In this document: positions 1 to 64,000 of the stretch, piece by piece
How the letters are laid out: each line of letters starts with the position of its first letter
How positions within the stretch are numbered: the first letter of the stretch is position 1
Assembly: GCA_947446025.1 (NCBI GenBank)
Contig: CANFEY010000013.1
Span: forward strand, 1 to 64,000
Length of the DNA stretch: 64,000 bases
Source of the DNA: Bryobacterales bacterium
GTDB lineage: Bacteria > Acidobacteriota > Terriglobia > Bryobacterales > Bryobacteraceae
Reading direction: 5' to 3'
Position numbers and translations under genes: made by a program
Notes under the pieces: generated by a model
Database searches by the model: none
The model's input: only the letters and a program-made list of their open reading frames with translations
What the model was told of the DNA's origin: nothing

Positions 1-260
1 CGCTCTCGCTTCGCTCGGGCTCCCTACGTCCCACCGGCAGCAATACCGCTGGCGCCGGAACCTTATGGTTGTTCATGGATGAAATTCTTTCTCGCCCTGC
101 TCGGTAATTAGCGGTCGAGGAGTGTCTCACTCATGTTGGCACGGAGGGCTTACAGTTCCGTAGGCGCGGCGAGCCTTGTCATAGGCTCCACCAAGTTCGG
201 GAGGATGTATCGGGTCCGGACGCTGGAGTTGTGGGACGGGCGTCGCCATCTTCCTTGAGT
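1..260. other. No supported gene; left edge of window
   Basis: No coding region can be supported here. A 40-codon open frame runs on the minus strand from about 250 to 130 but shows no recognisable family. The first 25 bases contain a short GC-rich palindromic stretch. The region lies downstream of the response regulator, so it may hold that operon's terminator, but no clear stem plus T-run was seen. Confidence 0.4.
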
Positions 261-1583
261 CTACTCGATTCCCATTTGCGTCAAACGGTAACGGAGCGCG
301 TTGCGCGTCAGCCCTAACAGGCGCGCGGCCTGACTCTTGTTACCGTTTGCGCGTTTGAGGGCCTCGCGCAAGATGGATTGCTCGTATTGGTCGAGTGTCA
401 TTCCTTCCGGCAGGAAGTTGTTGCCGCCGTCGACCGCGCGCGGCGACCGGTTGGCTTCGATCCGCACATCCTCAGCTTCCAAGCGGGGCGTCGGAGCCAG
501 CAGAATGCTGCGCTCCAACACATTTTCCAACTCGCGCACATTGCCGGGCCAGTGATAGCTGGTGAGCCGTTCAATAGCTCCCTCGCTCAACGCGCCGTCG
601 AATTTGAGCGCAAAATGCTCGGCCAGGAAGGGAATGTCTTCCTTGCGTTCGCGCAAGGGAGGAATGTTGATCGGCACCACGTTGAGGCGGTAGTAGAGGT
701 CTTCGCGAAAGGTCCCCTGCTCCAACGCCGCGCGCAGATCTACGTTGGTCGCGGCGATCACGCGTACGTCGGTGTGCATCGTCTTGTTGCTGCCCAGGCG
801 CTCGAACTCGCGGTCCTGCAACACGCGCAGCAGCTTCACTTGCACCGAGGCGGGAACGTCACCGATCTCGTCTAGGAACACCGTGCCCGTGTTGGCCTGC
901 TCGAACTTCCCCGGCTTCGATACGGTTGCTCCAGTGAATGCGCCCTTCTCGTAGCCGAACAACTCGCTCTCCATAAGATTTTCTGGGATCGCGGTGCAGT
1001 TGATCTTGACGAACGGCCGGTCTTTACGCGGAGAGTGCTCATGAATGGCGCGCGCGATGCGATCCTTGCCCACGCCGCTCTCTCCGCACAGCAGCACCGT
1101 GGCCCGCGTGCCCGCTATGCGTTCCACTGTGCCGAAAATCTCCTGCATCGCGCCGCTATGGCCGATGATGTTCTCAAACTTGTAGCGTTCCCCCAGCGCC
1201 TCCCGCAGGTCGCGATTCTCGTCGCGTAGCTTGCGGACTTCCAAGGCTTTGTCCACCACAACCGTTAAGTGGTCGAGCGAAAATGGCTTCGGCAGGAAAT
1301 CCACCGCGCCCTGTTTCATCGCCTTCACCGCGACCTCCACGGTGCCGAACGCCGACATCACGATCACCGGCGCGCGCGAGTTCTGGGCCCGCAACTGCTC
1401 CATCATTTCCAGGCCGTCCATGCCGGGCAGCTTCAGGTCCGTCAACACCAGGTCCACGTCGCCCGCGTGCTTCAGCGCTTCTTCTGCAGTCCCCGCCGCC
1501 TTCACCTCAAAGCCGCACGACGACAAGTGCAGCCCCAGTACGCGCCGCTGCTTCTCTTCGTCTTCGATGACCAGAATCTTCAC
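261..1583 (-). CDS. Sigma-54-dependent NtrC-family response regulator
   Basis: Cytoplasmic transcription activator of a two-component system, 440 aa. The receiver domain covers residues 1-120, with acidic residues near D8/E9 and phospho-acceptor D49 in LTDLKLPG. The AAA+ domain follows, with Walker A GESGVGKD and the sigma-54 contact loop GAFTGA. A Fis-type helix-turn-helix at the C-terminus contains [19 protein letters not shown]. It starts with GTG, and that codon overlaps the stop of the upstream histidine kinase as GTGA, so the pair is translationally coupled. The partner is the kinase at 1580-2764. Targets cannot be inferred; the family usually activates sigma-54 promoters. Family and partner are certain, the regulon is unknown. 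Confidence 0.95.
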
Positions 1584-2764
1584 GAACCCTCCATCGGTAG
1601 CCGGATCAGGAACACGCTGCCTTCGCCCAGCGTGCTGTCCACGCTAATCTCGCCGCCGTGTTCTTCGACGATCTTCGACACCACTGCCAGCCCCAAGCCT
1701 ACACCTTCAGCCTTGGTCGTAAAAAATGGATTGAAGATGCTCTCCAAATTCTTCGGGTCGATGCCCGAGCCGCGGTCAATCACCGAAATCCACACGCCGT
1801 CGTCCGCGCGCTGCGTCTTCACCGTTACCACTCCGTCCGCCGGACTCGCTTGTGTGGCGTTGGTGACCAGGTTCAAAATCACCTGCTCCATCATCGCGCC
1901 GTCGAACTGGAGCGGCGGCACATCCGGCGAATAGTTCTTGAAGACAGACACCGTCGCGCCGGATTTCTGAAAGCGTTCGACAGCCCTGTCCAGCATGCTG
2001 CTGATGTCGCCCCGCTCCAACTGGAGCGACCGCGGCCGCGCGAAATCCAGAAAGCGGGTGATGAGCGATCCCGTACGGTCCACTTCTTCGCGAATGTTCG
2101 CCGCCATCTCGCGGGCGACTTCGTTCTCGCTCGCCACCAGCCGCGCCAGCATTTCCGAAGAACTGCGCATCGTCGCCAGCGGATTGCGCAGCTCGTGCGC
2201 TAGGCCCGCGGTGAGTTGCCCCAGCGCCGCCAAACGGTCCGCGCGCCGCACGTCAGCTTCGGCGTTTTTCAAACTCTCATTCGCAGCCGCCAGCTTGCGA
2301 GTCTCCGCACGGTTTTCCTGAGCCAGCTGATTTGTCAGAAACCCCACCACAGGCAGGAACAGAACACGCAGCACCAGCTCGCCAACCTGATCGCGCGGGA
2401 CGTACTGGCCGCGCGATTCCAGCAGGCTCAGAAACGATAAGTACACTCCGCAGGCCGCCAGAGTCGCGACCGCCGTCCCCGGCAACCCGAAATGAGTCGC
2501 CGCGGAAATCACCGGCAGGAACAACACCAAGTAGAAGCTGCTGCCGAGCCCGCCCCCGAAATACAAAAGCGGGTAACATAGCGCCAGCTTTAACAACACC
2601 GACGGAACCGCCCCCACTCGAGGCTCCAGTACCTGGACCGCGCACAGTGCCGCCAACGCCGCAAGCACCACAGGGTCCCGCGACGGGCCGAACGCCGCCA
2701 GCGCGCCGAAAAACCCGAGCCAGGCGAGATCCTGCGGGCGGACAAGTGGGGCTGGCATGCGCAT
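1580..2764 (-). CDS. Membrane sensor histidine kinase, partner of the NtrC-type regulator
   Basis: Inner-membrane kinase of about 394 aa. The N-terminal half has roughly five to six hydrophobic segments and no obvious periplasmic domain. A short coiled stretch leads to the H-box AHELRNPL, followed by the N-box NLVTNATQA, G1 DRGSGIDP and G2 TTKAEGVGLGLAVV. I chose the ATG at 2764 (MRMPAPL). The frame stays open 65 codons further, but that part runs toward the divergent peptidase gene and is not membrane-like. It overlaps the response regulator by 4 nt. The multi-pass sensor without a loop suggests sensing within or near the membrane; the signal is unknown. Confidence 0.9.
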   Translation of the reverse strand: MRMPAPLVRPQDLAWLGFFGALAAFGPSRDPVVLAALAALCAVQVLEPRVGAVPSVLLKLALCYPLLYFGGGLGSSFYLVLFLPVISAATHFGLPGTAVATLAACGVYLSFLSLLESRGQYVPRDQVGELVLRVLFLPVVGFLTNQLAQENRAETRKLAAANESLKNAEADVRRADRLAALGQLTAGLAHELRNPLATMRSSSEMLARLVASENEVAREMAANIREEVDRTGSLITRFLDFARPRSLQLERGDISSMLDRAVERFQKSGATVSVFKNYSPDVPPLQFDGAMMEQVILNLVTNATQASPADGVVTVKTQRADDGVWISVIDRGSGIDPKNLESIFNPFFTTKAEGVGLGLAVVSKIVEEHGGEISVDSTLGEGSVFLIRLPMEGS

Positions 2765-2834
2765 TCCTATTCTATCGATGGACGCCGAACTCCTGTTGGA
2801 TGGCTCAGGGCTGTCTGGAGTTACCATAAAAGTC

Positions 2835-4898
2835 ATGAAACCAGTTCTGGCAGCAATCGGCAGCGCTCTTTTCCTGTTTTCCGTGGCTTTCGCCGACGAA
2901 GGCATGTGGACGTTTGACAATCCTCCGGCCAAACAGCTCAAGGAAAGGTACAACTTCACGCTGACGCCGCAGTGGCTGGATCACGTGCGCCTAGCCAGCG
3001 TGCGGCTGAATGACGGCGGGTCGGGTTCGTTCGTCAGCCCCAATGGCCTGCTGCTAACCAATCACCATGTGGCTCGCGGACAGCTGCAGAAGAACTCGAC
3101 CGCCCAGCGCGACTACATGCAGACGGGCTTCCTGGCGAACACGCCGGAGGACGAGATGAAGTCGCCCGATCTTGAAGTCAACGTGCTGGTGTCCATGGAA
3201 AACGTCACGCAACGGGTGCAGGACGGACTCAAAGGCGCGAAGACAGCCGAAGACGAGTTCGCCAAACGCAAGGATGTCATCGCCGCGATTGAGCGCGATT
3301 CCCAGGAGAAGACCGGCCTGCGCTCTGATGTGGTCACGCTCTACCAGGGCGGCGAGTATTGGCTCTATCGCTACAAGAAGTACACCGACGTCCGCCTGGT
3401 GTTCGCGCCGGAGCAGCAGATCGCATTCTATGGCGGCGATCCGGACAACTTCACCTTCCCCCGCTTTGACCTCGATATGGCCCTGTTCCGCGTGTATGAG
3501 AACGGCCAGCCGATCAAGACCACTGATTATCTCAAGTGGAATCCGAAGGGAGCCGTGGACAACGAACTGGTGTTCGTCAGCGGGCATCCTGGGTCGACGG
3601 CCCGGCTGGATACGTTGGCGCAGCTGGAAGCCGAGCGCGATCTCTACGAGCCGGGCACGCTGAAGATCCTGAAGAACCGCATCGATACGCTAAGGAAGTA
3701 TTCGGCGGCCGGAGCGGAAGCGGCTCGGCAAGCAGGGTCCACCATCTTCGGACTGGAAAATTCGCAGAAGGCGTACATCGGAAGATTGAAGGGCCTTCAG
3801 GACGCGGCGGTCATGAACGCCAAAAAATCTGACGAGGCTGCGTTCAAGGCCAAGGTCAACGCGAATCCGCAGTGGAAGGCAGCCTACGGCAAGGCGTGGG
3901 ATCAGATCGCGCTGGCGGAGAAGAAAGCCCAGACGCGCTACAAGGAGAACTACTTCCACGGCCTCTATTCGCAGTACGCTGGACTCGCCCAGCAGATTGT
4001 GCAGTACGTCGCCGAGATCAAGAAGCCGGATGGGCAGCGCCTGGCCGGCTATCACGAAGCGCAGCTCGAGTCGTTGAAGTTGTCCCTCTTCTCGCCCGCG
4101 CCGATTTATCCTGAGATGGAAATCGCGCGCATCACCGGAGCGCTGGAGCTCGACCTCGGGGAGAACGGCCCCAACGATCCCTGGATCAAGCTGGTGATGG
4201 GCGGCAAGTCACCTCGCGAAGTGGCCGAAGCGCTGGTGAAGGGAACGAAGCTCGGTGACGCGGAGTTCCGCAAGAAGTTGGTGGAGGGCGGGGAATCGGC
4301 CGTAGCGGCATCGGACGACACGATGATCGTGCTTGCCCGCAAGCTGGACCCGGTCCGCCGCGAGCTGATCAAGTGGACCGAAGACAACGTCGACAGCGTG
4401 GAGCAGCGCGCGGGCGAGCAGTTGGGTAAGGCTCGCTTCGCCGCGTTCGGCAAGACCACGTTCCCGGATGCGACGTTCACGTTGCGCCTGTCGTATGGAA
4501 AAGTGCAGAGCTATCCCATGAACGGCACCATCGCTCCGCCGTACACGACGTTTTACGGACTCTACGACCGCAACACGAGTTTCTCCAACAAAGCCCCGTT
4601 CGATTTGCCGCAACGTTGGCTGGATGGCCGGAGCAAGCTGGACCTAGCCACGCCATTCAACTTCGTCACCACCAATGACATCATCGGCGGGAACTCCGGC
4701 TCGCCCGTAATCAACGCGGCGGGCGAGATCGTAGGTTTGGTCTTCGACGGCAATATCGAGAGCCTGGTAGGCGACTTCGTCTACGAAGGCGGAGCAAACC
4801 GCACCGTCGCAGTCCACACAGCAGGCATGACGGAAGCCCTCCGCAAGTTGTACGGCGCGGAGAAGCTGGCCAACGAATTGCTGACCGGTGCCCGTTAG
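2835..4898 (+). CDS. S46 family dipeptidyl peptidase (DPP7/DPP11-like)
   Basis: Secreted serine exopeptidase, 687 aa from the ATG at 2835. It has a signal peptide (residues 1-20, cleavage after AFA before DEGMW). The S46 fold is shown by TNHHVA (H77/H78, catalytic histidine) and GGNSGSPV (nucleophile Ser621). The FDGN motif 18 residues after the serine places Gly639 where DPP11 enzymes carry an S1-site arginine, so preference for hydrophobic rather than acidic P1 residues is inferred. The length matches the family (about 700 aa). An in-frame start at 2757 would add 26 residues before the signal peptide and overlap the divergent kinase start, so it is rejected. The role is periplasmic removal of dipeptides in protein scavenging. 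Confidence 0.93.
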   Translation: MKPVLAAIGSALFLFSVAFADEGMWTFDNPPAKQLKERYNFTLTPQWLDHVRLASVRLNDGGSGSFVSPNGLLLTNHHVARGQLQKNSTAQRDYMQTGFLANTPEDEMKSPDLEVNVLVSMENVTQRVQDGLKGAKTAEDEFAKRKDVIAAIERDSQEKTGLRSDVVTLYQGGEYWLYRYKKYTDVRLVFAPEQQIAFYGGDPDNFTFPRFDLDMALFRVYENGQPIKTTDYLKWNPKGAVDNELVFVSGHPGSTARLDTLAQLEAERDLYEPGTLKILKNRIDTLRKYSAAGAEAARQAGSTIFGLENSQKAYIGRLKGLQDAAVMNAKKSDEAAFKAKVNANPQWKAAYGKAWDQIALAEKKAQTRYKENYFHGLYSQYAGLAQQIVQYVAEIKKPDGQRLAGYHEAQLESLKLSLFSPAPIYPEMEIARITGALELDLGENGPNDPWIKLVMGGKSPREVAEALVKGTKLGDAEFRKKLVEGGESAVAASDDTMIVLARKLDPVRRELIKWTEDNVDSVEQRAGEQLGKARFAAFGKTTFPDATFTLRLSYGKVQSYPMNGTIAPPYTTFYGLYDRNTSFSNKAPFDLPQRWLDGRSKLDLATPFNFVTTNDIIGGNSGSPVINAAGEIVGLVFDGNIESLVGDFVYEGGANRTVAVHTAGMTEALRKLYGAEKLANELLTGAR

Positions 4899-4905
4899 CT
4901 GGTAG

Positions 4906-4925
4906 GGCAGGCGGTTCCGCCTGCC
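4906..4925. repeat. GC-rich palindromic hairpin between convergent genes
   Basis: An 8-bp perfect stem (GGCAGGCG/CGCCTGCC) with a GTTC loop, preceded by GGTAG, lies between the stops of the peptidase and the TPR gene. It could work as a bidirectional transcription end. A nearly identical 25-base unit occurs inside the kinase reading frame at 58375-58399, so it also behaves like a dispersed palindromic repeat. Confidence 0.7.
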
Positions 4926-4939
4926 AACTTCGCCGAAGC

Positions 4940-6568
4940 CTAAACCGTCTGCGCCGTTTCCACACGAGGAGCAAAGTACCCACACGCTAGTTCCGGCTTC
5001 AGATCCAGTGCGCGAATCCAGCAGTCCCGGGCGCGGTCGGTCGAGCCGGATGCTTCTAGAGCATGGCCCAGGTTGAGCAGCGCTTCAGCGAAGTTTGGTT
5101 CCTTCTTGAGCGCGGCCTCGTAGAAATTGATGGCGTGGATCGCCTCACCCAGCTGCTGCGAAAGGACGCCGCAGTTGTAGAGGATGTCCGACGACGGCTC
5201 GCCGTGTTCCAGCAACTTGGTGTAATGCCCCAGTGCTTCCTGCGGTTTCTGGAGCTGCAAGGAGATCTCGGCCAGACCCTGGAGCGCATCCGAATGATTC
5301 GGGTGCTTCGCCAGCAATTCCGCCAGCACGCCGCGGGCTTCTTCGTACTGCCCGAGCTTGGAGTACGCGATGCTCAAGTTCACTTGCGCCTCCGGCCAAT
5401 CCGGGCGCTTGTCCAGGCACGCCTTGAAGGCGTCCACGCCGCCCTGCGCGTCGTCGCGTTCCAGCTTCAAGTAACCCAAGCGGAACCATGCGGTCTCGGC
5501 CGAAGGATTGCGGTCCACCAGCTTGGAGTACAACTGCTCGGCTTCGCCGCCGTGCTGTTGGCGCTCCGCGATCCAAGCCATTTGCAGGCGCAGATCATCG
5601 CGGTCCGGCAGCAAAGCGCTGGCCCGTTCGAACGCCGACTGCGCGTCCTGCAGCTTGTCGGATTGTTCGTAGGCGACGCCCAGGTTCAGATGCACCGCTG
5701 GGCTTTCGGGTCGGATCTGCGCGGCGCGCGTGTAAGCCTCAATCGCATCCGGCAAGCGGCTCGATTTCTGGCAGGCCACGCCGTGGTTGAACCAGTGATC
5801 GTGCGATTCGGGGGCCAATTCCGTCAAACGCTTGGTGTGCTCCGCCGCCGACTTTGCATCGTCGCGCGAGAACGCCGCCGCCGCCAAGCCTTCCAGCGCA
5901 GGCACCGAATCCGGCCTCAAATCCAACAACCGCTTGGAGTACTTCTCCACCACCGCGTAATCCTTGCGCTGCAGTCCGATCCCGATCATGTTGACGATAG
6001 GGTCCTGCGCGTCCGGCGTCAGCTCCAGCAGGCGCTCATAGCAGCCTGCCGCTTCGTCAAACTCCCAGCCCATCTGCAAGGAAACCGCTTCGCCGAACAT
6101 CGCCGCCGCGGACTTCGGAGCCACCGCCAGAGTTGCCTTGAATTCGGCCAACGCTTCGGTGGGCTTGTTGAGGCGCAGCAAGCACGTGCCCGCCGCCACC
6201 TGCGCGTTGATGTTCTTCGGATCCAACTCGCGGGCTGAGCGGAACGCCGCCAGCGCGTCGGCGTAACGCTCCAGATTGTAGAGGCACAGTCCCGTGACCA
6301 CTTGAATGTCCGCGCTCGCGGGGCGCAGCACCGCCAACCGCTTGTAGCTCTCTGCCGCTTCTTCAAAGCGGTTCAGTTCGAAGAAGATCTGGCCGCGCGC
6401 CGAAAGAATCTCCGCCGGATGGCCGCCCGACTTCTCGGCGACCTCAAGCGACTTGAGTGCGCTCTCCCGGTCATTCTTCAGGTGGAAGGATACCGCCCGG
6501 CCTAAGTGCCTCAGCGAATTCTCCAGCGAAGGTCCGCCGTTTGTGGGTAGCGTGCTTTGCGTTGCCAT
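4940..6568 (-). CDS. TPR-repeat protein
   Basis: A 542-aa protein built almost wholly of tetratricopeptide repeats (about 14-15 units with the W/L-G-Y-A-F-P pattern), without signal peptide or membrane segment. The start is the ATG at 6568 (MATQSTLP) because AGAGGAAG lies just upstream; the frame extends 28 codons further without support. TPR arrays are protein-binding scaffolds; no catalytic domain is fused, so its partner is unknown. It follows the zinc-motif protein at 6627-8612 on the same strand, separated by 58 nt, and may be co-transcribed with it. Confidence 0.85.
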   Translation of the reverse strand: MATQSTLPTNGGPSLENSLRHLGRAVSFHLKNDRESALKSLEVAEKSGGHPAEILSARGQIFFELNRFEEAAESYKRLAVLRPASADIQVVTGLCLYNLERYADALAAFRSARELDPKNINAQVAAGTCLLRLNKPTEALAEFKATLAVAPKSAAAMFGEAVSLQMGWEFDEAAGCYERLLELTPDAQDPIVNMIGIGLQRKDYAVVEKYSKRLLDLRPDSVPALEGLAAAAFSRDDAKSAAEHTKRLTELAPESHDHWFNHGVACQKSSRLPDAIEAYTRAAQIRPESPAVHLNLGVAYEQSDKLQDAQSAFERASALLPDRDDLRLQMAWIAERQQHGGEAEQLYSKLVDRNPSAETAWFRLGYLKLERDDAQGGVDAFKACLDKRPDWPEAQVNLSIAYSKLGQYEEARGVLAELLAKHPNHSDALQGLAEISLQLQKPQEALGHYTKLLEHGEPSSDILYNCGVLSQQLGEAIHAINFYEAALKKEPNFAEALLNLGHALEASGSTDRARDCWIRALDLKPELACGYFAPRVETAQTV

Positions 6569-6626
6569 GTTCGTTTCTTCCTCTTCTGTAACTTGTGCTT
6601 CTGTACGACAAACTAGGGCTCTCGCC

Positions 6627-8612
6627 TTACGCCCCCGCCAAACCATCGGCACTTCTACCGCGGCCCTGTAGACCTGCCCGTCCAGGCCCGAACCGTTTGA
6701 TAGGTTGAGCCGGAGCTTCCTGTTGGGACACCCGTTCGGGAAGCATCTTGGCCAACTTCAACGCTTTGGGCTGTGGCCAAACCAAATAGTCGGCCGGATG
6801 AATCCGTGCCGCGTCGGGCGTCGCGAGCCGGGGCATCCCGTAAAGATCCTGAGCGGGTTCTGCCTTGTGAAGCCGCATCTCGTCGACGGCGGGAGCCATT
6901 TCCGGGCAGACCGCCCGCAGATACTGATCGGGCACCCGCGGCGGCAGCTTCGGGAATGGACCCAGAGCCCTGTATCCGGTATGCCGGACCCGCGGCAAGC
7001 GCCACACGCCGTTCGGGACCTGCGCCACATAGCGCTGCTCATCGGTCATGGCCGCAGGCAGCAGCGCGAACTGGGGCGGCGGCATCACCACGATGGCCAC
7101 CGGGCTGTATTTCACCGGACCGGCGCGGCGGACCTCGGTTCGCACGGCCGGAATCGTTGTCGGCAGATGCACAGGGCGCACGGTGGATCGAAGTGCTCCG
7201 GTGCGCGGAGGCGCCAGCCGTCTCCGCAGGCCCACGGTTGACTCAACAGGGATGCGCAGCACCCACTGTTTACTCACGTCAGACACGGTTCCTAGTTCCG
7301 CCGAGAAGCTCCATGGCTTGGGGGAGGACAAGCATGGACCCGCCCAGCCGAGCCCCGCGCTCATCCAGCCGTGAATTTGCAGCTCAACCGGCAAACGCGC
7401 GGCAAAGGCCGCATCCGCATGCGCCACCGCCGTGAGCTCGCTGCCTTGTATCCGCGCAGACTCCCACCCGAAGCTGGCGCCGCCGTTACCCAGGTGCATC
7501 CCGCTCCAGTTCGCCGCAGGCGTCCGCACGGCATTCTCCACCGCCTGTGCCTCGATGGCACCCACCGCATGGGCGGTATCCAGGCGAGCCGCGGCAAAAG
7601 CCGGCATGGCCACCTTGGGTGCCTCGATGGTCTGCGTCCACGTCCATCCGCCGGGATGGGGCAGCGAAACCTCCAACGCTCCCGGTGTCAAGGGAATTTC
7701 ACTCTCCACCGAATGGTCTGTTTCAGCCGCTTTGGTGCGCAAGGGGGCGCTCTGCGGCAGTGCCACCTGCAACTCCGGCATGCCGGACGCGCGGAACGGA
7801 ACCTGGCCCTGCTCCACAGCCAGCGGATGGAATTGCGCTCCACTCAGCTGGTACCACTCAAACGACGAAGCTTGGGTCCGCAAGCGCCCCGGAATCCGAT
7901 GCGCGGACTCCAGCCGATTTTCTAATCCATAGGTCTTACACGCGGCCTCTGTAATGCCCCGCCATACCGGCTCAGCCTGGAATGCGAGAGCTTCCACCGT
8001 GGCGCTTTCGCGAATCAGGGTATGACCGGTGAACTGCCCATCGAAGCCGCCTTCTGTCTCCGGAGCCTTCGCTCTCAGCAGTTCCCGCAACCCTGCCACC
8101 GGCGGAATCTGCGCGACCAACTTGCCTGCGTTCCACGTGCGCGGATCGCTTGGTTCGCTGCGGAACGCCGGCATGCTCCACCCCGGAGTTGCCTTCCCCC
8201 AATGTTCTACGGGCTCAAACAGCGCCTTGTGATCTTCGACCGCTTCCAGTTCCCGAGGCTCGATCTCCGATTGGTCCAGATATGGAGCCATCGGATACTC
8301 CGGCTCGGCGGAGCGTGCCACCGCGTCAGCCAGTTCCGGCTCACGCTCCTGCACCGCCACGTTCCCAGTGGATACAGCGGCTTCCTGCTCAGACTCCCGA
8401 TTCGCGATAGGACGCAAGCGCGCTGCGGGCTTTGGCAACGGAGGACGCTCCGTGTTCGGCTTGTCGGTGACCGACGCCGCCAGCCGCGCTAAGGCGAATT
8501 CCGCTTGCTGCGCCGCGTAAGCGTCCAGGTGCTCCACTGAGCAAAATTGCTCTCCGCGCAGCCGGCGCATCAGACTCAAGGGCTTATGGCAGTAGTCGCA
8601 GTTGTTGGCCAC
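6627..8612 (-). CDS. Uncharacterised protein with N-terminal CxxC-C-H zinc motif
   Basis: A 661-aa protein of unknown function. The N-terminus carries a likely zinc-binding knuckle C5-x2-C8-x15-C24-x3-H28 (CDYC and FCSVEH). The remaining 600 residues are proline- and alanine-rich, without recognised domain, membrane segment or catalytic motif, and are probably largely disordered. It starts with GTG at 8612, preceded by a GAGAAG-type site. No homologous family is recognised beyond a sense that acidobacteria have similar proteins. The zinc knuckle suggests protein or nucleic-acid binding. It is upstream of the TPR protein. Confidence 0.7.
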   Translation of the reverse strand: MANNCDYCHKPLSLMRRLRGEQFCSVEHLDAYAAQQAEFALARLAASVTDKPNTERPPLPKPAARLRPIANRESEQEAAVSTGNVAVQEREPELADAVARSAEPEYPMAPYLDQSEIEPRELEAVEDHKALFEPVEHWGKATPGWSMPAFRSEPSDPRTWNAGKLVAQIPPVAGLRELLRAKAPETEGGFDGQFTGHTLIRESATVEALAFQAEPVWRGITEAACKTYGLENRLESAHRIPGRLRTQASSFEWYQLSGAQFHPLAVEQGQVPFRASGMPELQVALPQSAPLRTKAAETDHSVESEIPLTPGALEVSLPHPGGWTWTQTIEAPKVAMPAFAAARLDTAHAVGAIEAQAVENAVRTPAANWSGMHLGNGGASFGWESARIQGSELTAVAHADAAFAARLPVELQIHGWMSAGLGWAGPCLSSPKPWSFSAELGTVSDVSKQWVLRIPVESTVGLRRRLAPPRTGALRSTVRPVHLPTTIPAVRTEVRRAGPVKYSPVAIVVMPPPQFALLPAAMTDEQRYVAQVPNGVWRLPRVRHTGYRALGPFPKLPPRVPDQYLRAVCPEMAPAVDEMRLHKAEPAQDLYGMPRLATPDAARIHPADYLVWPQPKALKLAKMLPERVSQQEAPAQPIKRFGPGRAGLQGRGRSADGLAGA

Positions 8613-8746
8613 GGATTTCTTCTCGCTAAGGTATTCGGCAGAATGGTCCTAAGGCTTCAGACAATTCTAAGGGGAAATATTGATGCCGGATTACTCCGAT
8701 GAGGGTATTCCTGGCTGCGCGTTTGCGGGTACAGGTATGATGGGGA

Positions 8747-9421
8747 TTGGCCCTGGTCCTCTTTGATATCGACGGAACGCTGTTGCGCCGCGCCGGTCCG
8801 CACCACCGCCAGGCGCTGGTGGACGCCGTGCGCAAGACCACGGGGCTCGAAACCAACTTCGACAACGTCCCGGTGGCTGGCATGCTCGACCGCGATATTC
8901 TGACAGCCATCCTGCGCAACGCAGGCGCGACTGCGGCCGCCATCCGCCGCGACATGCCGGAGCTGGTGGAGCAGGCCCAGCGCCTCTATGCGCGCTCCTG
9001 CCCGGACCTGCGCACCAAAGTCTGCCCCGGTGCGCGCATGCTGCTCTACAAGTTGTGGCGGCGCGGCGTGCCTTCGGGCCTAGTCACCGGCAACTTGACC
9101 CGCATCGGCTGGAAGAAAATGGAGCGCGCGGGCTTGAAACGCTACCTGCGGTTCGGGGCCTTCGCCGAACTCGCGCGCGACCGCGCCGGCCTGGTTGAAA
9201 TCGCCATCCGCCATGCGCGCCGGGAGCGCTGGATCGACCGCGGCAGCCCCATCACCCTCATCGGCGATCACCCCAACGATATCCGCGCGGCCAAGGCTAA
9301 CGGTATCCGCGTGGTATCGGTGGCGACGGGCGTGATCGGCGCTGACGAACTTGCCACGCATTCGCCGGATATTCTGGTGCCGGATTTGCGCGCATTGAAC
9401 TGGGAGGTCTTGCTCGGATGA
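8747..9421 (+). CDS. HAD-superfamily hydrolase, phosphoglycolate-phosphatase-like
   Basis: A 224-aa cytoplasmic haloacid-dehalogenase-type phosphatase. Motif I is FDIDGTLL (nucleophile and acid Asp), motif II lies at GLVTGN, a conserved lysine follows, and motif IV is LIGDHPNDI. The helical cap after motif I is typical of Gph-like enzymes. The start is TTG at 8747; no in-frame ATG exists closer than the motif. The stop overlaps the next gene's ATG (ATGA), so the two are coupled. The substrate is not predictable. Confidence 0.88.
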   Translation: MALVLFDIDGTLLRRAGPHHRQALVDAVRKTTGLETNFDNVPVAGMLDRDILTAILRNAGATAAAIRRDMPELVEQAQRLYARSCPDLRTKVCPGARMLLYKLWRRGVPSGLVTGNLTRIGWKKMERAGLKRYLRFGAFAELARDRAGLVEIAIRHARRERWIDRGSPITLIGDHPNDIRAAKANGIRVVSVATGVIGADELATHSPDILVPDLRALNWEVLLG

Positions 9422-9768
9422 AGTTTCTATTGCTGGCACTGGCGCTGCTGCTCGCGGGCTGCGCCGAACCCGCCGTCGAACCTGGCCTCAAAGCCATCGT
9501 AGGCGGCAGCCTGGAGCCGTCGCTCGACGCCGAACCCATCCCCTACGCCGTCATCGTGATCGCCGCCGGCACGATCCGCGCCATCGGCCCGCAAGCCACC
9601 ACGCCGGTTCCCAAAGGCGCGGAGACCATCGCCGCCAAAGGCAAACTCATCCGCCCCATGCCGTATGACGCCAAGTTGCTGCCGGGCGGCTCGGCGGATT
9701 TGATGCTGTTGGACGCGGAAACACGGGTGCCGGAGCGCATTATGCGCGAAGGGGAGTGGGTCCGCTAA
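9418..9768 (+). CDS. Lipoprotein resembling an amidohydrolase without its catalytic barrel
   Basis: A 116-aa predicted lipoprotein (lipobox LLAGC, Cys15). Residues 22-80 resemble the N-terminal strand sandwich of imidazolonepropionase-like amidohydrolases (I-V-G-G-S-L ... I-V-I-A-A-G-T-I-R-A-I-G ... K-G-K-L-I-R-P). Residues 85-116 resemble the C-terminal closing strands (GGSADLMLLD ... EGEWVR). The roughly 300-residue metal-binding TIM barrel that should lie between is absent, with no HxH. It is either an internal-deletion relic or a small domain-only protein; the frame is intact and coupled to the HAD gene by ATGA. Confidence 0.65.
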   Translation: MKFLLLALALLLAGCAEPAVEPGLKAIVGGSLEPSLDAEPIPYAVIVIAAGTIRAIGPQATTPVPKGAETIAAKGKLIRPMPYDAKLLPGGSADLMLLDAETRVPERIMREGEWVR

Positions 9769-9901
9769 CGGTGCCGCCCGTGTAAGTTCGAGGGGCGGTA
9801 CGCCTCCACCGGCTTTGCGCGAACCAGCCCAACGACGCGCCGCCATACCTGTGCCAACCACTGGAGCATAACTCACCTCCGGCTGCACAGTATCACAACC
9901 G

Positions 9902-10297
9902 TCACTGAATGAACAGCCGGTACATGATCCGGCCGGGCCCGAACGTCAATCCGCCGACGATCAGCAAGCCGCCGATGTAGAGTCCAACCATAGCTCCCTT
10001 GTGTGCCTTGATATCCTTCTGGCGCACGGCCCATAGGGCGCGCCCGACGCCCCAGTAGGTCAGCAGGACGAACAGGTGCAGCCAGCTGAACTTTCCAGGG
10101 CGCACCTCCTGAATGAATATGGCTGCCGTCGCGGAGAACAACATCAGACCCATGTAGACGGCTCCCAACTTGCGGTGCGGGCGGGAGCCTTTGATCGACA
10201 GGAAGATCAGCCAGGTGCCGAGAACGAACGCGGGAAGAATGGTCGCCAGATGGATCTTGACGGCAAGAGGAGCTTCCAGGATGGGCGCGAAGTTCAA
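9902..10297 (-). CDS. Small membrane protein, DUF2306-like
   Basis: A 131-aa integral membrane protein with four predicted hydrophobic segments and the pattern HRKLGAVYMGLM plus HKGAMVGLYIGG, which resembles the DUF2306 family of unknown function. The start is TTG at 10297; GAGGAA inside the last codons of trigger factor provides a well-placed ribosome site, and only 3 nt separate the genes, so it is co-transcribed with tig. There is no evidence that the two act together. Confidence 0.75.
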   Translation of the reverse strand: MNFAPILEAPLAVKIHLATILPAFVLGTWLIFLSIKGSRPHRKLGAVYMGLMLFSATAAIFIQEVRPGKFSWLHLFVLLTYWGVGRALWAVRQKDIKAHKGAMVGLYIGGLLIVGGLTFGPGRIMYRLFIQ

Positions 10298-10300
10298 GGC

Positions 10301-11572
10301 TTATTCCTCGACGGGGGCTTCTTTGCGGGCGTGCTCGAAGAGCAGGCGCAGGGTTTTGTCGGTGCGGATGTGGCCGGCGATGCGGGCGATGCCGCCTTCC
10401 TTTTGCAGCTTGGCGCGGACAATGGCGACGGCTTCGCGCTGTTGGCGGGCGATGCGGTTCACTTCCACGTCGATCTCTTCCTGGGTCACGGCGACCGCTT
10501 CACGTTCGCCCACTTTATCCAGCAGCAGGGACGCCTTCACGTCGCGCAGTGCGCGGGGCGCTTGTGCTTCGCGCAGCTTGGTCCAGTCGAGATTCAGTTT
10601 GCTCAGGTCCACGCCTTGGCCCGAGAGCTGGCGCAGCTGCTGCTCCATGTTCATCTCGATCTGGCGGTCGATGTAGGCGTTCGGGACGGGGAAATCGTGG
10701 GTGTCCACCAGCTTGTCGATGATGGCGTGCTTGGCGGCTTCCTGGGCTTGATGTTCGCGCTCCTGGAAGATGGTGCGGCGGACGGTTTCGCGGAACTCGT
10801 CCAGCGTCTGGAAGTCGCCCAGGTCCTTGGCGAATTCGTCGTTCAGCTCCGGCAGTTCCTTGCGGCGAACCGCTTTGACGGTGGCCTGGAAGCGGACGGT
10901 ACGGCCGGCCAAGGTGGCGCGGTCGTAGTCTTCGGGGTAAACGATGTCGAACTCGCGGACTTCGTCGGGTGAGGCTCCGCGCAGGTTTTCGCTAAACGCG
11001 GCCAGCGTGGCTTCGTCGCCGATCTTCATCATCAATTCGTCTTGCGAGATCTTTTCCGCAACGCCGGAGATGCTTTCGAGCGAGACCACGGCGTAGTCTC
11101 CATCGGCGAGCGCGCGGGGCTCTTCGTTGACGTATTCGGCTTTCTGTTCGCGAACGGCTTCGACGCGCTCGGCGATGTCGGCGTCGGTGACTTCGGGTTC
11201 AGCGTAGGGGACGGCGACGCCGCGGTATTCGCCCAGTTCGATGGTGGGTGCGACTTCGAATTCAGCTTTGAATGTGATGGGCTCGCCGGCGTGGAAGTGA
11301 ACATCCACAACGTTCGGCTTACCGACAACTTGTAGACCTTCCTTGGCGGCGGTCTCATGGAAGAAGCGCGGGACCACGGCTTCGATCACGTCCTGGTTGA
11401 TCTCCTGCGAGAACTTGGATTTCACCAAGCTGAGGGGGGCCTTCCCGGGACGGAAGCCGGGCAGGCGGACCTTCTTTTGAATGTCGGCGACAACGCGCTC
11501 CGTTTCCTTCTCAACGTCCGCGACGGGAACGGTAATTTCGAGCGAATGCTTGCATCCTTCAATCAGGGCCAC
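10301..11572 (-). CDS. tig: Trigger factor, ribosome-associated chaperone and prolyl isomerase
   Basis: A 423-aa chaperone that docks at the ribosome exit tunnel and shields nascent chains. The N-terminal ribosome-binding domain contains the signature GFRPGKAP (around residue 40). The FKBP-like isomerase domain spans roughly 150-235, and the C-terminal arms are helical and charged. The length is close to the usual 430. The start is GTG at 11572 with GGAGA upstream. A terminator-like hairpin separates it from metK, and a small membrane protein gene follows at 3 nt. Confidence 0.95.
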   Translation of the reverse strand: MALIEGCKHSLEITVPVADVEKETERVVADIQKKVRLPGFRPGKAPLSLVKSKFSQEINQDVIEAVVPRFFHETAAKEGLQVVGKPNVVDVHFHAGEPITFKAEFEVAPTIELGEYRGVAVPYAEPEVTDADIAERVEAVREQKAEYVNEEPRALADGDYAVVSLESISGVAEKISQDELMMKIGDEATLAAFSENLRGASPDEVREFDIVYPEDYDRATLAGRTVRFQATVKAVRRKELPELNDEFAKDLGDFQTLDEFRETVRRTIFQEREHQAQEAAKHAIIDKLVDTHDFPVPNAYIDRQIEMNMEQQLRQLSGQGVDLSKLNLDWTKLREAQAPRALRDVKASLLLDKVGEREAVAVTQEEIDVEVNRIARQQREAVAIVRAKLQKEGGIARIAGHIRTDKTLRLLFEHARKEAPVEE

Positions 11573-11595
11573 GATAGGTTCTCCAATGTCTTCTC

Positions 11596-11629
11596 AAAAA
11601 CACATGGCCCCACCCGTAAGGGTGGGGCC
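11596..11629 (-). terminator. Probable terminator after metK
   Basis: On the minus strand a perfect 10-bp stem (GGCCCCACCC/GGGTGGGGCC) with a TTAC loop is followed, after ATGTG, by five T residues. It lies 17 nt after the metK stop and before tig. The 5-nt gap before the T-run makes it weaker than a classical terminator, so some read-through into tig is possible. Confidence 0.6.
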
Positions 11630-11645
11630 CATGAAACGAACTTCT

Positions 11646-12800
11646 TTACGCCTTCTTCGCAGCGGCCTTGAGAGCAGCCGCTTTGTTGGTGGCTTCCCAA
11701 GTAAAGCCCGCGCCGGTGCGGCCGAAGTGGCCGTAGTAGGACGTGGGACGGAAGATAGGACGGCGCAACTTGAGCGTTTCAATCATGCCCTTGGGGGTCA
11801 TGTTGAAGTTGGCGCGCACGATCTTGACCAACTGCTCTTCACTGAGCTTGCTGGTGCCGAAGGAGTTGACGGCGACCGATACCGGTTCCGCAACGCCGAT
11901 GGCGTAGGCCAGTTGGACTTCCACGCGGCTGGCGAGACCAGAAGCCACGATGTTCTTCGCAATGTAGCGCGCGAAGTAGCAAGCCGAGCGGTCGACCTTT
12001 GTCGGGTCCTTGCCGGAGAACGCACCGCCACCGTGACGGCCCATGCCGCCATACGTGTCGACGATGATCTTGCGGCCCGTGAGGCCGGTGTCACCGTGCG
12101 GTCCACCGATAACGAAACGGCCAGTGGGGTTGATGTGGTACTTGGTGTTCTTGTCCACCATGTTCGAGGGGATGATGGGGTCGATGATGTGCTTGCGCAC
12201 GTCGGCGCGCAGTTTGGCGGTGGACACGTCGTCATCGTGCTGGGTGGAGATCACCACCGCGTCGATGCGCACGGGCTTGTCGCCATCGTATTCGACGGAG
12301 ACTTGGCTCTTGGCGTCGGGACGCAGGTAGGTGAGCTTGCCGGTGCGGCGGATCTTGCTCTGTTGTTCCACCAGCTTGTGGGCCAACATGATAGGCAGCG
12401 GCATCAGCTCAGGAGTTTCGTCGCAGGCGTAGCCGAACATCAGGCCTTGGTCGCCCGCGCCGCCCGTATCCACGCCCATGGCGATGTCGGGGGACTGCGT
12501 CTGGATCAGGTTCACGATGCCACAGGTCTTGGAATCAAAACCCATCTTGGCGTCAGTAAAACCGATCGAGGCGATCACTTCGCGGGCAATCTTCGGGATA
12601 TCCAGCACCGCGGTGGTGGTGATTTCGCCGGAGACGATACAGAGCCCGGTGGTGACAAGCGTTTCGCATGCCACGCGGCCTGTGGGGTCGACAGAGAGTA
12701 CGGCGTCGAGTACGGCGTCCGAGACCTGATCTGCCATCTTATCGGGGTGGCCTTCGCTCACCGATTCCGACGTGAAAATATGTCTAACTTTATCAGCCAC
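11646..12800 (-). CDS. metK: S-adenosylmethionine synthetase
   Basis: A 384-aa cytoplasmic enzyme making S-adenosylmethionine from methionine and ATP. Diagnostic motifs are [11 protein letters not shown] at the N-terminus (substrate His), [12 protein letters not shown] in the middle and [16 protein letters not shown] (P-loop-like) in the C-terminal part. The length is normal. It starts with GTG at 12800 preceded by a strong GGAGGA. It is the first intact gene after a kinase stub at 12835-13026. No SAM-riboswitch fold was recognised in the short leader. Confidence 0.97.
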
Positions 12801-12834
12801 TTGGTGGGATCCTCCAGGGATTTTTACAGCTCGG

Positions 12835-13026
12835 TCAAATTTGGGAGTCCTTCAGGTAGGCGTTGGAAACCCAAACAGCCAATTGTAGCACGCAAGGTGC
12901 GGGAATTGATGGCGACTTCGCGTCCAGCTTGGGATCGCGGGCTCGGTAGACCTCACCCATGCCTCCGCGACCTAGGACGCCGAGCAACTCGAAGTGGGCA
13001 ATGCGGTCACCAGGGGTGAGAGGCAT
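12835..13026 (-). pseudogene. Truncated, frameshifted Ser/Thr protein kinase N-terminus
   Basis: The ATG at 13026 opens [19 protein letters not shown] and the glycine loop [17 protein letters not shown], a textbook Hanks-type kinase N-lobe. The next expected motif, REVAI(K), is present in the +1 frame immediately afterwards, then all similarity stops. So one base was lost and the remainder of the gene is gone. Its wording (DPKLD) differs from the two kinases at 53-59 kb, so it came from another paralogue. It lies 34 nt upstream of metK. Confidence 0.75.
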
Positions 13027-13063
13027 GATCCTTTATAGTTTGCTTCAGCGTCTGTCCGTACAC

Positions 13064-14279
13064 TTATGTGTGGCGGTTCCGTGCTGGTGCACGTGGGGGC
13101 TTGAGGGGAGGAGTTAGTTCTGTGATGAAGGCGTCTACGTCGAGGGCCTCGATTCCGGGGGCTAGGGCGCGGGTGCCCGCAGGAGTCTTGGCCGGGCGGT
13201 GGATCACGCTCGCGCGGACTGTGGTTTTGTTGGGGACAACCCGGCGCAGGGACGCGAGCGGTCCGGCCATCGGTGGCAGCATCGTCCTGGTGGACTTGCA
13301 CTCGATCATCCACAGGCTGCTGCCGGTCGACGGGAACAGGAAGTCGACCTCCAGACCTTGCTGGTCACGGAAATGGTACAGCTCCTTGCGGCGGCCTTGG
13401 TTGATCTGGGCCTTCAGTATCTCGCTGGCGACGAAGCCCTCGAATAGCGTGCCAAGGAATGGCGAGCGGTCGAGCTCGGCTTGGCTGGTGATGCCGAGCA
13501 GGTAGCAGGCCATGCCGGAGTCGCCGATGTAGACTTTCGGCGACTTGATAAGGCGCTTGCCGAAGTTGTTGAAGTAGGGCGGCACCAGCATGACTTGGCC
13601 GGTGATCTCAAGCACGTGCAGCCACTCATTGATCGTGGGGACGGAGATGCCGAGCGGGGCGGCGAGGTCAGTGCGATTGAGGATCTGGCCGTGGCGGCTG
13701 GCAAGCATGGCGAGGAATCGGCGGAACGTGCCGAGGTCGCGGACGTTGATGAGGGAGCGGACGTCGCGCTCGAGATAGGTTTGGATGTAGGAGCTGAACC
13801 AGAGGGCGCGGCCCTTGGGTTCGAGACGACCTCGGGGAAGCCGCCATGGAGCAGGGTGACGCGGGGCGTCTCGGACCGGCTGAAGGGCAGGAGTTGGAGC
13901 ACGGCCGCGCGGCCATGGACTCGCTGACGCCTTGCATCAAGGGTGCCTCCTGCGAGCCGATGAACATCCACTGGCCCATCTTGCGCGGGTCCCTGTCGAT
14001 GCGGGTGCGGACGTAGGGGAAGAGCTCTGGTACATTATGAATTTCATCGAAGACCACGGGAAGCGTGAGCCCGTCGAGGAAGCCGCGAGGGTCGGAGCGG
14101 GCACGGGCCTGGAAGTCGGGGTCCTCGAGGAGCACGTAGGTGGAATCGGGGAAAAGCTGCCGTAAAAGCGTGGTTTTTCCGGAGCGGCGGGGCCCGGCGA
14201 GGACGATCGAGGGGTAGTGGCGGGTGGCGTCCAGGACGGTGATTCCGAGGTTTCTGAACGCGGATCTAATATGAGAATT
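13064..14279 (-). pseudogene. AAA ATPase with DUF4143 domain, disrupted by two frameshifts
   Basis: Three consecutive frames together make one protein. The N-terminal part has the P-loop GPRRSGKTTLL (about 14160-14195) and Walker B LPVVFDEIHN, reading to MQGVSESMA near 13920. It continues in a second frame as GRAAVLQLLPFSRSETPRV to GGFPEVV, then near 13820 in a third frame as ALWFSSYIQTYLERDVRS through the DUF4143/endonuclease-like C-terminus (VDFLF and MIECKS). No ATG, GTG or TTG start exists before the P-loop in the first frame; a stop lies at 14280. Such genes are common, often solitary, accessory ATPases. Two independent shifts suggest real decay rather than one sequencing error. Confidence 0.85.
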
Positions 14280-14325
14280 CTAAACTAGAACTTTAGGAAA
14301 CTCAAGTTGTTGTTGCGGGGAATAG

Positions 14326-14360
14326 TTGAGTTGTCTAAAGTTGTACTTTAAATAACTCAA
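14326..14360. repeat. 35-bp AT-rich palindrome, with a further half-site at 14289-14305
   Basis: Left arm TTGAGTTGTCTAAAGT and right arm ACTTTAAATAACTCAA pair at 13 of 16 positions around a TGT centre. A third copy of the half-site, ACTTTAGGAAACTCAA, lies at 14290-14305. The block is AT-rich against the GC-rich surroundings and sits just upstream of the decayed ATPase and downstream of upp, so it is probably an operator or regulatory element of the ATPase. Confidence 0.6.
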
Positions 14361-14381
14361 TTCTGAAATCTACTGCTCTTG

Positions 14382-15008
14382 TTAGCCTAGGGTGTTGAAG
14401 TAACGGTCGCCAGCGTCGCCTAGGCCGGGAACGATGTAGCCTTTTTCATTCAAGTGGCTATCCAGCGCGCCGACGTAGACGTTGGTGTCCGGGTGTTCCG
14501 CGGCGACCTTGCGCACGCCTTCCGGAGCCGCGATCAGGCTTACAAGACGCACCGGTTTGCCGTAGCGCTGCACCCGGGCGATGGCGTCGCAAGCCGAGCC
14601 TCCGGTGGCCAGCATGATGTCGAGCACGCAGTACAAGTCCGCGGTGGGATGCTCGGGCATCTTGTCGTAGTAGGGCATCGGGATCAAGCGTTCTTCGTCA
14701 CGGTACATGCCCAGGCACCAGACTTGCGCATTGGGCACATGTTCGAGCGCGGCGGGCATCATTCCCAGTCCGGCGCGCAGCACCGGGACAAAACCGACTT
14801 GCTGGCCTAGACGGGCTCCCTGGCATTCGGCGACCGGAGTTTGCACGGTGTGCGGGGTGACCGTGAGGTCGGCCAGCGCCTCGTACAGCAGCAACGTGGT
14901 CACTTGTCCCACCAACATGCGGAACGTTTCAGGGGACCGGGCGGCTTCACGAAGGCGGGTGATTTTGTCCTGCACCAAGGGATGGCGGGAAACCTGAAGA
15001 GCACTCAT
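14382..15008 (-). CDS. upp: Uracil phosphoribosyltransferase
   Basis: A 208-aa cytoplasmic salvage enzyme converting uracil and PRPP to UMP. Evidence: VPVLRAGLGMMPAAL, the PRPP-binding loop VLDIMLATGGSA, and the C-terminal GDAGDRYFNT typical of UPRTases. The length is exactly that of E. coli Upp. The ATG at 15008 is only 40 nt from the divergent udp start, so the two promoters overlap in that gap or inside the genes. With udp and cdd it forms a complete cytidine/uridine to UMP salvage set. Confidence 0.97.
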   Translation of the reverse strand: MSALQVSRHPLVQDKITRLREAARSPETFRMLVGQVTTLLLYEALADLTVTPHTVQTPVAECQGARLGQQVGFVPVLRAGLGMMPAALEHVPNAQVWCLGMYRDEERLIPMPYYDKMPEHPTADLYCVLDIMLATGGSACDAIARVQRYGKPVRLVSLIAAPEGVRKVAAEHPDTNVYVGALDSHLNEKGYIVPGLGDAGDRYFNTLG

Positions 15009-15048
15009 AGCAGAGCCAGTATTGCATGTTTGTTATGCTGGGTTCGCA

Positions 15049-15885
15049 ATGCCCCGAGCCGACAGTCCGCACACACGCATTCAGTACCACACGCATACCG
15101 GAGACGGTGACCTTTCTTCCCTGTGTTTGATCGTGGGAGCGCCGGGCCGCGCGGGTATGATCGCGCGGAAGTATCTGCAGAATTTTAAGCGGTTCTCGAA
15201 CGCCCACCGCGGGCTCACGTCTTACACCGGCGACTACAAAGGCACGCGCGTATCCGTGACCACGTCCGGCATGGGCGGGCCATCCACGGGGATTGTGCTG
15301 CCGGAGGCGGTGCGCAGCGGAGCCCGGATTTTCATCCGTGTGGGCTCGTGCGGGAGCCTGATTGCAAAGTCAAAACCGGGGGAAGTCATCATCCCCACCG
15401 GCGCGATCCGTTTCGACGGCACCGCGGATGACTGGGCTCCGAAGGAATTTCCTGCCATCGCGTCCTGGCAAGTGGTCAGCGCATTGCATCAAGCCGCCGC
15501 GAAACTCGCTCCGGGGCACTGGCATACGGGCCTCGAATGCACCAGTAGCGATTTCTACGGCGGACAGGGCCGGCCGAATTTGTTCGGCTCGGTTCCGCCG
15601 AAGATGCTGGCCCGGCACGAAGAGGTCTTGCGGCTGGGGGCGGCCTGTTATTCGATGGAGGCGTCGGCGCTGTTCGTGTGGTGCGCCACCGAAGGTGGAG
15701 GGTTGCCGTGTGGCGCGGTCAATGCGATCTTCGCCAACCGGCACACCAATGAATGGAAAGTGGCCGGCGAAGAGTTAGCCGCGGAGGTTGCATTAGACGC
15801 GCTGCTGATTCTGAACAGCGATCCGACGGTGGCTGCTTACGTCTCGCGCGAGTTGCCATCCTATCCTCCGATGGGGCTCGGGTGA
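15049..15885 (+). CDS. udp: Nucleoside phosphorylase, probably uridine phosphorylase
   Basis: A 278-aa enzyme of the PNP/UDP family I; phosphorolysis of a nucleoside to base and (deoxy)ribose-1-phosphate. Motifs are the phosphate-binding GAPGRAGMIARKY, FIRVGSCGSL and YSMEASALF (nucleoside-binding Met-Glu). The start is ATG 15049; a TTG nine codons upstream gives no family similarity. Its stop overlaps cdd (GTGA). The pyrimidine neighbours (upp, cdd) favour uridine as substrate; purine specificity cannot be excluded from sequence alone. Confidence 0.88.
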   Translation: MPRADSPHTRIQYHTHTGDGDLSSLCLIVGAPGRAGMIARKYLQNFKRFSNAHRGLTSYTGDYKGTRVSVTTSGMGGPSTGIVLPEAVRSGARIFIRVGSCGSLIAKSKPGEVIIPTGAIRFDGTADDWAPKEFPAIASWQVVSALHQAAAKLAPGHWHTGLECTSSDFYGGQGRPNLFGSVPPKMLARHEEVLRLGAACYSMEASALFVWCATEGGGLPCGAVNAIFANRHTNEWKVAGEELAAEVALDALLILNSDPTVAAYVSRELPSYPPMGLG

Positions 15886-16637
15886 CGCAGCGCGGGATGC
15901 TGGCGCTGTTGCCGGAGGCGCAGGCCCGCGCGTTTGCCCCCTTGTCGCGATTTTTCGTCGGCGCGGTGGTGCGGGGTGGCAGTGGACGGGTGTACCTGGG
16001 CGCGAACATTGAGATCCCTGGATTACCGCTGAGCCAGACCGTTCATGCCGAGCAGGCGGCGCTGGCCAATGCCTACATGGCGGGCGAGCGCGAGGTGACA
16101 GACATCGCGGTGACGGCGGCTCCGTGCGGGCACTGCCGCCAGTTCCTGCAGGAGCTGTCCCCGGACGGAGAGATTCGTGTGCTGGTGAAGGGCGCCCGGT
16201 CGGTGAAGCTGTCACAACTGCTGCCTGCTGCATTCGGACCCCAGGACCTGGGACGGAAGCAGGGTGCGCTGCCGCCCATGGACAACCCAGTGGCGTTGGT
16301 CGCGCGGACCAAGGATGCCGTGGTGCTGGCCGCGTTCGAGTCGGCACGCAAGTCGTATGCTCCGTACACGCGGGCGCACTCGGGGGTGGCGCTGTTGACG
16401 GTGGATAGGCGGATCTTCACGGGATCTTACATTGAGAACGCGGCCTTCAACCCGAGCCTGCCTCCGCTGCAAACAGCCCTTGCCGGACTGCTGGCGGCGG
16501 GGGCTACGCCAAGTGCCATTGTGCGCGCGGCGCTGGTGGAGTTCGATGGGGCGAAGGTCAGCCAACTGAGTGGAGTGCGCTCGGCGCTTTCGGTGCTGGC
16601 GCCGACGGCTCGGATGAAGGTAGCGTCGCTTTTCTGA
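15882..16637 (+). CDS. cdd: Cytidine deaminase, two-domain type
   Basis: About 251 aa. The N-terminal catalytic domain holds the zinc site HAEQAA (proton-shuttle Glu) and PCGHCRQF; a second deaminase-fold domain (from about residue 150) lacks the zinc ligands, as in the E. coli homodimeric enzyme. The start is taken as GTG 15882 overlapping the udp stop (GTGA); the frame extends 43 codons upstream inside udp without similarity. Cytidine or deoxycytidine is deaminated to uridine, which Udp and Upp then process. Confidence 0.93.
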   Translation: MTQRGMLALLPEAQARAFAPLSRFFVGAVVRGGSGRVYLGANIEIPGLPLSQTVHAEQAALANAYMAGEREVTDIAVTAAPCGHCRQFLQELSPDGEIRVLVKGARSVKLSQLLPAAFGPQDLGRKQGALPPMDNPVALVARTKDAVVLAAFESARKSYAPYTRAHSGVALLTVDRRIFTGSYIENAAFNPSLPPLQTALAGLLAAGATPSAIVRAALVEFDGAKVSQLSGVRSALSVLAPTARMKVASLF

Positions 16638-16897
16638 GTCGGAGGCTCGGAGACCTGCCAAAGGTGGCGATTGGCGAAGGCTCTGCCAGAGCCGGATTTT
16701 AGATACTTCTCGAACTCGACGGCTTGTTCACGGGTGGAGAAGGCTGCGTAGGTTTGAAGCGCCCACGGCGTGAACTTCGAGGTATGCGGGACTCCGCCTT
16801 GGTTGTGTTTGGCTAGGCGGGACTTGAGATTGTCGGTGAGGCCAATGTAACGCTGGCTCGGGTGCGATTCGCTTTGCAAGAGGTAGACAGAGTGTAT
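16427..16897 (-). pseudogene. GIY-YIG nuclease-like gene, probably decayed
   Basis: The frame encodes VYLLQSESHPSQRYIGLTDN (GIY-YIG variant), KSRLAKHN, PHTSKFTPW, FEKYLKSGSGRAFANRHLW, a well-known small GIY-YIG family of about 85 aa. There is no ATG or GTG at the expected place: the position of the initiator reads ATA at 16897, and the first usable TTG (16879) would remove the GIY strand. The normal stop is also missing, and the frame runs 210 nt antisense into cdd. Both ends suggest a dead gene, although translation from a rare start is not excluded. Confidence 0.6.
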
Positions 16898-16935
16898 CGC
16901 CTGCGACCGGGTGACGCCCGCGGTCGCTAAAGTTA

Positions 16936-17295
16936 TGGTGGAGGCGGCGGGAGTCGAACCCGCGTCCGAAAAAGTTTACCGCGAAAAGACTACGTGCGTT
17001 TCCGGTTCGGTAGTTTTCGTCTGCTCCGTAAGGCACCGGCAAGAACGGAACAGCTTAGTCCGATTGGTCTCGGCTGTGAGCTCCGAACAGAAGCTTTAGG
17101 CCTATCCTGCAAAGATGACGGTCTCGGCAGAGCGCGCAGGCTCATTCCACCAGACCGGCGGCCTAATTAATTAGGCTGCGTATGCGAACTGCTGATTGTT
17201 GTTGGCAGTTGTTGTTTTCCGATCGTTTTACGGGAGCTCGGAACCCGGCACGACTCACCACGCTAAATCAATCCCGTCGAATCCGTTGCGCCCCC
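16936..17295 (-). ncRNA. ssrA: Transfer-messenger RNA (tmRNA)
   Basis: The minus strand starts GGGGGCGCAACGGATTCGAC and ends with a tRNA-like T-arm (GGGTTCGACTCCC) and CGCCTCCACCA with encoded CCA; GGGGGCG pairs with CGCCTCC in the acceptor stem. The tag frame at 17206-17171 encodes ANNNQQFAYAA followed by TAA. The RNA rescues stalled ribosomes and marks the nascent chain for proteolysis. The 5' end is 37 nt from the divergent clpS start. Confidence 0.96.
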
Positions 17296-17305
17296 CTTAG
17301 ATTTC

Positions 17306-17333
17306 ATTCTAGCATTGAGTAGCAAGGGGTCGA
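17306..17333 (-). promoter_or_regulatory. Probable sigma-70 promoter of ssrA
   Basis: On the minus strand TCGACC (4 of 6 matches to the -35 consensus) at 17333-17328 and TAGAAT (5 of 6) at 17311-17306 are separated by 16 bp; the tmRNA 5' end lies 10 nt beyond the -10 box. The -35 box covers the clpS start codon and touches its ribosome site. Confidence 0.55.
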
Positions 17334-17680
17334 TGCCGGAAACTTTACCGCTCACAGCGCCAAGCATCGGGACGGGCACCGGAACAGGGGTCGCGAACCG
17401 CGACGATGAGACGCCGATGTACCGCGTCGTGCTGCTGGACGACGACGAGCACACCTACGAATACGTGGTGGAGATGCTGTGTGCCATCTTTGTGCTCTCC
17501 CCGGAGACCGCCTACAAGCATGCCTGCGAAGTGGACGCCATGGGGCGGGTGGTGGTGATCGTGTGCGAACGGGAGCAGGCCGAGTTTGGGCGCGATCAAA
17601 TTCACGCGTATGGGGCGGACCCGCGCATGGCGGTGTCCAAGGGTTCGATGAGCGCGGTGGTCGAGCCGGCTACTTCTTAG
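17333..17680 (+). CDS. clpS: ATP-dependent Clp protease adaptor ClpS
   Basis: A 115-aa adaptor that delivers N-degron substrates to ClpA/ClpC-ClpP. The ClpS core begins after a 28-residue glycine/threonine-rich tail: YRVVLLDDDEHTYEYVVEML and the Ala/His-containing second half ending VVVIVCERE. The start is ATG 17333, preceded by AAGGGG; a TTG at 17315 is possible but has no ribosome site. It is divergent from ssrA and convergent with a VWFA gene, overlapping it by 11 nt. Confidence 0.92.
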   Translation: MPETLPLTAPSIGTGTGTGVANRDDETPMYRVVLLDDDEHTYEYVVEMLCAIFVLSPETAYKHACEVDAMGRVVVIVCEREQAEFGRDQIHAYGADPRMAVSKGSMSAVVEPATS

Positions 17681-18743
17681 CAGCGTCCTTACTGGGGCCG
17701 CGCGGGGCGATCCAGTAGCCGGGGCGCGCGGCAATCTTCAGGTTGGGCGCGGTGGGGACGATGACGGTAATCTCGTGGTAGCCGCCCTCCTGGCTCGTCG
17801 GCGCGAAGGTCAGCAGGTACTGGCTGTGAACCTCCTCGCCAATCCGATGCACGGCGTCTTCCAGGCCGCTCAGGCTCACGAAGTTTTGCTCCAGGCCTCC
17901 GGTCAGCTTGGTATAGACTTCCAGTGAGTTGTCGACGAAGATGCCCTTCACTAGCGCATAGATTTCCTTGACGATGGGTGCGTAGTTGCCCATGTTGGTC
18001 TGCGCGTCGGTGGTGCCGGTCTGCATGGTGCCCATGGGCAGATTGCCGCGGAACTCCGGCGGCACCGGGTTCGGGCGGTTGGGTTCTGCCTTGGTGGTCA
18101 GCTGATTCAACAGGTGATTCATGCTGACCGCGTAGATCTGGACGTCTGTAAATTCGGCCTGGGTGGCCACGTCGCGCGGGGTGACGGCGCTGCCTTTGTC
18201 GCGCGTTTCGCTGATGAGGATGAGGACCTTTTTGCGATCCTTGCCGCGGTTTTTCAGCATGCGGACGCCTTCCATGGCGGCGTCGTCCAGTTTGTGCAAG
18301 GAGCCTTGGGGTTTCAGCTTGGCGAATCCGGCTTTGATTTCCTCCTGGTTCGAGGTGAACGGCGTGTGAACGCGGACGTAGGTGTCGAACCCGATAATTG
18401 CGATTTCGCCGGTTTCGCCCGCCACCAGTGGTCCAAAAATGCTGGCGGTCTTCTGCACCGTGGTCAGAATCTGGCGGGCGGTTTGATCTGTCTGCACCGC
18501 GATCACCAGGGAGATTGGATGCGCCGCGACATCCAGCTTGATGGGCTGCGGGACGCCTTGATCCAGCAACTGGAAATCGACGGGCGCGAGTCCGTTGACG
18601 AAGTCGCCTTTGGAGTCGCGCACGCTCACGGGGACCTGCACGTTGACGACGTCAGAGCGGAAGATGGGAGTCTCGATCTGGTCCTGGGCAATCAGGAGCC
18701 CGGTGACGAGCACGGGAATCGCGGCGAGCCAGAGTTTCCGCAT
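17670..18743 (-). CDS. Secreted VWFA-related protein (TIGR03436 type)
   Basis: A 357-aa protein with a signal peptide (about 19 residues) and a von Willebrand A-like domain of the acidobacterial TIGR03436 type, recognised by VNVQVPVSVRDSKGDFVNGL, DFQLLDQG and the terminal SQYLLTFAP / ARPGYW. The metal site of true VWA domains (DxSxS) is replaced by VIAVQTDQTA, so metal-dependent adhesion is doubtful. It is 4 nt downstream of a paralogue and last in the molybdenum-cofactor operon. Family function is unknown; it is probably periplasmic or surface-located. Confidence 0.85.
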   Translation of the reverse strand: MRKLWLAAIPVLVTGLLIAQDQIETPIFRSDVVNVQVPVSVRDSKGDFVNGLAPVDFQLLDQGVPQPIKLDVAAHPISLVIAVQTDQTARQILTTVQKTASIFGPLVAGETGEIAIIGFDTYVRVHTPFTSNQEEIKAGFAKLKPQGSLHKLDDAAMEGVRMLKNRGKDRKKVLILISETRDKGSAVTPRDVATQAEFTDVQIYAVSMNHLLNQLTTKAEPNRPNPVPPEFRGNLPMGTMQTGTTDAQTNMGNYAPIVKEIYALVKGIFVDNSLEVYTKLTGGLEQNFVSLSGLEDAVHRIGEEVHSQYLLTFAPTSQEGGYHEITVIVPTAPNLKIAARPGYWIAPRGPSKDAAKK

Positions 18744-18747
18744 AGTT

Positions 18748-19716
18748 CTATTTTAGCGCCCAGTAACCGTGCCGGGCGCGCACCTGTAGGTCGAGGGCGG
18801 TCACCTGCACTGTCAGGTCATGATACCCCGGCGTGGGGTCCTGCGGGGCGAAAGTGAGCAGGTACTGGCTGTGGACTTCCTTGGCGATGGTGGCGATGGC
18901 GGACTCCAGCGATTTCTGGTTGGTGAAGGTCAGTTCGCGCGCACCGGTGGCTTGGCTGTAGGCGGCAAGATTGTTGGCGGTGAGCAGGCTTTGAAAGACC
19001 CCGCCCCCGACCGTGGCCACGCGCGCATCGGAAGTCTGCGTCTGGATTTCTCCTCCCATGGGTAAACGTGCCTCGGGCGGCACTGGATTTTTCGCAGGTG
19101 TGGGCGGCGGCTTGTTTTGCTTCACGCGCACGCCGTAGATCAAAACGTCGTCGAGCGCGGCGAAGGTGAAGACATCGGTGGGCGTCACGGCGCTGCCTTG
19201 ATCAAAGGACTCAGAGATGAGCAGCACCACTTTCTGGCGTTCGGCTCCGCGTGTGCGCAGCAGGCGGATGGCTTCCATCGTGGCGTCATCCAGATGGTGT
19301 TGCGTGCTGCCCGACTTTAGCTTGGCGAACGCGGTTCGCAGCTGTGCGCCATCGGAGGTGAACGGGCTGAGCACTTCCACGCGATGATCGAAGGTGATCA
19401 CGGAGACTTCGCCGGTCTCACCCGCAACCAAGGGGAGAAACAACGCGGACGCCTTGCGGACCGTATCCAACACGCCGCGCGTTCCGGAGCTGGCCTGCAC
19501 CGCGACCACCAAGGAAATGGGCCGCGCGGATTCGTCCACCTGCACCTTCGCCGGCAGGCCCGCGTCATACAGCCGGAAATCCTCTGCGGTCAGACTAGGG
19601 AGGAAGTTGCCTTTCTTGTCCAATACCGTCACTGGAACCTGGACGTTGACCACCGTGGAGCGGATGTCCGGTTCCTGTTGGGCAAGCAGGAGCGCTAGGA
19701 GTGCGGCGGGGATCAT
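18748..19716 (-). CDS. Secreted VWFA-related protein (TIGR03436 type), paralogue
   Basis: A 322-aa paralogue of the preceding protein (VNVQVPVTVLDKKGNFLPSL, FRLYDAG, SQYLLTFAPQ, ARHGYW), with a short signal peptide ([14 protein letters not shown]). The ATG at 19716 overlaps the mogA stop (ATGA), fixing the start; upstream in-frame codons lie within mogA. The metal motif is degenerate (VVAVQASSG). Tandem duplication with the gene at 17670 is evident. Confidence 0.85.
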   Translation of the reverse strand: MIPAALLALLLAQQEPDIRSTVVNVQVPVTVLDKKGNFLPSLTAEDFRLYDAGLPAKVQVDESARPISLVVAVQASSGTRGVLDTVRKASALFLPLVAGETGEVSVITFDHRVEVLSPFTSDGAQLRTAFAKLKSGSTQHHLDDATMEAIRLLRTRGAERQKVVLLISESFDQGSAVTPTDVFTFAALDDVLIYGVRVKQNKPPPTPAKNPVPPEARLPMGGEIQTQTSDARVATVGGGVFQSLLTANNLAAYSQATGARELTFTNQKSLESAIATIAKEVHSQYLLTFAPQDPTPGYHDLTVQVTALDLQVRARHGYWALK

Positions 19717-20192
19717 TTGTGCTCCGTGCGGCCGTGCAGCAGGTCGACGACGTGGGGGATTAGGTGGGCAACGGCCATCAAGGATTCGACGGCTCCCTTG
19801 GGGGAACCGGGTACATTCAGTATGAGCGTGGTCCTGCGCGTCCAGCCGCCTCCACGGGAGAGCGGGGCAAACTTGGTTGCCTTGAGGCCTTCGCTGCGCA
19901 TGAGTTCGCCGAAACCGGGGATGTCGCGGTCGGCGATGCGCCTTGTGGCTTCGGGGGTGACGTCGCGCAGGGCGAGGCCGGTGCCGCCCGTGGTGAGGAT
20001 GACGTCGAACTCGCCGGAGTCCGCCAGTTCGCGTAGGGTTGTGGAGATGTGTTCGGATTCGTCGGGGAGGGTGAGTTTGGTGGTCACGGTCCAAGAGAGT
20101 TCGACGGCTTTGGCTTCGAGGGCGGGGCCGGAGAGGTCGGCGCGGGTGCCGGCGACGGCGGAGTCGCTGATGGTGAGGATGGCGAGGTTCAC
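19713..20192 (-). CDS. mogA: Molybdopterin adenylyltransferase (MogA/MoaB family)
   Basis: A 159-aa enzyme adenylating molybdopterin before metal insertion by MoeA. Motifs: [16 protein letters not shown] (substrate loop) and [11 protein letters not shown]. It begins with GTG overlapping the moaC stop (GTGA) and ends overlapping the VWFA gene (ATGA). MogA and MoaB are hard to separate by sequence; presence beside moeA favours the adenylyltransferase role. Confidence 0.93.
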
Positions 20193-20689
20193 CGCCTGTC
20201 CGCTCCCTTACGGTCGCGGTTCAGTGCTGGGCGGGCGTAGTCGCCTGACTTTCCGCCTGTCTTCGAGAGCAGGTACACGTCTTGAATTTCGATTCCCTTG
20301 TCGAGAGCCTTGGTCATGTCGTAGACAGTCAACGCCGCGACGGACGCGGCGGTCAGCGCCTCCATCTCGACACCGGTGGGTCCGGAAATTGTCACAGTAG
20401 AAGTAATGAGCACGCCACGGGCCGTTATCTCCGCCTTGACGTCCACGTGCGAGAGCAGCAGGGGATGGCACATGGGGATCAAATCCGAAGTTCGCTTCGC
20501 GGCCTGGATGCCGGCGATGCGAGCCACCTCCAGCGGATCGCCCTTGGGGTTTTGCGGGAGCTGCTTCAGCACAGCGGGCCGGATCTTCACGAACGCCTGG
20601 GCTGTGGCCGTGCGCTTGGTCTCGGCCTTGGCGGAGACGTCCACCATGCTGGCTCGGCCTTTTTCGTCGTAGTGGGAAAGCTTCTTCAT
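20189..20689 (-). CDS. moaC: Cyclic pyranopterin monophosphate synthase MoaC
   Basis: A 166-aa enzyme of the first stage of molybdenum cofactor synthesis, acting with MoaA. Signatures: [57 protein letters not shown] and [21 protein letters not shown]. It has normal length and an ATG start overlapping the moeA stop (ATGA). MoaA, MoaD and MoaE are not in this window. Confidence 0.97.
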
Positions 20690-21876
20690 TTAAGTAGCAC
20701 TCGGATCATATCGCCTGCGGACCACTGATCGCGATCCGGCTCGGTGACCAAGAAAGCATTCGCGCGGCTAACCGCCGCCACGTCGCCTGACCCTTGCCAG
20801 GATAGCGGTTCCACGCTGCTGCCGTCGGCAGAGACGCGGGCGGGGAGGAAGCGCGTGAGTCCGGTCTTCTGTCGGAAATCGCGCGAAAGCGGAGCCTGCA
20901 GGAAGGGCAGGGAAGCCTCGGTCACGCCGCTGAGCAGCTCAATCGCGGCGCGCGCAAAGACCTCCAGGGTGACCATCGTTGACGCTGGGTTGCCGGGCAG
21001 TCCGAAGAAGAAGCGGCCCTGCACGCTGCCAAAGACCAGCGGTTGTCCGGGTTGAATCAACACGCGCGTGAAGTAGAATTCCGCGCCCAGGTCCGCCAGG
21101 ACTTTCTCTACGATGTCGTACTTGCCCGCGGAAACGCCGCCGGAGAGCAGAAGCAGGTCACAGGCGAGTCCCTGTTCCACCAGCTTCCGCGTGGCGTCGT
21201 AGTTGTCGCGCGCGATGGGCAGGATCACCGGCTCGGCGCCGGCGCGGGCGGCTTGCACGGCCATGGACCAGGCGTTCGAGTTGCGGATCTGCGAGGCGTC
21301 CGGTGTCTGCCCCACGTCCACCAGTTCGTCGCCTGTGGGCAGGATGGCCACGCGGGGCTTGGCGTAGACGGTGAGCCGTTCCTTGCCGACGGTGGCGAGC
21401 AGCGCAATTTCGCTGAACCCGAGGCGCGTGCCGGGTTCCAGCAGTTGGGCTCCCAGGCGTGCCTCGACGCCGCGCGGGTTGAAGTTGTCGCCGCCGGCCT
21501 GCGTGCGGTCGATGTGGACGAGGTCGCCGCTACGTTCAGTGTGCTCCACCATCACCACTGCGTCCGCGCCATCCGGCAGCGGAGCGCCCGTCATGATTTC
21601 CACGGCTTGCCCTGCCGCAACGGAACCCCGGAACGTTTCGCCCGCGCGCACTTCGCCGATGATCGCGAGTTCTCCAGGCAAGTCCGCCGAGCGCACCGCG
21701 AACCCATCGCGGGCAGAGCGCGGGAATGGCGGATAGTCGCGGTCGGCCAGAATAGGCTCGGCCAGGATGCGTCCAGCCGCGTCCAGCGCGGAGATGTGCT
21801 CCACGGCCAAGTTGCTGCGGTGGGTGCCGACTTGCTGCAACACGCAGGCGCGGGCTTGTTCAAAGGTCAGGGTCAC
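20686..21876 (-). CDS. moeA: Molybdopterin molybdenumtransferase MoeA
   Basis: A 396-aa enzyme inserting molybdate into adenylated molybdopterin. Four-domain Moe[19 protein letters not shown] near the N-terminus, [56 protein letters not shown] start at 21876. First of four directly overlapping genes; the ymdB-like gene lies 51 nt upstream on the same strand. Confidence 0.96.
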
Positions 21877-21927
21877 GGGACTTCTTCAATAATCGCACCT
21901 TCCATGCGATCCACGACCGTAAGGTGA

Positions 21928-22713
21928 CTAAGACCCGATTACTTCAACGCGCCGGATGGCGGTGGCCTTGCCGGTCGCCTCATCCACTTCGACGATGACG
22001 CCGTGCAGTTCGGGATTGTTCTGCGCGGCTTGCATCTTCACGGGAATTTGCTTCAGGAACTTTTGCAGCACAATGTCCTTGTCGACGCCGATGACGCCGC
22101 TGTAGGGGCCCGTCATGCCGGCGTCGGTCTGATACGCCGTGCCCTTGGGCAAGATGCGCGTGTCGGCGGTAGGCACATGCGTATGCGTGCCGACCATCGC
22201 GGATACGCGCCCATCCAGATGCCAGCCCATGGCGACTTTTTCGCTTGTCAGCTCAGCGTGAAAATCCACGAAGCGCACCTTGGTGTGCGGCGCCAGCGAG
22301 GCGATCAGCGTATCCGCCTTTTTGAACGGGCAATCGATGGGGACCATGTGCGAGCGGCCTTGCAGATTCATCACGGCGCACTCCACGCCGTTCGAGGCTT
22401 TCACTTTCACCAGCCCTGAACCGGGCAGCTCCGCCGGGTAGTTGGCGGGGCGCAGCAGGCGCTGCTGGCGGTCGTAGTATTCGTAGCACTCGCGCTTGTC
22501 CCAGGCGTGGTTGCCGGTGGTGATCACCTGTACGCCGAAGCCGAAAATCTCGTCGGCCAGCTGCGGCGTGATGCCGAAACCTCCCGCCGCGTTTTCGCCA
22601 TTGGCGATGGTCAGGTGGATGTTTTCCAAAGCGACGATTTCCGGCAGATGGCGCGCCACCATGCCGCGTCCGGTGGAGGCGAAGATATCGCCTATGAAGA
22701 GGATGTTGGTCAA
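21928..22713 (-). CDS. YmdB-like metallophosphoesterase (TIGR00282 family)
   Basis: A 261-aa cytoplasmic calcineurin-like phosphoesterase; Bacillus YmdB hydrolyses 2',3'- and 3',5'-cyclic nucleotides. Metal-binding motifs: FIGDIFASTGR, NGENAAGGFG, TTGNHAWDK, VDFHAELTSEK, VGTHTHVPTADTRIL. TTG start at 22713, with no better start in frame. It heads the strand that carries moeA-moaC-mogA, but no biochemical link to molybdenum cofactor is known. Confidence 0.88.
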   Translation of the reverse strand: MTNILFIGDIFASTGRGMVARHLPEIVALENIHLTIANGENAAGGFGITPQLADEIFGFGVQVITTGNHAWDKRECYEYYDRQQRLLRPANYPAELPGSGLVKVKASNGVECAVMNLQGRSHMVPIDCPFKKADTLIASLAPHTKVRFVDFHAELTSEKVAMGWHLDGRVSAMVGTHTHVPTADTRILPKGTAYQTDAGMTGPYSGVIGVDKDIVLQKFLKQIPVKMQAAQNNPELHGVIVEVDEATGKATAIRRVEVIGS

Positions 22714-23004
22714 AAGGGAGCTTTTTCTAAGGGAACGTTCCGCGCCACCACGACCTCCGTCATTTGACCCCGAACTTAACAGGGCGGAACCTTCCGAGTA
22801 CCATCAGGCTTCTCCATCGCACTTGCATGCGGGAGCTTGCTCACCGGCACATCATCGAGTCAGGTCCCATGACATTGACTGTTGGATCAATATTAGAAGG
22901 CCGCGTACAGATATTGCGGCGGGAACGCTCCCATGGCTAGGATAGCAGGCGCGCGCGGAACGCGTCGTCATTGGACCGTCAATTGAGGGTGCTAGACTCC
23001 GGCT
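22714..23004. other. Divergent intergenic region
   Basis: This 291-bp gap lies between the start of the minus-strand ymdB-moe operon and the plus-strand SnoaL-like gene, so it should hold both promoters. A perfect 10-bp palindrome GGAACGTTCC at 22732-22741, 19 nt from the ymdB start, is a possible operator. No RNA gene or ORF is supported. Confidence 0.4.
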
Positions 23005-23370
23005 ATGACCACTCAAGAAATCGCAGACAAACTTGTGGAACTGTGCCGCCAGGGCCAAGCCATGGAAGCCATCTCCACCCTCTATGCCCAGGACATCGTG
23101 AGCGTGGAAGGGACGCCGATGCCGGACGGCACGCGCGAAATGCACGGCCTTGACGCGGTGCGCGGAAAATCCGAATGGTGGATGTCGGAACACGAAGTCC
23201 ACAGCGCCACGGTGGAAGGCCCGCTGGTCTCCGACGCGCGCTTCTGCGTTCGCTTCGTCTATGACATCACCAACAAAACATCCGGCAACCGGATTACGAT
23301 GGACGAACTTGCCGTCTATTTGGTGAAGGACGGAAAGATCGTGCGCGAAGAATTTTTCTACGGCGCGTAG
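23005..23370 (+). CDS. SnoaL-like/NTF2-fold protein
   Basis: A 121-aa single-domain protein with the NTF2-like pattern (helical N-terminus LVELCRQGQAMEAISTLYA, DIVSVEG, HGLDAVRGKSEWW, strands VRFVYDITN, MDELAVYLVKDGKIVREEFFY). No signal peptide. The family includes isomerases, hydrolases and steroid- or polyketide-cyclase relatives; the pocket function here is unknown. Stand-alone gene, 34 nt before the next. Confidence 0.8.
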   Translation: MTTQEIADKLVELCRQGQAMEAISTLYAQDIVSVEGTPMPDGTREMHGLDAVRGKSEWWMSEHEVHSATVEGPLVSDARFCVRFVYDITNKTSGNRITMDELAVYLVKDGKIVREEFFYGA

Positions 23371-23404
23371 TCAACGAAATGACGCGGGCGGCGTATGATC
23401 AGGT

Positions 23405-24112
23405 ATGAGACTCGCCGCCCTGCTCTTCCTCGCTGGCTGTTGCCTCGCGCAACCGGCACCGGCGTTTGAGGTAGCCTCCATCAAACTCAACCCGGACGGC
23501 CCGGAGACCAGCTTTTCCTACGACATCTCTCCGAGCGGCACTTTTTCCACGCGCAACGTGACGTTGTGGACTCTGCTCCGCTTCGCCCGAGGCCTCAGGG
23601 ACCTCCAAATCTCCGGCGCACCGCCCTGGGCGAAGACGCAGGGTTTCGACATTCAAGCGCAGCCGGCCGGTCTTATCCCGCGTGATCAGGTGTTGCTGAT
23701 GCTGCAAACGCTGCTGCAGGATCGGTTCCAACTTAAGGCGCACAACGAAATTCGTCAAGTCCCTGCCTATGCGTTGACCGTCGCGAGCGGCGGCGCTAGG
23801 CTTACGCCGGCCAGCGGCGAAGAGGCGCGGACCCTGCGGATTGGTAACATCAACAGCGCGAGCATTACGGTTGCCAGTCTCGCCAGTATGCTGGAGTTCG
23901 ACCTGGGCCGCCCCGTCGTGGATCGCACCGGACTCACCGGCTCATTCACCATCCACCTCGAATGGGCCCCGGAAAAGGACCTTGCGGCGGGCTCTCCTTT
24001 GCCGTCTTCGTTCACGGCGGTTCAGGAACAGCTCGGCCTGAAGCTCGAATCCACCCGCGCGCCGGTGGAGACGCTGGTGATCGACAGCGTCCAGATGCCG
24101 TCGGCGAACTGA
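23405..24112 (+). CDS. Secreted TIGR03435-type protein
   Basis: A 235-aa protein with signal peptide (cleaved near AQPAPA) and the acidobacterial TIGR03435 signature: FEVASIKLNP after the signal, a middle GFDIQA and LLQDRFQLKAHNEIR, and the end IDSVQMPS. Function of this abundant Solibacter family is unknown. It lies 15 nt before the c-type haem protein, so the two are likely an operon. Confidence 0.88.
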   Translation: MRLAALLFLAGCCLAQPAPAFEVASIKLNPDGPETSFSYDISPSGTFSTRNVTLWTLLRFARGLRDLQISGAPPWAKTQGFDIQAQPAGLIPRDQVLLMLQTLLQDRFQLKAHNEIRQVPAYALTVASGGARLTPASGEEARTLRIGNINSASITVASLASMLEFDLGRPVVDRTGLTGSFTIHLEWAPEKDLAAGSPLPSSFTAVQEQLGLKLESTRAPVETLVIDSVQMPSAN

Positions 24113-24127
24113 CATAATTGTCTGAGG

Positions 24128-25300
24128 ATGCGGATTCTCGCCATCATCACCGGGGTGTTTCTCGCGGCTATCGTTACGTTCGCCGATTTCGCCGATACGT
24201 TCCCGCCGTCGCCCGCTGACCCCGCCATCGACTACTACGGACCGAGCGTCGATCCCGTGGCGAAGCTTGCTGCCCGGCTGGCCGCTGGGTCCGCCAAGCT
24301 TGCCTACACCTCGCGCGGCGGCTACCTCAAGTCTCTGTTGGAGGCTCTGAATGTCCCGGTGGAGTCGCAGATCGTGGTGCAGACGCGAACCAGTTTACAG
24401 GCCGCGCTGATTTCGCCCACCAATCCACGCAGCATCTTTTTCAACGACTCCGTCGCTGTCGGCTGGATGTATGGCGGCTTCATCGAAATCGCCGCCCAGG
24501 ACCCGAAGCGCGGCACGATTTTCTACAAGCTTGCCCAGGACCCGGGGCGTCCGCCTCGCTTTGACCGGGACAACGCCTGTCTTGCCTGCCATCGAAGTGA
24601 CACCAGCCTCGGCACGCCCGGCCCCATTGTGCGCAGCGTGCGTCCCGGCGCTGACGGCGAACCGCTGGTCATCTACGGTGCCGATGCCATCGACCACCGC
24701 ACGCCCATCGAGCAGCGCTGGGGCGGCTGGTACGTTACTGGAGCGCCAGGAGGAATCCGGCACATGGGTAATCTGCGCGTGACGGATAGGGACCAGCCTG
24801 AGGTTGTCAACTCTATCCCCGTCCGCTCGCTCGAAGCAGAATTCCCCGTCGACCGCTACCTTTCGCCCTATAGCGATGCCGCCGCGCTCATGGTCTTCGA
24901 CCATCAGATGTACGCAACCGGCCTGATCACCCGCTACGGCTGGGATGTGCGCACCAAGCCTGCGTCGATTGAAGACGGGGCGAAAGAAGTTGCCGCGTAC
25001 CTGATGTTCACTGGCGAAGCGAAACTCACGGTGCGATTTCCCGCAGGCTCCGGATTCGCGGCGAAGTTCTCCGCGCAGGGCCCGCGCGATTCCAAAGGCC
25101 GCAGCCTGCGCCAACTCAATCTGGATACGCGCCTGTTCGAGTTCCCGTGCAGCTACATGGTGTACTCGGACGCGTTCCAGGCTCTGCCGGATGCCGCGAA
25201 GAATGCGGTCTACAAGCGTCTGCTGGCGGAACTACCCACAAAGGGAGATCCCGGCATCGCTGCCGCGGAGATCTTGCGGGGAACGCTACGGCTGCCCTAG
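24128..25300 (+). CDS. Exported mono-haem c-type protein of unknown function
   Basis: A 390-aa protein with a signal peptide and one haem c motif C151-L-A-C154-H155. The rest shows no known enzymatic domain; conserved-looking stretches are [19 protein letters not shown] before the haem and [15 protein letters not shown] after it. It resembles uncharacterised haem proteins of soil bacteria and may be a periplasmic electron carrier or peroxidase-like enzyme. The 3' end overlaps the convergent ferredoxin gene by 15 nt. Confidence 0.7.
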
Positions 25301-25672
25301 CGGATCGCGGGCGAAGACAAATTCTTCCACCGGCTCCCCGCCGATCAGGTGCTCCTGAATGATCCGCTCCACCACCTCCGGCGTGACCGAGTGATACCAC
25401 ACGCCCTCGGGATACACCACCGCTATGGGCCCCTGCTCGCAGACCTTCAGGCAGTTTGTTTTCGTGCGGAACACGCAGTTGTCGTTCGTGGACTTGGTGA
25501 GGCCGAGCACCTTCAGGCGCCCCTTGAGATGCTCCCAGCTGGCAACGCTGGCCTCTTGCGTGGAGCACTTGGGCTTGGTCTGGTCGGCGCACAGAAAGAT
25601 GTGGCGCTTCAGCTTGCCGATGCCCAGGCCTGCGGCGACTTTGTCGAGGTGTTGGCGTTCTTCGTCGGTCAT
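25286..25672 (-). CDS. Thioredoxin-like [2Fe-2S] ferredoxin
   Basis: A 128-aa protein. Cysteines [13 protein letters not shown] and [10 protein letters not shown], followed by [21 protein letters not shown], match the thioredoxin-fold [2Fe-2S] ferredoxins (NuoE-like fold). The start at ATG 25672 overlaps the sua5 stop (ATGA); upstream in-frame codons lie in sua5. The redox partner is not evident from context; last gene of a four-gene coupled operon. Confidence 0.88.
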
Positions 25673-26304
25673 GATCCTAGTATGTCCGCAATCTCCTGTT
25701 CGGTGACCGCGCCTTCCTTGAGAACTTTCCAAAAGGGCTCGGTGATGTCCACGGTGGTTGCTCCGGGGCCCGCACACCGGCCGCCGTCCAGCACCAGGTC
25801 CACCTTGCCGTCCATGACGCCGAAGACTTCGATGCCGCTGGTGCAGGTGGGCTGGCCGGAGAGGTTGGCGCTGGTGGCGATGAGGGGCTGGCCCATAGCT
25901 TCGAGCAGCGCCAGGGGAATCGCGCCCTTGGGTTGGCGCATGGCGAGCCTGCCGGTGTTGCCGGTGACCTTGAGCGGCACGCGCGACGAACCTCGGGTGA
26001 TGATGGTCAGTGGTCCGGGCCAGAATCGGCGGGCCAGCACGCGGAAGCGAGCGGGAACATCAGTGGCGAGTTCTTCGGCCATCACGATGCCATCCACGAT
26101 CATGGGCAGCGCGCGGTTGGCCTCGCGGCCCTTGGCCTGGAAAATGCGTCCGACGGCCTTGAGGCTCAGTGGGTCGCAGACCAGCGAGTAGAGTGCGTCT
26201 GTAGGGATCGCCACTACGCCGCCCCGGCGTAGGATCGCGGCTGCGCGTTCAATCGCGCCGTGATAAGGGTCCTGGGGGTCCGTTTCGATCAGGTCCGTGG
26301 CCAC
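25669..26304 (-). CDS. L-threonylcarbamoyladenylate synthase (Sua5/YciO/YrdC family)
   Basis: A 211-aa enzyme, first step of the tRNA t6A37 modification, forming threonylcarbamoyl-AMP from threonine, bicarbonate and ATP. Motifs: [67 protein letters not shown] start at 26304, overlapping the homocysteine methyltransferase gene by 16 nt. No C-terminal Sua5 domain, so it is the YrdC-type short form. Confidence 0.92.
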
Positions 26305-27050
26305 TGTGAATCCAGTGTAGCGTGTTCGTACGCGATGGCTCGGATATGTTCCGGCGTGCTGCCGCAGCAGGCTCCGACGACGAGCGCTCCGGAGTCAAGA
26401 AAACGCCGCGCATAGGCCGCGATGTTTTCCGTGCTGAGGTTGGGGCACGCGCTCATCGGCCTGGTGGTGGCGGCTCGAACACGGTCGAACGCGGAGGCGA
26501 TGGACTCCGGGCCAAAGCAGCAGTTGAAGCCGATCACGTCGGCTGCCAGCGCGTCCAGGGCATGGCCGTAAGCTTCCGGCTGCGAGCCGTCGCGCAGCGT
26601 GCCGTCCTGCTCCACGCTGACTTGTGCGATCAGCGTTTGGTCCGAAACTTCGCGCACCGCTGCCACCGCAATGGAAAGCTCGGCCAGACTGGTGAAGGTT
26701 TCGAGGATGTAGAGGTCCACACCATGAAGCGCAAGTGCGCAGTCGCGGAACCATTCGCGAGTTCCGTCAGCACCGGTGGAGCCAATCACTCCTGCCACCA
26801 GCGCACGGTCTTGTGCGGCCTTGCGTGCGATGTCCAAGCTGGCCTGCTTGGCACCCAGCGTCCCTCCAAAGGAATTGGTGCGGAGGATTTGTGCGCCCGC
26901 ATCCAAGTATTCCCGATGCACGGTTGTGACCAGCCCGGGGTTGGTCAAGTTCAAAGCCTCAACAGGATGGGCTGCGCCTTTTGAGAACAAGTGCGTGGCC
27001 ATGGCACCGTCAGTGACCCAGCGCCGGCGCGTGAATTCGGCGGGACTCAT
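26289..27050 (-). CDS. Homocysteine S-methyltransferase-family protein
   Basis: A 253-aa single-domain protein. Zinc-binding cysteines appear in the two expected places, IGFNCCFGP and VVGACCGSTPEHIRA, with the N-terminal DGAMATHLF and TNSFGGT. It methylates homocysteine or a selenium/thiol analogue using S-methylmethionine or similar donors (MmuM-like); it lacks the cobalamin and folate modules of MetH. ATG 27050 overlaps the HipA-like stop (ATGA). Confidence 0.88.
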   Translation of the reverse strand: MSPAEFTRRRWVTDGAMATHLFSKGAAHPVEALNLTNPGLVTTVHREYLDAGAQILRTNSFGGTLGAKQASLDIARKAAQDRALVAGVIGSTGADGTREWFRDCALALHGVDLYILETFTSLAELSIAVAAVREVSDQTLIAQVSVEQDGTLRDGSQPEAYGHALDALAADVIGFNCCFGPESIASAFDRVRAATTRPMSACPNLSTENIAAYARRFLDSGALVVGACCGSTPEHIRAIAYEHATLDSQWPRT

Positions 27051-27880
27051 TTGCCCTTCCAGGCCGGGAAGGGGTCGCTGCGCGCCGACCGGCACGCTTC
27101 AATCAAATCCGCCACACGCGCGCGCCGCCGCATTAGTTGCGTCAGCAGCCTCTCAAACGCCTCTTCGTCGCCCTCGATCCAAGTGCGCGGCAGGCTCTTC
27201 AGCGCTTGATCCACTACGGCGTCAGGGAAATTTCGGATTCGCCCCAGCCACGGCTCGAAGGAATCGAGCCCGGTTACGTTTTCGTACACCAGAAGGCGAA
27301 AGTACAGCCCTTGAATCGCGGACTCGCCGAAGCGCCAGTGCGGGCCTTCAAAAGCGTAGCCGTTGTCCACCATCTGGGCCACAAAGCCGAGCCGTTCGGG
27401 CGCGCCCACGGGACCGAGCTCGGAAACGCGCGCGCGGAAGAAGATCGCCTGCCGCGAATCGGCGTTGCCCATCCACTTGTCGAACGCCAGCATGCCGAGC
27501 AGCTCGCCGATGTTCGCTACCTTGGGCAGTAGAGCGTCGGGCAGGAAGTCGTAGACCACGGTGCGAGCCACCTCGCCCGGGTAGCGCGAGCCAAAATGCC
27601 AGCCCGGCAGCACCGCCACGCGCTCCTTGCCGGCCTGCAGGAAGACCTCGGGATTGGCGTCGAGGAATTCGGGAGTGACGTTCACCACCGCCACTTCTGG
27701 AGTGGATAGGCCCAGGTAGCGCAGGAACGCCGAAGAGATCCATTCGTTGGCCAGGATGCGGCGGTGTTGCGGATTGTTGAGGAACTTGACCACGTAGGCG
27801 TGGCCGTCGGCGCATTCCAGCAAGTGTGCCTGTGCGCCGCCGCGCATTTTGCGGATCAGGCGGAGGGCGTCCACTGGCAT
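27047..27880 (-). CDS. HipA-like protein kinase fold (HipA_2 type)
   Basis: A 277-aa protein resembling the HipA_2/PI3-4-kinase-like group. Visible motifs: VVKFLNNPQHRRILANEW (ATP lysine region), FDKWMGNADSRQAIFF (catalytic loop) and MVDNGYAFEG (metal-binding Asp), so the kinase site looks intact. No HipB-type DNA-binding partner is next to it, arguing against a classical toxin-antitoxin pair. First gene of a coupled operon with a methyltransferase, Sua5 and a ferredoxin; substrate unknown. Confidence 0.8.
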   Translation of the reverse strand: MPVDALRLIRKMRGGAQAHLLECADGHAYVVKFLNNPQHRRILANEWISSAFLRYLGLSTPEVAVVNVTPEFLDANPEVFLQAGKERVAVLPGWHFGSRYPGEVARTVVYDFLPDALLPKVANIGELLGMLAFDKWMGNADSRQAIFFRARVSELGPVGAPERLGFVAQMVDNGYAFEGPHWRFGESAIQGLYFRLLVYENVTGLDSFEPWLGRIRNFPDAVVDQALKSLPRTWIEGDEEAFERLLTQLMRRRARVADLIEACRSARSDPFPAWKGK

Positions 27881-27932
27881 GAGAAGTTGGCCGTTCGCCC
27901 GCGGCGCGGCGAATCGAGTACCTTAGGATAAT

Positions 27933-28154
27933 ATGAGTGACGAAAAGGAACCAACCGCCAAGCCCGCCGGTGGCGGATCGAGCAAAGAAGAAGTGGCCCT
28001 GGAGCTGATGCGCTTCATCGCCACAACCGCCGGAGTGGGTAGATCCGCCGGTGGCGCCGGGTTCACCGGCGGCAAGACCCCGAAGAGTCCCGAAGAGCAG
28101 GTGGACGCGCTGTTGGCGCTCTATGAGCGCTGCAAAGGGGCTGTCAGCAAGTAG
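27933..28154 (+). CDS. Small uncharacterised protein
   Basis: A 73-aa protein, ATG start, with a lysine/glycine-rich N-terminus, a short helical segment EEVALELMRFIATTAGVG and an acidic helix EEQVDALLALYERCKGAV. No family recognised. It lies between the divergent HipA-like gene and the convergent histone-like gene with 3 nt before the latter's stop. Codon usage fits the neighbours, which is the main support for its reality. Confidence 0.6.
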   Translation: MSDEKEPTAKPAGGGSSKEEVALELMRFIATTAGVGRSAGGAGFTGGKTPKSPEEQVDALLALYERCKGAVSK

Positions 28155-28157
28155 CCG

Positions 28158-28655
28158 CTAGCGCTTCTTGCCTTTCTTCGCAATCTTTTTCTTGGGAGCC
28201 GCCTTCTTTTTCGGGGCGGCTTTCTTTACGGCCTTTTTCACTATCTTCTGTGCCGCTTTCTTGGGCGGAGCTTTTTTCACCGCTTTCTTCACCGTCTTTT
28301 TCGGAGCGGCCTTCTTTGCGGGAGCCTTCTTCTTCGCCGGGGGTTTCTTCGCAGACGCTTTCTTGGCTGGAGCTTTCTTGGCCGGAGCCTTCTTTGCGGG
28401 TGCTTTCTTCGCAGGTGCCTTGGACGCTGCCGCGCTCTGTGCGGGCTTGCGCGCGGGAGCAGGGGCGGGCGGGGGCTCTGGCGCTACGGCGACCGGGGGC
28501 TGCACAATCACCACCGTCTCACGCACCACGACAATTTCCTCGACCTCATCTTCGTCGTAGTCCCCAATGTCGTCGTCCAGGTTCATACCCGGCTCGTCAT
28601 CGAAGTCAAATCCGTCGTCGATATCGTCGTTGAAAGAAAGCCGATATTCAAACAT
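28158..28655 (-). CDS. Histone-H1-like lysine/alanine-rich protein with acidic N-terminus
   Basis: A 165-aa protein of two opposite halves: residues 1-45 are strongly acidic (runs of D/E) and residues 70-165 are KKAPA/AKKA repeats as in eukaryotic H1 tails and bacterial Hc1/HU-tail proteins. A proline-rich linker joins them. The basic tail should bind DNA or RNA; the acidic head could self-inhibit it or bind basic proteins. No HU domain is present. ATG 28655. Confidence 0.75.
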   Translation of the reverse strand: MFEYRLSFNDDIDDGFDFDDEPGMNLDDDIGDYDEDEVEEIVVVRETVVIVQPPVAVAPEPPPAPAPARKPAQSAAASKAPAKKAPAKKAPAKKAPAKKASAKKPPAKKKAPAKKAAPKKTVKKAVKKAPPKKAAQKIVKKAVKKAAPKKKAAPKKKIAKKGKKR

Positions 28656-28764
28656 CGTCCGCCTCCAGTACCCATCTGGGTCATCCCGTTTGGTCAGAGT
28701 CTAGAATATCGCGTTTTGCACGGAAGGCAAGTGCCTGACAATGGAAATGTTGAAGGAAAAAATA

Positions 28765-30444
28765 CTACGCCCCGGCGCGGGTGGAGGGCTTGACTTTCGC
28801 CGTGCTGGTTTTGGTGCTGGTCTTAACGCTCGACTTTTTGGTGCTGGACTTGGCAGCGGACGCCGCCTTGGCCGGGGATTTGGCGGTGGATGCCTTCTTG
28901 GCCGTCTTGACCGGGGCCGGAGCGGGGGCCGGGACGGGGGGGATCAGCGCGAACTTGCCTGCCTCGGGCAGAACACCGTCGTTCAGAGCAGTCAAACGGG
29001 CCACGGTGGTGCCGTATTTCTTGGCCAACGATACCAGCGTGTCCGCTTCCTCCACCAGATGGATGCGGGCGCTCTTGCGCTGCGCGGTCGGCACAGCTTC
29101 AAGCGCTGCTTTCAGCAGCGCATCCGCGCCCACGGGCAGGTGCAGGGCGTAGCCACGGGGAGCCACAGTCTGTAGCAGCGCCGGATTCAGCTGCTTCAGC
29201 TGGCCCACGGGACGGTTGATCGCAGTGGCCACTAGATTCAGGCCGGTGTCGGCGTCCATGACCACGTTGTCGTACTCCAACGCCGGGTCGGGTTCCAGGT
29301 ACAAGTCATACGCTTCCGCGTTCTTGTACATAATGGTCATCGCCAGGATCTCGGGTACGTAGTTGGTGGTGGCGAGCGGGAGGGCGTGCAGGCGGCGGAG
29401 CTCCCAGAAGTCGGCGTAGCCGGTCCGCTGGATGGCGCGGTCTACGCAGCCTTCACCGCAGTTATAGGCGGCCAGGGCCAGGTACCAGTCGCCGAAATGG
29501 CGGTACAGGCTGTAGAGAAACTGGGCGGCGGCGCGGGTGGCTTTGTCCGGATCGCGGCGTTCGTCGATTACTTTGTTAATCGTCAAGCCGTAGCTGGGGC
29601 CGGTGTAGCTCATGAACTGCCACATGCCGACGGCGCGGGCGTAGGAAACGATGGTCGGATTGAAGTGCGATTCCAGCTGCGCCACGAAGATCAGTTCCTC
29701 CGGTAGTCCTTCTTCGGAGAATACCTTGGAGATCATCTCCCGGTAGCGTCCGGCGCGGGCGAAGCCGGAAAGCAGGACGCGGCGGCCGCGTTCCGTGGAG
29801 AAGTAGTCGATGTAGCCCAGAACGGAGTCGGTGACTTCCAGCGGCAGTTCGGACATGGTGGTCTCAATCTGCTCCCGCACGCGGTCGCGCAGGCCGGGAT
29901 TCACCGGCAGATTGGTTTCCAATATTTGTTTCTCCACCGGGGGCGGCAGTTCGGCCGCTTGAGCCTCGGGGAGACCGGAGCCGAGCTGATCCACGTCGTA
30001 ATGGTAGATGGCGTCGGCCAGGTCATCCAGCCGTTCGCCTAAGCGGCGGCGCTCCACGGCGTCTTCGGGCAGCGATTCGGACATCAGGATCTGAATTGCC
30101 TCGTCAAAAGACCGGCGCGCGTCACGGTTGCGGCCTTCCTGGACGGCGCGGCGACCGTCGGCGAATAGGCGGTCGGCCTTGTCCATCAGGAACTGCGGAT
30201 TGCTGGGACGCGGCGGAATAGAGCCTTTGGGGGGCAAGTGCGGGTCCACCGCGACGGTCACGGCTTCAGGCGCGGGGACGTTGAGTTCGGGGACCGGTGC
30301 CGGGTCCGGCAGCAGGCGCCGCAGCGGCGGCGGCACGAAGCTGCGCAGGCGCGGCTTGGCCGGGGCGCTGGCGCAACCGCCAAGTACTAAGCAGAAGCCT
30401 CCGGCAAGGACGGCTCTACAGACGGACTGGAGTGTTCCGGCCAA
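28765..30444 (-). CDS. Membrane-bound lytic transglycosylase D-like lipoprotein with LysM
   Basis: A 559-aa outer-membrane lipoprotein (lipobox VLGGC). The SLT catalytic domain contains VAQLESHFNPTIVSYARAVGMWQFM (catalytic Glu in LES) and LALAAYNCGEG. A LysM-like segment with EEADTLVSLAKKYGTTVARL follows, and the tail is lysine/serine/threonine-rich, resembling a histone tail. It cleaves peptidoglycan with formation of anhydro-muramyl ends. The start is TTG 30444 preceded by AGAGGG; no ATG precedes the signal sequence. Confidence 0.9.
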   Translation of the reverse strand: MAGTLQSVCRAVLAGGFCLVLGGCASAPAKPRLRSFVPPPLRRLLPDPAPVPELNVPAPEAVTVAVDPHLPPKGSIPPRPSNPQFLMDKADRLFADGRRAVQEGRNRDARRSFDEAIQILMSESLPEDAVERRRLGERLDDLADAIYHYDVDQLGSGLPEAQAAELPPPVEKQILETNLPVNPGLRDRVREQIETTMSELPLEVTDSVLGYIDYFSTERGRRVLLSGFARAGRYREMISKVFSEEGLPEELIFVAQLESHFNPTIVSYARAVGMWQFMSYTGPSYGLTINKVIDERRDPDKATRAAAQFLYSLYRHFGDWYLALAAYNCGEGCVDRAIQRTGYADFWELRRLHALPLATTNYVPEILAMTIMYKNAEAYDLYLEPDPALEYDNVVMDADTGLNLVATAINRPVGQLKQLNPALLQTVAPRGYALHLPVGADALLKAALEAVPTAQRKSARIHLVEEADTLVSLAKKYGTTVARLTALNDGVLPEAGKFALIPPVPAPAPAPVKTAKKASTAKSPAKAASAAKSSTKKSSVKTSTKTSTAKVKPSTRAGA

Positions 30445-30469
30445 TCCCTCTAGTGTACCAAAGGGGGCG

Positions 30470-30698
30470 CTACCACAGGACTCGCACGTCGTATTTCGCC
30501 ATGTGCCCGTCCGGCGTCACGAGCGTCATTTTCTAGTTTTGAGCCTGGACGAGCGTAGCCGGTCGAACGGATGCTTGTGGAGCGTTGGGAGCCGGGCCAC
30601 ATGTGGCAAGTGTTGCTCTGAAATTCGGACGTCGTCTTTCAGCATCGAGGGCGGGAGAGGCTGCTTTCTGCTTCGTGCATGTTGACTACGGTAGCCAT
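30470..30698 (-). pseudogene. Relic of a Phd/PIN (VapBC-type) toxin-antitoxin pair
   Basis: The minus strand opens with ATG at 30698 giving MATVVNMHEAESSLSR, the N-terminus of a Phd/YefM antitoxin, but a stop comes after 19 codons. Directly after it, another frame reads ISEQHLPHVARLPTLHKHPFDRL, and the last part reads MTLVTPDGHMAKYDVRVLW before TAG (30472-30470): both are the C-terminal third of a PIN-domain toxin (HxxDPFDRLL ... LTLVTxD ... Y.V.VLW). About 100 antitoxin-plus-toxin codons are missing and one frame change separates the toxin pieces. Confidence 0.75.
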
Positions 30699-30707
30699 GC
30701 CTCTACG

Positions 30708-31400
30708 TTAGCCCCGGGCTAAGGCGGCGCGGAGCTGCCGGACCTCGTCCAGCACCACCTCAGCAGCCACCACGGGACCGGTTTTTTCCTTGTCTGCTTC
30801 GCCCAACCCCGAATCGCGGTAGCGGCGCAGACTGTCGACTAGGTAATCGCGAATCTCGTTGGCGTTGTCGAGTCCCTCGAAGCGGGCTACGTGCCCGCCT
30901 TGGGAGCCGTGCGGGCCGGAGCTGCCGCCGCCGGCGGAGTGGACCTCTACATCGGCCAACCCCAGTAACTTTTGCAGCGGCCCGGAGCTGACGCGAATTT
31001 CCTGGATATTGGCGAACGTGGTAGTGAGTTCGTGCGTGCTCCAGATGCCGCCGCGGATGCGCAGGCTGCGGTCCGTGACGATATACCAGCGCAACTCGTA
31101 GTTCCAGCGCTGTTCGAGGAATGTAAAGAGCGCTGCTACCACGAATACCGCCACCGCTGTCAGCTCAGCTCCTGCCCAGACCCACACCGCCCAAGACGGA
31201 GATTGCGCCAAAAAACGCCGGGTGGCAAAATGCCCAGCCGCAAAACCCGCGGCGGCGGCTATGTTCCCCAGCAGCCACAACAGCAGGCGGAAGCGGTAGT
31301 AGTTGCGGCCCGCGCGGAAGATGCGCACCGAATCGGCGGAGCCTTCCGGCGGGTGCGGCTCGGGCGGGACCAGCATCAGCTGCAGAATCCGTTCACGCAC
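30708..31400 (-). CDS. Bacterial PH-domain (bPH2, YdbT-like) membrane protein
   Basis: A 230-aa protein with two hydrophobic segments (about residues 35-60 and 70-95) followed by a bacterial PH domain (RWYIVTDRSLRIRGGIW, TTFANIQEIRVSSGPLQKLLGLADVEVHSAG). Family function is unknown, often in pairs linked to membrane homeostasis. GTG at 31400 overlaps the upstream PH gene by 8 nt. Downstream is the toxin-antitoxin relic. Confidence 0.82.
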   Translation of the reverse strand: MRERILQLMLVPPEPHPPEGSADSVRIFRAGRNYYRFRLLLWLLGNIAAAAGFAAGHFATRRFLAQSPSWAVWVWAGAELTAVAVFVVAALFTFLEQRWNYELRWYIVTDRSLRIRGGIWSTHELTTTFANIQEIRVSSGPLQKLLGLADVEVHSAGGGSSGPHGSQGGHVARFEGLDNANEIRDYLVDSLRRYRDSGLGEADKEKTGPVVAAEVVLDEVRQLRAALARG

Positions 31401-31884
31401 GGCGCTGCTCCACAGCCGTGCGGATCGCGCGCAGTTCGGTTGCGATTTCCGTGAGCACGCCGGTGAGCGGGTCGCTCGACGTTTTATCGTGCGCCCCGCG
31501 CATGCGCGAGTAGAGGAAATTACGCATGCCCTCGGGATCTTCCAGGCCCTCCAGCGTCATCTCCGACCCGGAACTTCCTGCCGCCGTCTGGATCTCTATG
31601 CGCGCCAGCCCCAGCCAGCGCTTAAAGACGTTGGAATGCAGGTGAATGTCCTGGATGCGCGAATAGTTCAGCATCACCTCGTGCCGCACCAGAATGCCCC
31701 AACTCATATGGATGCCCTCGCCATCGAAGCGATAGCGCATGGTGTGGTAGCGGAAGTACAGCAGCAGGAGAGTTACAGGGAATGCCACGGTGGTAGCGAG
31801 CGCTTTGCAGAAATACCACTGCATGAGCGCTTCGCGCGGGCGCTCAATGGCGGCGATGGCGGATGGAATGGGCTCGGGGGTCAC
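31393..31884 (-). CDS. Bacterial PH-domain (bPH2) membrane protein, partner
   Basis: About 163 aa from the GTG at 31884 (VTPEPIPS), with one hydrophobic segment (ALATTVAFPVTLLLLYF) and a PH domain (YRFDGEGIHMSWGILVRHEV, RIQDIHLHSNVFKRWLGLARIEIQTAAGS). The frame is open to 31956 but lacks support. It overlaps the following PH gene by 8 nt; the two proteins probably form a complex, as YdbS/YdbT are proposed to. Confidence 0.8.
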   Translation of the reverse strand: MTPEPIPSAIAAIERPREALMQWYFCKALATTVAFPVTLLLLYFRYHTMRYRFDGEGIHMSWGILVRHEVMLNYSRIQDIHLHSNVFKRWLGLARIEIQTAAGSSGSEMTLEGLEDPEGMRNFLYSRMRGAHDKTSSDPLTGVLTEIATELRAIRTAVEQRRA

Positions 31885-31988
31885 CGGAATTATTGTAGCT
31901 CGTGCCGCTGGCGTTTGAAGCCGAGACCACCTACAATAGGCCAGCCTCATCAACATCCATCTATTCAGACGGGGCGAGATGAGGGCTG

Positions 31989-33371
31989 ATGAATCCGTGG
32001 GTACTGTGTTTCTGCGCGGCGACGGCTGCCGCGAATCCTCTTACGATTGAAGTCCGGCTTCTCACCGCACTGCGCAGCGCCGCGGCACACGCCCAAAACC
32101 AGCCGATCGAAGCGATGCTGATTCAGCCGCTGATCCGTGACGGCCAGGTTTGGATGCCGTCCCGCACCAAGCTGCGCGGAACCATTCGTCGCGCCGGCGG
32201 GGTTGGCATTGGTCTGCGCCATGAACGCGCGTCGCTGGAGATTGGGTTTACCTCCTGGGAGACGCCCGAGGGCGGCCAAATCGCGTTGGAGGCGACGCCC
32301 TTGAGCATCGACAACGCTCGCGAGCAAATCGATAAGAAGGGCCGCATTCAGGGTATCCTCGCCGCCAGTAATCCGCTGGGCATTGTACGGGGACTCTGGT
32401 ACAGACCGAGTCCGCGCATGTTCCTGAGGGCCCCTGCCGGTCTCAGCGGTGGCGGCACCATGTGGGCGAAGCTGGCCCTGGGGCCGTTGGGTGCTGTGAG
32501 CTTGCTGGGTGCCCGGCTACTCATGACGCGCATGCCGGAACCAGAGATCGACCTGCCCGTCGGCACGGAGATGACGTTGCAGATTAGCGCGGATGCGCTC
32601 GAAAAAAACTGGGGCGAAGCCCCCGCGGATGGGCATTTGGAGCCAGGTCTGGCGGATTTCCTCAACTCACAACCTGTGGACGTAAGGAAGCCCGACAAGT
32701 CCGCCACTACGGACATCATCAACATTGCACTGCTGGGATCGCAGGCTCTGGTACAGGAATCCTTTCGCGCCGCCGGCTGGGTGACGGCCGACCCCTTGGA
32801 CCGGGCTTCCTTCGCCCGGACCTATAAGGCCTTTACGCAGCGCTTGGGTTATCCGACCTCGCCGGTCTCCAAATTATATTACCAAGGCCGTCTTCCGGAT
32901 TTGGTTTTTCAGAAGTCGCTGAACTCCATCGCCAAGCGGCACCACATCCGGCTGTGGCGGGTCACCGCCGGCGATGGCACGGAAGTATGGCTGGGGGCGG
33001 CAACGCATGACATCACCGTCGTCTTCGACCGGGCAAATTTCGGACTCTCTCATAAAATCGACGTGAACATTGATCTGGAGCGGCAGAAAGTAGCCGCTGA
33101 TCTGGAATTCGCGACCGCACTGGGGAGCATACATTATCTGCCGCGAAACCCCGACGTGAGTGCCGGAGCGCGGACGGACGGTGCCTTGGCGGTGATGGAG
33201 CTTCGCACGCCGAGTCTCCTGGTGGACGCGCCCGAGCGGTCCACTGCGAAGAAAGCGTCTAAGCTTCACAGGTTTGCGCGCCGCATGATGCTGGAAGCCC
33301 GGCAATACGTGTTACGGGAGAACGCCTACTACCTGGCCTACGCCGCGGCGCGCAAGATCGCGCGGCGCTAG
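31989..33371 (+). CDS. LssY_C-domain protein
   Basis: A 460-aa protein with a short N-terminal signal-like segment. The C-terminal half matches the LssY_C family (SFRAAGWVTADPLDRASFA, YYQGRLPDLVFQKSLNSIAKRHHIRLWR, WLGAATHDI), named for a Legionella secretion-locus protein but of unknown function. The N-terminal half is unassigned. It stands alone on the plus strand and ends overlapping amiC by 4 nt. Confidence 0.8.
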   Translation: MNPWVLCFCAATAAANPLTIEVRLLTALRSAAAHAQNQPIEAMLIQPLIRDGQVWMPSRTKLRGTIRRAGGVGIGLRHERASLEIGFTSWETPEGGQIALEATPLSIDNAREQIDKKGRIQGILAASNPLGIVRGLWYRPSPRMFLRAPAGLSGGGTMWAKLALGPLGAVSLLGARLLMTRMPEPEIDLPVGTEMTLQISADALEKNWGEAPADGHLEPGLADFLNSQPVDVRKPDKSATTDIINIALLGSQALVQESFRAAGWVTADPLDRASFARTYKAFTQRLGYPTSPVSKLYYQGRLPDLVFQKSLNSIAKRHHIRLWRVTAGDGTEVWLGAATHDITVVFDRANFGLSHKIDVNIDLERQKVAADLEFATALGSIHYLPRNPDVSAGARTDGALAVMELRTPSLLVDAPERSTAKKASKLHRFARRMMLEARQYVLRENAYYLAYAAARKIARR

Positions 33372-34843
33372 CGGGCGCGGGCCAACTGCGTGCCTTTGCT
33401 CAGGGAATCCGCGTAACCGGCGATGCCGTTGAAGAGCGCTTCGGCGATGCGGTCACGATGCTCGGGGCCCTTCAGCAGAGCCTCGTCCCGGCTGTTGCTT
33501 AAAAATCCAATTTCCGCTAGCACGCTGGGCATGTCGGCTCCGATGAGCACCACGAACGGGGCGCGCTTCACGCCGCGGTCCTTGGCGTCTTTGTTCTGCT
33601 TGACGGCGGTGGTCTGTAGCGACTTCTGGATGCGCAGTGCAAACTCCTTCGATTCGTCGGCCTTTGCCCGCTGGACGATCTTGGAGACCACTTCCTTCAA
33701 ATCGGCGATGGAACTTCGGGAACTCGCGTTTTCACGGGGCACCAAGTCGATGTCTTCGCGGCCAGTGCTGAAGTTCAAGTAAAACGTTTCGACGCCCGCC
33801 ACCGATTTCACCGGAGACGAGTTGGCGTGGACGGAAAGGAACAAGTCCGCTTTGGCTTCGTTGGCGAGACGCGTGCGTTCTTCGAGCGATAGGAACGTAT
33901 CGTCCGAGCGGGTCATGACGACCTCGATGCCCAAGCGCGTCCGTAGTAGTTCGGCGAGCCGTTGCGTCACGTCCAGAACCAGATCTTTTTCCAGCATTCC
34001 AGCTTTGCTATGGGTGCCTTGATCGTGGCCGCCGTGGCCCGCGTCAAGTACTACTTTGGAAAGCTTCAGGCCCAGCATCCGCGGGAGCGAACGTTCGCCG
34101 TTGGAATTGCGCGCGGCGGCTTTGGGTTCTTCGAGGGGAGTGATTTCCACCGCGGGCGGCGCGGGCGCGGGAACAGTAACTGGCCGGGGCGCAATGTTCG
34201 CGGCAACCGGCGGCTGCGCCGTGCCTGCGATGGAAGCGAACACCGGCGGAATCAGTGTAGCCAGCTGCACGTCCACAGGCTTAGGTTCCGGGGTGGCTGC
34301 CTTGGGCGAAGGCGCCGCAGCCGGTTGCCGCGCGGGTACCGCCGTCTGATCCAGCTTCGTCGGCTCGGGCTTCGGTGCCGGGTCGGGCTTAGGCGCAGCC
34401 GCTTTCCCCTTCTTCGCCTTCAGCTCCACCATCAGCCGTTCGGGATTTGAGAGCTGCGATACGGAGTAATCGACGCCGTCTTCAAGGTCCAGCACAACGC
34501 GGATGGTCCCGGGTTCCTTCTCCGCCAAACGGACCTGCTTCACCAGTCCGTCCTTCACCGGAATGCTGGATGACTTCATTCCAATCTTGGTTTCCGTGAG
34601 GTCGAAAAAGACGCGGTCCGGCCCGGAGAGGCGCTGGGATTTGTAGCGGAATTCGCCGCTGACTTCGATGGCTACGCGCGTACTATCGCCCGCCGTCCAG
34701 AAGCGGATGTCGGTTACTTTTTCCACAGCCTTCGGCGCCGCGTTCGCCAAAGAGGCAAGCGCGCACACGAACACTGCTACTGTCGAAACCTTCCGGAGCC
34801 TTTCATTCAGGCACCGTGCGGAGATGCAACCGTCCATACTCAT
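33368..34843 (-). CDS. N-acetylmuramoyl-L-alanine amidase with AMIN domain (AmiC-like)
   Basis: About 491 aa. Signal peptide (TVAVFVCALASLANA), AMIN domain (DIRFWTAGDSTRVAIEV and LVKQVRLAEKE), a proline/alanine linker, then a zinc Amidase_3 domain with VVLDAGHGGHDQGTH, NEAKADLFLSVHANSS and PSVLAEIGFLSN (metal His/Glu). It cleaves septal peptidoglycan in the periplasm. The start is uncertain: ATG 34843 or 34837, both overlapping the upstream transglycosylase gene; GGAG precedes 34843. Confidence 0.92.
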   Translation of the reverse strand: MSMDGCISARCLNERLRKVSTVAVFVCALASLANAAPKAVEKVTDIRFWTAGDSTRVAIEVSGEFRYKSQRLSGPDRVFFDLTETKIGMKSSSIPVKDGLVKQVRLAEKEPGTIRVVLDLEDGVDYSVSQLSNPERLMVELKAKKGKAAAPKPDPAPKPEPTKLDQTAVPARQPAAAPSPKAATPEPKPVDVQLATLIPPVFASIAGTAQPPVAANIAPRPVTVPAPAPPAVEITPLEEPKAAARNSNGERSLPRMLGLKLSKVVLDAGHGGHDQGTHSKAGMLEKDLVLDVTQRLAELLRTRLGIEVVMTRSDDTFLSLEERTRLANEAKADLFLSVHANSSPVKSVAGVETFYLNFSTGREDIDLVPRENASSRSSIADLKEVVSKIVQRAKADESKEFALRIQKSLQTTAVKQNKDAKDRGVKRAPFVVLIGADMPSVLAEIGFLSNSRDEALLKGPEHRDRIAEALFNGIAGYADSLSKGTQLARAR

Positions 34844-35522
34844 CGAGAAACTGCTCCAGTCTGGCGTGCTTCTCCTCCGTCGGTACATCACTCAAAACTA
34901 CAGGCACCTGCGGTATTTCCTGAGGCTGCCCGGGCTGCAAGGCAACCGCCGGCGCGATCCCGGCTGCCTTCCGCGCATCCTCATACCGCTCTCCTACCCG
35001 TTGTACGTAATCTCTTGTCTCCGGGTATGGAGGAACTGTCTTATATTTTTGCACAGATCCAGGACCAGCGTTATAGGCCGCCAGTGCCAACCTATCATCT
35101 TGGTACTGATCCTTTAGTTTCTTTAGATACTTTACACCAGCTTCGATGTTCTGGCGAGGGTCAAAACTATCCGTTACTCCCAGATCGCGGGCGGTGCCGG
35201 GCATCAGCTGCATCAAGCCGCGGGCTCCGGCTGTGGAAATCGCGTAGGTGTTGTAGTTGCTTTCCACCTGGATTACCGAATGGACCAGCAGAGGATCGAT
35301 GTTGTTGGCCTTCGAAGCGTCGGCAACCAACTGCGCGATGTGGGCCGGTGCAGCCCTCCGGACGACTGCGGGTCTGTTCACGGGCACTGCCACGGTGACC
35401 AGCCGGCCAGTTCGCTTGTCGGCTTTAACGACCAACTTGCGGGCTCCGGCGGATTCGGCGTGCAAGGGCGACAGCGCCACGAGCACGATTGCGAAACAAG
35501 CTATTCGATTGAACCCCGGCAC
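34803..35522 (-). CDS. Soluble lytic transglycosylase-type (SLT) protein
   Basis: About 239 aa. Signal peptide, then an SLT domain with HSVIQVESNYNTYAISTAGA, GLMQLMPGTARDLGV and ALAAYNAGPGSV (catalytic Glu in VES). GTG 35522 is preferred, with AGAAG 9 nt upstream; ATG 35546 would overlap the divergent mobA start by 9 nt. Its stop lies inside the amiC 5' region, so two peptidoglycan enzymes are coupled. Confidence 0.88.
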   Translation of the reverse strand: MPGFNRIACFAIVLVALSPLHAESAGARKLVVKADKRTGRLVTVAVPVNRPAVVRRAAPAHIAQLVADASKANNIDPLLVHSVIQVESNYNTYAISTAGARGLMQLMPGTARDLGVTDSFDPRQNIEAGVKYLKKLKDQYQDDRLALAAYNAGPGSVQKYKTVPPYPETRDYVQRVGERYEDARKAAGIAPAVALQPGQPQEIPQVPVVLSDVPTEEKHARLEQFLDEYGRLHLRTVPE

Positions 35523-35537
35523 TGCTACTATCTTCTC

Positions 35538-36059
35538 ATGGAGCATGCGGGGTTTGTCTTGGCGGGGGGGCGCAGCAGCCGCATGGGGCGCGATAAGGCT
35601 CTGCTGCCCTGGAATGTAGGAACGACTGGCGGAACCCTGCTGGATCACGTGGCCGCCGTTGTGCGCGAGGCTGTCGGCAACGTCACGGTGATTGGCCGCG
35701 ATGCCCACCCCGATGTGGTCCCCGACTGCGGGCCGCTCGGCGGATTGCTCACTGCCTTCTCGCTGTCCACCTGTGGGCGTGTCCTCTTGGTCGCCTGCGA
35801 CATGCCGAACTTGACTGCGGAACTGCTGCGGGGCATGATCGCGGTCCCCGGCGACGCCGTGGTTGCCGAAAGCGCAGGGCATCTGCATCCCCTGTGCGCC
35901 GTCTACCATCGCCGCCTGCAACCCCAAGTGGCTCTCGCCGTCCAGCAACGATCTCTCAAAATGCACGATTTTCTGGCTACCCTTCCGCTGCAACGCTATC
36001 TGGTCCAGGACGTTTCCCTGCTCAAGAACCTCAACACTCCCGAGGACTTCGCCGCATGA
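35538..36059 (+). CDS. mobA: Molybdenum cofactor guanylyltransferase MobA-like
   Basis: A 173-aa nucleotidyltransferase. Signature GFVLAGGRSSRMGRDKALLPW at the N-terminus, DCGPLGGLLTAF and VLLVACDMPNLT. It attaches GMP to molybdopterin for bis-MGD enzymes; it belongs functionally with moeA-moaC-mogA 15 kb away. The ATG at 35538 is the true start. The stop overlaps the ABC gene (ATGA). Confidence 0.85.
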   Translation: MEHAGFVLAGGRSSRMGRDKALLPWNVGTTGGTLLDHVAAVVREAVGNVTVIGRDAHPDVVPDCGPLGGLLTAFSLSTCGRVLLVACDMPNLTAELLRGMIAVPGDAVVAESAGHLHPLCAVYHRRLQPQVALAVQQRSLKMHDFLATLPLQRYLVQDVSLLKNLNTPEDFAA

Positions 36060-36796
36060 GCGAGCACTACATCGAGTTCGCCCATGTCTATAAGACGTTC
36101 GACAGGCCTGTTTTAGTCGACGTCAGTTTTCACATTGACGCTGGCGAGACGCTGGCGATCATAGGGCGAAGCGGAGTGGGTAAGTCCGTGAGCCTAGGGC
36201 ATATCATGGGCTTTCTCAAGCCCGACAAAGGCGATATCTGGGTGGCGGGCCAGAATATTACCCAGTTGCCCGAGTCCGAACTTCGCCTGATCCGCAAGAA
36301 AGTGACCATGGTGTTCCAGTCCGGCGCGCTGTTCGATTCGCTGACCGTGGGCGAAAATATCGAGTTTTCCTTGGAATTGCGTGAGGACTACGATCAAGCC
36401 AACAAAGAGGAAGTGGTGCGCGGTCTACTGGCCATGGTGGAACTGGAAGACTACGCCGACCTATATCCCACCAGCCTCTCCACCGGCCACAAACGCGCCG
36501 TCGCCATCGCCCGAGCCCTGGCAGCCCAGCCCGACTGCATCCTATATGACGAGCCCACCACCATGGTCGACCCCATCATGGGCGACCACTTGGCCGCCCT
36601 CATGCTGCGCCTAAAAACCCAGCTCAAACTAACCTCGGTAGTGGTAACACATGACCTGGATCTGATGCGAAGGGTGGCCGAAAAGGTTGTGATTCTTCAT
36701 GAAGGGCACGCCATATATTTCGGTCCGGTAGCCGAGCTTGAGTCCTCCCAACACGAACATATTAAAGAGTTTCTTGCGATGGATCGGGTGGCATAG
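36056..36796 (+). CDS. ABC transporter ATP-binding protein, MlaF/Ttg2A-like
   Basis: A 246-aa cytoplasmic ATPase. Walker A GRSGVGKS, Q-loop MVFQSGALFDSLTVGEN (typical of MlaF), signature LSTGHKRAVAIARAL (an LSTGH variant of LSGGQ), Walker B CILYDEPTTMVDP, H-loop THD. In Mla systems this energises phospholipid or hydrophobic-compound transport with MlaE and an MCE protein. Neither partner is adjacent. It overlaps mobA by 4 nt. Confidence 0.9.
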   Translation: MSEHYIEFAHVYKTFDRPVLVDVSFHIDAGETLAIIGRSGVGKSVSLGHIMGFLKPDKGDIWVAGQNITQLPESELRLIRKKVTMVFQSGALFDSLTVGENIEFSLELREDYDQANKEEVVRGLLAMVELEDYADLYPTSLSTGHKRAVAIARALAAQPDCILYDEPTTMVDPIMGDHLAALMLRLKTQLKLTSVVVTHDLDLMRRVAEKVVILHEGHAIYFGPVAELESSQHEHIKEFLAMDRVA

Positions 36797-36861
36797 GCCG
36801 CTCCCGAAATCCGTAGCCGGATATGGCGAGGCGTATTATGCCTGTTTGGCCGTATGCCCTA

Positions 36862-36891
36862 TTGACGGTATTTGTTTCAGTCCTGTATCAT
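36862..36891 (+). promoter_or_regulatory. Probable sigma-70 promoter of the TonB-receptor gene
   Basis: TTGACG (36862-36867) and TATCAT (36886-36891) are separated by 18 bp; both match consensus at 5 of 6 positions. The predicted start near 36898 gives a leader of about 55 nt with a hairpin. Confidence 0.55.
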
Positions 36892-36912
36892 TGCCATAAT
36901 AGCTGCATCTCC

Positions 36913-36930
36913 GCCGACCCTGAGGTCGGC
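36913..36930 (+). promoter_or_regulatory. Leader hairpin before the TonB-receptor ribosome site
   Basis: A perfect 7-bp stem GCCGACC/GGTCGGC with a CTGA loop ends 13 nt before the GGGGGAA ribosome site. It could protect the 5' end or tune translation; no known riboswitch class is recognised. Confidence 0.5.
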
Positions 36931-36953
36931 CGAAGACAGCTTTGGGGGAACCT

Positions 36954-39900
36954 TTGAAGAAACTCATTTCTCTAGTTGTGCCTTTTCTCCTGTGCACGCT
37001 CCTAGCGTTTGGCCAAGGTGCCAACGGGACGATCACGGGAACGGTAAGCGATCCTAGCGGCGCGGTAATTTCCGACGCTACGATTACGCTCAGGAACAAT
37101 GCCAACGGCGCGGTCTTTACCGGTGTAACCACCGCGACGGGCAATTACTCGGTCATTCAGGTGCCGGTCGGTGCCTACGACTTGTCCGTCAACGTCGCCG
37201 GATTCAAAACCTACAATCGCGTGGGTCTGGATCTCGCGGCGGCGCAGACCATGCGTATCGACGTCTCTTTGGAAGTCGGCGCGGTGGGCGATAGCGTGAC
37301 AATCACGGCGGAAGCTTCGCTGCTGAAGACCGAATCGAGCGCCATGGCGCAGAACGTCACGGTTTCGCAGATGAACAACTTGCCGATCTTGAGCGTCGGC
37401 GGCGCGGGCAGTAACGCCAGTTCCGGTTTCCGCGATCCGTTCGCACTCGCCCAGATGATGCCCGGCACAAACTACGGCGCCAACGGGATCATGGTGATCA
37501 ACGGAACGCCCAACAACAACATTCAGGTCCGCATTGACGGACAGGTTTCCGGTAACCTCGGCGGCTTGCGGCAGTATACGGCGCAACAGCAGCCTTCCAC
37601 CGATGCCATCGAAGAAGTAGCGGTACAGACCTCCAACTACTCTGCCGAATTCGGCACCGTGGGCGGCGGCATTTTCAACGCGTCCATGAAGTCCGGCACC
37701 AACAAGTATCACGGCAGCGCGTACAATTATTCCACCAATGAAGCCATCAACGCCTTCACGCCGTACACGCAACAGCGCAGCCAGCAGCATCGTTGGGATT
37801 ACGGTTTTACCTTCGGTGGACCGGTCCGCATCCCCAAACTCTACAACGGCACCAACAAGACCTTCTTCTTCTGGAGCTTTGAGCAGTTCTACGAAAACCT
37901 GAACGTCAAGACCCTGACGCCGACGGTTCCCACCACGCAGTACCGCGCTGGCAACTTCAGCCAGTTGATCAACTACCTGGGCCGCAACAACGCGGGCATC
38001 CCGGTGCAGATCAGCGCCCGGAACTACGTTGACCCGCTGGGCAACACCCCGTTCTCCGGCACCATCTTCGATCCCAACTCGAATCAGAGCGTAGTGTGCC
38101 CCGCCTCCACCGCCACGTTGACCTATAACTGCACGGCGGGCGTAAGCTACGTAACGCGCACCGCGTTCCCCGGCAACCAAATTCCGGTGGCTCGTTTCGA
38201 CCCGGTAGCTCTGCGGGTTCTGGCCGATGTGCCGCTTCCCACCGGTCCGAACGCCGCCGCCGGCTTGCCGAACGGCAACTATCAGGTGCCGTGGGTCAGC
38301 CATCGCGTCTCGAACTTGCCGTCGCTCAAGTTGGACCAGAACACCGGTTCCAAGGGCCATCTCTCCGGTTACTGGCAGTCCACCGGAACCACCGCCCAGT
38401 ATTCGTTCCCGAACGGAAGCCATGACGGCCTCCCGCAGCCCATGGGCGGCGCTCGCGGAACCTTTATCTATGCGAAGGTCCTGCGCGCCAACTACGACTA
38501 CACCATTACGCCGACCACCGTGCTCCACATCGGTGCCGGTTGGAACTCGCTGAGCTTCAGCGATAAGGCTCCCACCAACACTTTCAACGCAGCCACTGCA
38601 TACGGCCTGCCGGGCGCGACCCTGAACCGTCAGGTTCCGGGCTTCGTCACGGGCGTCGTCGCGGGTGCGGGCGGTATGGCCAACTTCGGTGGACCCGGCC
38701 AGGGCAATTCGTTTGAACGCCGTCCCTCCGGTTCCGTCAACCTGACTCGCGTTCAGGGCAATCATACCTTTAAGGCTGGTTCGGAATGGCGCTTGGAGAA
38801 GTACCCCGCGCGCAGCTTCGCTAGCGTGAGCGGTGCGTACACCTTCGGCATCAACGCCACTCAGCAGACCGCGTTGAACGGCTTCACAACGTCGCAAGGA
38901 ACCACCGGCTTCCAGTTCGCTTCCTTCCTGACGGGCGGCATGACCGCGGTAACCCTGGGTTCTCCCACCAATTCCAGCTACAGCAAGCAGCAGTGGGGCT
39001 TGTTTATGCAGGATACGTGGAAGCTGACCCGCAAACTGACGCTCGACTACGGCGTGCGTTGGGACTACGGTACCTACGCCAAGGAGCAATACGGCCGCTT
39101 CGCCAACTTCAACTACGCGACGCCGAATCCTTCGGCAGCCGGCCATCCGGGCGCGGCCATCTATGAGGCCACCTGCAAGTGCCAGTTCGCGAACGCTTAT
39201 CCGTTTGCCATCGGACCTCGCGTCGGTCTGGCTTACCAGATCAACAGCAAGACCGTCCTGCGCGGCGGCTTCGGCATTGTCTACACGGCCACCGGCCAGA
39301 CGACCGGGAGCACATCCAACACCGCCACCACCGGAACCCCTGGCTTCGGTCAGACCGTGGGTCAACTCAAGGACGGCATCCCGGCAGGTGTAGCACCGGC
39401 ATGGCCGAACTTCACCCCCAACCTGGGCCAACCGATTGCGGCCGTTGTCGCCGCTCCCGCGTTCATTGACCGCAACGCGTTCCGTCCCGCCAAGCAGTAC
39501 CAGTGGTCGCTTGGTCTGCAACGCGAAATCAACCGCAACATGGTCGTGGAAGCTACCTACGTCGCCAATCGTGGCGTGTGGTGGCCCGCTGCCGGTTTGA
39601 ACCAGGTCAACACTTTGAGCGTGGCCGATCTGGCCAAGGTGGGATTCACCAATTTCACCAGCGTCTCTGACAGCGCTTTGCTGACCACGGTCCGCTCGAA
39701 CTTGAGCGCCGGTCAGTTGTCCACGTTGGCCTCGCGCGGAATCGTGATGCCGTACAGCAACTTCCCGGGCAGCCAGACCACGCGTCAGGCGATCCTGCCG
39801 TTCCCGCAGTATTCGGCTGGACTCTCCCCCGCGGGCGCTCCGCTGGGCAACACCTGGTATGACTCGATGCAGATCAACGTCACCCAGCGCTTCCACCACG

Positions 39901-40727
39901 GCCTCTCCGCCAGCGGCAACTACACCATGGCGAAGAACCTGGACCTGATGTCCGCCACGGACATTTTCAACCGTCCGAACGGGAAGGACCTCTCGAACAA
40001 CGACGTTCCGCAGCAGATCCGCATGACGGCTGAATATCAGGTTCCGAACCTGAAGAACAGCGGCAACAAGTTCCTGTCGAACCCGGTCGTGTCGTACGTC
40101 TTCGGTAACTGGGGCATCGGCTGGTTCATTCAGTATCAAAGCGCTCCGGCGCTTGCTCGCCCCGCCTCGACCTCAGCGTTGCCGATCAGCAACTTCCTGG
40201 GCCGTGGTCCGGGCGCCGCTCAGCTCAAGATCGATCCGGCAACCGGCACGTACATGAATCCGTACTCGGTGAATTGGGTTGATTACGACGGTGTGAAGCA
40301 CACCGATCCGATCGACATCAATTGCCATTGCTTCGATCCGACTAAGAATATCCTGTTGAACCCGGCGGCTTGGGAGAATGTTCCCGATGGCACGTTCGCG
40401 GCGCAACAGAGCACCATCCGCCAGTACCGCGGTATTCGCGCTCCGCAGGAAAACCTCAACTTGAGCCGGAATTTCCGGATCAAGGAAGGCATCGTCCTGC
40501 ACATCCGCGCGGAGTTCCAGAACGTCATGAACCGTACCCGGCTCTTGACCAACGCTGCGACTCCGGGCAATGCCATCGGTACGACGGGTTTCCAAACGAC
40601 CCCCAGCACCTTCACGACGGGTCCGAACGCCGGCTTGTACAGCGCGGGTTTCGGTGTCCTGTCTCCGATCAGCGCCGGTACGCCGCAAGCGCGTAGCGGA
40701 ACCTTGATCGGCCGCATCACCTTCTAA
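36954..40727 (+). CDS. TonB-dependent receptor, Oar-like, with carboxypeptidase-regulatory plug extension
   Basis: A 1257-aa outer-membrane protein. Signal peptide, then a carboxypeptidase-regulatory beta-sandwich (GTITGTVSDPSGAVISDATITL ... FKTYNRVGLDL), a plug region and a large beta-barrel ending in a terminal aromatic residue (LIGRITF). Acidobacteria carry dozens of such Oar-like receptors thought to import glycans or other large substrates. TTG 36954 is chosen because GGGGGAA precedes it; a TTG at 36942 is less well placed. Monocistronic: own promoter upstream, strong terminator after. Substrate unknown. Confidence 0.9.
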   Translation: MKKLISLVVPFLLCTLLAFGQGANGTITGTVSDPSGAVISDATITLRNNANGAVFTGVTTATGNYSVIQVPVGAYDLSVNVAGFKTYNRVGLDLAAAQTMRIDVSLEVGAVGDSVTITAEASLLKTESSAMAQNVTVSQMNNLPILSVGGAGSNASSGFRDPFALAQMMPGTNYGANGIMVINGTPNNNIQVRIDGQVSGNLGGLRQYTAQQQPSTDAIEEVAVQTSNYSAEFGTVGGGIFNASMKSGTNKYHGSAYNYSTNEAINAFTPYTQQRSQQHRWDYGFTFGGPVRIPKLYNGTNKTFFFWSFEQFYENLNVKTLTPTVPTTQYRAGNFSQLINYLGRNNAGIPVQISARNYVDPLGNTPFSGTIFDPNSNQSVVCPASTATLTYNCTAGVSYVTRTAFPGNQIPVARFDPVALRVLADVPLPTGPNAAAGLPNGNYQVPWVSHRVSNLPSLKLDQNTGSKGHLSGYWQSTGTTAQYSFPNGSHDGLPQPMGGARGTFIYAKVLRANYDYTITPTTVLHIGAGWNSLSFSDKAPTNTFNAATAYGLPGATLNRQVPGFVTGVVAGAGGMANFGGPGQGNSFERRPSGSVNLTRVQGNHTFKAGSEWRLEKYPARSFASVSGAYTFGINATQQTALNGFTTSQGTTGFQFASFLTGGMTAVTLGSPTNSSYSKQQWGLFMQDTWKLTRKLTLDYGVRWDYGTYAKEQYGRFANFNYATPNPSAAGHPGAAIYEATCKCQFANAYPFAIGPRVGLAYQINSKTVLRGGFGIVYTATGQTTGSTSNTATTGTPGFGQTVGQLKDGIPAGVAPAWPNFTPNLGQPIAAVVAAPAFIDRNAFRPAKQYQWSLGLQREINRNMVVEATYVANRGVWWPAAGLNQVNTLSVADLAKVGFTNFTSVSDSALLTTVRSNLSAGQLSTLASRGIVMPYSNFPGSQTTRQAILPFPQYSAGLSPAGAPLGNTWYDSMQINVTQRFHHGLSASGNYTMAKNLDLMSATDIFNRPNGKDLSNNDVPQQIRMTAEYQVPNLKNSGNKFLSNPVVSYVFGNWGIGWFIQYQSAPALARPASTSALPISNFLGRGPGAAQLKIDPATGTYMNPYSVNWVDYDGVKHTDPIDINCHCFDPTKNILLNPAAWENVPDGTFAAQQSTIRQYRGIRAPQENLNLSRNFRIKEGIVLHIRAEFQNVMNRTRLLTNAATPGNAIGTTGFQTTPSTFTTGPNAGLYSAGFGVLSPISAGTPQARSGTLIGRITF

Positions 40728-40743
40728 CTTCGGTTAGGAACAA

Positions 40744-40774
40744 ACGCCCCGGGGCTTCGGCTCCGGGGCGTTTT
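40744..40774 (+). terminator. Rho-independent terminator of the TonB-receptor gene
   Basis: A 12-bp stem (one G-U pair) closed by a stable TTCG tetraloop, ACGCCCCGGGGC/GCTCCGGGGCGT, followed directly by TTTT. It lies 17 nt after the receptor stop. Confidence 0.9.
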
Positions 40775-40790
40775 CCGTTTGAGGCCAACT

Positions 40791-41411
40791 TTACAGAGAC
40801 GCGATGGCGGCTTCGAGTTCGGGGAGCGCTCCGGCGAAGAAGTGGTCTTGTGCCTCGACCAGCACGAGCCGCTTAGGCTCGGGAAGGCCCGCCACGACGG
40901 CTTGCAGGTCCGCCACGGGGCCGAACTCGTCGTGGGTGCTCTGGACAAAGGCTCGGGGGACGCTGCAGCCATCGAGGTAGGAGCGGTCTTTGTAGACGGT
41001 CGGGAAGCCCACGGCGATGACGCGGCGCGCGCCCGCTCCGCCGCAGGCTAGCCGCAGGGCGATGCGCGATCCAAAAGAGAAGCCAGCGAGCGTGAACGGC
41101 AGGTCCGGGTAACGGGAGCGTAGGTAGTCCAGCGCGACGCGGGCGTCGTCCATTTCTCCCTCACCCTCTCCGTAGCTGCCCCCGCTCAAGTTTACACCGC
41201 GGTAGTTGAAGCGGAGCACCACGCAGCCAGTGCTGCGCAGGCCGCGCGCGATGCGGTAGACGACTTTGTTGTGCATGGTCCCCCCGTGCTGCGGGTGGGG
41301 ATGGCAGACCAGCGCGGCCTCGCGCGGCGCGCCGTCTTCAGGTTCTTCGAGGAGCGCCTCCAGCTTGCCGGCCGGCCCATCCAGGAAGAGAGACTCAATC
41401 TTTCTGGGCAT
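40791..41411 (-). CDS. Alpha/beta-hydrolase (dienelactone-hydrolase-like)
   Basis: A 206-aa cytoplasmic protein: CHPHPQHGGTMHNKVV, RFNYRGVNLSGGSYGEG, nucleophile elbow GFSFGSR and DHFFAG near the end. This is the small YdjP/COG2945-type hydrolase family, whose substrate is unknown. ATG 41411 overlaps the yajQ stop as TAATG. Last gene of the rpe operon. Confidence 0.85.
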   Translation of the reverse strand: MPRKIESLFLDGPAGKLEALLEEPEDGAPREAALVCHPHPQHGGTMHNKVVYRIARGLRSTGCVVLRFNYRGVNLSGGSYGEGEGEMDDARVALDYLRSRYPDLPFTLAGFSFGSRIALRLACGGAGARRVIAVGFPTVYKDRSYLDGCSVPRAFVQSTHDEFGPVADLQAVVAGLPEPKRLVLVEAQDHFFAGALPELEAAIASL

Positions 41412-41908
41412 TAACTGCGATAGTTCGTGAACTGCATGTCGATGCCGAAGTCGCCGGACCGTAGGAGTTGCATGATGGCTTGCAAGTCATCGCGATCCTT
41501 GCCGGAGATGCGCACCACGTCGCCTTGAATGGACGCCTGAACCTTCTTTTTGCTGTCCTTGACGGCTTTGACGATGTCGCGCGCCTTTTCGAGCGGGATG
41601 CCGGACTGCAGCGTGATCTCCTGCCGCACGCTGGAGCCAGCCGAGGGCGTGATGGTGCCGTAGGTCAGGCCTTTGATCGGCACGTTGCGCTTGATGAGCT
41701 TCGATTGCAGCACTTCGTTGACGGCCTTCAACTTGAAGTCGTCGGAGCTAGCGAGCAGGATCTTGCCGTCCTTTTCGTTCAATTCGATGGTGGACTTGGA
41801 ATCCTTCAAGTCGTAGCGCTGCCCGATCTCCTTGAGCGCCTGCTGGATCGCGTTGGAAACTTCCGGGAGTTCAATCTTAGAGACTACGTCAAAACTGTTG
41901 TCGGCCAT
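41411..41908 (-). CDS. YajQ-family c-di-GMP-binding protein
   Basis: A 165-aa protein with the conserved start SFDVVSKIELPEVSNAIQQA and DLKDSKSTIELNEKDGKILL, then a second ferredoxin-like repeat VQASIQGDVVRISGKDRDDLQ. YajQ proteins of Xanthomonas and Pseudomonas bind cyclic di-GMP and control transcription factors. The start ATG is fused to the upstream regulator's stop (TAATG). Confidence 0.93.
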   Translation of the reverse strand: MADNSFDVVSKIELPEVSNAIQQALKEIGQRYDLKDSKSTIELNEKDGKILLASSDDFKLKAVNEVLQSKLIKRNVPIKGLTYGTITPSAGSSVRQEITLQSGIPLEKARDIVKAVKDSKKKVQASIQGDVVRISGKDRDDLQAIMQLLRSGDFGIDMQFTNYRS

Positions 41909-42459
41909 TAGTTCCCTAAGGCTACCAAAACTTTTTCGGTAATGTCACGCACTAACTCGGGGAGGGCCTTTTGCAGGGCGTCCTCGACGGCGGCTTTGAC
42001 TTTGGCGGGGTCGGGCCGGGCCATGCCCAAGGCGTCGGAGACGGGTGCGGGCATCTCGGGCGGGGATACGTACTGTTCCATCAAACCGCGTTCGAGGATG
42101 GCTTCCTGTAGCAGGGGGCGAATGAGGGCGACGGCTTGGGACGCCTCGAAGGGCTTGCGCAGAACGGCGTCGCAGCCAGCTTCCTTGGCTTCTTCTTCGT
42201 CGAACGTTTCGAGCGATCCTGCGGTGAGGATCACGCGGACGTGAGGGCGCCAGCGTTTCACCTGGCGGCACAGGTCGAAGCCGTTGCGGCCGGGGAGGAA
42301 GGCGTCGGCGATGATGAGGTCGGGGTCGGTTTCGGCGATGCGCACGAGGGCGGCTACGCCGTCGGCGACGGTGGAAACTTCGAAGCCTTCTTCACGCAGG
42401 ATGTGTTCGCCCATGCGTTGGGCGTGGGGGCTGTCGTCAGCCAATAGGATGGTGCTCAC
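41908..42459 (-). CDS. Response regulator receiver protein with C-terminal helical tail
   Basis: A 183-aa protein: receiver domain with D8/D9, phospho-acceptor D52 (IIADAFLPGRNG), T/S and conserved Lys in LRKPF. The tail after residue 120 has no DNA-binding or enzymatic domain but a helical stretch VKAAVEDALQKALPELV. GTG start overlapping the bamD stop (GTGA). No cognate kinase nearby. Confidence 0.88.
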   Translation of the reverse strand: MSTILLADDSPHAQRMGEHILREEGFEVSTVADGVAALVRIAETDPDLIIADAFLPGRNGFDLCRQVKRWRPHVRVILTAGSLETFDEEEAKEAGCDAVLRKPFEASQAVALIRPLLQEAILERGLMEQYVSPPEMPAPVSDALGMARPDPAKVKAAVEDALQKALPELVRDITEKVLVALGN

Positions 42460-43583
42460 GGCTTGGGCTTTGCCGGAGCGGGCTGCTGCGGCTGCTGATT
42501 GGCAGGGCGGGCGTCGGGGTTTTGCTCCAGGGCCTGCGGGTTCGTCACCGGAGCAACGGTTACGTCACCCTGGAATCCAGCGGTCGCGCCCGCGGCGGGG
42601 ACCAACGGGGGAATGTTCTGCTTGGGCGCATTCATCTGGGGCGCGCCGTTCTTGGCGGCGGTCCAGGTGTCGGGACCGCGGCGCATGAAGCCGAAGGAAC
42701 GGCTTAAGGTGCCGGGGCGGACGCGGTTGTCGAGGTCGAACTGCATGCGCGCGGCGGCAAGTTGGTCGGCTTCGGGAATGCGGACTTCGAGTTCGGTTAA
42801 GCGGGCTTTGGCTTCGTCGACCCATTCGCTGAGCGGATAGTCGTGCACGATGCGTACCAGCGAATCGGCCTCCTGAGAACGGAATGCGGGGCCGAGCCTG
42901 TTGAACGATTGCGCTTCGCCCCACAGGGAGGTGTCGGCTTTGCTGAAGAGCGGGTACTGGTCGGCCACGCCGCCAAGGCGGTTCGCGGCGGCGTTGTAGC
43001 TGCCACGCGAGCGGTAGAATTCGCCCACGCGGTATTCACTCTCGGCGATAACTTCCTGGATGTTGCGCAGGGTCTGCTCGGCTTCAGGGGCGAATCTGGA
43101 GTTGGGGAACTGGATGAGCACCTGCTTGCATTCCTGCTCGGCGCGCAGGGCCTGGTTGGGGTCGCGGTCAGGCTTTTCCATCTGCTTGATGTGGATGTCG
43201 CAGATGCGCTTTTGCGATTCGGCGGCTTCTTCCATGGCGGGGTAGAAGAGGATGAAGTCCTTGTATTCGGCCTCGGCTTGGGAGTATCCGCGGGTGCCGC
43301 CTTCGCGATACCAGGCGTCGGCCACGGCGAGCTTGGCTTTGGCCGAGAATTCGCTGGATTCGTAGGTGTTGAGTAGCGTGTTGAGCGTGATGCGCGCGAT
43401 TTCGTAGCGGCCCTTTTCGATGTCCTTAACGGCTTTGTCGAAGAGGATCTTGTCGGGCTGCTCGGTGTCGGCAACGATGGGATTCTCGAACTTCTTGTGT
43501 TTGAACCCGCACGAACTGGCCGCCGTGAGGGCGAGCAGGGCCGCCCCCAAGCGAATGGACGAATTTGAAAACATACGCGTCAT
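42456..43583 (-). CDS. bamD: Outer-membrane assembly lipoprotein BamD-like
   Basis: A 375-aa lipoprotein with Cys25 (lipobox AASSC) and TPR-like repeats of the BamD/YfiO fold (YEIARITLNTLLNTY, GYSQAEAEYKDFILFYP, CKQVLIQFPNSRFAPEAEQ). It is about 130 residues longer than E. coli BamD because of a proline/glutamine-rich tail. ATG 43583, or ATG 43574 which has AAGGA upstream. It follows rpe by 9 nt and precedes the response regulator with overlap. Confidence 0.85.
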   Translation of the reverse strand: MTRMFSNSSIRLGAALLALTAASSCGFKHKKFENPIVADTEQPDKILFDKAVKDIEKGRYEIARITLNTLLNTYESSEFSAKAKLAVADAWYREGGTRGYSQAEAEYKDFILFYPAMEEAAESQKRICDIHIKQMEKPDRDPNQALRAEQECKQVLIQFPNSRFAPEAEQTLRNIQEVIAESEYRVGEFYRSRGSYNAAANRLGGVADQYPLFSKADTSLWGEAQSFNRLGPAFRSQEADSLVRIVHDYPLSEWVDEAKARLTELEVRIPEADQLAAARMQFDLDNRVRPGTLSRSFGFMRRGPDTWTAAKNGAPQMNAPKQNIPPLVPAAGATAGFQGDVTVAPVTNPQALEQNPDARPANQQPQQPAPAKPKP

Positions 43584-43592
43584 CCTTAACCT

Positions 43593-44261
43593 CTATTGTA
43601 TGCCAGCGGCGTTCGCCATACGGGTCAACTCGGCCCAGGTGTCCGTAGGATTCACAGTGTTGAACACTGCGGAACCGGCTACCATCCATTCTGCACCTGC
43701 TTTTACAACAGCTTCCACGTTGTCCTTGGTGACGCCGCCGTCCAGCTCAATGATGAATTGCAATCCGAGTGCCTTGCGGCGCTCGACCAGTTGGCGGATT
43801 TTGTTGAGCGAGTGAGGGATGAATTTCTGGCCGCCGAAACCGGGGTTGACGCTCATGACGAGCACGAAGTCGACCAGGCCGAGCACGTCTTCGAGGGTGG
43901 CTACGGGGGTGCCAGGGTTGATGACGACGCCGGGGCGCGCGCCTTCGGAGCGGATGAAGCGCAAAGTCCGGTCGAGGTGCACGCAGGCTTCCTGGTGGAC
44001 GGAAATGAGGTCGGCTCCGGCTTTGATGAAGTCGGGGATGTAGGCGTCGGGGTTCTCGATCATCAGGTGCACGTCGAGCTGGGCCTTGGAGGCTTTGCGG
44101 AGGCTGGCGACGACGGGCGGTCCGAGGGTGATGTTGGGGACGAAGTGTCCGTCCATGACGTCGACGTGGAGCATTTTGCACCCCGCGGCTTCCAGGGGGG
44201 CGGTGGCGGCACCGAGATGGGCAAAGTCGGCGGAGAGGATGGAGGGTAAAATTTCAGGCAT
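43593..44261 (-). CDS. rpe: Ribulose-phosphate 3-epimerase
   Basis: A 222-aa TIM-barrel enzyme interconverting ribulose-5-phosphate and xylulose-5-phosphate. Signatures: PSILSADFAHLG, HVDVMDGHFVPNITLGP, VMSVNPGFGGQKF, ELDGGVTKDN. ATG 44261 chosen; the frame is open eight codons further into a palindrome. There is no Shine-Dalgarno, and the ATG is 6 nt from the palindrome at 44268-44337. Confidence 0.95.
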   Translation of the reverse strand: MPEILPSILSADFAHLGAATAPLEAAGCKMLHVDVMDGHFVPNITLGPPVVASLRKASKAQLDVHLMIENPDAYIPDFIKAGADLISVHQEACVHLDRTLRFIRSEGARPGVVINPGTPVATLEDVLGLVDFVLVMSVNPGFGGQKFIPHSLNKIRQLVERRKALGLQFIIELDGGVTKDNVEAVVKAGAEWMVAGSAVFNTVNPTDTWAELTRMANAAGIQ

Positions 44262-44267
44262 CAGGGA

Positions 44268-44337
44268 TAGGGACAGTATACTCAACTCCCGAATTCGCCG
44301 CCTCGGGAAAATTCGGGAATTGAGTATACTGTCCCTA
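44268..44337. repeat. Dispersed palindrome, copy 1
   Basis: 28-bp arms (one mismatch) around a 14-base loop; each arm begins with GGGACAGTATACTCAA. The left end is 6 nt from the rpe start and the right end overlaps the first base of the GT-C gene's ATG, so it fills the whole space between two divergent genes. Each arm carries TATACT. Confidence 0.9.
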
Positions 44338-45992
44338 TGGTGCCCGGGTCGATCCTACGCGCTGGGATCTGGCTACTCGCCACCGCCTTGGCATATTGGC
44401 CACTCCCATTTCTGGAACCGCTGCGGGAATGTGCGGAGGCCGCATTGCGAACGCTCGCGCGGCGACCCATTTGGTGCTGCGCGGGAGCGGCGTTGGCGGT
44501 GCTACTAGTACGAGCCGTGCTGCTATTCGCGTCCGGCATCCCACAGCCGTTCGTGCATGACGAGTACGGCTACCTGCTCCAGGCGGACACATTCGCCTCA
44601 GGACGCCTGACGAATCCTACCCACCCGATGGCGGAGTTTTTTGAAACTCCCTACATCTTTCAGTCTCCCTCATACAACGCTAAGTTCCCGCCCGGACAGG
44701 GGCTTGTGCTGGCGCTGGGCCAGGTCCTATTCGGGCATGCCTGGTATGGTGTCTGGCTCAGCTGCGGAGCGTTGGCGGCGGCGCTGTGCTGGGCGCTGCA
44801 GGGCTACTTCCGGCCCACGCTCGCCCTGGTGGGCACGATCCTGATCCTGCCGCTATGCATCTTCTCCAATTGGATGAACAGCTACTGGGGAGGCGCGGTT
44901 GCAGGGATTGGAGGGGCGCTGGTATTTGGGGCGTTGCCTCGACTGCGCTCGGGGAGCGCCTACGCAGGGGTGCTTCTGGCGGCGGGCGCGATCCTGCTAC
45001 TCCTAACGCGCCCGTTTGAAGGAGCGCTGGTCCTGGCACCGGCGCTCGTTGTCATTCTCTTCCACCGCTTGAACTGGCGTCAGTGGACGGCACTGACGGT
45101 TCCCGCGCTCGCTGGTCTGGCCTTCTGGGGTTACTACAACGCGCGCGTCACAGGGGACCCGCTGCACATGCCCTATGCCGAATACGAAGTGCAGTATCCG
45201 ATGACGTCGCATTTCAACGTCCTGCCTCAACCTCCGCGAAAGGACTTCGACCGGCTGAGCATTGCTTGGGTGGACCAGTGGGAACGGGAGGCCTGGAACG
45301 AAGCGCGAAGACCAGGGTTCGCGATGCAACGCTTGCGCGATTTGTGGGCGCGGGCTGGAACGTTCGTGGGGTCTGCCATGCTGCTCACGCCGATGTTTTG
45401 GTTCGCCGCGAAATGGTGGCGGGATCGAAACCTTCGCGCTGCGGGCGTGGCCGTCGTCCTCAGTGTGTGGGCTGCTTTTGTTGAGGTTCTCTATTTCGAT
45501 CACTATGCCGCGCCGGCGTTGGCACCCCTGCTGATGCTGGTGGTGGCGGGCCTGGGGTATCTGCGCCAGTACCAGTTTTCGCCGTCGCGAACGGTTGGCG
45601 CTTGGCTCGCATGCACCCTACCGGCGGCGGCTTTGGCTACTGCATTGATTGGTCCTGTCGCGGCGCTGCTGGCCGGTGCCCCGCTGATCCCTGCTCCCTC
45701 GGGCGCGCGGGAATATCTGGAAAACTTGCTGGCGGAGGAGTATGGTCCTCACTTGGTCTTTGTGCGGCGCACCGGGGCCGGGGCGATCAATTGGGCTCTC
45801 TATCCCCGCGTCGAGTTCGCGCCGGTGCAGATTGAGTTCGTCCACAACGGGGCAAACATCGATCAGCAGTTCGTCGTGTGGGCGCACGACCTGGGCGAGA
45901 AGCAGAACCAACGCCTCCGCGAGTACTACAAAGACCGCAGGGTCTGGACTTACGATCCTGAGGTGGACCCCGGCAGGCTGCACGTGAAGTAG
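44337..45992 (+). CDS. GT-C family membrane glycosyltransferase-like protein
   Basis: A 551-aa integral membrane protein with about 11-12 hydrophobic segments. The N-terminal loop motif FVHDEYGYLLQADTFASGRL resembles the acidic catalytic loop of PMT/ArnT-like GT-C enzymes that use lipid-linked sugars. The C-terminal 100 residues form a soluble domain. The ATG overlaps the palindrome, and there is no Shine-Dalgarno. Acceptor and donor unknown. Confidence 0.8.
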   Translation: MVPGSILRAGIWLLATALAYWPLPFLEPLRECAEAALRTLARRPIWCCAGAALAVLLVRAVLLFASGIPQPFVHDEYGYLLQADTFASGRLTNPTHPMAEFFETPYIFQSPSYNAKFPPGQGLVLALGQVLFGHAWYGVWLSCGALAAALCWALQGYFRPTLALVGTILILPLCIFSNWMNSYWGGAVAGIGGALVFGALPRLRSGSAYAGVLLAAGAILLLLTRPFEGALVLAPALVVILFHRLNWRQWTALTVPALAGLAFWGYYNARVTGDPLHMPYAEYEVQYPMTSHFNVLPQPPRKDFDRLSIAWVDQWEREAWNEARRPGFAMQRLRDLWARAGTFVGSAMLLTPMFWFAAKWWRDRNLRAAGVAVVLSVWAAFVEVLYFDHYAAPALAPLLMLVVAGLGYLRQYQFSPSRTVGAWLACTLPAAALATALIGPVAALLAGAPLIPAPSGAREYLENLLAEEYGPHLVFVRRTGAGAINWALYPRVEFAPVQIEFVHNGANIDQQFVVWAHDLGEKQNQRLREYYKDRRVWTYDPEVDPGRLHVK

Positions 45993-45996
45993 GAAG

Positions 45997-46062
45997 TAGG
46001 GACAGTATACTCAACTCCCGAATTACGGGGCGATAATTCGGGAGTTGAGTATACTGTCCCTA
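45997..46062. repeat. Dispersed palindrome, copy 2
   Basis: Perfect 28-bp arms around a 10-base loop, same arm sequence as copy 1. It lies 4 nt after the GT-C stop and 29 nt before the ATG of the metallo-beta-lactamase-fold gene. Confidence 0.92.
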
Positions 46063-46091
46063 CTGTCCCAAACGGCGCTAGAATGGAAGCC

Positions 46092-46937
46092 ATGTCGCGC
46101 GCACACATTACACTGGCATTCGCTGCCGCTCTGAGTTTTTCCGTTGCTCTGGTCGCCCAACCTCCCGCTGGTGGCGGGGGAAAGGGAGGCGCGCCCAAGG
46201 CCGGCGCCACGGTCGAGAAAATCCGCACGCTGAAGCCGAACCTGTACCTGATCACCGGGGGCGGCGCGAACACGCTCGTGCGCGTCACGCCCGAGGGCCT
46301 CATCCTGGTCGACACCAAGAACCCCGGCGATGAGAACTACAACCGCGTCATGGAAGAGATCAAGTCGGTCACGCCGCTGCCGGTCAAGTGGGTCATCAAC
46401 ACCCAGCACCACCCCGACCACGTCGGCACCAACCAAAAGTTCATCGACGCCGGAGCCCAGGTGCTCGCCGTCGAACCGCTCAAGACCTTCATGGGTTCCG
46501 ACCCCCGCACCAAAGATATCCCCGGCCGGCCGACCGTTACCTTCGCCAAGGACTACGTGCTGAAGTTCGGCGGCGCTGAGGTGCAGTTGTACTTCTACGG
46601 TCCGGGACATTCCGGCGGCGACACCATCGTCTACTTCCCTGCGGAAAAGATCGTGATGGTCGGCGACCAGATGACCGACGCGGCCCCGCTGGTGGATTTC
46701 GCCAACGGCGGCAGCCTCAAAACCTGGAACGCCAGCCTGGATGGAGCGCTCAGCATGGAGTTTGAATTCGCCATCCCCGGCCGCGGTGAGCCGAAGACGA
46801 AGGCGGAAGTGCAGGCCTATCGCGCGAAGATCGCCACCCTGGCCCAGCGCGCGAAGACTGGGACCATCGACACCACCGATCTCGGCTGGACCTTCCAGGC
46901 CGCGGCGATTGCATCCATGATCGCCGAAGCGAAGTAG
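46092..46937 (+). CDS. Exported metallo-beta-lactamase-fold hydrolase
   Basis: About 281 aa with a signal peptide (ending VALVAQP). The zinc motif NTQHHPDHVGTN (HxHxDH with Gln before) and later GPGHSGGDTIVYFP and MVGDQMTD are typical of the MBL fold; a function (beta-lactamase, lactonase or sulfatase) is not assignable. ATG 46092 has GGAAG upstream; ATG 46083 is possible. Confidence 0.85.
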   Translation: MSRAHITLAFAAALSFSVALVAQPPAGGGGKGGAPKAGATVEKIRTLKPNLYLITGGGANTLVRVTPEGLILVDTKNPGDENYNRVMEEIKSVTPLPVKWVINTQHHPDHVGTNQKFIDAGAQVLAVEPLKTFMGSDPRTKDIPGRPTVTFAKDYVLKFGGAEVQLYFYGPGHSGGDTIVYFPAEKIVMVGDQMTDAAPLVDFANGGSLKTWNASLDGALSMEFEFAIPGRGEPKTKAEVQAYRAKIATLAQRAKTGTIDTTDLGWTFQAAAIASMIAEAK

Positions 46938-47486
46938 CTACTTCCCCCAGTCCTCAATCTTGACCCGGGCGGCCAGCGTGCTGCCCGGACCGAAGATCAA
47001 GGCTTCTCCGTCCGCAACGTTGGTGATGGCAGGGAACGCTCCGCGCAAGTTGGGCATGTGCGTGATCAAGAGGACGTTGGTGCCCTTGGGCGATTGCGCC
47101 ACTCGCTTTTGCAGCCACTCGGCCTGCGCGGCGGTGCCGCCAGACATACTCTGCCCGTTGTCTCCGAGTTCGGCGGCGGGCTTCACCTGTGTCCACTGTG
47201 CGAGCTGCGCAGTCGCCATCGCCCGTTGCGTCGGGCTGGAATAAACCTCGCCGATTGGGATCTTGAGATCGCGCAGAGCCTTGCCCATCGCCGTGGCCGC
47301 CGCCTTGCCCGGCTCGTCGAGCTGTCGCTCCGTGGCTCCCGCGGGGACCGTGTTCGGCGAACTCGCGTGGCGCATCACGATCACGTAGCCGCCTTGTTGC
47401 AGAGCCTTGACCAGCGCATCGACCGAAAGCGTCTGCGCTGCCAGCGCGCCACAGGCAAGCGTGCCCAGGAAGAAGAGTCGCTTCAT
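46938..47486 (-). CDS. Exported histidine phosphatase family protein
   Basis: A 182-aa protein with signal peptide (cleavage near AQTLS). Phosphohistidine motif VMRHASSP (RH-core), VYSSPTQRAMATAQ and VLLITHMPNLRG. Likely a periplasmic phosphatase; substrate unknown. Convergent with the MBL gene, ends abutting. Confidence 0.85.
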   Translation of the reverse strand: MKRLFFLGTLACGALAAQTLSVDALVKALQQGGYVIVMRHASSPNTVPAGATERQLDEPGKAAATAMGKALRDLKIPIGEVYSSPTQRAMATAQLAQWTQVKPAAELGDNGQSMSGGTAAQAEWLQKRVAQSPKGTNVLLITHMPNLRGAFPAITNVADGEALIFGPGSTLAARVKIEDWGK

Positions 47487-47503
47487 ACCGCTATCATAGC
47501 TGG

Positions 47504-48025
47504 ATGGAATTGCTGCGCGTGGCTTCCTTCGTCGCCTACCTCGCCGCGCTTGTGGTGTTCGCAGCCGCGGCGTTATTTGGAATGACGCGGGGCCGCGGAA
47601 TCACAGGATCGATTTCGATGCAAGGGAGCATCGGCACGTTGCTGCAGCTGGGAGCGGCGGTGCTGGTCACGCGCGCGCTGCCGGATGAGCCGTTGCGGCC
47701 ACTGCCCTGGGAACTCGCCGGGATGTTGCTGGCCCCGCTTTCGGCCTGGCTGTTCGTGTGGGCGCAAGTGCCAGCTGCTCGATCAGACGGAGGGTTGGTG
47801 ACCGATGCCGCCTACGCGTGGGTGCGGCACCCCATGTATCTCGCTTTCCTGGGCCTGCTGCTCGCCACGGGATTCGCGATCTCGGCTCGTTGGTTGTTGC
47901 TCGGCGCAGTGGGTCTGTATGTCGCGGGCACGGAGCTTCGCGTCGCTGTCGAAGAAGCGGGTTTGGCTGGGTACGCGGACTATCGCAGCCGCACACGCTG
48001 GGCCTATTTGCCGGGACTACGCTGA
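47504..48025 (+). CDS. Isoprenylcysteine carboxyl methyltransferase-like membrane protein
   Basis: A 173-aa protein with five hydrophobic segments. The ICMT/PEMT signature is VTDAAYAWVRHPMYLAFLGLLL and a terminal GYADYRSRTRWAYLPGL. Bacterial members methylate lipids or isoprenoid-type carboxylates; substrate unknown. It is only 17 nt from the divergent histidine phosphatase and ends overlapping rsmB. Confidence 0.85.
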   Translation: MELLRVASFVAYLAALVVFAAAALFGMTRGRGITGSISMQGSIGTLLQLGAAVLVTRALPDEPLRPLPWELAGMLLAPLSAWLFVWAQVPAARSDGGLVTDAAYAWVRHPMYLAFLGLLLATGFAISARWLLLGAVGLYVAGTELRVAVEEAGLAGYADYRSRTRWAYLPGLR

Positions 48026-49039
48026 CAAGACCGCGGCGAAGAAACTGTCGCCGGGGCCGCGGATGAGTTGCCCATCGGCGACATCTTCGTTCTCTTCGCG
48101 CTCCAGTGAACACGTCGCGTACACCAGCCTGCCCCCGGGCTTGAGGCACGCGCGAGCCTGCTCCAGCATGCGGAGTTGCAGCGCATGGAAATCGGCGAGG
48201 TCTGCTTCGCGCAAGCGCCACTTGATCTCAGGGTTGCGCGCGAGGGTGCCCGTGCCCGAGCAGGGCGCGTCCAGCAATATGCGATCGAACACCGGGCCGA
48301 ACGGCAGACCGACGACGCCGTCCACGATGACGCGCAGCGGTGTGTCGACCATTTGCAGGCGCTTCGGATACCGATCGCACGCGACGACGCGGGCCCCGGC
48401 GGCGGCGATCTGCGCGGTCTTGTTGCCGGGAGCCGCGCACACGTCGAGCACCAGCATCCCTGGTTCGATATCGAGCAAAGGAACAACCATCTGGGCACCG
48501 GGATCCTGCTGGCGGCCAGTAGTTGGATTGACGGCAGCCTCCGGTTCGACCAGCGCGGCCCGCGCCATTTCGACCGCCGCAGGGTGCCCGTAGTGCGACT
48601 CCCAGCGGGCGAGCAACCAGCCGGGCATGCTGAGTTCGGTAGCGAGGTCCGGCCACGCCACCGGCTCACGATGCACCTTGCGCAGCACCGCGTTCACGAA
48701 CCCCGCCGCCGACCGCTTGCGCGCCAGCTTCACCAGTTCCACGCTATCAGTCACCACTGCATGCGCCGGCACGCGATCCAAGTAGCGCAGTTGGAACACG
48801 CCCATGCGCAGCGCGAGCCGCACTTCTTCATCGAGCTTGCCTGACTTGCCGGAGAAGACTCCGACCAGGAAATCGAGCTGCGCCTGATAACGCAGGCACC
48901 CGAGCACGATCGATTCCGCTAGCCCGATGTCCCGCGCATCGGCCTTCTCGCGCCGCAATAGATCCGTCGCATAGCCGCCCTTGGCCACCTTTCCCAACAC
49001 GCGGAACGCGATTTCACGAGCTGGAGAGAGTTTGCTCAC
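48017..49039 (-). CDS. rsmB: 16S rRNA m5C967 methyltransferase RsmB-like
   Basis: A 340-aa protein, shorter than E. coli RsmB (429). NusB-like RNA-binding domain at residues 1-130 (REIAFRVLGKVAKGGYATDLLL-type start), then the SAM methyltransferase domain with LDVCAAPGNKT, LLDAPCSGTGTLARNPEIKWR (catalytic Cys in PCSG) and VYATCSLEREENE (second Cys). GTG start overlapping the upstream stop (GTGA). Confidence 0.9.
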   Translation of the reverse strand: MSKLSPAREIAFRVLGKVAKGGYATDLLRREKADARDIGLAESIVLGCLRYQAQLDFLVGVFSGKSGKLDEEVRLALRMGVFQLRYLDRVPAHAVVTDSVELVKLARKRSAAGFVNAVLRKVHREPVAWPDLATELSMPGWLLARWESHYGHPAAVEMARAALVEPEAAVNPTTGRQQDPGAQMVVPLLDIEPGMLVLDVCAAPGNKTAQIAAAGARVVACDRYPKRLQMVDTPLRVIVDGVVGLPFGPVFDRILLDAPCSGTGTLARNPEIKWRLREADLADFHALQLRMLEQARACLKPGGRLVYATCSLEREENEDVADGQLIRGPGDSFFAAVLSA

Positions 49040-51066
49040 TGAATGGGAATCAATCCCGTGGCGTTGACTCCCCCGACGCGTAGGGACACCGCAGCGTCAC
49101 CGGGGGTTAACGCCGGGACGGTCACGTTGACTTGATAGAGGCCCGGAGCGACGACGCCGGCGAAGGCAACCGAGGCGACGCGTCCGGCGATGTTGACAAT
49201 CGGCGGTGTGGGTAGCGCGCCGGACTGCGTGGACGCGCCTTCGGTGAGGGTGCCGAGTGTGATGCCCAAGCCACCCGCGTACAACACGATGGTCTCGCCG
49301 GAGCGTGCCGGAGTAAACGCGGCACCGGGCACGGACATGTAGGCGGGTCCCAGAAGCGTGTTATCGGCGTGCGTGGCCGCGATGTAGCTGGTGGCGCCGA
49401 AATAAAAGAAGCTCGGCGTCGACGCATTCTTGGTAACGGGGAAAGGATCGCTGGTGACGCCATTACTGGTCACCTCGACGTTGACCGTGCCGAGGGCGGC
49501 GTCGAGTCCGGCGAGTACGTTGACTTGGTTCGGGCTGACGAAGTACACGTAGGCGGGGCGCCCGTTAATGCGCACGCTGACGCCGTTCAGCGCAGTGGGC
49601 ATGCGGCCTTGCGCGAAGTCGGGAGCGCTGCTCCATACGGCGGTGGTGGGTGACAGCCCGGCACCCTTAATTTCGATCCAACCGTTCCGGGAGATCGCGA
49701 AGCCGCCGGAGGCCTGACCCACCCAATGGATCTCCGGCTTGGCGGGCGCAACGTGATTCGGGATATCCCGGATCATCGTATTCAAATGCCCGATGCCGAG
49801 CGTGCGCTGGCTGAACAAACCCTCCATTAGTGTCGTGGCGTGGTCGTAGTAGGCCATCTCGTCGGCGGAAGCGAGGCGGTCGAGCGTGACGTAGATGGTC
49901 GCCATACGGAACGTCTTCTGCGACCCGGTGGAATCCGGCACACGCGCTCCGTTGGCTGCGATGACGTCCTGAATGGTGACGGTGTCCGCTGGGCCATCGA
50001 GCAAGCCGGAGGAGAGTTTGCCGATTTGCGTTTGGTCGCGCAGGACAAAGTGCGGACCCACTTGCGAGGACGGGATCATGCCCATGAGGTAGAGTTCCAG
50101 ATCCTTGAAGGTCTGCGCCGGAACTCCAAGACGGTTTTGGATGCGAAAGTTCGGACCCTCAGGCACAAAGTCGCCGGGGATGCCGAGGCCTTGGCCATTA
50201 GTGGGATCGGAGAAGCCCATGATGCCGGTTGCGAGATCGGAGAAAGGCCAATGCGGGCGGCTCCCGGAGAACTTCGCGTCGGAGAGAAACGCCAGCCACT
50301 GATGCCCGGTTTCATCCAGGAATCCCACGGCGCTGTTGCGACCGTGATCCACGTCGAAGAAGGAATCGATGGGGAAGCGGCTGAGGCCGAGCAGCTTCCC
50401 AGCCGAGCCGAACGTGGCGGTGTTGTTGGTGGCGATCATGCCGATGCCGCGGATTTCATTCTTGCCGATCTGATGCGTGCGGTTTTGAAAGAGTGAGCCT
50501 TCGTAAACAACGTTGATGAAGTCGAAGTCATCGGGGAACAGCGAATAGAAGCGGCGGCTGATGAAGGTTGAGTTCTGCGCGTCACCGAAGAACTCGGCGT
50601 TGGTGAGTCGCAGGTTCACAAGATTGCGGCTGAGCTGGGTGCTGGCGTTCACCGAAGCGATGTTTACCGCAGGCGCTTCCTTGAGGACATTGACCGCGCT
50701 GCTGAGGGAGACGACGCGCGTCGCGCCGTTGAAGGCTTCGAGCAAGCCGCCGATCTTGTGCGGGTCGTTTTGCAAAAAGGACGCGAGGTCAGAGGGTTGC
50801 AAAGTGATGGTGAAGGTGCGGTCCCCGGCCACCAGATCGCCTCCCGTGCCTTGGTCGTTCATAGGCAGCCGGACCGGTGTTTGGCCGAAGGCGCAAGGCA
50901 GGCAGAAGGTCATCGAATCAACGCCGGCGCCTGCACGGGCTTCCAGGCGCATCGGCACCGGCTTACGCAGCGAATAGAGCGGCGGGTCAAAACGTGTGTA
51001 GACGACGTCAGTGCGGAGTTGGCCCCAGGTTGCGGTGGCCAGCAGGAGTAAGAGAGCAAGCCTCAT
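49036..51066 (-). CDS. Secreted protein with TIGR03437-type C-terminal domain
   Basis: A 676-aa exported protein. N-terminal immunoglobulin-like segment, a middle region with DETGHQW (around residue 250) resembling a HExGHxW zinc site with the first His replaced by Asp, and a C-terminal TIGR03437 domain (YVYFVSPNQVNVLAGL ... LPTPPIVNIAGRVASVAFAG ... PGLYQVNVTVP). It is likely a surface or secreted protein of unknown role. It precedes rsmB with 4-nt overlap and follows nfo by 5 nt. Confidence 0.85.
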   Translation of the reverse strand: MRLALLLLLATATWGQLRTDVVYTRFDPPLYSLRKPVPMRLEARAGAGVDSMTFCLPCAFGQTPVRLPMNDQGTGGDLVAGDRTFTITLQPSDLASFLQNDPHKIGGLLEAFNGATRVVSLSSAVNVLKEAPAVNIASVNASTQLSRNLVNLRLTNAEFFGDAQNSTFISRRFYSLFPDDFDFINVVYEGSLFQNRTHQIGKNEIRGIGMIATNNTATFGSAGKLLGLSRFPIDSFFDVDHGRNSAVGFLDETGHQWLAFLSDAKFSGSRPHWPFSDLATGIMGFSDPTNGQGLGIPGDFVPEGPNFRIQNRLGVPAQTFKDLELYLMGMIPSSQVGPHFVLRDQTQIGKLSSGLLDGPADTVTIQDVIAANGARVPDSTGSQKTFRMATIYVTLDRLASADEMAYYDHATTLMEGLFSQRTLGIGHLNTMIRDIPNHVAPAKPEIHWVGQASGGFAISRNGWIEIKGAGLSPTTAVWSSAPDFAQGRMPTALNGVSVRINGRPAYVYFVSPNQVNVLAGLDAALGTVNVEVTSNGVTSDPFPVTKNASTPSFFYFGATSYIAATHADNTLLGPAYMSVPGAAFTPARSGETIVLYAGGLGITLGTLTEGASTQSGALPTPPIVNIAGRVASVAFAGVVAPGLYQVNVTVPALTPGDAAVSLRVGGVNATGLIPIQ

Positions 51067-51071
51067 GGTGT

Positions 51072-51923
51072 TCAGCGTAGCGCCAGAGCCTTCAGCGTGT
51101 CCAGATTGCGCTGGTCGTCGCCGGGTTTGTCGACAGGCGTTTCCAGAATGAACGGCTTGTCGCGCAGCTGCGGGTGGTTCACGATCCGTCGAAATGCTTC
51201 CAGGCCAATGCAGCCTTCGCCGATGTTTTGGTGGCGGTCGAGGTGGCTACCGAGCGCTCCCTTGGAATCATTGGCGTGGATGACGCGGACATTTTCGAGT
51301 CCCAGCAGGCGGTCGGCTTCTTCGAGCGTTTCGTTGAGGCCTGCTTCGGTGGTGATGTCGTAGCCGGAGGCGAGCAAGTGACACGTGTCGAGGCAGAAGC
51401 CCAGCGGCAGGTCAGTGAGCTTGGGCCCGAACTCGCGCAGCACGTGCAGTTCTTCGAACTTTCCGCCAAGCTGCGCGCCCGCACCGGCGGTGCATTCGAT
51501 GAGCAACGTCAGCTTTCCGTAGTCGAGTCCGGCGGCGGCTTCGGCGATGCCTGCGAGCACGTTGTGGAGGCCTTGCTCGATGCTGAGGCCTTTGTAGTTG
51601 CCGGGATGCGCGACAAGGAATTCGGCTCCGATGGCGATGGCGCGCACGAGTTCGCCCCGGAACGCGTCGATGGACTTGCGGCGGATGGTTTCGTCCGCGC
51701 TGGCGAGGTTGATGAGGTAGCTGTCGTGGATGACCAGCGGGGTGAGGTCGTGCTTTTCGCGGGCTTTGTTGAGCAGCGCGATGCCGGGGGCGCTCGGCAC
51801 GGAGGCTTTCCACTGGCGCGGACTCGACGAGAAGATCTGGAACGTGTTGGCTCCCAGGCGCGCGGCCTCCAGCGCGGAGCTTTCGAGCGATCCCGATATC
51901 GACGTGTGCAACCCGACGCGCAT
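51072..51923 (-). CDS. nfo: Endonuclease IV (AP endonuclease)
   Basis: A 283-aa DNA base-excision-repair enzyme cutting 5' of abasic sites. Signatures: VGLHTSISGSL, GANTFQIFSSSPRQW, FLVAHPGNYKG, LTLLIECTAGAGAQLG, GFCLDTCHLLASGYD, RVIHANDSKGALGSHLDRH (three-zinc site). Normal length, ATG start. First gene of the nfo-TIGR03437-rsmB strand. Confidence 0.95.
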   Translation of the reverse strand: MRVGLHTSISGSLESSALEAARLGANTFQIFSSSPRQWKASVPSAPGIALLNKAREKHDLTPLVIHDSYLINLASADETIRRKSIDAFRGELVRAIAIGAEFLVAHPGNYKGLSIEQGLHNVLAGIAEAAAGLDYGKLTLLIECTAGAGAQLGGKFEELHVLREFGPKLTDLPLGFCLDTCHLLASGYDITTEAGLNETLEEADRLLGLENVRVIHANDSKGALGSHLDRHQNIGEGCIGLEAFRRIVNHPQLRDKPFILETPVDKPGDDQRNLDTLKALALR

Positions 51924-51941
51924 TCACTTATGATAGGGGCG

Positions 51942-52709
51942 ATGGCACTCCGGCTGCTCATTTTTGCGCTGATCGCGGTTTCCGCATTCGCCGCGAACCT
52001 GCGCCTTTACCTCAAAGACGGCGACTACCAGATGGTCAAGGAATACAAAGTCGACGGCGACCGCGTCCGCTTCCTCAGCGCCGACCGCGGCGAGTGGGAA
52101 GAGATCCCGCTGGAGATTGTCGATCTGAAGAAGACCGAAAAAGAGAACGCCGACAAAGCCGCCGCGCTGGCCGAGACGCTGAAGTTAGAAAAGGCCGAGG
52201 AAGAAGCCATCAAGGCCGACCGCAAGCTTGTGCTCAGCGTGCCGGAGATGCCGGGAGCGTACCTGGTGGACGGTCCGAATCTGACTGCGCTGAAGGAAGC
52301 CGAAGTCACCATCGAAAACAGCGCGTCGCGCCGCATCCTGCAGATGATCTCGCCCGCCCCGATTATCGCCGGCAAGTCCACCGTCACCATCGCCGGCAAA
52401 GCGTCTAAATTTAGAATCCGTCAATCCGCACCCGAATTCTTCTTCCGACTAGCCGAGGAAGAGCGCTTCGTGATCATCAAGCTTGACCCGAAGAAGAACG
52501 AGCGCGTGGTGGAGATCGTCACCATCCTGCCGAACGAAGAGGGTACCTTCGAGGATCAGAAGCAGGTGCCGGTGTTCAAGAAGCAACACGCTCCGCGCCT
52601 GCACAAGCTGTGGGGCGAAAAGCCGCTGGAGCCGGGGGAATACGCAGTGGTGGAGTACACCGAAGGCAAAGTGAACATCCGCGTGTGGGATTTCGCGGTG
52701 GATAAGTAG
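51942..52709 (+). CDS. Exported protein of unknown function
   Basis: A 255-aa protein with a signal peptide (LLIFALIAVSAFAANL). The first 80 residues after it contain LYLKDGDYQMVKEYKVDGDRVRFLS, a motif common in acidobacterial proteins, and a lysine/glutamate-rich helix; the rest is mixed beta. No family assigned. ATG 51942 follows TAGGGG; ATG 51930 is possible. It starts divergently 18 nt from nfo. Confidence 0.75.
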   Translation: MALRLLIFALIAVSAFAANLRLYLKDGDYQMVKEYKVDGDRVRFLSADRGEWEEIPLEIVDLKKTEKENADKAAALAETLKLEKAEEEAIKADRKLVLSVPEMPGAYLVDGPNLTALKEAEVTIENSASRRILQMISPAPIIAGKSTVTIAGKASKFRIRQSAPEFFFRLAEEERFVIIKLDPKKNERVVEIVTILPNEEGTFEDQKQVPVFKKQHAPRLHKLWGEKPLEPGEYAVVEYTEGKVNIRVWDFAVDK

Positions 52710-52714
52710 TCAGA

Positions 52715-52791
52715 TAGGCCACGGATGGACACGGATCAACACGGATAGAGCAAGAATCCCATCGGTGTTCATCCGTGTGCATCCGTGGCTA
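52715..52791. repeat. CACGGAT-repeat stem-loop
   Basis: A 32-base left arm with three CACGGAT units and a right arm with ATCCGTG units form a long imperfect stem around a short loop. Similar CCACGGAT-rich elements are widespread in intergenic DNA of diverse soil bacteria. It sits between convergent genes and may also end transcription. Confidence 0.7.
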
Positions 52792-52817
52792 GATGTCTTC
52801 CGCAAACTGAGCAAGTC

Positions 52818-53042
52818 CTAACGGAGTCTCTCCAGTAGCTCCCCGGCGGGGCGAGTTCGTCCGGCTTGCACGTCGGCGAAGCCACGGCGGATACCTTCAA
52901 CGGCTTCCTCGAAGTCTTGGCGCTCCCATTCAAGGTATGCACCGAGAGCGTCGTCGAGCGCAGCAGCGGGATCTTGCCCACGCCGCAGCGCGTACTCTTC
53001 GAGTTGCGCTTGCCGTTCGGGTTTTAGAGAGAGTGTCTCCAT
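52818..53042 (-). CDS. Antitoxin-like protein without adjacent toxin
   Basis: A 74-aa ParD-like antitoxin: LSLKPERQAQLEEYALRRGQ (ribbon-helix-helix-like start) and FEEAVEGIRRGFADVQAGRT, the toxin-binding tail of the family. The ATG lies 4 nt after the kinase stop, so it is probably translated from the kinase mRNA. No toxin gene follows within the next 1 kb on this strand. Confidence 0.7.
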   Translation of the reverse strand: METLSLKPERQAQLEEYALRRGQDPAAALDDALGAYLEWERQDFEEAVEGIRRGFADVQAGRTRPAGELLERLR

Positions 53043-53046
53043 GGTT

Positions 53047-55677
53047 CTATCGTAACTCCGAAGCCGGGGACTGGATCAGCCGGTGCCAATCGGTGACCAA
53101 GTTGAGCGTGGGTTCGGTCTGGTCGGCTTGGAGCGTGATGAGGAACTTCTGGCCGTCGGCGGACGGGGCGTAGTGATATTGGTTCCTCTGAATCACGATG
53201 ATGCGGCTGCGGTAGGTGAAGAGTTGTTCCGGCGTGCCCAGGGTGAGCTTTGCGCCAGTCTGCACGGGCACGGCCATCATAGCCCGCAGGTCGGCGCCCA
53301 CGGCGCTGACGAAAAATAACTCCTTGCCGTCGGCGCGCCAGCGCGGCTCGCGACCGCCGATGAGGGAAACCGGCATCTTGTTGCCGCCGTCCGGGAAGGA
53401 GCGCAGCAAAACTTCGTCGCGCCCGGTTTCGCTTGAGGTGTAGGCAACCCAGCGTCCGTCAGGAGACAACTGAGCCTGGCTCTCGACGCTATCCGTCACC
53501 AAGAACTTGACGGGCTGCCCGGGTTTGCCGGCGGGATCCGGCAGGTACCAAATGTCGCCACGAGTCTTCGGATGGCTCTCGGTGTAGAACAAGAAGCGTC
53601 CGTCTTTGGTCCACTGCGACGGCGTGATGGGGTTGGGGCTTGCCAGCAACTCCTCTTCATTGCCGCCTGCGGAGTTAGCGCGATAGATCTTGCCGGAGAC
53701 GAAGTACGCAACGCGGCCGCCGTCGGGTGCCCAGACCATGGGGGCCAGACCGCGGGCGTTGTAGCGGGACTCGGCTCCTCTCCGCAGGTCGAACAAGCGC
53801 GTTCCTTGGTTGTTGTTTAGTAAAGTGGCCGCCTTGGTTTCGTCCGGGGATAGCGACACGCCCTGCTGGTCCGCAAGTTGCCCGGCCTTTCCGGCCGGCT
53901 TGCCGTTTCGATCGAGCCAGGTGAGCTGGGAATCCTGGGAAGGCGCGGCCTGGTAAAGTAGCATGCCGTCCGCTGTGACGGACGCGGCAACCTGTTGAAG
54001 GGTAAGCGAAACGGCGGCTGGAGAAATCACTGCGAACGGGTCGCCGACCGCGGCGAGCCTGGCTTCATCGAACGGCTGCGCCATCAAGGTCGTGTCGCGC
54101 AGGAACAGAAGGTGTCCGAGTGTGGCTCCCTTGGCGGGAGGCGCGTACACGACGCCGGAGTTGTCCGCCAGGATCATGCGGGGTTTGGGATCATTCAACG
54201 CGGCCAGGTACACGTGCCGCTGGCTGGCAGGCCCGGTTAAGTAGAAAAAATGGTTGCCGTCGGGCAAGAACTCGGGTAGCCATTCACTTACCCCGGGTTC
54301 GGGCTTCGTGACTGCCGTGCATACGCCATCCGCTGCGCCGTTTACAACCTTGACCTTGCGCAGCGGACCCGCCTCACTGCCGAAGAGGACCACGCCGTCG
54401 CGGTTCCACGTGCCTAAAAAGCCGAGTCCGGTTTCGCCGCACAGCTCCTGCGCCGGACCGCCCGCGGCGGGCACTACTTTGAGCTTACCATCGTTGAAGA
54501 AGCCGATGAAGCGGCTGTCCGGGGACCAGAACGGCGAGCGCAATATCTCGGTTCCCGGCAGGGGTTGAAAGGTGTTCGTGTCCAGGGAGCGTACCCACAG
54601 CTTGCTCGTGTTGTCCTGGCGCAGCACGACGAAGAGCTTGCGGCCATCCGGAGAGATTCCGCTCCAGGCACCGGTACTGAGGGCGGCGGCTTGCGGCGGC
54701 GTGATGGTGACGTGCAGCAGCTTTTCTTCTGGGGCGGCGCGCCAGGGTGCCCACATGGCTATGGCTCCCGCAGCGAGGGCGGTCATGAGTCCAGCGGCGG
54801 CCCAAGCGGGCCACATTGCGCGGGGCTTCACGGCGACGGGCGCGGGGGTGGATTCTTCGTCGGCGAGGAGGAGCTTCGCGTCGCCTATGGATTGCAGGCG
54901 CTTGGCGGGGTCCTTTTGCAAGCACGCGCCGATCAGTTTGCGCATGCGCTTGGGGATGGCGCTGAGGTCGGGCTGATCTTTGACGACGCTGGCGAGCACG
55001 TCGGCTAGATCCTCGCCGGTGAAGAGGCGCTTACCGGTGAGCATTTCGTGGAGGACGACGCCGAAGGCCCAGATGTCGGCGCGGTGATCCACGGGCTTGC
55101 CCTTGGCTTGCTCGGGAGCCATGTAGGCGGCGGTGCCTAGGATCATGCCGGCTTCGGTTAGTGCCATGCTCATCGTCAGGGTGGGGGATTCGTCGGTGCC
55201 CGCTGTGGTCTCAGCCCTGGGCGTATGGCCGACTTTGGCGAGTCCGAAGTCGAGGACTTTGACGACGCCGTCGGGTTTGACCTTGATGTTGCCGGGTTTC
55301 AGGTCGCGATGGGTGATCTTTTTCTCATGCGCGGCTTCGAGGGCCAGCGCGACCTGCAGAGCGATGGCTTCGGCTTCTTCCAGCGGGACGGCGCCTTCTT
55401 TGATGCGCTCGCCGAGCGTCGGCCCTTCGACCAACTCCATCACGATGTAATCGGGCCCGACGTCGTAGATTTGGCAGATGTTGGGGTGGTTGAGCGCGGC
55501 GATGGCTCGGGCTTCGAGTTCGAAGCGGGCGCTGAAGCGCTGGGCCGAAGTCTTGATGGCGACATCGCGGCGCAGGCGTGTGTCGTGGGCTTTGTAGACT
55601 TCCCCCATCCCTCCGCGGCCTATGGGGGCCCCCACGATTTCGTAGGGTCCAAGCCTTGTGCCGGGCGCGAGGGACAT
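53047..55677 (-). CDS. Ser/Thr protein kinase with transmembrane helix and WD40/PD40 sensor
   Basis: An 876-aa protein. Hanks-type kinase domain (glycine loop [11 protein letters not shown] at 20-30, Lys42 in [38 protein letters not shown]), one transmembrane helix ([17 protein letters not shown]) and a C-terminal extracytoplasmic beta-propeller of TolB/WD40-like PD40 repeats. The kinase acts in the cytoplasm on unknown targets. The beta3-alphaC region is shorter than usual (VAIK followed by [10 protein letters not shown]). ATG 55677; the open frame extends 33 codons beyond. Downstream of relBE by 17 nt. Confidence 0.93.
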
Positions 55678-55694
55678 GCGATCAATTCTATCAA

Positions 55695-55994
55695 CTAAGA
55701 AAGCCGCTCGCGCCACTTGGCCGGGTCGCGCGACGTGTGGAAGACAGCGTACACCGTGATCCGGGTCTCGGAACAATCGAAAAAGACTGCATACGGGAAG
55801 CGCCGGAGGAGCGTTCGCCGATACTCCTCGTGCACCCGTGAAAACAAGAGAGGTTGTCGCTGGACCAGAGCAATGCGCGCATCCAGCGCGGCCAAGAAGC
55901 GCTCACCGAGTCCAACGCCACGGGCCTCGTACCAGCCGTATGCCTCCGCGATGTCCTGCTCTGCCTCTGGCGCAATGACCAGCTCAGCGGCCAT
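55695..55994 (-). CDS. RelE/ParE-family toxin
   Basis: A 99-aa protein of the RelE/ParE fold (PEAEQDIAEAYGWYEARGVGLGERFLAAL, YRRTLLRRFPYAVFFDC, VYAVFHTSRDPAKW). It probably inhibits gyrase or translation. The antitoxin gene overlaps its start by 11 nt. The pair lies between two kinase genes on the same strand. Confidence 0.9.
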   Translation of the reverse strand: MAAELVIAPEAEQDIAEAYGWYEARGVGLGERFLAALDARIALVQRQPLLFSRVHEEYRRTLLRRFPYAVFFDCSETRITVYAVFHTSRDPAKWRERLS

Positions 55995-56208
55995 AGTGGC
56001 TGCGTACCCGCTGCTTCACGTCTTCCCATGCGGCACCCGCGGCGGGGTTGGCCTGTAGATTCGCCTTCCGGCGGACGAGTTCCTGCTTCTGCCACTCGTG
56101 AACCGGTACATCCTCCGGCGTCGAGGCTAGGTCGTCCCACAGGTCCTCCACGAGTTGGAGCTTTTCGGACGGACTGAGGTCGAATACTGACGGCGCGTTG
56201 GAGTTCAT
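55984..56208 (-). CDS. Antitoxin, addiction-module (Unstab_antitox-like) protein
   Basis: A 74-aa protein: LSPSEKLQLVEDLWDDLAS and VHEWQKQELVRRKANLQANPAAG match the addiction-module antitoxins paired with RelE/ParE toxins. ATG 56208, 42 nt after the frameshifted kinase stop. Antitoxin before toxin is the usual order. Confidence 0.88.
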   Translation of the reverse strand: MNSNAPSVFDLSPSEKLQLVEDLWDDLASTPEDVPVHEWQKQELVRRKANLQANPAAGAAWEDVKQRVRSHYGR

Positions 56209-56250
56209 GGCATGCCCTCTGCAATCATTCTCGCAAATTGCGAGGACCCT

Positions 56251-58841
56251 TCATTGCTTGTTGGCGTTCTCGAACAAGCGATGCCAGTTGGTGATGAGTG
56301 TGAGCGTCGGTTCGCGGGTGGCCAGCGGAACCGGGACCAGAAACTCTTGGGCGTCGGCGGAGACGGCGTAGGAATACGCGTTGGTTTCGATGATGGTGAA
56401 GGTCGGCGACGGCAGCTTGAAGAGGAGTTGTTGCGGGCCCATGGAAAAAGTTGCGCCCGGCAGGATCGCCCTGGCAGCCATGATGCGGCCTTCGGAAGTG
56501 AGATCCCTGAAGGTGTACAGCAGTTCCTTGCCGTCGGTCCGCCAGTGTGGTTCCACTCCTATATTGGTGACTTGGAACTTGACCGCGCCATCCGGAAAGG
56601 ACCGTACCCAGACGCCGCCAGTGGGTCCGCCCCAGACGGCATAGGCGACCCAACGGCCATCGGGTGACAACTGGGCCTGACTTTCATTTGCTGGGGTGTC
56701 CAGGAATTTGACGGGCTCGCCGGGTTTGCCGCCGGGATTCGGCAGGTACCAAATATCGCCTTCGTTCTTGGGATCCATGGCGGTGTAGAACAGGAACTTG
56801 TTGTCGCTTGTCCACTGCGAAGGGCGGCTGATGACGGGGGGCTCGAGCAGCTTCTCTTCTTCGCCGCCCGTGGCGCTGTTGCGGTAGATCGCTGCGCCCA
56901 CGCGATACGCGACGCGGGTGCTGTCGGGTGACCACACCAAACCAGCGAGGTCGCGCGCGTCGAATCGGGACTCCGACTTCGCGGTGAGGTCGTGGAGCCG
57001 CGTAAAGAGGTCGGGCGCGATGTGGCTTATCGCTTTTGTCCCGTCGGGAGACAGCGAGTATCCATTCTGATTGGCCGGGGACCCGACTTTGCCGGTCTCC
57101 TTGCCGTTACGGTCCAGCCAGGTGAGCTGGGTGTCGCGCGACGGGCCGGTCATGTAGAGCAGCAGGCCGTCCGCACTGACGGAAGAGCCAAGGGCCCCGC
57201 TGGTGTTTGTGCTGACCGAAGGTAGTAGCGCGAAGGGATCACCGACGGGTTCGCGCGCGTCCGCATCGAAGGGCTGTGCCATCAAGACCGTGTCGCGCAG
57301 GAACAGCAGATGGCTCAACTTCTCGCCCGGAGCCGCGGGAACCGAGAACGCCGCGGAGTTTTCGCTGAGGATCTTTCGAGGCGTTGGGGCACTCAGAGCC
57401 GCCAAATAGATACCTCGCTGTTCGGGTGTCGCATTGACCCTGTAAATGAAGTGGTCGCCATCGGGAAGAAACGAAGGGTCGCCCTGGCGGGTTGTGCCGA
57501 CCTCATACTTTGTCACCGGAGTGCAGGTTCCGCTGCCCGCGCCGTTGGTGATCTTCGTTTGACGCAGCGGACCCGTGGAACTCCCAAAGAGGATTGTGCC
57601 GTCCTGTTTCCAAGCTCCTCCAGCGCCTAAGCCAGTGTCGGAGCAGAGATCCTGGACGGGGCCTCCCGACGCGGAGACGAGGCGGAGTTTGTCGTCACTG
57701 AAAAAGGCGATGAAGCGGCTGTCGGCGGACCAGAAAGGAGCGCGCACGTTGCTCACGGGGATGAATTGGAACTCGGACGAGGCGAGCGGGCGGACGTAGA
57801 GTCCACCAGCCGCTGTGATAAAGAGCCGACGCCCATCGGGAGAGATCGCCTGGTACGAACCAAGTTGTTTTCCCTGCGGCGGGTCGATGTTGACGGCGAG
57901 TGGACGTTCGGGGGGAGCGCCGCGCCATGGGGCCCACAATGCGACGCCCGCCGCGACACTCATCGCCGCTGTCGCGGCCCATCCAGGCCACGTCGAGGGT
58001 TGCTTCACGGCCACGGGCGGAGCGGTGACTTCCTCTTCCACTAATAACAACTTCGCATCGCCGATGGAATGCAGGCGCTTCGCAGGGTCCTTCTGCAAAC
58101 ACGCATGGAGCAACTTGCGCACGCGCTTGGGGACCACTGTCAAATCCGGCTGATCCTTGACCACGCTCGCGAGCACGTCCGCCAGATCCTCGCCGGTGAA
58201 GAGGCGCTTGCCGGTGAGCATTTCGTGGAGGACGACGCCGAAGGCCCAGATGTCGGCGCGGTGATCCACGGGCTTGCCTTTGGCTTGCTCGGGAGCCATG
58301 TAGGCGGCGGTGCCCAGGATCATGCCGGCTTCGGTTAGTGCCATGGTTAGGGTGGGGGAGTCTTCGCCGAGAGTGTCAGGCGGAAGCGCCTGACCTACCT
58401 TTGCTAGTCCGAAATCCAGGACCTTCACTACGCCGTCGGGTTTGACCTTGATGTTGCCGGGCTTCAGGTCGCGATGGGTGATCTTTTTTTCGTGGGCGGC
58501 TTCGAGTGCCAGGGTGACTTGCATCGCGATCGACTCGGCTTCGTCGAGGGGAATGGCGCCCTCTTTGATGCGCTCGCCTAGGGTGGGGCCTTCGACGAGT
58601 TCCATGACGATGTAGTCGGGGCCGACGTCGTAGATCTGGCAGATGTTGGGGGGTTGAGCGCGGCGATGGCTCGGGCTTCGAGTTCGAAGCGGGCGCTGAA
58701 GCGCTGGGCCGAAGTCTTGATGGCGACATCGCGGCGCAGGCGTGTGTCGTGGGCTTTGTAGACTTCCCCCATACCCCCGCGACCTATGGGGGCCCCCACG
58801 ATTTCGTACGGTCCAAGCCTTGTGCCGGGTGCGAGGGGCAT
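56251..58841 (-). pseudogene. Ser/Thr kinase-WD40 paralogue disrupted by one missing base
   Basis: Same architecture as the gene at 53047-55677 (N-lobe, kinase core, transmembrane helix, PD40 repeats). In the first the DNA reads AATGTTGGGGTGGTTGAG-type sequence (codon CAC for His in NHPNICQ); here the T is lost (near 58650), giving GGGGGG and shifting the frame. The kinase N-lobe (from ATG 58841) and the rest therefore sit in different frames. If the base were present the protein would be about 863 aa. Loss of kinase activity is predicted; a sequencing error in the G-run is possible. Confidence 0.88.
58375..58399. repeat. Palindromic repeat inside a kinase reading frame
   Basis: An 8-bp stem (GTCAGGCG/CGCCTGAC) with a four-base loop is embedded in frame and encodes QALPPDT. 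Including its GGTAG flank on the minus strand it matches the intergenic hairpin at 4906-4925 at 22 of 25 bases. The tandem paralogue has an unrelated spacer here, so this looks like an insertion. Confidence 0.65.
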
Positions 58842-58920
58842 ATCGATAAGAGTGTACCAGCGTTGGGAATAGGGCATTGAGTGGTCTGCTAAGATCGTCT
58901 TGCAACACTCAGGAGCAGCC

Positions 58921-60573
58921 ATGAATCACACTTTGCGGTGCGCCGCGTTCCTCGCCTGTGCGCTTGGATTCGCTCAGACGAATGAAGAACTAGTCAACAA
59001 CGCGAAGAATCCCGACAACGTGCTGACGCACAGCTCGGGATTTGACCGCAAGAGTTACAGCCCGCTGAAGCAGATCACCAAGGCCAACGTGAAGCGTCTG
59101 GTTCCCATATGGAGCGCGAGCGTCATGAACGATCAGGGCGAACTGGCCGCGCCGGCGATCTACAACGGCGTGATGTACGTGATCAACGGCAAGTGGACCT
59201 TCGCCATCGACGTCGAAACCGGCCGCCAAATCTGGCGCACGCCGGTGATCCTGGAACCGGGGGTGACGCGCTCCGCGTATCATCGTGGAGCCCCGGCGCT
59301 TTTCAATGGCAAGCTGTTTCGCGTCACCATCGACAATCATCTGGTGGCGCTCAGCATGAAGACCGGGGAGCAACTATGGAACCAGAAATTCGCGGAGGCC
59401 AAAGAGGGATTTTACGCAACGGGCGCGCCCATTGTTGCGAACGGCGTGTTGATTTCGGGCGTGGCGGGCGGAGAGTCTACCACGCGTGGTTTCCTGGACG
59501 GCTGGGATCCAGACACCGGGAAGAAGCTGTGGCGCCGCTACACGATTCCGGCACCCGGCGAGCCTGGCTCGGAGACGTGGCCCAAGAACAGCGATGCCTG
59601 GTCGCAGGGCGGCGGGCCAACGTGGCGCTCCGGCTCCTATGACCCCGAACTCGATCTGGTCTATTGGGGAACCGGAAACGCGGAACCCTATGATCCCAGG
59701 CCCCGCGGCAACCTGGACAGCTTGTACACCAACAGTGTGCTGGCGCTTCGTCCGAAAACCGGCGAGGTGGTTTGCTACTACCAATACACGCCCAACGATG
59801 TTTACGATGTGGACGCAGTGGACGAACAAGTGCTGGCGGATATTCGCATCGACGGGCAACTTCGCAAGGTGATGATACAGGCCAACAAGAGCGGGTTCCT
59901 CTACGTCCTGGACCGGACCAACTGCAAGCTGATCGCGGCGCACCCGTATGTGAAGGTGAACTGGGCTTCCCATATCGATTTAGCCACGGGGCGTCCCGTA
60001 CTGACCGACATCTTCAATCGCTTCGCCGCGGGTGAGGAGGTCGAGATCTGGCCATCACGGGGGACCAACGCTGTGCCCGTAGCGTTCAATCCGAACACCG
60101 GGCTGATCTACGCCACCACGTGGAACATCTCGCGCATCCAGAAGCTGGCCGAGCCTCGTGTCACTCCCATCGGCGGCACCTCCACGGGCGTCATCGCAAG
60201 GTTGCCGGAAACCGCTCCTGGCGATATCCTGGGCCACTTCCTGGCAATCAATCCGGTCACCGGCGAGAAGAAATGGGAGATCCCACTGACGGACTTTCCG
60301 ACTGCGGCGGGAATGCTTGCCACCGGGGGCGGGCTGATCTTCACCGGCAAGATGACCGGCGAGTTCCTGGCGCTGGATGAGAGCACGGGGAAGACGCTGT
60401 GGCAGTTTAAGACGGGCTCCAGCGTGAATTCGACCGCGATCACCTACACGCACAAGGGCCGTCAATACGTGACGGTCGCGTCCGGACTGGGCGGAGCCAT
60501 CGCTCCGCGCTATGGCGCGCGGCAGGTTCCAACCGGTGGGTCGGTGTGGACGTTTGCTCTTTCGGCTGAGTGA
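58921..60573 (+). CDS. PQQ-dependent alcohol dehydrogenase (quinoprotein)
   Basis: A 550-aa periplasmic eight-bladed propeller enzyme with signal peptide; oxidises an alcohol with PQQ. Repeats of the W-type blade (WRTPVILEPG, LLGYATTWNISRIQ-like, GDILGHFLAINPVTGEKKWEIPL, TGEFLALDESTGKTLWQFKTG). Catalytic Asp296 in YDVDAVD, with Asp298 in the position of the extra carboxylate that marks lanthanide-dependent XoxF/ExaF enzymes. It lacks the usual vicinal disulfide (CC) near residue 115. AGGAG precedes ATG 58921. Next to a CE15 esterase (51 nt). Confidence 0.9.
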   Translation: MNHTLRCAAFLACALGFAQTNEELVNNAKNPDNVLTHSSGFDRKSYSPLKQITKANVKRLVPIWSASVMNDQGELAAPAIYNGVMYVINGKWTFAIDVETGRQIWRTPVILEPGVTRSAYHRGAPALFNGKLFRVTIDNHLVALSMKTGEQLWNQKFAEAKEGFYATGAPIVANGVLISGVAGGESTTRGFLDGWDPDTGKKLWRRYTIPAPGEPGSETWPKNSDAWSQGGGPTWRSGSYDPELDLVYWGTGNAEPYDPRPRGNLDSLYTNSVLALRPKTGEVVCYYQYTPNDVYDVDAVDEQVLADIRIDGQLRKVMIQANKSGFLYVLDRTNCKLIAAHPYVKVNWASHIDLATGRPVLTDIFNRFAAGEEVEIWPSRGTNAVPVAFNPNTGLIYATTWNISRIQKLAEPRVTPIGGTSTGVIARLPETAPGDILGHFLAINPVTGEKKWEIPLTDFPTAAGMLATGGGLIFTGKMTGEFLALDESTGKTLWQFKTGSSVNSTAITYTHKGRQYVTVASGLGGAIAPRYGARQVPTGGSVWTFALSAE

Positions 60574-60624
60574 TGCCTGGCCCGAAGCGTTCAACGTGAT
60601 ATTGTCTACCAAGAAGGAGTTCTC

Positions 60625-61971
60625 ATGCGTAAAACCGGTTTCATCCTCCTAGCCCTACCCGTGGCGATCCTCGCCTATCAACAGACCAAGGCGCTCAGCG
60701 CGACGCAGATCGCCACCAACGAAGATCACGCGCGGATGATGAAAGTGCTCGGCATCGAGAAGCTGCGGCGCGGAGCAAATGGCAGCGACACCAAGGCCGA
60801 CAACTACGCGAACTACGACGAATCGAAGGCGAATCCGTATCCGAATCTGCCGGACCCGCTGACGATGAAGAACCGCAAGAAGGTCACCAGCGCCGCGATG
60901 TGGAAGCAGCGGCGCGTGGAGCTGTTCGAAGAGTTCGACCGCGAGGTCTACGGCCGCGCGCCGAAGGTCACTCCCAAAGTGACCTGGGAAGTCACCAGCA
61001 CCACCAACGAGATGGTCGGAGAGTTCCCCGTGATCCAGAAGCGGCTCATCGGGCACGTGGACAACTCTTCCTACCCGGCCGTGACAGTCGATATTCAGCT
61101 GCTGCTCGCGACGCCCGCGAATGCGAAGGGCAAGGTCCCGGTGATGATGGAATTCGGCAACGCGAACCCTGCACCGCCTGGAGCGGGTAAAGGAAAAGCT
61201 CCGAATCCGAACGCGCCGCCTTCCTGGCAACAGCAAGTGCTCGCCAAAGGCTGGGGCTACGCGCTGATCACCCCCGGCAGCATCCAAGCCGACAACGGAG
61301 CCGGACTCACCGCGGGCATCATCGGCCTGGTCAACAAAGGCCAGCCGCGCAAGCCCGACGATTGGGGAGCGCTGCGGGCATGGGCCTGGGGCGCGAGCCG
61401 CGCGCTCGACTATTTTGAAACCGACAAGGCCGTGGACGCCAAGCAAGTCGGCATCGAAGGCCACTCGCGTTACGGCAAGGCGACGATGGTCACCATGGCG
61501 TACGACGAGCGCTTCGCCATCGCCTACGTCAGTTCGTCGGGAGCGGGCGGCGTAAAGCTGCATCGGCGCGCGTGGGGCGAGCTAGTCGAAAACGTCGCGG
61601 CCCCCAGCGAGTATCACTGGATGGCCGGCAATTACATGAAGTACGCAGGCCCGCTCGGCTGGGATGACATGACCGTCGATTCGCATGAACTGGTCGCGCT
61701 GGGTGCGCCGCGCCCCGTCTTCATCGGCGGCGGAGCCACCGAAGGCGACGGCTGGGTGGACGCCAAGGGCATGTTCTTGGCTGCCGAAGGCGCAGGTCCC
61801 GTGTACAAGCTGCTGCGCAAAAAGGATATGGGAGTCCATGAATTCCCGCCCATCGAAACCGCGCTCATTGACGGCGATGTCGCGTTCCGGCAGCACTCCG
61901 GCGGGCACACCCCGGCTCCGAACTGGCCCACGTTCATCACGTTCGCCAGCCGCTACTTCAAGACGAAATAG
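60625..61971 (+). CDS. Glucuronoyl esterase-like (CE15) enzyme
   Basis: A 448-aa exported serine esterase with signal peptide. Nucleophile motif GHSRYGKA (Ser281), oxyanion-region ITPGSIQADNG, SSSGAGGVKLHRRAW and the catalytic His region HSGGHTPAPNWPTF match CE15 enzymes, which split esters between lignin alcohols and 4-O-methyl-glucuronic acid of xylan. The usual GCSRNGKG is GHSRYGKA here. ATG 60625, preceded by AAGGAG. Co-directional with the PQQ dehydrogenase. Confidence 0.88.
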   Translation: MRKTGFILLALPVAILAYQQTKALSATQIATNEDHARMMKVLGIEKLRRGANGSDTKADNYANYDESKANPYPNLPDPLTMKNRKKVTSAAMWKQRRVELFEEFDREVYGRAPKVTPKVTWEVTSTTNEMVGEFPVIQKRLIGHVDNSSYPAVTVDIQLLLATPANAKGKVPVMMEFGNANPAPPGAGKGKAPNPNAPPSWQQQVLAKGWGYALITPGSIQADNGAGLTAGIIGLVNKGQPRKPDDWGALRAWAWGASRALDYFETDKAVDAKQVGIEGHSRYGKATMVTMAYDERFAIAYVSSSGAGGVKLHRRAWGELVENVAAPSEYHWMAGNYMKYAGPLGWDDMTVDSHELVALGAPRPVFIGGGATEGDGWVDAKGMFLAAEGAGPVYKLLRKKDMGVHEFPPIETALIDGDVAFRQHSGGHTPAPNWPTFITFASRYFKTK

Positions 61972-63247
61972 GCGATGCCGTCTCCAGCCCCAGCCAGTTG
62001 CCCGGGGTCGAGTAGAAGGCCGGTTCCAGGTGCGTGACTCCGCCCTGCGTGCGCGCGTAGAGGTCCTGATAGAGGGCGTGGAATTCCGCGCACACTGCGG
62101 GCCAGCCGAAGCGCAGAGCCGTTTCTCGGGCTGCCACCGTGCGAAGGATGCGCTTCTGGGGATTCTGTAAGATATCGAGGACGGAGGCTGCGAACGCCGG
62201 GCCGGTCGCCTCCGACAGCCAGGCGTTGCCTTCGTGGGCGTAGGATGTGACGCCGCCGGAGTTGGGGGCGACCAGGGGAGTTCCGGCGGCCATGGCTTCC
62301 AGCGGCGCGATGCCGAAGGGCTCGCGAGGGTTGGGGTGCAGGAATGCGTCGACGCTGGCGAACAAATCGGCGAGCGCGTCGCGGTCGCGTTCGTGGCCGA
62401 TGTAAACGACCGCCCCTGGTACGCGCGCGTTCGCGGCGTCCAGAAACTCCTGCCGCGAGGGTCCATCGCCCGCCACCAGAAGCTTGCACGACGCGCGGGG
62501 CAGTTGCTCCAGCATGTCGAGCAGTAATCCCAGATTTTTCTCCGGTGCCAGACGGCCGGCATACAGCAGCAACGCGCGCGACGCATCACTGCCCAAATGT
62601 CTTCCGCGTAGCACCTCCGACCGGCGCTCCGGCGTGAAGCGCGTTACATCGACGCCCATGCCGCGAATCCACACGCCGCGCGTCACCTTGTGGCCGCGGC
62701 TAGCTGCTTCAAGTTCTCCGGCTACATCACGGGACACGGCGATATGGTGGTCGAACTGCGGGAAGTAGGCGCACTTCATAAAAGCGCGGGCAAACACGGC
62801 CGCGGTGCGTTGCCATCGCGAGTACACATTCAGCGTCCGGTCCATCCGCTCGCAACTTATGCCCACCACCGCTGGCCGGTGCCGCAGCTCCGGAAGCATG
62901 CCGACGCGCGCCAAACCGGCTAGGTACGGCAGCGTGTACTTGTCGTTGACTTCGATTACATGCGGCTGTTCGGCGCCCAGGATCTTGCGGATCGGGCTGC
63001 CCGGTGGCAGATACTTCTGCGGATACAGCACGCGGTATTCAGGATGAATCGGCGCGCGCGGCGCACGCACGTGGTGAATGCCGCCGAATTCGCCCACCCG
63101 TTCATAGCCGTCCTCCGATGACGGCACCACCAGGCGCATCTCCCAACCAATCTGGTTGGCGCTTGCCATCAGAGCCTTGTAAAAGGTCCCGATCCCGCCT
63201 GAAGAAGCGTGCCAGGCGTTGGTGATGTGCAGTGTCTTCAGGACCAC
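61958..63247 (-). CDS. Family GT4 glycosyltransferase
   Basis: A 429-aa GT-B enzyme. N-terminal acceptor domain (TLHITNAWHASSGGIGTFYKAL), C-terminal donor domain (LLYAGRLAPEKNLGLLLDMLEQL, HPNPREPFGIAPLEAMAAGTPLVAPNSGGV with the EX7E motif). It transfers a sugar from a nucleotide donor to a growing glycan or lipid. GTG 63247 is preceded by AGGAG; it overlaps the upstream membrane gene by 10 nt and ends overlapping the CE15 gene by 14 nt. Confidence 0.88.
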   Translation of the reverse strand: MVLKTLHITNAWHASSGGIGTFYKALMASANQIGWEMRLVVPSSEDGYERVGEFGGIHHVRAPRAPIHPEYRVLYPQKYLPPGSPIRKILGAEQPHVIEVNDKYTLPYLAGLARVGMLPELRHRPAVVGISCERMDRTLNVYSRWQRTAAVFARAFMKCAYFPQFDHHIAVSRDVAGELEAASRGHKVTRGVWIRGMGVDVTRFTPERRSEVLRGRHLGSDASRALLLYAGRLAPEKNLGLLLDMLEQLPRASCKLLVAGDGPSRQEFLDAANARVPGAVVYIGHERDRDALADLFASVDAFLHPNPREPFGIAPLEAMAAGTPLVAPNSGGVTSYAHEGNAWLSEATGPAFAASVLDILQNPQKRILRTVAARETALRFGWPAVCAEFHALYQDLYARTQGGVTHLEPAFYSTPGNWLGLETASPISS

Positions 63248-63804
63248 TCCGGACTCCTGGCCGGCAATCGTCCGAATCCGAAACCTGAAGTGATGAAGGT
63301 CCAAATGGTGACGGGAAGGGACCGCATATCCGCTTCGAGGGACTGTCCACCCTGACCCACCACCAATACTCCGCGCCGCATGGCGTGCAGGTTGAAGGAC
63401 GTGGAGACTAGCGTGAGGATCAGAGACGCCAGGATGCTGGTGCGCAGGTTCGGGGTGCCGCGCGCCCAATGCAGGCAGAATTCGATGGCGTGGGAGACGC
63501 CGGGGACTCCGATCAATACTACTAAAGTTGCTGCCCAACGGGGCTCGGATTTGCGGAAGGCCTGCGTCAGCGCGCCGTAGAATCCGGCGCTGAAGCAGCG
63601 GTAGATGAATTCGGCGAACATCGCGCCCTGTGCCGCTTCCATGCCGGAGGAAAGATTGGCGAAGAAGAAGACCGCTCCCCGGCACAGGGAACTGAAGATG
63701 GCGGACTTCCAATTCCATTGGCGGATCAGCATGGGCACCGGGTCGCGAAGGAGGTTGAGCAGGGTCTGGCCGGGTCCCAAACATTTTTCAGAGAAATGTT
63801 CCAC
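63238..63804 (-). CDS. Membrane protein of unknown function
   Basis: A 188-aa protein with three to four hydrophobic segments (AVFFFANLSSGMEAAQ, AATLVVLIGVPGVSHAI, ILASLILTLVSTSF, TIWTFITSGFGFG). No known domain. GTG start at 63804; it overlaps the GT4 gene, with which it is probably co-transcribed, hinting at a role in the same glycan pathway. Its start lies 55 nt from palindrome copy 3. Confidence 0.7.
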   Translation of the reverse strand: MEHFSEKCLGPGQTLLNLLRDPVPMLIRQWNWKSAIFSSLCRGAVFFFANLSSGMEAAQGAMFAEFIYRCFSAGFYGALTQAFRKSEPRWAATLVVLIGVPGVSHAIEFCLHWARGTPNLRTSILASLILTLVSTSFNLHAMRRGVLVVGQGGQSLEADMRSLPVTIWTFITSGFGFGRLPARSPEWS

Positions 63805-63859
63805 GGCGCCAGGGTAACGGTGCTGCGCTGCAATGCGGTGAAATGCAGGTTACGGATTG

Positions 63860-63931
63860 GGGACAGTATACTCAACTCCCGAATTCCGCCGCCGATCCGG
63901 GAAATAATTCGGGAGTTGAGTATACTGTCCC
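63860..63931. repeat. Dispersed palindrome, copy 3
   Basis: Perfect 26-bp arms with the same sequence as the other copies around a 20-base loop. It separates the stop of the partial truA (63936) from the membrane protein start (63804), where it lies upstream by 55 nt. Confidence 0.92.
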
Positions 63932-63935
63932 TCTT

Positions 63936-64000
63936 TTAGTACTCGACGTTGACCAGGACTAGGCCGCGGGCGGGAGCCGTGGGGCCGGGAGGGCGGGTTT
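63936..64000 (-). CDS. truA: C-terminus of probable tRNA pseudouridine synthase TruA (partial)
   Basis: Only the last 20 codons are in the window: the minus strand ends APARGLVLVNVEY then TAA (63938-63936). A closing AP-ARGL-LV-V-Y is typical of TruA. Too short for certainty. Confidence 0.45.
   Translation of the reverse strand, partial: TRPPGPTAPARGLVLVNVEY

Follow-up and report, generated by a model that had tools for sequence, protein, structure and literature searches.

Palindromic repeats in a Bryobacterales genome as probable paired ends of a RAYT/TIRYT transposon

Three palindromes in the window, which is the whole stretch of 64,000 nucleotides analysed here, are very probably non-autonomous, MITE-like dimers of the terminal inverted repeats (TIRs) of a RAYT/TIRYT transposon, with the transposase gene absent. 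Each of them would consist of two terminal inverted repeats joined around a short loop, and may have originated by internal deletion. The transposase would belong to the Y1 HUH enzymes, among those called TnpA-REP. Published studies of TnpA-REP and IS200/IS605 lead us to infer a single-strand mechanism, in which the ends, folded as single strands, would be recognised by the enzyme, cut and joined, and the copies would be placed in intergenic DNA, mostly next to stop codons. Within the source genome (G000; 4.43 Mb in 120 contigs, 99.88% complete), these palindromes are possibly orphaned or served in trans by a related RAYT on contig C21. Judged from sequence comparison, the same ends bound Y1 genes in other genomes, and the inner half of the arm is the 3' end of the coding sequence in a gene of this kind. 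The features concerned are as follows.

44268..44337, no strand: palindromic element copy 1 (C13a), TA plus 26-nt arms, 14-nt loop
44270..44295, plus strand: left arm of copy 1, its inner half complementary to the 3' end of a RAYT coding sequence (..EFGS-stop)
45995..46064, no strand: palindromic element copy 2 (C13b), 31-nt perfect arms, 8-nt loop
46035..46060, minus strand: right arm of copy 2, which reads FGS-stop and perfectly repeats the left arm
46061..46069, plus strand: TACTGTCCC directly beyond copy 2, repeating the arm's outermost 9 bases
63860..63931, no strand: palindromic element copy 3 (C13c), 26-nt perfect arms, 20-nt loop

A preliminary description had placed three copies with a shared arm here, and all three were recovered with small corrections of length, the arm common to them being GGGACAGTATACTCAACTCCCGAATT. 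Its two copies with perfect arms are copy 2 (31 nt) and copy 3 (26 nt); the arms of copy 1, at their fullest extent, are 29 nt long with one mismatch (44267-44338). Loops of 14 and 20 nt were confirmed for copies 1 and 3, but the loop of copy 2, given as 10 nt, is 8 nt. A 20-nt arm with at most 3 mismatches has 6 matches in the window and 0 in 100 shuffles, and when folded as single-stranded DNA the copies surpass their shuffles by 11-15 sd. All three palindromes are genuine and far above the level of chance. The TACTGTCCC beside copy 2 may have been left behind by an earlier event.

How are the three copies placed among genes? Copy 1 ends on the first base of the ATG that opens the ORF at 44337, and the rpe start is 6-8 bp away. 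Copy 2 lies 4-6 bp past the stop (45990-45992) of the same ORF, and a metallo-beta-lactamase start follows about 20 bp on. Copy 3 has on one side, 4 bp off, the stop at the 3' end of a gene for tRNA pseudouridine synthase (minus strand, from 63936) and on the other, 55 bp off, the start (63804) of a minus-strand ORF. Copies 1 and 2 lie close to gene starts, and copies 2 and 3 adjoin stops (4-6 and 4 bp). The names rpe and metallo-beta-lactamase were returned by Pfam on the window ORFs, whereas the proteins called 'GT-C' (the 44337 ORF) and 'membrane protein' (63241-63804) received no Pfam family.

The family is not confined to these loci. With the 16-bp outer arm and at most 2 mismatches, 30 matches were found in the source genome, and 0 with the reversed pattern. 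They form 13 inverted pairs (57-110 bp) and 4 solo arms, and the window holds 3 of the 13 pairs. Contig C13, 82 kb of the 4.43-Mb genome, carries three pairs, two of them only 1.7 kb apart. At arm positions 17, 18, 24, 25 and 27 the two arms of the same element agree in 10-12 of 13 cases, while 6.3-7.2 are expected from chance agreement between elements; the subtypes GAATT and GATCT occur in this genome. Loop lengths range from 5 to 58 nt. The loops had been described as unrelated, which does not fully hold: 3 of 66 loop pairs in the source genome are alike at p<=0.01 where 0.66 are expected, and two of these three join copy 3 with copy 1 and copy 3 with a copy on contig C19. In the G002 clade 4 of 28 loop pairs are alike at p<=0.01, one of the four being two G011 copies that have the same loop in opposite orientation. 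Since some copies have related loops, the elements were probably copied as units, with loops changing fast.

A scan of a genome collection for exact pairs, from which the source genome was possibly excluded, returned three loci, in MAGs titled Bryobacteraceae (G355), Bacteriovoracaceae (G356) and Elusimicrobia (G357). Among 60 relatives and 296 other genomes of the phylum, no exact pair was found outside the source genome; a single arm with at most 1 mismatch is present in 6 of the 60 relatives, mostly with GTACACT. Six arm matches in viral contigs, all single and unpaired, were read as chance.

In the Elusimicrobia MAG a Y1 transposase gene is enclosed by a full pair and two decayed arms. Thirty RAYT loci were inspected, one per genome and the source genome's own among them, and in four of them an arm (at most 2 mismatches) stands beside the gene: in G002 the gene is flanked by two inverted arms, in G011 by a single arm on one side and two tandem arms on the other, and in G022 and G001 it has an arm on the 3' side. 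At the same stringency G355 has 50 arms, G356 9 and G357 3, and in G355 and G356 an arm bounds or overlaps a RAYT. Arms are found on both sides of the RAYT in G002, G011, G355, G356 and G357, and in G024 a broken RAYT fragment lies about 70 bp from an arm. The link between arm and RAYT occurs in 8 of 10 arm-bearing genomes, same-genus species among them; the two others are G012, with one 1-mismatch match, and the source genome. The suggestion that the mover was an IS200-like (RAYT) transposase located elsewhere is thus supported, as RAYT genes elsewhere are bounded or overlapped by these very arms.

At 21 of 26 RAYT loci tested, the inverted repeat around the gene exceeds all of 100 shuffles. 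GGGACAG occurs in 15 of these 21 TIRs, whose inner halves differ; among the 26 paired arms of the source genome, 4 have GGGGACAG and the rest GGGACAG or AGGACAG. The RAYT stop codon lies inside the arm in G002, G011, G022 and G355, and the G356 gene runs through the arm. Read in the transposase frame, all 30 arms of the source genome give (I/F/L)-G-X-stop (TGA), the termini being FGS in 14, IGD in 6, IGS in 3, FGN in 2 and five others once each. The RAYT of G355 ends LEIGN-stop, like these readings. The simplest reading is that two element ends have been joined, and the arms may be regarded as fossil transposase C-termini.

Six of the proteins were compared with family models. Pfam Y1_Tnp (PF01797) is above cut-off in five, and the same number match the NCBIfam model of REP-associated tyrosine transposases below its cut-off, the exception being a weak ORF on contig C43 of the source genome; the IS200 model matched three of six, all under cut-off. 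A PDB sequence search gave two matches (E 0.07 and 0.1), both Y1 transposases. All 7 aligned RAYTs retain the HUH motif (NHxH) and the YxExNP tyrosine without variation. On a tree of 22 proteins the arm-bearing RAYTs do not form one clade and stand in two places, one holding the same-genus species and G355 with one other RAYT inside (weak support), the other holding the Elusimicrobia and Bacteriovoracaceae enzymes. The arm-bearing label is nevertheless clustered, with 3 changes versus 6.1 in shuffles. In the available portions of Quentin et al. 2018 (PMC6006769), the TIRYT-like enzymes are subclass 2.1 of TnpA-REP (RAYT group 1), the second largest Y1 subclass. The proteins resemble it in a length of about 238 aa and in NHVH, W[EQ] and YIELNP-like motifs; its C-terminal HTH was not found in the six proteins by Pfam at E<=0.01, the tail itself being present.

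The nearest described system is that of Di Nocera et al. 2013 (PMC3733652). In the portions of that paper available, TIRYTs or TIRtrons are RAYT-like genes flanked by TIRs, some of which overlap the gene; several TIRs have GGGGWSAS, TIR copies also occur as singles, dimers and groups, the TIRYTs of Acidobacteria form a sharply defined group, and it is proposed that the mobility of the TIR repeats be assessed. By that account our elements are similar in having a Y1 gene between inverted repeats (in other genomes, not in G000), dispersed copies and a gene 3' end overlapped by the repeat; where the published repeats often have GGGGWSAS, those here have GGGGACAG or GGGACAG. They differ in that the dimers here are short near-perfect palindromes, which the source genome apparently keeps without a cognate gene, and in that filled and empty sites are shown. 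Thus, as far as the available account goes, the window palindromes are a new family within the TIRYT/TIRtron kind; neither GGGACAGTATACT nor GGTGTCAGACACC, nor their complements, is printed in the text of the open-licence literature searched, figures and supplements aside. The REPINs and GTAG REPs (Nunvar 2010, PMC2817692; PMC3116915; Corneloup 2021, PMC8266576) share with them, in the portions available, non-autonomous palindromic pairs and inverted copies on either side of a Y1 HUH transposase. However, REPs have a 20-50-nt palindrome after a GTAG foot, whereas a single arm here is no such palindrome, no constant GTAG foot exists (the flanks vary) and the copy number is low, at 13 pairs. IS200/IS605 elements have a transposase of the same Y1 HUH family (PF01797) but, in the portions of PMC8266576 and PMC6006769 available, subterminal hairpins, in contrast to the long inverted ends here.

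Have these elements moved? Flanks taken from eight loci of G002 and three of G001 served as queries against G001, G002, G011 and G022. Arm-free colinear sites were found for the G002 copies on C82 (in G001), C19 (in G001 and G011), C63 (in G001) and C6 (in G022), while G002:C44 is filled in G001 too, with decayed arms there. At orthologous sites, then, four G002 copies are absent elsewhere and one is shared, and filled sites in one species with empty ones in another support, for the arm family, the mobility that had been proposed; these empty sites belong to copies of sister species, those of the window copies being not base-exact. In the other comparisons G022:C187 and G011:C198 have other DNA without arms, the G001:C21 locus meets a 2.1-kb gap in G002, and five are not colinear; the G002 loci C1, C4 and C74 stood outside the comparison. 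For the window itself, a syntenic region in G014 (72% identity) has neither the C13a nor the C13b palindrome. The C13b gap is 42 nt in G014 versus 99 nt in the source genome, a shortening of roughly one element. At C13a the two gaps are 65 and 75 nt, so this copy, compared with G014, is no clean insertion; this was counted against the preferred explanation. At G002:C44 (L108, flanks of 1453-1503) the left flank holds a stretch that repeats the right flank in inverted form (19 of 22 bases), and this inverted copy is absent from the left flank of the filled G001 site (L209, G001:C50); in this one case the palindrome appears to have extended into host sequence.

The bases next to the arms show some symmetry. 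The 13 left flanks have gta before the arm in 5 and ata in 2, the others being tta, ttg, gga and aga. In 9 of 13 pairs the flanks are inverted, not direct, over 1-7 bp, a TA duplication being indistinguishable from an inverted TA. Anchored contiguous extension past the arms sums to 35 versus 17.7 in shuffles (p 0.0002), and counting matches over 8 bp gives p 0.02. When 40-nt flanks are aligned without an anchor, no excess appears in the source genome (p 0.97) or in G355-357 (p 0.98); the G002 clade has p 0.016, and p 0.28 when the first 8 bases are dropped. As there is no general excess in unanchored alignment, the symmetry is restricted to the first bases, and may belong to the arm itself. 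A wider proposal joins two statements: that TIRYT ends leave inverted copies of adjoining bases on both sides, by fold-back or template-switched synthesis, the palindromes growing outward into host DNA; and that two transposase lineages, some 40% identical and found in MAGs from three phyla, have kept one 16-bp end unchanged, since its inner part must encode the C-terminus and also be substrate. Taken together, we consider them clearly unlikely. Tandem units of about 8-10 bp also adjoin some arms (L002 1482-1500, L012 1593-1613, L115 560-591, L070 1415-1437), such as ggagatgta twice, tccattccc twice and ggaaaccc several times; in G002 such short units are included in what the empty sites are missing.

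There is a further question of concern, which enzyme would serve the family in the source genome? One full RAYT, on C21, was found there, with a different outer end. It is bounded by inverted arms AGATCGGTGTCAGACACCACAACTCCCGAACT, with a different outer half and an inner half nearly the same as in the window arms. No RAYT with exact window-type ends was found in this genome, which also counted against the preferred explanation, and a profile search of the genome with seven RAYTs gave no second one beyond an E 0.4 scrap. It is conceivable, though on balance improbable, that the C21 RAYT, with its outer end GGTGTCAGACACC, mobilises the window family in trans via the shared inner module CAACTCCCGAAYT. 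It is the sole full RAYT found, and the inner module AACTCCCGAWYT has 34 matches in the genome, in both element kinds, versus 0 in the control. However, the C21 RAYT groups with the G014 RAYT, which has a GGTGTCAGACACC end, apart from the arm-bearing RAYTs, and the outer 13 bases, the best-conserved part of the window arms (GGGACAGTATACT ends), differ. Since the one full RAYT carries another outer end, the window family may be orphaned there, its cognate gene lost or missed by the assembly, or C21 may serve both. A genome keeping repeats apparently without their gene is of interest in itself. GGTGTCAGACACC marks a second, more abundant palindrome family, seen at G000:C21:44110-44867 and at 61 exact places in the genome. 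The window has no exact copy and one 2-mismatch match, as chance predicts. Among 30 sampled copies (L146-L175), 20 are AAATGGTGTCAGACACCATTT, 3 have other forms and 7 carry the inner module AACTCCCGA, as bounding the C21 RAYT.

Position relative to genes bears on two other explanations. Genes were called, in place of an annotation, by a finder that had learned codon usage from 28 window ORFs, and the resulting context was compared with 4545 length-weighted intergenic points of the window alone, so P values are rough. A stop codon lies within 25 bp of 11 of 13 pairs, versus 14% of random intergenic points (P 2e-8), and a start within 30 bp of 6 of 13, versus 24% (P 0.07). The bias is genome-wide to gene ends, and the siting at gene starts suggested by three copies is reversed. 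Might the palindromes then be selected 3'-end hairpins, kept since they end or stabilise transcripts, as proposed for REPs? The excess next to stops, the very stable folding and the agreement of both arms of an element at variable positions would fit. However, copies 1 and 2 lack a terminator-like T tract, sister species gain or lose copies, and arm agreement is equally expected from common descent or palindrome repair; the transposase genes between the same arms are left unexplained, and we consider this explanation very unlikely. Operator-like palindromes, binding a regulator of a gene set, would explain the symmetry and the nearness of copies 1 and 2 to starts, but are scarcely credible with arms of 26-31 bp, loops of 5 to 58 nt, convergent genes around 4 of the 12 pairs with both neighbours called (6 are tandem, 2 divergent), transposase genes between the same arms and sites that come and go. 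Nor did the label 'regulatory' find positive evidence: a promoter scan of copies 1 and 2 gave one promoter-like match, 9 of 12, using the TATACT of copy 1, where 0.5 are expected, and Rfam has no match across window positions 43000-64000.

Two other repeats of the window should be noticed. At 52718-52789 there is another inverted repeat, with 29-nt arms 90% complementary and 14 nt between them; its arms are built of CACGGATNNACACGGAT units, two per arm, and it is a candidate dispersed repeat. At 53499-58841 two adjacent copies about 3.2 kb apart are 70-96% alike in blocks of 194-300 nt, which is a tandem gene duplication.
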